Made by a program: the position numbers and the translations under genes. Below are positions 1 to 22,181 of a DNA stretch of 22,181 nt, piece after piece. Within the stretch, counting starts at the first letter, position 1; each line of letters opens with the position of its first letter. Below the pieces are notes generated by a model. That model had not been told where the DNA came from, ran no database searches, and was given only the letters and a program-made list of their open reading frames with translations. The stretch is from a virus, in IMG/VR virus record IMGVR_UViG_3300020185_000287, positions 1 to 22,181 of that record, one strand, 5' to 3'.

Positions 1-3000
1 ATCTAGTACAGGCTCTATAAAAGCTTTAAACCTTTTGTTCATTACACCTTGAGGTATAACTTCGAATATAGTTTCAAAATTATCTCTTAAAAAAGTCTCA
101 AAAGCTGCTCTGCTACCCATAACATCTTTAGCCATAGTAGTTTTTAGCTCTGTCCTAAAAGCTTTCTGTAAAGCCGTTTTAAACTTAGGTGAGTCAATGT
201 CTGGCAGCTTGGTCCCAAACGTCTTAGAAACAGCGTCTCTAACTTTTTGAGTTACCTCAGGCGTTAACGCTATCTTTTTTCTTAAGCTTTCTCTTTCTTT
301 TGCATCGAGTTGTTTGCTCCCGCTTCTAACATCTAATTCTTCTCTAAAAACATCAACAGCATCTTCTATGACTCTTGTGTCTAATTTAGTTTGTTTTACG
401 ATACTAGCTATATCTTGGTCTAGCACGCTCTCAACAGTTGACAAGCCAGCGGCTTTAAGAGCGTTTATTGTAGATTGACTTATTTCACTAGAGAAATCAG
501 AAATATCTATATCTTCATCATTTGCAACGTTTAAACTCTCGTTGTTTATTTCTTGAGTAAACTGACTTTGCTCGTCTTTACCTAATATTCTATCAGCTAT
601 TTCTATGTATCTCTTAAAACCAGTTTTTGTTGAGAAAGAGTTGTTTAAATAGCCAGATAAAGGCGCTACAGCTTTTCCTTCAGCTTTTTGTTTTTCAACG
701 TAAGCTGGATAACCCATAATGACTTCCATTATACCTCTTCTACCATTAAGTATTTCGTCTTTTAGTTGATCTTTAAACTCAGAGTATTTAGGTCTATTCC
801 TAAAGTTCTCAGTTAAGCCTTTAGCTGTCGGAGTCATTAAATCAACAACATCCATTAAAGCAGCATCACCTTGAGTTTCATAAAGCTCATTTACTTTAGC
901 TGAATCACTAGCTGATAAAGAAAACTTAACCTGTGATTCTTGTTTAGGTTTTTTAGTTGAAACAATAAATGTATCATTTTTAAACCCAAAACTACCACCT
1001 ATTTTTTCTGCTAAAACTTTACTTAGTGTTTTATATAGTCTAATTCTACTAGGTTCTTTAGCGGTAAATACAACGCCTTCTACGTCTGAATTATTTTTTA
1101 AATAATCAGAAACACCGTTTATAGCAGTACTAAACACTTCAAAAGCATTGCCCTCACCTGTTATACCTTTACCAAGTTCAGTATCTCCAAACTCTAAATG
1201 ATAAAACTTTTCAGAGCTTTCTATTGGATCTCCTTCCGCGTCTTCAGCTATACCTAAGTCACTAGCAATATCTTCTATATCCTGATACGTCTGACCTTCG
1301 TCAAATTCCATAAAAGCAGTTTCCTCTAAAGTAGTTTTATAGTTTCTATCACCTACTTTAAAATTAGCCACTAAAGCTTCATCTGTTTGTTTCCAGTTTA
1401 AGTCCTGAGCTGTAGACATAGAGTTTTTAATAACTTCTTCTTCTTCGCTAGATGAATCTACCGCTACACCATCTTGTATGCTTTTTTGAAAGTTTTCAGC
1501 AAACTTAAATACATCTTCAGCGGTTTTTAAGTTAAACATCCAACTAGAATCTCCAAATATACTATTAGATATACCGTTTATAAAACCTCTAAGAGAAGGT
1601 ATATTGCTAATATCTTCCCTATTAAAAACACCTAAAGCTATAGCGTTGTTTATTTGCGCTAGTACTTCTTCTGAATCAACTTTAGCTCCACCTCTTTTAC
1701 CAGACTTTAAAACAACCTTTCCTCTACCTTCTTTGTATAATTCAAACCTAGCTATTAAGTTATTGTATTCTTTGTCGCTTATTTGACCTAGTTCTTTTTT
1801 GTCTTTTAAAACTTCAATAGCTTCGTCGACAGCGGCTATAGACATTTTATCTAACTCACCGCCTTTAGTTACTCCATTTGCTTTGTTGTAAAGGTGAAAA
1901 AGTTCTTCTAGTGGCGCTATAGCGGCGTATTTACCGTCTACAAAGTTGTTAGCAGTAGCTATACCATTCATTATAGCTTTGTTATTGATAACTATGCTAT
2001 TACCTATAATTGCAGCTCTAGCTCCACCTTCAAATCCAGCCTTAACCTCTGCTATAGCTTGTTCGCTAAAACCTGATAGATCAGAATCTATATTACTAAT
2101 ATCTTCAATAGATATATACTTACCGTTTTTAGGCATTAAAGACATAGCTGTGTCTTGATAGAAATCAAATAAACCTGCATAGTATTCAATCTCTCCGTTT
2201 TTGTTTTGTATAGGACTATCGAGTGATTCTAAAAACTCAGACATGTTTTTTCTTACTTCTCTCTCTTTAGCGTTTAAAATAGATTCTTTTTGTTCTATTA
2301 TGTTTTCTAATTGTTCTGTAAGTCTATCTTTAGCTTTTCTGCCCTCTGGAGTAATAGATCCTTCACCTGAAGCGCCTAACCTATATAGCTCTTTCTTTAA
2401 TTCTCTTTCTTGTCTACTAAGATCTGCCGCCTTGTCTATTTGACTAGGAGTCATGTATCTTAACTTATGTAAAGACATTGCATCACTTAAACCTAGTTTT
2501 TCTATTATTTCTGATTTTCTACTTCTAGCAGCCACTTGTTCAGCTTTAGACATATTAGATGTAGCTGCAGATAAATTTATCAACTCTGTGGCTAATTCTT
2601 GATTGGCTTTTAGCTCGCTTTTTATTCTAAACTCGTTTTTTAATATGTTTAAAACATTACCAGATGTTTTAGGTGCCATTATACCTCCTGACGTAACAAG
2701 AACGTTTGCAAGAAAATCTTTGTCTATTCCTTCTATAAGAGATTTGTTTTCACCTAAAACTATTATATCAATACCGTTATGAGCTAACTGTGTTACGGTT
2801 TCTTCTAAAACCTCTGTAGTACCTCCTTTTACAAGCGGGCTTAAGCCAGAAACTACTTTTTTAGTTACATTGCTGGCAAAATTAATTGGTCTTCCGTAAA
2901 CCTCTTTTTTAAATTGTTGTTTACCCATGCTTTTAGCTACTCTGCTTGCGCCTGTAACTAACTTTAAAGAACTTAGTGATTCAGCAAACATCTCTGTAGT

Positions 3001-4776
3001 ACCAAACCCAAATGAAGTAAATGCTTTTTGTGTTAAACTAAAGCTACTAACTCTTTCTAACTCGTCTATTTCATCTTGAAGTTCTTTCTTTTTAGAGAGA
3101 TCTTCAGTGCCTTCCATCATAGATCTAAGCTTAACTAATTGTAGTTTAGCGTTAGCTTCTGTAAGTTCTATGTCTCCAAATTTACCACCAGTTCCTGCGC
3201 CAAAAAACACGCCTTGTGCTGTTCGCGTAGCTGCCGTACCCCAAGCTCTTTGAGAGGCTAAAGCTGCTTTTCTTGCTGCAAAAGTACCAAGTTTAGCCGC
3301 AGACTTCACCGCCATACCGGTTTTAACCGCTGCGCCGCCAGGTATAAATGTTGTAATTATAGAAGGTGAGTTGTCGGCAAAAGCTTCTGTGAACCAATCA
3401 AAAAAGCCCACGTTATTGTTTCCGATATCATCTAGCTTTAAACTTTCTGGAATGTTATCTTCTCTTTTTTTAGCTATTTTCAAGTTATAGTTTTGATTAG
3501 ACTGTCGCATTACATCAATAGCGTCGTCAAAACGTGCTTCATATTCCCCTGGTTTCTTTTGAGTCAACTTCTCCACGCCTCTCATTCCAACCTCTTTTAG
3601 AAGAGTTCCAAAGTTGTGGTATAATTCTTTAACAAAAAACTCCTCCATAGCCATACCGGCTTTAGCACTAAAGCTGTAATCTAAAGAAGCTGCTTTTTCA
3701 AGAACTTTTCTATCACTTAATTCAGTTGTTTTTTTCTTAAAAGTTTCAAACTCAGAGTTAACCAACTGCTGCTGCTTTACTATTGAATTATACCTCTCTT
3801 CAAACTTAGCATCTGTGTACTCTGCGTTTATAGCATTACCTTCTGTAACTAGTTCGTTGTACAGTAGTCTTTTTTCTTCCGAGTCAACCTCTCCTATCTC
3901 ATTGATTTTATACTTAACATCATCAAACCTTACCTGAAGCTTTTCAACGTCTGCTTGATAAGAAGCGTACTGCTCTTTGTTTTGAGCAGCCATGCTCTCT
4001 ATATTATTCTTTTGGAACTCAAGATAACCTTCAGCTTCATCTACAGTATTTAAAGGCACGTCTCCAAAAAACCTTTGAACGTTTTCAGGTACGTTTCTAA
4101 GCTCTAGCTGAGCTATTTGCTCAGATAACTCATATCTAGCCTGTGATCTACCTTGTTGAAGAACAGCTTGGTTTTCAGAAGTACCATCACTTATTAACTC
4201 ACCAGTTTCTTGATACTGTTGGTACTGCTCATATTTATCAGGACCTAAATAATCTTCTATAGATTGATACTCTTTACGAGTTTTAGGCATTTCGCTAGCA
4301 CCACCAAACCCACCACCTCTTATGCTCATAGGAGCGTCTGCGTCTATAACAGTTTCATAAGGTCTAGCTGACAAGTTAAAGTAGTCATTAGCTAGCTTTT
4401 CTGTTATTTGCTCTTCAGTTATACTAGCCTGTGCTTCTGATATTTTAGGCATAAACTCTTTAGCTTCAGCTAAACCAACAGCATCCATGCGTTCTTGGAA
4501 GCTGTTATACCTTTTAGGTTTTTTTACATCTACTTTAACCTGCGGATCGACCTCAATTTCCTCTGGTAATTCCGAAAAAGTATCTTCCAATGTTAATTCC
4601 GTAGGCTCTGGTGCTTCTACTGGACCCATTGACGGAGCACTTGCACCCACTACACCGTCTTCTGTCTTTACTGAATCTTCAGTCTCACCAGGTTTAAACT
4701 CCTTTGCTAATCTATTAACTTCTTCTTGATCTAAACCTTGAGCTATTAAGCTATCAATATATTCCTCTAAAGTCAT
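1..4776 (-). CDS. Giant virion protein, probable capsid cargo/ejected protein (3' end beyond window)
   Basis: An open frame starts at the ATG at 4774-4776 and runs to base 1 with no stop seen, giving 1592 visible residues; the C-terminus lies outside the window. It begins 6 bases after the stop of the preceding gene. The N-terminal ~450 residues are Glu/Gln/Lys-rich and look helical, then comes a Gly/Ala-rich, partly hydrophobic stretch (about 460-535, including PGGAAVKTGMAVKSAAKLG). Two local motifs stand out: EELFH at 957-961, which recalls a degenerate metal-peptidase helix, and EPSRIRLY from residue 1241, followed by a short GGSFGF segment, which recalls acetyltransferase-like or large polyvalent phage protein domains. 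Podovirus-type phages often end their virion cluster with giant proteins stored in the capsid and ejected with the DNA (compare T7 gp16 and crAss-like cargo proteins). The role is inferred from size, composition and position; no enzyme activity is assigned. Confidence 0.8.
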   Translation of the reverse strand, partial: MTLEEYIDSLIAQGLDQEEVNRLAKEFKPGETEDSVKTEDGVVGASAPSMGPVEAPEPTELTLEDTFSELPEEIEVDPQVKVDVKKPKRYNSFQERMDAVGLAEAKEFMPKISEAQASITEEQITEKLANDYFNLSARPYETVIDADAPMSIRGGGFGGASEMPKTRKEYQSIEDYLGPDKYEQYQQYQETGELISDGTSENQAVLQQGRSQARYELSEQIAQLELRNVPENVQRFFGDVPLNTVDEAEGYLEFQKNNIESMAAQNKEQYASYQADVEKLQVRFDDVKYKINEIGEVDSEEKRLLYNELVTEGNAINAEYTDAKFEERYNSIVKQQQLVNSEFETFKKKTTELSDRKVLEKAASLDYSFSAKAGMAMEEFFVKELYHNFGTLLKEVGMRGVEKLTQKKPGEYEARFDDAIDVMRQSNQNYNLKIAKKREDNIPESLKLDDIGNNNVGFFDWFTEAFADNSPSIITTFIPGGAAVKTGMAVKSAAKLGTFAARKAALASQRAWGTAATRTAQGVFFGAGTGGKFGDIELTEANAKLQLVKLRSMMEGTEDLSKKKELQDEIDELERVSSFSLTQKAFTSFGFGTTEMFAESLSSLKLVTGASRVAKSMGKQQFKKEVYGRPINFASNVTKKVVSGLSPLVKGGTTEVLEETVTQLAHNGIDIIVLGENKSLIEGIDKDFLANVLVTSGGIMAPKTSGNVLNILKNEFRIKSELKANQELATELINLSAATSNMSKAEQVAARSRKSEIIEKLGLSDAMSLHKLRYMTPSQIDKAADLSRQERELKKELYRLGASGEGSITPEGRKAKDRLTEQLENIIEQKESILNAKEREVRKNMSEFLESLDSPIQNKNGEIEYYAGLFDFYQDTAMSLMPKNGKYISIEDISNIDSDLSGFSEQAIAEVKAGFEGGARAAIIGNSIVINNKAIMNGIATANNFVDGKYAAIAPLEELFHLYNKANGVTKGGELDKMSIAAVDEAIEVLKDKKELGQISDKEYNNLIARFELYKEGRGKVVLKSGKRGGAKVDSEEVLAQINNAIALGVFNREDISNIPSLRGFINGISNSIFGDSSWMFNLKTAEDVFKFAENFQKSIQDGVAVDSSSEEEEVIKNSMSTAQDLNWKQTDEALVANFKVGDRNYKTTLEETAFMEFDEGQTYQDIEDIASDLGIAEDAEGDPIESSEKFYHLEFGDTELGKGITGEGNAFEVFSTAINGVSDYLKNNSDVEGVVFTAKEPSRIRLYKTLSKVLAEKIGGSFGFKNDTFIVSTKKPKQESQVKFSLSASDSAKVNELYETQGDAALMDVVDLMTPTAKGLTENFRNRPKYSEFKDQLKDEILNGRRGIMEVIMGYPAYVEKQKAEGKAVAPLSGYLNNSFSTKTGFKRYIEIADRILGKDEQSQFTQEINNESLNVANDEDIDISDFSSEISQSTINALKAAGLSTVESVLDQDIASIVKQTKLDTRVIEDAVDVFREELDVRSGSKQLDAKERESLRKKIALTPEVTQKVRDAVSKTFGTKLPDIDSPKFKTALQKAFRTELKTTMAKDVMGSRAAFETFLRDNFETIFEVIPQGVMNKRFKAFIEPVLD

Positions 4777-4782
4777 TTAATT

Positions 4783-6459
4783 TTATTTTTTTGATTTTTT
4801 GTAAAACGCTAGTGCTACTTTAGCTTCTGTGTCTGTGACAGGTTTTGTGTCAGTTCCTGGGTTTTCTAATTTCCACTTTCTAATCCAAGCAGCATCGTCT
4901 CTAGCACTCATAGGTCTACCACTCTTTTTTTCGTCTAACAGCCTTTTTATAGCGTCTTTTACATCTTCCGCGCTTTCATCACCACCATATTGACCTACAA
5001 CTAGCTTATCCATAAAAGTTTCTAACTCTTCTTGTCTGTTCAAGTCAAAGGTTAAAAAGGTTTCTTTCTCTGGATCATCAGATGTTTTAGATGATGTGTA
5101 TAATTCTATAACGCCACCATTAAAACTAACATCTACAATAGGCCTACCGTTTATTTCTTTGTTTTTAAAGTAACTCTCGTTTTCATTAGAACTAGCTTTT
5201 AAAACGTCGTTCACTAAACTTTCTGCTCTTTTCTCAACTTTCTGATTTGCAGCAAGTCTTTTCTTTTCACCTTCTGTTAGCTTTTTGTCTTTCGGTGGTG
5301 TTTCTATCTCTCTAATTTGACCACTAGGGTTGTAGTATTTCTTATCCTCACCTTCTCCTGAAGTTTCAAAAGCAGAAACAAGTCCAGTGTCTTTGTCAAA
5401 CATAAACTTTTTAGTCATAGCATCAGCTAGTATATTTCTTTGAACAAGAGGATCTGATATATTGTTAAACTGATTCCAGGACATACCCTCGGGTGTATAA
5501 CCTTCTAGATTTACTTCGTAGGTATTTTTCAGGTAGTTTCTATTATTTCTAGCAAGAATACCATCTGCAGTTCCAGTAAAAACTTCTTTTTTTACTTGGC
5601 TAGCTAAAGACTTAACATTAACCTCTTTAGCCCCAATTAGTTCATATTTTCCTCCTCTTATTTCAACAGTATCTCTTCCTTCTATTAAAAACCCAGGCTT
5701 GATACCGCTTGAGCCAGCTCCTTTACCACCTACAATTGAATAATCTTTAGCTCTTTGGTTTTGCTCTGAAAAGCTTGGAACTTCAGATATAAGACCAGCG
5801 TCAACACCGTCAGCTTGCATATAATCTTCTGCGTTAAGTTTTACAGAAAACTCTTTACCATCTTCTCTTTTGCCAGATATATTAAGTATTAATTGCTCTG
5901 TTTTTTCATCAAAGCTCAAATCTACCTTTGAAGAATTAGGATATTTGTTTTGCTTGTTTAACACGTTTATAGCTGAAAGATAATCTAAAGACTCTTCTTC
6001 GTCTTTGCCGTTAACTATATAGCTACCGTCTTGACCGTAAACGCTTGGCGCTTGTTCTTTCATTTTCTTGGTTTCATCTAATAAAGCCCCAGTAAAATCA
6101 CCCATTAAACTAACTATTTTTTCAGCATTTCTAACTCTGTTTTGTAGTATTCTTCTAGTTTTAGGATCTGTTTCATTAACTAAGCTTATCTGAGAGTCTG
6201 CGGCGCTTTGAATACTTGTATTTAAAACTTTATGTATTTGATCATCGATAGCAGTTCCAGTGTCTTTAACTGTAGACTTAAGATCTGATACTTTGTCGTT
6301 CCAATAAACCTCTGTTTCGTTTATAGTTTTTCTAATAAGCTCAGTCTTGGTCGATCTTTCTTTGGCTTTTTCCTCAAAAACACCAGCGATATCGCTCAAA
6401 CCACTTTCTATCATTTTAGCGGTTCTTAACTGTTGGGCTAATATACTTTCTCTACTCAT
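4783..6459 (-). CDS. Unknown virion-cluster protein, 558 aa, possible cargo/internal protein
   Basis: I do not recognise this protein. It is hydrophilic and rich in Lys, Glu, Asp and Ser, with no signal peptide or membrane segment. Residues 1-130 look like long helices that could form a coiled coil. The middle (about 150-330) contains shorter beta-like stretches, for example QLILNISGKREDGKEFSVKL. The C-terminal third is charged and ends in Lys-rich sequence (FYKKSKK). The ATG lies 1 base beyond the stop of the upstream gene, with GCTTAAA before it and no Shine-Dalgarno, so it is probably translationally coupled. Its position between the S74-domain protein and the giant protein suggests an internal or ejected virion component, like the middle gene in the T7 gp14-gp15-gp16 series. 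That is inference from gene order, not sequence similarity. Confidence 0.75.
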   Translation of the reverse strand: MSRESILAQQLRTAKMIESGLSDIAGVFEEKAKERSTKTELIRKTINETEVYWNDKVSDLKSTVKDTGTAIDDQIHKVLNTSIQSAADSQISLVNETDPKTRRILQNRVRNAEKIVSLMGDFTGALLDETKKMKEQAPSVYGQDGSYIVNGKDEEESLDYLSAINVLNKQNKYPNSSKVDLSFDEKTEQLILNISGKREDGKEFSVKLNAEDYMQADGVDAGLISEVPSFSEQNQRAKDYSIVGGKGAGSSGIKPGFLIEGRDTVEIRGGKYELIGAKEVNVKSLASQVKKEVFTGTADGILARNNRNYLKNTYEVNLEGYTPEGMSWNQFNNISDPLVQRNILADAMTKKFMFDKDTGLVSAFETSGEGEDKKYYNPSGQIREIETPPKDKKLTEGEKKRLAANQKVEKRAESLVNDVLKASSNENESYFKNKEINGRPIVDVSFNGGVIELYTSSKTSDDPEKETFLTFDLNRQEELETFMDKLVVGQYGGDESAEDVKDAIKRLLDEKKSGRPMSARDDAAWIRKWKLENPGTDTKPVTDTEAKVALAFYKKSKK

Positions 6460-6460
6460 T

Positions 6461-7378
6461 TTAAGCTATTTTTTTAAATTCAACGTCGATCATTGAGTAA
6501 TCTACTAAGTCATAGCCATCAAACGGAATCACAGCTTCTTTAGGTATTTCATCAGACATAACACCTTGGAATATACCATCACCTATATTTTTGTCAATGT
6601 ACTCAAAAGAGTATATTTTCAAGCCATTATCAGAAACACCTATTGATTTTATGTTTTTCTTTAATCTTCTGTCTGAAAAACCTTTAGCAATACCACCAAT
6701 ACCGCTTGCTATACCTCCAATAGCTGCGCTTTGGTTCGATTTAGCTTGAGCTCTATTAGCCTCGGACTGCGCTTGTTGACCGGCTAATCGGTTTAACTGT
6801 TGCATTGTTCTATCTTCTTGTTGTTCAAATTGGTATGCCTCACCTTCAGCTTCCGCCATTTGAATTCTTTGTGCTTCTGACATTTCAATACCTTGTAATC
6901 TAGTAGCTTCAGCTACTTTTTTAGCTTGCAAAGCTTCTTCACCTTGAGCTGCTAATTTTTGATTATTAGCTTCTTGCGATTCAATACTAGCAGCGACGCC
7001 TTTTTTAGACTGCAAAGCAGCTTGAGCTAAAGCAGTTGCACCACCAGCACCTCCACCTGTAGCTCTTATAGTGTCTAAAGTATTAGCTAAAGCTATGTCA
7101 GCCTCTTCTATTTCAATTTCTGCAGCTTGAGTTGCAACTCCTAAGTTTAAATAAGGATTAGACATCATCCCAGACAAGTCCTCAGCCATAGAGCTTACGT
7201 CTTCAAAATTAGCGTAAGGATTTGGTATAGCCTGCCTATTTTTTTCTATGTGCTTTATTTCTGCTGCTCTACCTTTTGCGTCATTAGCAAATCCTTTTGC
7301 CGCTTGCTTTTCTTGATGTCCAGCTATTAAACCGCCACCTATAACTGCTGCACCCGCTATTGCTGCTACTACTGCCAT
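6461..7378 (-). CDS. Putative inner virion protein with C-terminal S74-type intramolecular chaperone domain
   Basis: A 305-aa protein. Residues 2-20 form a hydrophobic Ala/Gly/Val segment able to span a membrane. Residues ~80-215 are Ala/Gln/Glu-rich and helical. A second Gly-rich hydrophobic patch (about 216-234) follows. The last 71 residues start with SDRRLKKNIKSIG at Ser235 and continue with NGLKIYSFEY and FQGVMSDEI. This matches the start of the peptidase S74 / endosialidase intramolecular chaperone family, in which the Ser and Lys of SDxRLK form the self-cleaving dyad. The family usually sits at the C-terminus of fibres and spikes; here it follows a helical, hydrophobic body resembling a gp14-like inner virion protein. 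The ATG is 3 bases after the upstream stop. The domain call is fairly firm, the location in the particle is inferred, and the body could also be a tail-fibre adaptor. Confidence 0.8.
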   Translation of the reverse strand: MAVVAAIAGAAVIGGGLIAGHQEKQAAKGFANDAKGRAAEIKHIEKNRQAIPNPYANFEDVSSMAEDLSGMMSNPYLNLGVATQAAEIEIEEADIALANTLDTIRATGGGAGGATALAQAALQSKKGVAASIESQEANNQKLAAQGEEALQAKKVAEATRLQGIEMSEAQRIQMAEAEGEAYQFEQQEDRTMQQLNRLAGQQAQSEANRAQAKSNQSAAIGGIASGIGGIAKGFSDRRLKKNIKSIGVSDNGLKIYSFEYIDKNIGDGIFQGVMSDEIPKEAVIPFDGYDLVDYSMIDVEFKKIA

Positions 7379-7381
7379 AAT

Positions 7382-7792
7382 TTATATATTTTTTATTATT
7401 TCATGAGAAGGATCTGAATCAACAGTCCACCCTAATTTTTTATGTGTTTCAATTAAATGCTTGTTTCTACCTATAGTAAACATGTGTTTTTTACCAAGTC
7501 CTTTACATGTTGCTTCAGCACTTGCTATAAGAAGCTCTAAGGCTTCTTTACGGTCTTTATCTCTGTACTCTGGATCTGAAACTATCCACTCTAACAAAAC
7601 CGCATCAGAATTAGTTATATACAAAAAGCCAGCGACTATTGGTTTGCCTTCTTTTTCTATCATAAGACCTCCTTTACCATTATCTGGTAGAAAAGACTTT
7701 GGAGGATTAACCCATTTAGGCCATGATTCCCACCATTGGCATAAGGTTTCCCAGTCACTGTCTTTTAAAAGTCTTGATTTTAATTTACTCAT
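7382..7792 (-). CDS. GNAT-like acyltransferase-fold protein encoded in the virion cluster
   Basis: A 136-aa protein, short for the GNAT family. It opens with a beta-alpha element containing SDWETLCQWWESWPKW. A glycine-containing strand GGLMIEKEGKPIVAGFLY comes next, then the core strand LLEWIVSDPEYRDKDRKEA, and it closes with helix LLIASAEATCKGLGKKHMFT and the ending HKKLGW, typical of GNAT C-termini. The acetyl-CoA pyrophosphate loop (Q/RxxGxG/A) is not canonical; the equivalent place reads YRDKDRKEA, so acetyl-CoA binding is uncertain. The gene sits between a tail protein and the S74-domain protein and has an AT-only leader (TTTAATTAAATAT) with no Shine-Dalgarno. I recall similar small proteins in uncultured marine podovirus virion clusters. 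Fold assignment is reasonable; substrate is unknown and it may be structural rather than enzymatic. Confidence 0.7.
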   Translation of the reverse strand: MSKLKSRLLKDSDWETLCQWWESWPKWVNPPKSFLPDNGKGGLMIEKEGKPIVAGFLYITNSDAVLLEWIVSDPEYRDKDRKEALELLIASAEATCKGLGKKHMFTIGRNKHLIETHKKLGWTVDSDPSHEIIKNI

Positions 7793-7806
7793 ATATTTAA
7801 TTAAAT

Positions 7807-9543
7807 TTAAGAAGAAGCTACGTATTTACTACCTACACTCCAAAGTTCTTTAGCGCCACCAACTTGAGTTATATCATCTGTAGACATGGTAACAGTTGCG
7901 AATCTACCTTTTATACCAGATACTTGTTGACCATATATAACCTCACCAGAAGTAGGCGTGCTATTATTATATATAATTGCATAGTATTTGTTTTCTTTAC
8001 GTTGAAAACCATAGTAATATATAGGTGGCGTAAGCGTAGTTGGAAACGTGTTTCCAGCAGAGTCATAAGCACCGCCTAAATAGCTCTTAACTGATATGCT
8101 TCCAGAAGCATTAGTTATATCTTGTGACATACCCCAATCACCCCATGGACTTGAGTAGTCAGGACCTTGTTTATCTGAAGTAAAAAGATCAACTTGCCAA
8201 CCATTATCACCCTCATAGTTTACTGTTTGAAAGTTTTTAGATAAGCTTGGTTGATCGTTTAATACAAAAGTTATTTTAGAAGGACTATAGATACCGTAGA
8301 AGTTACCTCTATTGAGTCCATCTACTTCTGAGTAGTGTTTGTATATCTTGCCTTCTTTAAAGCTATAAAAATCATTCTTTAAGCTAGAAATAAAAGTAGG
8401 TTTATATGTAAAATAACTAGTCCAGCCATTTATTCTTTCGTCAAACGCTAAAGTGTTGTAATTAGCAGACGAACCAGTGCCAACGTCTTCTGTCAAAGGA
8501 ACTGCCCACGTAGGTTTCTGCTGTATAGATAAAACGTAGTTTTTGTTATGTATATCGTAACCACCAATTAATACACCTTTAAGTGGTGTTGAAAAAATAA
8601 GTTCATCATCTGCTGAAACAACAATGTTTTTAGCCACAGTTATTTCGTTTCCATTTATGTCTATAACTATATTGTTTGGCTGCGCTATTCCGTTTAAAGT
8701 AAATGACATACCTTTTTGTATATTTTCTACTACGCTTGTTAAGGTTATGACGTTACTTACACCACTTAAAACCGTAGCTGGAGTATGAAGCGTAGAATAT
8801 TCTGGAAGACCACTTAGTTGATCTCTAAAATAATCAACCATTCCAACTGCAGATATTTCAGTTAAACCATCTTTAGAAAGCCTTAATACCACATTTCTAT
8901 CTTTATCGGTGAAGTATTTTTGGTAACCATAAACAGCAAAGCTTTCAGGGTTTCTACTTATACCATATTCTCCAGAATAAGCTGATATAGTTCCTATCAC
9001 AGCATTAGAAGCAGTTAAAGTACCTCCTCCTTCAGCGTTATATATTATATCTTTATTTATTGGAGCTCTGTTAACTTGGTTTTCTTGTAAAATAATCAAA
9101 TTAGTATCTTCAGCGTGTAGTTTTTGTATAGAGCCCTCAGCTGGATCAACGCTCTTGGTTATAGAGTCTCCTACGGAGAATTGATTAGAATTATTAACAC
9201 CTGTTCTAGAGTTGAATATTCCAGACCATATTAATGAATTCTGTCTATGTTGCTGCTGTGGATTTTCATCAACTAAATACGCCTTAACTCCAAAGTCTAC
9301 ACTAGTATTATTATACCCACCTCTAATTCTTGATTCTTCTAAGTAAAAACTATTATAAGCATCCGTATTACTAGCTGTGCCTGGAAAAGGACCTATAGCC
9401 TCGCTTATTTCTATATTCGCGTTATAAGGAAAACCTTTAGGCCAAACAGGATCATTTGTTTGTGTCACAGGATCTCCGGTAGCTTCTGTAACTTGTTTTA
9501 ACAAGAACGTGTTGTAATATGATATATCTAATGTTGCTGGCAT
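7807..9543 (-). CDS. Tail protein, probable second part of a nozzle/tail-stabilisation assembly
   Basis: A 578-aa, beta-rich protein with many Asn, Gly, Ser and Tyr residues and no membrane segment. Residues 69-95 (EESRIRGGYNNTSVDFGVKA) and 134-160 (PAEGSIQKLHAEDTNLIILQ) are motifs I associate with the C-terminal part of gp10/nozzle-type tail proteins in crAss-like and marine podoviruses. A propeller-like pattern of short Tyr-rich strands continues to about residue 500, with YGYQKYFTDKDRNVVLRLS and GGYDIHNKNYVLSI. It lies 18 bases downstream of the 1216-aa gene, which carries the typical nozzle N-terminus, so the two may together correspond to one larger protein in relatives. The start ATG is preceded by TTTTAAATAAAAACA with no Shine-Dalgarno. 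Tail assignment is fairly sure; the split-protein interpretation is inference from remembered family sequence. Confidence 0.75.
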   Translation of the reverse strand: MPATLDISYYNTFLLKQVTEATGDPVTQTNDPVWPKGFPYNANIEISEAIGPFPGTASNTDAYNSFYLEESRIRGGYNNTSVDFGVKAYLVDENPQQQHRQNSLIWSGIFNSRTGVNNSNQFSVGDSITKSVDPAEGSIQKLHAEDTNLIILQENQVNRAPINKDIIYNAEGGGTLTASNAVIGTISAYSGEYGISRNPESFAVYGYQKYFTDKDRNVVLRLSKDGLTEISAVGMVDYFRDQLSGLPEYSTLHTPATVLSGVSNVITLTSVVENIQKGMSFTLNGIAQPNNIVIDINGNEITVAKNIVVSADDELIFSTPLKGVLIGGYDIHNKNYVLSIQQKPTWAVPLTEDVGTGSSANYNTLAFDERINGWTSYFTYKPTFISSLKNDFYSFKEGKIYKHYSEVDGLNRGNFYGIYSPSKITFVLNDQPSLSKNFQTVNYEGDNGWQVDLFTSDKQGPDYSSPWGDWGMSQDITNASGSISVKSYLGGAYDSAGNTFPTTLTPPIYYYGFQRKENKYYAIIYNNSTPTSGEVIYGQQVSGIKGRFATVTMSTDDITQVGGAKELWSVGSKYVASS

Positions 9544-9561
9544 TGTTTTTATTTAAAATTA

Positions 9562-12500
9562 TTACTCAAAAACTACATATATACTGAAAGAAGTAGCGCC
9601 TATTTGGTCAGCAGTATCAATATCAATATCTACTGAATATGGATCATCGCTATGTGGTATTGCGGTTGTTATACCACCTACGAGCTCAGCGTTATTTGGC
9701 GGTGTGCCACCGGTGGTAGGGTCATAATTAACTCCAGGGTTACCTTTGTAAACATATATTCTAGCTGTCCTGCCTTCTTTGTTGTTATAAAAACCAACAA
9801 CAGCTTTAAATTCATCGTTTGGAAACGGACCAACTGTTGCTATATTACTGGCTTGTACAGCTGAAACAACATCGGTGTATGGTGGGCCTGAAAATAATAC
9901 CGATTGTTTAGTTAACTCTGAACTTGGATCCACCCATGTAAATTTTACTTCTCTCATTTCAGGATAAGGAGTTAGAGTAGATCCACTGTATTTATTTCGC
10001 CCGTAAGCTTTAAAAGCTAAAACTTGATCTGATGTTATAATTATTTGTAAGTCAAAAGTATCTGTATCTCCACCAGAGTCGGTTAAAGTTATAGGTATAA
10101 TGTAAGATTCTCCTCCTAAAACTCCGGAGTCTACAACAGAAACTATTCCACTAGTAGAGTTTATACTAAAACCATAATTCGTTGGACTAGTTCCAGGAGT
10201 ACCAGATTTTATAACATCTCCCATGCTCCACGCAAGCTCTTGCTCTTTAGTAGCTCCATCTGCCCCGACGTTAACTCCGTTTACACCTCCCATCGCAACT
10301 ACATTGTCGTTGCTGCCCTTAATGTAAGTTATTGCACTTGGACTACTAGGATTAGTTATTTCTGGAACTGTATTAGATAAGCTTCCAGTAAACTCCAAAA
10401 AAGTATTAGTATCCGCCACGCTATCGTAACACTCTACAGTAAAAGTAAAATTGTTTTTTGCTGGAGTTGATTTATAGTAAAAATAAGTATCACTACTTAT
10501 TGATAAAGTAAAACCATCGTTTCCTGACACAAAATCGTAGCAGCTAACACCTGATCTAGACTGGTTTGAGTCATTAAACTGACTTATAACCGCGCCATCA
10601 TCATCTAAAACACTAAATAAAGAGTATATTATTTGACCACTAGCAAAAGAATTACCTTCACTATCAATAGCTTCTCCAGATACTAATAGTTGCCCAGGTG
10701 CTTGACCTTCTGAATGTACGTAAGGGTTGCTTAATAATATAGACGCAGGTCCTTCAAAATCAACTTGAACTATTTTATTTAACTCAGAAATTAAACCAAC
10801 TGTACTTGTTTCCCAGTATATATCTAAAAGAGAAGTAACAGCTTCTGTTTCATAAATGCTAAGAGAGTCTCCGTATTCACTTCCAGGATCATCTGGGTCT
10901 AATGTTGAAAGTTTACCTATACTGCTGTTTGTTGATATTCTAGCTATAGAAGGATTTGTGTCGCTTTGATAAAACTCTACGTAATCTAAATCACCTAGTT
11001 GACCAGGTGAGTTTTTTATTGCAACGTAGTTAGTATCTCTAAGCGTAGCTATATTAGGTATTGAGTCCGGCAAGGCTGTTGGATAGTATTGAGTTGAAAA
11101 AGTACTATCTTGACCACCACCCGTGTAAGGTGCTACTCTACCGAATAAATTAACACTACTTCTATACTGTCTTTGATCAGGACCAACTTCGCTCAAATCT
11201 TTTGGAACTTTGTTTATGTTGTCACTAAATAAAACTATATTAGCTGTTTGACCCGCTTCTTCTGAAGTACCGCTTGGATTTAAAGAGGATCCATACGGAT
11301 AGCCATTTAATATACCAGGTAAATAAACATTGTAATACTCTTGCTCTGTTTGTTTAACTACTACTTTGTAGCTATACCAACCTAATGGGTTTGGATCGTA
11401 AACAGTCACCGTAAATGAACCGTTAGACCCAACACCTGAAGGTATTATAACATCGCCGTTAGTATAGCCAGTGCCTTGGTTATTTATTGTTACTGAAGTT
11501 ATTTCACCTGAAACATTTGTAATTATATCTACAGTGCATCCAGTTCCAGATCCTCCAGTTGTGCTAACATCTGTATTGGCAGAATACCCAGTACCAGCTT
11601 GGTTTATTATGGCTGCATCGACGCCTTTTAAGTTATCTTTGTAAATTCCGGGGTAACCAGTGCTTAAGTTTGGACTCACAGGTACAGCAGCTGTTCCGCC
11701 TTCTATTATATCTACTAAAATCTTTAGTTCGTAACCAGGAAAATTTAAAGCGTTTACATTTGAGTCTGCGTAAGGGACATATATCGTAGAACCTCCATAA
11801 AGCAAGTTGCCACTTGTCGTGCCAGAGTCCTTTGCTGAAAGTATAGCGGATGATTGTCTACCAAATCTATCAGCTAATATAAAAGCTGCTTGATAATTTC
11901 TATTTTGTTTTAAACTAGAGCTTGGGTATTCTATTTGGCTATAAACTCTTTCAACTGGAGTTAACACATTATCTTTAACGCCATAACCAACACCGTAGTT
12001 TAAAAAATCAGGTGGAGTTTGTTTATTGAAAAAATTACCATAAACAACTCTATTACTTATAATCTCTTGAGTTAAAGCTCTAATAGGCACAACATCGTAT
12101 ACTCTTGTACTTTCGCTTGAAGGTAGTGTTTTATATGGTTTTGTTGATATGTATTTGTATGAATAAACTAAATTATTTGTGTTAGCCTGCATTTGAGAAT
12201 ACACCGTAGCTGCTGGTATTGTCTCAACCACTTTAGTAGCTAAGCCATCAGATTCTTTATAAAGTATATCTAGACTAGATATATTTAAGTCTTCTATTGG
12301 ATTTTCTGTAGGAAATTTTATATTCAACAATATTTGAGTAACATTATTTTCCATAAAAGAAACTACAGTACTTCTATAAGTAGCTTCAGCGTCTTCGGTG
12401 TTAAAGTAACCCTGTTGTTTAGGTATAAAGCATATTTGAGTCCAAGGTGCTTGTAGAGAGTATTCACCATCATCAAACTTAAACCTATAGCTAAATCTAA

Positions 12501-13212
12501 CAAATTTGTCTGATAAAAGCTCTGGGTCACCGGCCCAGTTTTCATCATAATCAGGGTTTTCATAAGTTTCACTTCCTTCTTCAATATCTAGATACTGCTG
12601 AAATGGATTTGTCATAGTAGATTCACCCAAGTTGCCATCAGCTAAGTTGACTAAATTTATAGGTGTGTATGGGTAATATTTAGCTACTGATATTTTATCT
12701 TCAGTGTTATAGTAAGTAGAATTATTAGAAGCCGTAGATACATTTATTTTTCTAGGCTGATTCCTATTATCAGTAAAAAACAGCAAACCTTCTAAAACAT
12801 TAACACCTTGAACTGGACTATTTTTTGAAAAGTTTAAATAATAACCTTCAACTAGTTTTGTATATAAATTAGAAATACTATTGTATTTGTATATAAAACA
12901 ATTAGCTGTTGATGGCGCGAAATTAGCAATACCACTACTAGATGAGTCAACGTAGTCCGTTAAGAAAAGGTATATATCGTTTTGCGATTGATCTATAAAA
13001 TAACCTATCATATCCAAGTTTTGTATACCAGATATTTCGGTTATAGAAATCAAACTATTTCCTAGCACGTTTTGAACAGTACCTACATCAGAACCTTCAG
13101 ATCTACTTATAGCCACGTTTAACGCTTTTCTATATTCACCTTTAGGAACCAGTCTGTCATCGATGTCTTGGTTCATTTTGGATTTTATGAAAATGTTTTG
13201 AATTTCTGGCAT
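9562..13212 (-). CDS. Large tail nozzle/stabilisation-type protein (P22 gp10-like) with beta-domain inserts
   Basis: A 1216-aa protein. Its N-terminus (residues 7-52, including KMNQDIDDRLVPKGEYRKAL and SDVGTVQNVLGN) matches the hallmark start of tail-stabilisation or muzzle proteins of crAss-like and marine podoviruses, which close the short tail. Residues ~60-530 look like beta-propeller strands. Two copies of a GTGY module follow, with tyrosines at 543 and 583, exactly 40 residues apart. Residues ~860-950 resemble an Ig-like domain. Residues ~950-1060 look cadherin-like (INSTSGIVSVVDSGVLGGES, then ITLTDSGGDTDTFDL). A further beta domain ends the protein. The gene starts 6 bases after the upstream stop and is the longest complete gene here. 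Its inserted domains are the likeliest surface-exposed, host-contacting part. Nozzle role rests on the N-terminal signature and on position after the ring proteins. Confidence 0.8.
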   Translation of the reverse strand: MPEIQNIFIKSKMNQDIDDRLVPKGEYRKALNVAISRSEGSDVGTVQNVLGNSLISITEISGIQNLDMIGYFIDQSQNDIYLFLTDYVDSSSSGIANFAPSTANCFIYKYNSISNLYTKLVEGYYLNFSKNSPVQGVNVLEGLLFFTDNRNQPRKINVSTASNNSTYYNTEDKISVAKYYPYTPINLVNLADGNLGESTMTNPFQQYLDIEEGSETYENPDYDENWAGDPELLSDKFVRFSYRFKFDDGEYSLQAPWTQICFIPKQQGYFNTEDAEATYRSTVVSFMENNVTQILLNIKFPTENPIEDLNISSLDILYKESDGLATKVVETIPAATVYSQMQANTNNLVYSYKYISTKPYKTLPSSESTRVYDVVPIRALTQEIISNRVVYGNFFNKQTPPDFLNYGVGYGVKDNVLTPVERVYSQIEYPSSSLKQNRNYQAAFILADRFGRQSSAILSAKDSGTTSGNLLYGGSTIYVPYADSNVNALNFPGYELKILVDIIEGGTAAVPVSPNLSTGYPGIYKDNLKGVDAAIINQAGTGYSANTDVSTTGGSGTGCTVDIITNVSGEITSVTINNQGTGYTNGDVIIPSGVGSNGSFTVTVYDPNPLGWYSYKVVVKQTEQEYYNVYLPGILNGYPYGSSLNPSGTSEEAGQTANIVLFSDNINKVPKDLSEVGPDQRQYRSSVNLFGRVAPYTGGGQDSTFSTQYYPTALPDSIPNIATLRDTNYVAIKNSPGQLGDLDYVEFYQSDTNPSIARISTNSSIGKLSTLDPDDPGSEYGDSLSIYETEAVTSLLDIYWETSTVGLISELNKIVQVDFEGPASILLSNPYVHSEGQAPGQLLVSGEAIDSEGNSFASGQIIYSLFSVLDDDGAVISQFNDSNQSRSGVSCYDFVSGNDGFTLSISSDTYFYYKSTPAKNNFTFTVECYDSVADTNTFLEFTGSLSNTVPEITNPSSPSAITYIKGSNDNVVAMGGVNGVNVGADGATKEQELAWSMGDVIKSGTPGTSPTNYGFSINSTSGIVSVVDSGVLGGESYIIPITLTDSGGDTDTFDLQIIITSDQVLAFKAYGRNKYSGSTLTPYPEMREVKFTWVDPSSELTKQSVLFSGPPYTDVVSAVQASNIATVGPFPNDEFKAVVGFYNNKEGRTARIYVYKGNPGVNYDPTTGGTPPNNAELVGGITTAIPHSDDPYSVDIDIDTADQIGATSFSIYVVFE

Positions 13213-13218
13213 TTTATT

Positions 13219-14487
13219 CTAGTGTTTAATCTGTTTAGATTTACCTCTCATTACTTGAGTAATCTCGTCAATCTTTATATTTGATAAGCGAATCTTAGCG
13301 TTTCTAAGTTTAGCAGATTTCTCTCTCTTAAGTCTTTGAACAACATATTCAGGTTGATTAATTCTAGTAGATATGACAGCATGTAATATATAAGCATACA
13401 AAGCTTCTTCTGCCATTTTAGGAACTCTAGAGTCCATTTCGTAAGCTAAGCCATCTGATACGTATTCTAAAAGTATTAACCTATCAACTAAACCGCTTGA
13501 GAAAGACATTTTACCTTCTCTTTCATTTAGATTAAAATAACCATTTCTTTGAGCATACTGTGGATCTAGTCCGTATTTTTGCCCCCAGTCCCTACGTATT
13601 AAAGAACCATCTTCTTGAAAAGTAGCACCGTAAGAATTAGGGCTAGAGTCCGTGTCTGGGCTAGAGTTTAAGTAATTGTTTAAGTCTTCGTTTCCAGCGC
13701 TATGCCATCTTTCTTGTATAATAGAAGTTCCTTCTACATTGTTACCAAAATTATCTTGAGTTGGTATACCTGTAGAGTCTTGAACATTAGTGTAGTAAGG
13801 ACTGTTTGTTAAATTGTTTGTAGGATATATAATGTGTTTAACACCAAATCTGTCTACCCAAGAAGCTCTAACGTAGTTAACATAGTCTTGAGGAAGTGGA
13901 AGCGTTAAGCTCGGTGGTATTGTTAGTTCTGAAGTTTTAATGCTTTTTAAAGTGTCGAAGCTAAATTCTTGTAAACCTCTTTTTGCATGAAATATTAAAT
14001 CAGTTCTTTTAACACTAGGTATAAGTTTACCAGCTCCAACGTAAGCTATTAAAAAATTATTTATAATATCGTTTAAAGTAGTGTAAGCATAACCGCCATA
14101 GTTATCCTCAACTACTTGGCCATATGCTTTTTCAGTGTCATCATTACCATATTTACCACCTGTTAATATTTTTAACTGAACAACTATGTATAAATTACTA
14201 GCAGGTTCTGACCCAGCTGGAAAAGTTATAGTGTTGTTAGATACAAAAAACTCAGTTAAATACTCCTCGTAAGTACCAGGAATACCTGTTGGGCTAGTGT
14301 AAAGCTTGAAGTTATTAAGAGTGTATTCTGGTAAATTCTCATCCCAAGTTCCAAAGTATAGATCAGTATTGAAGTCTGTAGTAAAACCGGCAGCGCTATA
14401 GTTGTATCCTCTAAATTCTTGAGCACCTTCGTAGTATTGCCTAGCGTTCTCAGTTATTAATCCATTATTTTTTGGTGTTATAGCCAT
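13219..14487 (-). CDS. Ring/adaptor-like head-to-tail connector protein (tail-tubular/P22 gp4 class)
   Basis: A 422-aa soluble protein. The N-terminal ~130 residues are beta-rich and Tyr/Asn-rich (DFNTDLYFGTWDENLPEYTL). The core at 148-212 is the recognisable part: GAGKLIPSVKRTDLIFHAKR, then the helix QEFSFDTLKSIK, then PPSLTLPLPQDYVNYVRASW. I associate this segment with ring proteins of crAss-like and uncultured marine podoviruses, compared functionally with P22 gp4 or T7 gp11, which extend the portal channel into the tail. The C-terminal third is helical and basic (RLKREKSAKLRNAKIRLSNI), ending KSKQIKH. It begins 6 bases after the 248-aa gene and 6 bases before the nozzle gene, so the three are probably one translational unit. 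The leader is GTTAAAAATAA with no Shine-Dalgarno. The ring function is inferred from family memory and gene order. Confidence 0.75.
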   Translation of the reverse strand: MAITPKNNGLITENARQYYEGAQEFRGYNYSAAGFTTDFNTDLYFGTWDENLPEYTLNNFKLYTSPTGIPGTYEEYLTEFFVSNNTITFPAGSEPASNLYIVVQLKILTGGKYGNDDTEKAYGQVVEDNYGGYAYTTLNDIINNFLIAYVGAGKLIPSVKRTDLIFHAKRGLQEFSFDTLKSIKTSELTIPPSLTLPLPQDYVNYVRASWVDRFGVKHIIYPTNNLTNSPYYTNVQDSTGIPTQDNFGNNVEGTSIIQERWHSAGNEDLNNYLNSSPDTDSSPNSYGATFQEDGSLIRRDWGQKYGLDPQYAQRNGYFNLNEREGKMSFSSGLVDRLILLEYVSDGLAYEMDSRVPKMAEEALYAYILHAVISTRINQPEYVVQRLKREKSAKLRNAKIRLSNIKIDEITQVMRGKSKQIKH

Positions 14488-14493
14488 TTATTT

Positions 14494-15240
14494 TTAACTT
14501 TTTCCGTTAATTTCGTTTTTTTGAACTTCTTGAGAAGCTGCTTGCACTATCTGTGGGTCTCTAATTATCACACCTGAGTAAGACAGTATTTTTAAAATAA
14601 CGTTTGATTGCTCGTTGTCGTGTATTTCAAATTGAACAGAGTCATCTTCAAAGTATATATAAGGACCTGAAGTCCAAGGTCCACCACCTAACTGTTGAAA
14701 ACCCCAAACTACATTACTTGGTTTTTTAATGTAAGAAACAGATACATCTGATGTTATTGACTTAGGATGAACATGTATTCTTGTTTCACCGTCTTCAAGA
14801 CCGTTAATTCCTTGTTCGTTCTGGTCATATATATAAACCGGGAAATTAGTAGATGGTTTTGTTAAAGAAGATAAGTTTTGTAGTAATAATTCGTTTCGGT
14901 GAGTTCTTTCCACTTCAACTTCATCTTTGTATATAACAGTGCCTATTGTGTGTAGATTACTTGGTGGTAAAAAAAAATTTCCAGTTGCATCATAGGTACA
15001 TGCACCCACCGTCTTAAATATAGCTAAACTATTATCTATGTTTTTTTGCCTATCAGCGTATTCAGTGTCTGTTTGAGGTATTCGTAACTGTTGGTTTAAA
15101 GTGTCAAAATAACCTTCAAATATTTCTAATTGAACCTGAGTGGCTAGTTTATTAAACTCATCTGGAGTTATATACCCTCTTTGTTCTTTGTTGAGGATAG
15201 ATAAAACCGTTTGATACACAGTGTTTACGTTTATGGCCAT
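14494..15240 (-). CDS. Ring/adaptor-like connector protein, 248 aa
   Basis: A soluble protein starting with a helical N-terminal segment, residues 9-45: VYQTVLSILNKEQRGYITPD followed by EFNKLATQVQLEIFEGYF. This is a very common signature in marine podovirus contigs and crAss-like phages, usually labelled structural protein. The rest is beta-rich (FFLPPSNLHTIGTVIYKDEV, then HVHPKSITSDVSVSYIKKP) and ends in a helical tail with AASQEVQKNEINGKS. It is the first gene after the 71-base spacer that holds a hairpin, and it lies directly before the 422-aa ring-like gene. Size and position fit a head-completion or first ring protein below the portal. No catalytic motif is visible. The assignment as a ring protein is inference; assignment as a virion structural protein is firmer. 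Confidence 0.7.
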   Translation of the reverse strand: MAINVNTVYQTVLSILNKEQRGYITPDEFNKLATQVQLEIFEGYFDTLNQQLRIPQTDTEYADRQKNIDNSLAIFKTVGACTYDATGNFFLPPSNLHTIGTVIYKDEVEVERTHRNELLLQNLSSLTKPSTNFPVYIYDQNEQGINGLEDGETRIHVHPKSITSDVSVSYIKKPSNVVWGFQQLGGGPWTSGPYIYFEDDSVQFEIHDNEQSNVILKILSYSGVIIRDPQIVQAASQEVQKNEINGKS

Positions 15241-15253
15241 TTTATATTTTTAT

Positions 15254-15304
15254 TAATTATAGTAGTTAGGCCACTTTTAAAGTGACCCAGCTACTATAGT
15301 ATTA
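15254..15304 (-). other. Long imperfect hairpin in the spacer before the 248-aa gene
   Basis: On the plus strand TATAGTAG (15258-15265) pairs with CTACTATA (15291-15298). Outside it TAAT (15254-15257) pairs with ATTA (15301-15304), leaving a 2-base bulge. An inner stem pairs CACTT (15272-15276) with AAGTG (15280-15284), flanked by GG/CC pairs. Read as minus-strand RNA, one mismatch becomes a G-U wobble. No U-run follows on the minus strand, so it does not look like a standard terminator for this operon. Possible roles are an mRNA processing or 3'-stabilising element, or a control structure for the next gene. A T-run (15309-15313) follows on the plus strand, but no plus-strand gene needs a terminator. 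Confidence 0.55.
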
Positions 15305-15311
15305 CTTGTTT

Positions 15312-16136
15312 TTATAGTTTTTTATCTATAGATTTATAGATTTCTACACCTTCGTCAGTTTTTAAGAAAGCCGCAAATGCAGAATAAGGGTTTTCATCAA
15401 ATGGTACGTTCATTAACTTTCTACCGTTTGATCCCCACGTGAAGACTCTTTGGTCTTGAGATAACTTAATTATGTTTGCTTCAGAAGCTCTAATAGCAAA
15501 GTTTCTTAACATAACATTTTCGTCGTTAGCTAAGTTTATAAACAATGCAGGGTTTTGTCTAGCAAATAAAAGTAAATCTCTTCTAAGTTCTTTAGAGCTC
15601 ATTGAGTTAACTTTAGAGCCTAGCTCAACTCTTAATATTGCCTCAGCTTGATCTACATCCATTGATCTTGCTGCGTTTAAAGCATCGATTTGAAGATCTA
15701 AAACATCTAGTTCATCTTCCGCTTTTGCAACAGCACTAAACTCTTCATATATTCTACCCTTTAGTGGGTGATATAAAGACAATAGTTTTTGTAAGTTTTG
15801 TTTTTCTTTAGGAACAACTAATTTTCCATCCATAAATCTAATATGACCTAGAGTACATTCCCCTTTTTGTTTACTTACGAAAGGCGACGTTTGATTAGTT
15901 GCATATCTTAATTCCTCTTGCTGTCCAGTTTCTGGATCAAAATACAATAAAGCGTGCTTATAAGTATGCCTGCATGGTATCGTATGAGTTAAAGGTGTTT
16001 TACTGCTTTTAAGATAGTATATTCTATCTTTAATTTCCCACGTTGGTTTTGCGGGTTTTTGTGGTGCAGTTTTAACTGCTACCTCTTGAGGTGCAACCTC
16101 AATTGTTTCTTCTGCTTTTGTAGCTTTTTTAGCCAT
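15312..16136 (-). CDS. Capsid-adjacent conserved phage protein, 274 aa, function unknown
   Basis: The first ~32 residues are low-complexity Lys/Ala/Glu/Pro (MAKKATKAEETIEVAPQEVA), suggesting a flexible arm. The globular part starts at WEIKDRIYYL and contains HTIPCRHTYKHALLYFDPET and ELRYATNQTSPFVSKQ (76-90). A helical C-terminal half follows with AARSMDVDQAEAILRVELGS and QRVFTWGSNGRKLMNVPFDE. I recall this family next to the capsid gene in uncultured marine phages, without a known activity. No zinc site or catalytic motif is evident; there are only two cysteines. It starts 118 bases after the MCP stop, beyond a terminator, so it must be expressed by read-through or from a promoter in the spacer. 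A head-auxiliary, completion or assembly-helper role is a guess from its location. Confidence 0.7.
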   Translation of the reverse strand: MAKKATKAEETIEVAPQEVAVKTAPQKPAKPTWEIKDRIYYLKSSKTPLTHTIPCRHTYKHALLYFDPETGQQEELRYATNQTSPFVSKQKGECTLGHIRFMDGKLVVPKEKQNLQKLLSLYHPLKGRIYEEFSAVAKAEDELDVLDLQIDALNAARSMDVDQAEAILRVELGSKVNSMSSKELRRDLLLFARQNPALFINLANDENVMLRNFAIRASEANIIKLSQDQRVFTWGSNGRKLMNVPFDENPYSAFAAFLKTDEGVEIYKSIDKKL

Positions 16137-16159
16137 GATATAATAAAATTAAATAGTTT
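16137..16159 (-). promoter_or_regulatory. AT-only leader shared with the scaffold-position gene
   Basis: The 23 bases upstream of the 274-aa gene match the leader of the 383-aa gene at 19 of 23 positions (core TATTTAATT then TATTATAT before the ATG). Both leaders lack a Shine-Dalgarno. It could be a translation leader, a promoter -10 region or simply AT-rich chance. It follows the terminator, which makes a control role plausible. Confidence 0.3.
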
Positions 16160-16211
16160 AAAATTGTGACAATAGCCATAGTATATAACTAGTAAGGGGC
16201 TAATGTCATAT

Positions 16212-16235
16212 AAAAACCCCCGCCCGAAGGCAGGG
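16212..16235 (-). terminator. Intrinsic terminator downstream of the major capsid gene
   Basis: Minus-strand RNA would read CCCUGCC-UUCG-GGCGGGG followed by GUUUUUAUA. This is a seven-base-pair GC-rich stem (one G-U wobble) closed by a UUCG tetraloop and followed by a U-run, the standard form of a rho-independent terminator. It starts about 18 bases after the capsid stop codon. It is the only clear terminator in the window and probably helps set high capsid expression relative to downstream tail genes. Confidence 0.9.
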
Positions 16236-16253
16236 ATTATTATTGATAAATTA

Positions 16254-17711
16254 CTATGCTCCTTTGAAAAGAACGAAGTTGTTAGCGGCTTGAGTCACTA
16301 AACATCTTTCAGATAGGAAGTTTACTTCCATAGCATCTAAAGTAGATGTGTAAGCTCCTCCAGCAGAACCAGTTAACCAAGACTTCATACGACGATCATC
16401 AGATTGTGAAGCTCTGTATCGTACGTGTAAGAATGGTCGACGAATGTTAGTTCCTAAAACTTGATCGTAAACAGTAGAAGTTCCAGCAGGAATTAATACT
16501 CCCTCGATAGAGCTAACACCATCAATACCTCCACGAGTAGAAGCATCGTTTAAGTATTTCCAATCAGTTTTGTAGAAATCGTAAGATCCTCTACGGAAAC
16601 CAGAAAAACCTAAGTTAAGTGCCATGTCTTCTGAGTTTTCAAACAAACCATAAGCAGATCCAGCCCCAGCGTTTCCACCGTTTAATGCAGCTAGCATATC
16701 GTCAAAACCTAAAGCAGTTGAGCGGTTTAAGAAAAGCATGTTCTCTTCAATAGCTCCTTGAGTATCTAAGTTTTTCAAAATAGCATCAAATTCAGCTAAA
16801 CCATTAGCAGCTGTAAATCCTGTTTCAATATTACCACGATCTTCGATAGCAGCAAATAAACCTTGAGTACCAGGTAAAGCAGCAGCTCCATAGTTTGCAG
16901 CCGGTGCAGCGTTAGTGTTTAGTTCACCTTCTACCACAGACATTTCTAAGTAATCTTCAAAACGTAAACGAGTTTCAGATTCAGCTTTTAAGTACCATAA
17001 GTATCCAGATGTTCCATCTTCAGTAGCAACTTCTACCCATCCAATTTGTGCCATATCAGAACCAGCTACTGTGTATTGGCTTCTAATAATAATAGGAGAG
17101 TTTGCATACTGAGTAAGTACAGGCTCTACGCTAACTCTGTCAGCAGAATTTCCACCACCAGCGCCAATACTAGTTCCTTTACTATAAGCAGAACCGTATA
17201 CAAATACTTTTAATCCAGTAGCTGCAAATCCATCAGTTGTAAGAGATGTAGCTCCAAAAGGTTGAACTGTAATAGTTCCAGCTGCAGCGCCTGTTCCAGT
17301 AATAGCTGTAACAATACCTTTTGATTCTAATCCAGCAGGATCTAAAACAACAACTGTATCATTTACAGAAATAACGTTTAAAGCAGTAGCTCCGCCACCT
17401 AAAGTAATTGTTGAAGCTTCATTAGCTCCAGCGTCTACAAATGTACAGCTATTGTATGCAATGTGTAATCTATTTTGTTCTGACCAAATTACTTGATCTG
17501 AAGTCATTGGTAATTCAGCACCTACCATGCGTAAGAATCCAGATAACGTACGGTTTCCGTAACGCTCTACTTCTTGCTCATAAATTTCAGGTAAATACTG
17601 TTGTGCGAAAGTTCCGCCTCCCGCGGCGTCGTTAAACGTTAGGTAGTTTGTGTTTAATACCTGCTGTGTTTGAGAAGGGATTATACTACCAAATGCATTA
17701 TTTAATGCCAT
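16254..17711 (-). CDS. Major capsid protein
   Basis: A 485-aa protein, the usual size for HK97-fold capsid proteins of crAss-like phages. Residues 35-86 carry FAQQYLPEIYEQEVERYGNR, then FLRMVGAELPMTSDQVIWSE and NRLHIAY, a segment I recognise from capsid proteins of crAss-like and marine podoviruses. Residues ~87-190 are an Ala/Gly/Thr-rich beta insert that could be a surface domain. Support also comes from position (after the scaffold-type gene) and from codon use: arginine is mainly CGT/CGA/CGC (EVERYGNRTLS, SDDRRMK, NIRRPF), whereas neighbours mostly use AGA. This is a common sign of a very highly translated gene. No delta domain or protease site is evident. The ATG lies 14 bases after the upstream stop with an A-rich leader (AAAAAAACTAAAAATT). 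An intrinsic terminator follows the stop. Confidence 0.9.
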   Translation of the reverse strand: MALNNAFGSIIPSQTQQVLNTNYLTFNDAAGGGTFAQQYLPEIYEQEVERYGNRTLSGFLRMVGAELPMTSDQVIWSEQNRLHIAYNSCTFVDAGANEASTITLGGGATALNVISVNDTVVVLDPAGLESKGIVTAITGTGAAAGTITVQPFGATSLTTDGFAATGLKVFVYGSAYSKGTSIGAGGGNSADRVSVEPVLTQYANSPIIIRSQYTVAGSDMAQIGWVEVATEDGTSGYLWYLKAESETRLRFEDYLEMSVVEGELNTNAAPAANYGAAALPGTQGLFAAIEDRGNIETGFTAANGLAEFDAILKNLDTQGAIEENMLFLNRSTALGFDDMLAALNGGNAGAGSAYGLFENSEDMALNLGFSGFRRGSYDFYKTDWKYLNDASTRGGIDGVSSIEGVLIPAGTSTVYDQVLGTNIRRPFLHVRYRASQSDDRRMKSWLTGSAGGAYTSTLDAMEVNFLSERCLVTQAANNFVLFKGA

Positions 17712-17725
17712 AATTTTTAGTTTTT

Positions 17726-18877
17726 TTAGTTAAATTTTTTTGTTTTAATTTTTAGTTTTGAAGAATCCAAGCCACTAATAGCTTTAACCTTGAAACCATT
17801 TACAAAAACATTACCATCGCTAGTAGGCCTTGGGCTTGTACTAGGATTTTTAGAGCTGTTAACAACATCTCTAATGGCATCAGCTTTACCTTGTTCGTAA
17901 AAATGATTTGCAAGTTTGTCACTATTCATAGCAGAATATAGAGCTTTGTGGTAGCCTTTGTGATCTATAATATTACCTTTATCATCTAAGAACTTCTCAA
18001 TGAAATTGTTAATATCAGATTGTTTTTCAGCAACAGCTTCTTTGTTTTGCAAACCGTATCTAAACTTTTTTTCTCCAACCTCGAAATCAAAACCTTTGAA
18101 ATCTTCGTTGAATAACTCTTTAGTTTTAGACTTAAAATCAGTTTGCTTTTGTAGCGCTATATCTTGGTCTTCTTTGTAGCGGTTGAAAAAATCCATAGCT
18201 TTTTGCTGGTCTTGAGTTACGCTCGGTCTCAACTTGATCTCGTCGTAGTATTTACTCTTTGTTTCCTCTAAAAAGTTTCTGGCTTTAGCAACCTCTTCTT
18301 TTAACGCAAGTTTCTTTTTGCGTATATCTATATCCTCATCCAGATCTTCGTCATAACTATAATCTTCTAATAAAAGATTAACGTCATCACTTTCTAAATA
18401 AGGTTTTGTTTTTAAATAATATTCTTTAAGCAGTACTTCATCAGACACATTTGAATAATCAGCATTTAATCTAACGTAATCTTCAACTGTTCCACCCGTG
18501 TCTTCCATAAAGGAAACCAACTTCTCTACATTTTCAGGTAAAGGTTTACCTAGCACTTTCTCGTCTCTCAACGCTTCTTTGACATCGGCTGTAACCTGCT
18601 TAACCTCTTTTTTTTCTTCTTCAGTCACCTCTTGTATTTGCTGAAAATCTTCAACAGCTACAGGTTCTGGTTGTGAAACCTCTTTAACTTCTTGTTCAAC
18701 AGGTTTTTCACTAGGTATTGTAACCTTAGTAACTTCTGGCTCAGTTTCAATTAAAGGTTCTTTAATATTAACTTTTACAGGTTCACTGCTTTGTGGCGTT
18801 AATTTTTTTGGAGTTTTCTTTTTAATTTTAAACTCACCTTCCTGCTTAACAGGTTCTTCTTGTTTTACTTCTGACAT
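17726..18877 (-). CDS. Probable scaffolding protein
   Basis: A 383-aa, strongly charged protein placed between portal and capsid genes, where tailed phages normally encode the scaffold. Residues 1-100 are low-complexity Lys/Glu/Pro/Val (FKIKKKTPKKLTPQSSEPVK). Residues ~175-300 are predicted by eye to be long helices (KLALKEEVAKARNFLEETKS), suitable for coiled coils. The last ~35 residues are basic and contain FVNGFKVKAISG and KLKIKTKKFN. In P22-type scaffolds a basic C-terminal helix binds the capsid protein, so this end could do the same. No Ser-His-Asp protease motif is visible, so self-cleavage is not supported. It ends 14 bases before the capsid ATG. The call rests on position and composition; an inner-core virion protein is the alternative. 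Confidence 0.7.
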   Translation of the reverse strand: MSEVKQEEPVKQEGEFKIKKKTPKKLTPQSSEPVKVNIKEPLIETEPEVTKVTIPSEKPVEQEVKEVSQPEPVAVEDFQQIQEVTEEEKKEVKQVTADVKEALRDEKVLGKPLPENVEKLVSFMEDTGGTVEDYVRLNADYSNVSDEVLLKEYYLKTKPYLESDDVNLLLEDYSYDEDLDEDIDIRKKKLALKEEVAKARNFLEETKSKYYDEIKLRPSVTQDQQKAMDFFNRYKEDQDIALQKQTDFKSKTKELFNEDFKGFDFEVGEKKFRYGLQNKEAVAEKQSDINNFIEKFLDDKGNIIDHKGYHKALYSAMNSDKLANHFYEQGKADAIRDVVNSSKNPSTSPRPTSDGNVFVNGFKVKAISGLDSSKLKIKTKKFN

Positions 18878-18900
18878 AATATAATATAATTAAATAATTG
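18878..18900 (-). promoter_or_regulatory. AT-only leader before the scaffold-position gene, repeated before the 274-aa gene
   Basis: The spacer between portal stop and the scaffold-position ATG is 33 bases. On the minus strand it reads CAATTATTTAATTATATTAT and then ATT before the ATG, matching the 16137-16159 leader at 19 of 23 positions. There is no Shine-Dalgarno. Function is unknown; AT-rich composition raises the chance of coincidental similarity. Confidence 0.3.
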
Positions 18901-18910
18901 TGTTTACTAT

Positions 18911-21319
18911 TTATCTAGGAGCGAATTGCTCTAAGCCAAAACCTCCTAAGTTATCATTTGTTGACTCAAAGTTTTTAGGCAATAAGTCATTTTTTCTTTG
19001 ATCTATCAATTCAGACTGTTGAGTAGCCTGTATTCTAGTTCTATTGTCTTTTCTATCTTCTATTTCCTTTTCTCTTTGTGCATCTCTCTGTATAGTAGCT
19101 TGAGCTAGCTGCATTTGATAACCAAACTCTTCAGCCATTAATTCTTTTTTAATGTTAGCCTCTGTTTGTAGTCTTTGTATTTCAAATTGAGACTTCGCTT
19201 GCTCTATGTTAACTTTCTCCTGAGTTAAAGCTTGTTGCTTTTGTACTTCGTATAAAGCTGCCTTTTCAGCGCTTTCAGCATTAGCCTGAGCTTGTGCTTG
19301 AATGTTAGCCATTTGCCTAGCTTGATCCTCTTTAGCTTTAGTAGCTCTTTTTTGCTTAAGCATTTGATTAGCTAGCTTCAAGTTTTTAACTTGTCTAATA
19401 TCTATGGCATCATCAAGATCAATACCACCAGATTGTAAAGCTATCTGTATATTTTGCTCTAGCAATTGCTTTTCCTCTTCGTCTGGTTCTAATTCTAAAA
19501 ATATACCAAAATCGTGTAAGTTTAAGTTTTGAACTTCTTTAAGTGTTCCTACATTAAACGACGATATACTCTGCTGAAGAGCGTTAGCTGTTAACGGATT
19601 GTTTAAAACATCAGAAAGCCTAAGAGATATGTTTTCGCAGGTTTTAAGGGTTAGATACAGACTAGACTGTAATATGTGTCTAGTTGCTACATTAGACGCG
19701 TTAGCAGCCATCTTTTGAAGTCCTACTAATGAATTTTTATCCATAGCAGAACCGTCCCTAGCTTCATTAAGACCTGTTACATCACGTATCATTTGTAGAT
19801 AATACTGATATGTTTGTATTAAACTTTGTATCTTAGCTTGCCCACTTGAGGAGTTTAACTCCTGTATTGGCACTTTACCTCTATTTAATTCACCGTCCTG
19901 CGTTAGTGATCTACCAACTATCGAACCAGTTTGGAAATACATATTTAATGCCTCTGCAGGATTATAATTAGTTCCATTACCAAGATCTACTTCAGCTAAA
20001 CCGTCCATATCTAAGAAAACACCATCAGGTACTATTCTAGACATAACTTGCTGTAATTTTAAATGAGTTAACTGAATCATATCAGCAAACCCAGTCACCT
20101 TACTTACAATAGAATCTATACGACCTTTGTACATTCTAGGCGCTGTTATAGCGTAATTCATTTCAACCTTAGTAGTGTCTGCAAATGGTCTTGTCATATT
20201 TTCTGACATCTCCCACTGCAGCATTTCCTGTGTTCCAATTATTTTAGCACCGGTGTATAAAACCTCAATAGATCTAGATACTCTTTCAAAATTGTCGCTA
20301 GGTGGTGGGTTAAACGAGTCTGTTTTTTCAATAGCTTTTTCTAAACCGTTGTTTCCAATTTTAATTTTAAAAACTTGGTCCATATAAGTTTTATACTCAA
20401 AGTATAGAACTTGCACAGTATTTTCATCATAATTACCCCAGCCAGATATGTACTGGCGGTTACCAGGCATACTTTGTATTCTATATAACTCCTCATCAGT
20501 TATATGAGGAAATTGTTTTTTTAGTTCTGGTATTGTAACAGCTTTAACCTCGCCAACATAGTAAACATCATCGAAGTTAGGATCTTCTGTATATGAGTAT
20601 ACCATGTAAGCTGGATCAACGTAATCTACGGTTATACCATTAGATGTATTGAAATTAGTTTTAACAGCGGCTATACCTAAAACTGTTAAGTCATAATTCA
20701 ATCTTCTTCTAGTTAAATCCCATTTATTAAAGGCTAGCGTGTTTGAAATAGCTTCTTCTTCAGCTATTTCTATAGACTGCTTGTAAGATAACTGCATGTG
20801 TAAATCTAGCTCCTCTTGTGTTTCTGGCAACTCGCTTTGAGGTAAGCCAGAATTCATAAAGTTTTGCCCTGTTACTGCGTTTGCTTTTGCAATTAAGTCT
20901 TTAGAGTACATGTCTCTAAGTATAGCTTCAGCATAACCAGTTCGCTTTTTCATAGACTCAGGGTCTTGAGCAAACGCTTTTATATCATACGTCTTATTAG
21001 ACATGCCATTTACAACTATATCTACAAATTTAGATATAACAGGCACAGGTTTCCAGTCTAAATTAAGATAAGATAAATCACCGTTTATAGACAATTCATC
21101 TTTATACTTTTGAGTAGACTGCTCTCCTCTAGCGTAGAGTCTTAGTTGGTGAAAATTATTTGAATTACTTAAATATCTATTACCACTAGTTCTACCCTGG
21201 TCAAACCACTCGTTTTCAATAGCCTGAGAAACTTGTAAGCCATATTCCCAGCTCGCTTTCTCTTCGTCACTAACTACTTGGCTAGGAAAAGCACTATTGG
21301 TATTTGTGTATATCTTCAT
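18911..21319 (-). CDS. Portal protein
   Basis: An 802-aa protein, close to the size of crAss-like portals and larger than the P22 portal (725 aa). It forms the dodecameric channel at the capsid vertex. Typical portal features are present: WDLTRRRLNYDLTVLGIAAV, YVDPAYMVYSYTEDPNFDDV, and VTGLNEARDGSAMDKNSLVG followed by LQKMAANASNVATRHILQ, a segment I recognise from crAss-like and related portals. Residues ~650-780 form an Ala/Gln/Glu/Lys-rich helix (QARQMANIQAQAQANAESAE) that could build a long coiled-coil barrel inside the capsid, as in P22. The last residues (NLGGFGLEQFAPR) are non-helical. The ATG follows the terminase TAA with no gap, so translational coupling is likely. The gene after it is the scaffold-position protein. 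Confidence 0.9.
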   Translation of the reverse strand: MKIYTNTNSAFPSQVVSDEEKASWEYGLQVSQAIENEWFDQGRTSGNRYLSNSNNFHQLRLYARGEQSTQKYKDELSINGDLSYLNLDWKPVPVISKFVDIVVNGMSNKTYDIKAFAQDPESMKKRTGYAEAILRDMYSKDLIAKANAVTGQNFMNSGLPQSELPETQEELDLHMQLSYKQSIEIAEEEAISNTLAFNKWDLTRRRLNYDLTVLGIAAVKTNFNTSNGITVDYVDPAYMVYSYTEDPNFDDVYYVGEVKAVTIPELKKQFPHITDEELYRIQSMPGNRQYISGWGNYDENTVQVLYFEYKTYMDQVFKIKIGNNGLEKAIEKTDSFNPPPSDNFERVSRSIEVLYTGAKIIGTQEMLQWEMSENMTRPFADTTKVEMNYAITAPRMYKGRIDSIVSKVTGFADMIQLTHLKLQQVMSRIVPDGVFLDMDGLAEVDLGNGTNYNPAEALNMYFQTGSIVGRSLTQDGELNRGKVPIQELNSSSGQAKIQSLIQTYQYYLQMIRDVTGLNEARDGSAMDKNSLVGLQKMAANASNVATRHILQSSLYLTLKTCENISLRLSDVLNNPLTANALQQSISSFNVGTLKEVQNLNLHDFGIFLELEPDEEEKQLLEQNIQIALQSGGIDLDDAIDIRQVKNLKLANQMLKQKRATKAKEDQARQMANIQAQAQANAESAEKAALYEVQKQQALTQEKVNIEQAKSQFEIQRLQTEANIKKELMAEEFGYQMQLAQATIQRDAQREKEIEDRKDNRTRIQATQQSELIDQRKNDLLPKNFESTNDNLGGFGLEQFAPR

Positions 21320-22181
21320 TTATTTTATTATTTTAGATATTAACCCCTTATTGTCATATCTTTTTATCCCTAAGTCGTAAACTTTTCTTTCTATTGGGCT
21401 TGATGGAGTGTATCTATGTTTGTTACAAGCCATTAAAGCAAGTCCAGAACTAATAGAAGCATCATGCTTTGTTCTATTGTTTATATTAAATTTAGCCCAG
21501 TCCTCCAATGTTCTTTGAAAGTACATATCTCCATAACCTGTTTCTTTTAATCCTACAAAGCCTTCTATATAAGTTTCAATAGCAGCGGCGTGCGCTTGTT
21601 TTATATCTTCACTTGAATTTGGTATTCCACCAAGCTCTCTTTCTGTTACCGAAAGTTTGTTGTAGCTTTTATCTGGTCTATTTATAGAGAACTTTCTATA
21701 ACCTCTTCTTTTTAAATGGTACAATAATCTAGGTTTGTTATTCTCTGCTAGTATTGGCATACCGTAAAAAACCAAAGCCATTAATACATCTTCAAAAAAT
21801 ATTTCAGCAGTCTGTGGTCTAGCTATGTATTCTAAAAAGAAATGATTTGGAGGTACATCCTCCATACTAAACTTAGTTAAACCATGTAAAGATCCATTTG
21901 ATCCTCTTTTATCAACTGTACCTGATATATCATAGCTATCGCAGCCAAAAGCTCCACAGTGTTCATTACCTGGATATTTAAGTCCACCCTTTATTATCAC
22001 ACGATTTTGTAGATTTAAAGGTGGAACCCAAGAAACTCTGAATCTACCGTTTTTATTTGGCACAAATATAACCTTTGTATCTTTAACCCCGTTCTCCCAC
22101 TGAAAGCTTCCTTGAGTAACATTTATTGAGTTTTTAAGATCTTCATTAAAATCTATTTGCTCGTATATTTTTGTTAGGTTA
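21320..22181 (-). CDS. terL: Large terminase subunit, C-terminal nuclease half (5' end beyond window)
   Basis: The frame is open to the right edge without a stop, giving 286 visible residues. A GTG at 22061-22063 lies inside the frame, but in-frame sequence continues upstream (KIYEQIDFNEDLKNSINVTQ and GSFQWENGVKDTKVIF), so it is not the start. The segment GAFGCDSYDISGTVDKRG carries the first catalytic Asp of the RNase H-like headful nuclease. EYIARPQTAEIFFEDVLMAL with FYGMPILAENN resembles the middle acidic region in crAss-like terminases, and KHDASISSGLALMA supplies the late Asp before an S-G-L-A helix. The ATPase domain with Walker motifs must lie outside the window. The protein drives DNA packaging through the portal encoded immediately downstream. 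Nuclease assignment is strong from motif order and context. Confidence 0.88.
   Translation of the reverse strand, partial: NLTKIYEQIDFNEDLKNSINVTQGSFQWENGVKDTKVIFVPNKNGRFRVSWVPPLNLQNRVIIKGGLKYPGNEHCGAFGCDSYDISGTVDKRGSNGSLHGLTKFSMEDVPPNHFFLEYIARPQTAEIFFEDVLMALVFYGMPILAENNKPRLLYHLKRRGYRKFSINRPDKSYNKLSVTERELGGIPNSSEDIKQAHAAAIETYIEGFVGLKETGYGDMYFQRTLEDWAKFNINNRTKHDASISSGLALMACNKHRYTPSSPIERKVYDLGIKRYDNKGLISKIIK

Follow-up and report, generated by a model that had tools for sequence, protein, structure and literature searches.

A crAss-like phage muzzle probably encoded by two adjacent genes, with a variable tail at the break

The stretch of DNA analyzed here (the window) is a virus record of 22,181 bases; its structural genes lie on the minus strand and run from the portal and capsid protein genes through two tail genes to gene 1 and gene 2. 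As described in an earlier sequence-only reading, the last two are adjacent ORFs of 1216 and 578 aa located 18 bases apart, and the strings quoted in that reading were found in them (KMNQDIDDRLVPKGEYRKAL in gene 1; EESRIRGGYNNTSVDFGVKA and GSIQKL...NLIILQEN in gene 2). Both ORFs are in a common frame, and three in-frame TAA codons lie between them within 21 nt, so a single miscalled base cannot explain the break. The following features were assigned.

14494..15240, minus strand: upstream virion structural gene, placed as phi38:1 gp95 (PHROG 14543; gene order)
13219..14487, minus strand: upstream virion structural gene, placed as phi38:1 gp96 (PHROG 13977; gene order)
9562..13212, minus strand: gene 1, putative N-terminal chain of a split muzzle, 1216 aa (ORF; N-terminal part of PHROG 14478; single-chain homologues)
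12736..13197, minus strand: gene 1 residues 6-159, predicted first propeller blades, the part of gp44 before IG1 (hhalign; limits from the available text of PMC10172136)
10765..13212, minus strand: gene 1 body, residues 1-816, collinear with the single chain L312 up to its residue 1244 (BLASTP; body-end profile ends at 816)
9565..10764, minus strand: gene 1 tail, residues 817-1216, variable in relatives (BLASTP, profiles, structure)
9544..9564, minus strand: stop codon and 18-nt spacer, TAA TAA TTT TAA ATA AAA ACA (sequence)
7807..9543, minus strand: gene 2, putative C-terminal chain of a split muzzle, 578 aa (ORF; C-terminal part of PHROG 14478; BLASTP to L312)
9505..9540, minus strand: gene 2 residues 2-13, putative first strand, corresponding to ~859-870 of phi38:1 gp97 (profile alignment; BLASTP)
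9175..9348, minus strand: gene 2 residues 66-123, candidate partner-dependent segment (conservation; pLDDT)
7870..9156, minus strand: gene 2 residues 130-558, predicted remaining blades and ring-joining end, gp44 1056-1355 (hhalign; structure match)
8575..8790, minus strand: extra domain inserted in gene 2, residues ~252-323 (alignments; structure match)
7972..8310, minus strand: crAss_MUZ_C (PF25729), gene 2 residues 412-524 (41.6 bits versus a cut-off of 27)

Gene 1 and gene 2 follow the putative ring/tail-tubular genes in the structural block, in the gene order of Cellulophaga phage phi38:1 (Pervagoviridae), and the PHROG matches agree with it. On the basis of this gene order, the product of 13219..14487 presumably has a ring/tail-tubular role, and that of 14494..15240 a ring role.

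The PHROG 14478 profile (1474 aa) matched gene 1 with an E value of 2.4e-44 over the whole protein (best stretch, profile positions 2 to 182) and gene 2 with an E value of 3e-39 (positions 920 to 1096); matches of this strength to both genes indicate one protein class, far beyond chance. Together with the similarity to gp44 of crAss001, this bears out the initial assignment of both genes to a single gp10/muzzle class. In hhalign profile alignments, for which the gp44 profile was built with seven homologues, gene 1 residues 6-159 aligned with gp44 7-149 (probability, 96.6; E value, 6e-10) and gene 2 residues 130-558 with gp44 1056-1355 (probability, 98.3; E value, 2.4e-14); gene 1 residues 376-461 gave a very weak match to gp44 294-396 in the Ig/crass region (probability, 0.2). 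According to the available text of PMC10172136, gp44 is a seven-bladed propeller with IG1 at residues 163-292 and an IG2/crass insertion at residues 318-1021, and by these limits the gene 1 match precedes IG1 and the gene 2 match follows the insertion. A profile alignment with the phi38:1 family placed gene 1 residues 1-466 on gp97 1-402 and gene 2 residues 67-578 on gp97 875-1322.

The closest view of the junction came from L312, a single chain of 1898 aa whose sequence resembles the genes of the window. Gene 1 residues 6-816 are collinear with L312 7-1244 (BLASTP, in three pieces) and gene 2 residues 3-578 align with L312 1256-1897, leaving 11 residues between the end of one match and the start of the other. 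Alignment with relatives having a single long ORF, a check proposed in the sequence-only reading, thus has both genes tiling one protein. The body end is joined to the start of gene 2 in the same way in L313 and L314, and these three contigs were counted as distinct (L312 is the same contig as L235). Single-chain homologues are also found in phi38:1, in elemoF, and in the eight Crassvirales genomes that were opened. Gene 1 and gene 2 therefore align as complementary, collinear, and nonoverlapping parts of single-chain homologues, and in these alignments the cut site is exact and the variable tail is located at the cut. These collinear parts of single chains, with the extra domains at the break, support the proposal that a propeller-type nozzle was divided by domain insertion. 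The gp44 family is a one-polypeptide family, and the window has two ORFs with three in-frame stops.

The last 400 residues of gene 1 (817-1216) have no counterpart in L312 and fall at the junction. The cadherin-like domains previously noticed at the end of gene 1 proved to be real: they occupy residues ~820-1062, with a best E value of 1.3e-7 in a profile search of PDB sequences and a Z score of ~11 in structure comparison (184 residues aligned; rmsd, 9.1). In a structure search with the gene 1 model, cadherins were the best matches and other adhesion folds were also near the top; the muzzle was absent among the 50 matches listed, which is no evidence against muzzle identity.

All 202 of the distinct complete gene 1 proteins had a recognizable body end, and the sequence beyond it ranged from 18 to 1013 aa (median, 503; n = 202 distinct genes). 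This tail is less conserved than the body and gene 2. Among pairs drawn from the 48 of 88 loci with a recognized body-end motif, near-copies included, the mean identities of gene 2, body, and tail were 0.76, 0.71, and 0.37 where gene 2 was 70 to 80% identical (39 pairs), 0.85, 0.77, and 0.50 at 80 to 90% (72 pairs), and 0.93, 0.91, and 0.80 at 90 to 97% (14 pairs). Both the fold and the variability suggest an adhesive role for the tail. The split loci L214 and L221 have just 19 and 18 aa beyond the body, so the split can persist without a tail, and these loci may plausibly represent a step towards re-fusion. In three other loci, an ORF is located between the halves (159 aa in L029, 324 aa in L037, and 296 aa in L248).

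The best structure match of the gene 2 model was the crAss001 muzzle (7qol; Z score, 15.2; 298 residues; rmsd, 4.5); podovirus nozzles such as P22 gp10 and T7 gp12 aligned with Z scores of 8 to 11, while unrelated propellers reached about 8. A PDB sequence search gave no match for gene 1 or gene 2 singly or for the gene 2 profile. The insert at residues ~252-323 is skipped in the alignments of many relatives. At the other end of the protein, the ATG and the N terminus of gene 2 are conserved among relatives, and residues 2-13 aligned with phi38:1 gp97 with a score of 18.6 (maximum of 16.9 in 100 column shuffles), the hhalign probability of 11.5 being low when taken alone. Since the matched positions, about 859 to 870, lie directly upstream of the main matched block (875-1322), the chain would resume right after the loop.

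The single-chain model of gene 2 has a pLDDT of 72.9, with residues 68-123 below 50, and 27 of the 58 columns at 66-123 are conserved at 90% or more (122 of 578 overall). In the gene 1 model, pLDDT is below 50 at residues 1-13 and 26-53, and 22 of the first 53 alignment columns are conserved versus 191 of 1200 overall. The N terminus of gene 1 and residues 66-123 of gene 2 are candidate segments for contact between the two chains. Shallow alignments are an alternative cause of low pLDDT in these segments.

The survey of relatives covered 389 loci, including the window, that were selected for their similarity to the window or to chosen relatives, with at most the best 80 kept of 417, 181, >593, and 110 candidates in the scans; the counts are therefore not population frequencies. 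In 251 of the 389 loci, parts N and C1 lay on separate ORFs and C2 either adjoined C1 or fell outside the contig, and in 53, N and C1 shared one ORF with C2 in another; the rest comprised N plus C1 with no C2 found (29), all three in one ORF (17), three-way breaks (2), and loci with one part missing (37). Dropping identical C1 domains left 294 distinct loci, among which near-copies stay; duplicate fetches of contigs, e.g., L015/L249, are present in the survey. These were 207 two-gene loci like the window, 46 with a separate C2 (including L003, a frameshift kept in these totals), 26 without C2, 13 single chains, and 2 three-way breaks. L302, an unclear case (631 plus 2128 aa, with a 412-nt gap), was kept in the class totals and removed from the two-gene count, which then stands at 206. 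At the sequence level, the break of the window recurs across a large group of relatives. The sequence-only reading had raised the case of close relatives that always encode two proteins; those fetched were indeed nearly all two-gene, but single-chain homologues do exist. The two-gene phage group is known from database contigs. No report of a split muzzle was found in the accessible part of the open literature (subscription papers and preprints lay outside the search).

A short element often precedes gene 2 in these relatives. The pattern was spotted by eye and counted afterwards, so that its definition is post hoc: AAGTRAT occurs at most 30 nt before the gene 2 ATG in 147 of 207 distinct two-gene relatives, a set made distinct by the first 120 residues of gene 2. 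It was present in 140 of 173 loci with gaps of 14 to 60 nt, in 6 of 8 with longer gaps, and in 1 of 26 with gaps of at most 13 nt, and it is missing from the 18-nt spacer of the window. The motif started 15 to 16 nt upstream of the ATG in 124 of 150 cases, and a longer form, AAAYAAGTRATWAT, was found within 40 nt in 116 of the 207 loci. In an earlier set of 96 loci, the motif preceded 68 gene 2 starts versus 0 of 96 gene 1 starts, 0 of 376 upstream genes, and 7 of 270 downstream genes; the background was 40 of 4800 random 30-mers. The longer form occurred 15 times in 16 contigs (about 945 kb) and the reversed pattern 0 times; by locus coordinates, 12 of these 15 occurrences, in 12 of the 16 contigs, were at the gene 2 spacer. 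Where an ORF intervenes between the halves, the motif was present in L029 and L248 and absent in L037. Our best guess is that the element is a translation signal. A Shine-Dalgarno site was also considered, but by reasoning from its position and the free A/G, the element does not seem to fit.

A second split form was identified in phages resembling MW202828. Their first chain corresponds to phi38:1 1-1073, and positions 1077-1323 are covered by a gene of their own, about 265 aa long. As in the window, the muzzle is broken and extra sequence follows the break on the first chain; the break itself, however, is located later (phi38:1 1073/1077). An ORF of at least 90 aa lies between the two genes in 45 of 52 such loci, and the ten of these ORFs that were printed were unlike in length (183 to 559 aa). 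In six of the seven loci without such an ORF, the first chain is 1805 to 1910 aa long and no gap separates the two genes, which abut or share one base; this looks like a fusion of the extra part onto the first chain. The seventh, L145, has a 1266-nt gap without an ORF of at least 90 aa. AAGTRAT was found before 0 of the 52 separate C2 genes. L307 and L308, from bacterial assemblies, have a break resembling this form.

The history of the split was approached with trees obtained by quick searches, with SH-aLRT support only and a chosen root. In the muzzle-domain tree (108 rows, thinned from 340; L003, L160, L200, L302, and L048, in which gene 1 is broken, were left out), 79 two-gene rows and the single-chain L312, L313, and L314 formed one clade (SH-aLRT, 99), with the single-chain L301 and L303 as its sister. 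The same three single chains also fell inside the two-gene group in the capsid tree (75 rows, thinned from 188). A clade of two-gene loci only, a group named after the tree was seen, was rejected by the capsid data (P = 0.015; 71 rows, four long ones having been removed) but not by the muzzle data (p-AU, 0.41), which makes re-fusion in L312 to L314 likely, short of proof. One split followed by one re-fusion would be the simplest reading.

In principle, such a locus could be an artifact or hide a single gene, through a sequencing error, a frameshift, an intron, an intein, recoding of a stop, or ribosomal bypass. Introns, inteins, and recoded stops can interrupt genes in crAss-like phages (PMC7886860, available text), and the two ORFs of the window share a frame. 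In the distant relative Panino (L003), an apparent split is indeed a frameshift, with coding continuing in another frame, and the breaks of L160 and L200 likewise fall within coding sequence that carries on in a different frame. For the window, however, no sign of an intron, intein, or recoded stop was found: the 18-nt spacer is short, an Rfam scan of the window matched no family, and the break remains when TAG is read as Gln. The three TAA codons, the same break in 206 of 294 distinct loci, the gap lengths in all three phases (92/61/51 of 204 loci), the ORF between the halves in three loci, and the conserved start of gene 2 also argue against a hidden single gene, and bypass was judged not to fit the variable gap and gene 1 ends. 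We consider an explanation of this kind highly unlikely. Equally slight is the chance that two unrelated tail proteins, or paralogues arisen by duplication, merely resemble parts of one protein. The large extra domains of gene 1 and the cadherins heading its structure matches would suit such an origin, but gene 1 and gene 2 showed no similarity to each other by BLASTP (best E value, 0.51), so the duplication option of the sequence-only reading is not supported, and both genes match different, collinear parts of the same single-chain proteins.

It is also improbable that the two-gene form is ancestral and that the single chains are later fusions. The position of L312 to L314 inside the two-gene group suggests that fusion happens. 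Nevertheless, phi38:1, elemoF, and the sister lineage L301/L303 are single-chain, another group is broken at a different point, and all eight Crassvirales opened (seven from gut bacteria or samples, plus phi14:2) are annotated with one muzzle gene, although cr109 and cr273 have in-frame stops under table 11 and a single gene only with recoded stops.

The locus resembles that of crAss001 gp44 (7qok/7qol; Pfam crAss_MUZ_C) in its first blades, last blades, and C-terminal end by profile and in following a tail tubular/ring gene, whereas gp44 is one chain of 1371 aa and the window has two chains and a 400-aa tail at the cut. In the gp44 family, insertions in the crass and IG2 regions account for length variation, and the available text of PMC10172136 does not note a split. 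The phi38:1 locus has the gene order of the window, and its gp97 matches both halves, but it is one chain of 1324 aa in which the gene 1 tail is unmatched. P22 gp10, T7 gp12, and similar podovirus nozzles are known as single chains and are not known to have this distal region. Precedent for the process comes from an unrelated protein, mitochondrial cox2, the split form of which represents insertional fission with complementary chains derived from one protein and other sequence at the break (PMC5374615, available text).

Taken together, gene 1 and gene 2 are very probably the halves of one crAss-like muzzle, a gated tail nozzle, in which a break at a distal-region loop divided the ancestral single chain and gave the first half a new C terminus, where a variable, probably adhesive tail is located. 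The muzzle would be a hexamer with one gene 1 chain and one gene 2 chain in each protomer. Gene 1 would supply the first propeller blades together with the Ig/distal part and the tail; gene 2, translated from its own ATG, would supply the returning strands and the ring-joining domain as well as all other blades, the gate blade among them. The two chains would presumably fold together into one propeller, assemble together, and function as the nozzle. With a free C terminus, a large surface-binding tail could be extended and replaced without its chain having to re-enter the propeller.

A more far-reaching scenario is conceivable, though we regard it as doubtful. The muzzle would be a two-chain gate by design, with the propeller common to both chains and the free end open to swapped adhesive modules; AAAYAAGTRATWAT, which is nearly unique in the scanned contigs and usually lies 15 to 16 nt upstream of the ATG, would control how much of the second chain is available; a tail touching the host could tug on the first chain and open the propeller; and the broken muzzle would have arisen at least twice, at two loops.

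According to PMC10172136 (available text), the muzzle is the presumed gate retaining DNA and cargo inside crAss-like virions. If its propeller is common to two chains in a large group of phages, this would constrain how the gate opens and would offer a natural split protein for testing the gate. The break appears to mark where these phages vary the tip, as extra sequence or another ORF is found at the cut in two groups. Both halves may be overlooked or wrongly named in annotation that looks for a single long muzzle gene. The split and the fast-changing tail at one loop suggest a way in which new surface-binding parts may be mounted on a conserved machine.

The following features of the window are considered here:

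9544-9561, spacer between gene 1 and gene 2, compared with the matching spacers in relatives
8575-8790, extra domain in gene 2
6461-7378, virion protein of 305 aa

In most two-gene relatives, whose muzzle break is placed as in the window, a short element was identified 5' of gene 2; its sequence reads AAGTRAT, extended to AAAYAAGTRATWAT in the long form. Its distance to the gene 2 start is almost constant among the two-gene relatives that carry it, and the element is almost unique across the contigs scanned (n = 16). It is absent from the window spacer and from 25 of the 26 loci in which gene 1 and gene 2 nearly abut.

In structure, the extra domain in gene 2 is similar to a portion of the Acinetobacter phage Mystique tail tube (9n71; Z 8.8, 69 residues). 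Residues 235 to 264 of the virion protein gave a weak match, under the Pfam cut-off, to Peptidase_S74 (chaperone of endosialidase).

Further muzzle loci from the survey were as follows:

L004 13644-15000, also L125-L204, loci whose muzzle has the second split form
L211 3884-7996 and L212 3524-8311, gut crassvirus muzzle genes

In the second split form, the last muzzle part is encoded by a separate gene of ~265 aa, usually with another ORF intervening before it. The nozzle of Maribacter phage Panino (L003, 9200-9400) is annotated as two genes, which is accounted for by a frameshift within a conserved part. The gut crassvirus muzzle genes contain in-frame stops when read with table 11, as expected if stop codons are recoded.

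Crass-like capsid and muzzle genes were also found on three long bacterial scaffolds, L308 (Aquimarina longa, 837 kb), L309, and L310; the muzzle is of the second split form in L308 and a single chain in the other two. These crass-like genes possibly represent prophages.
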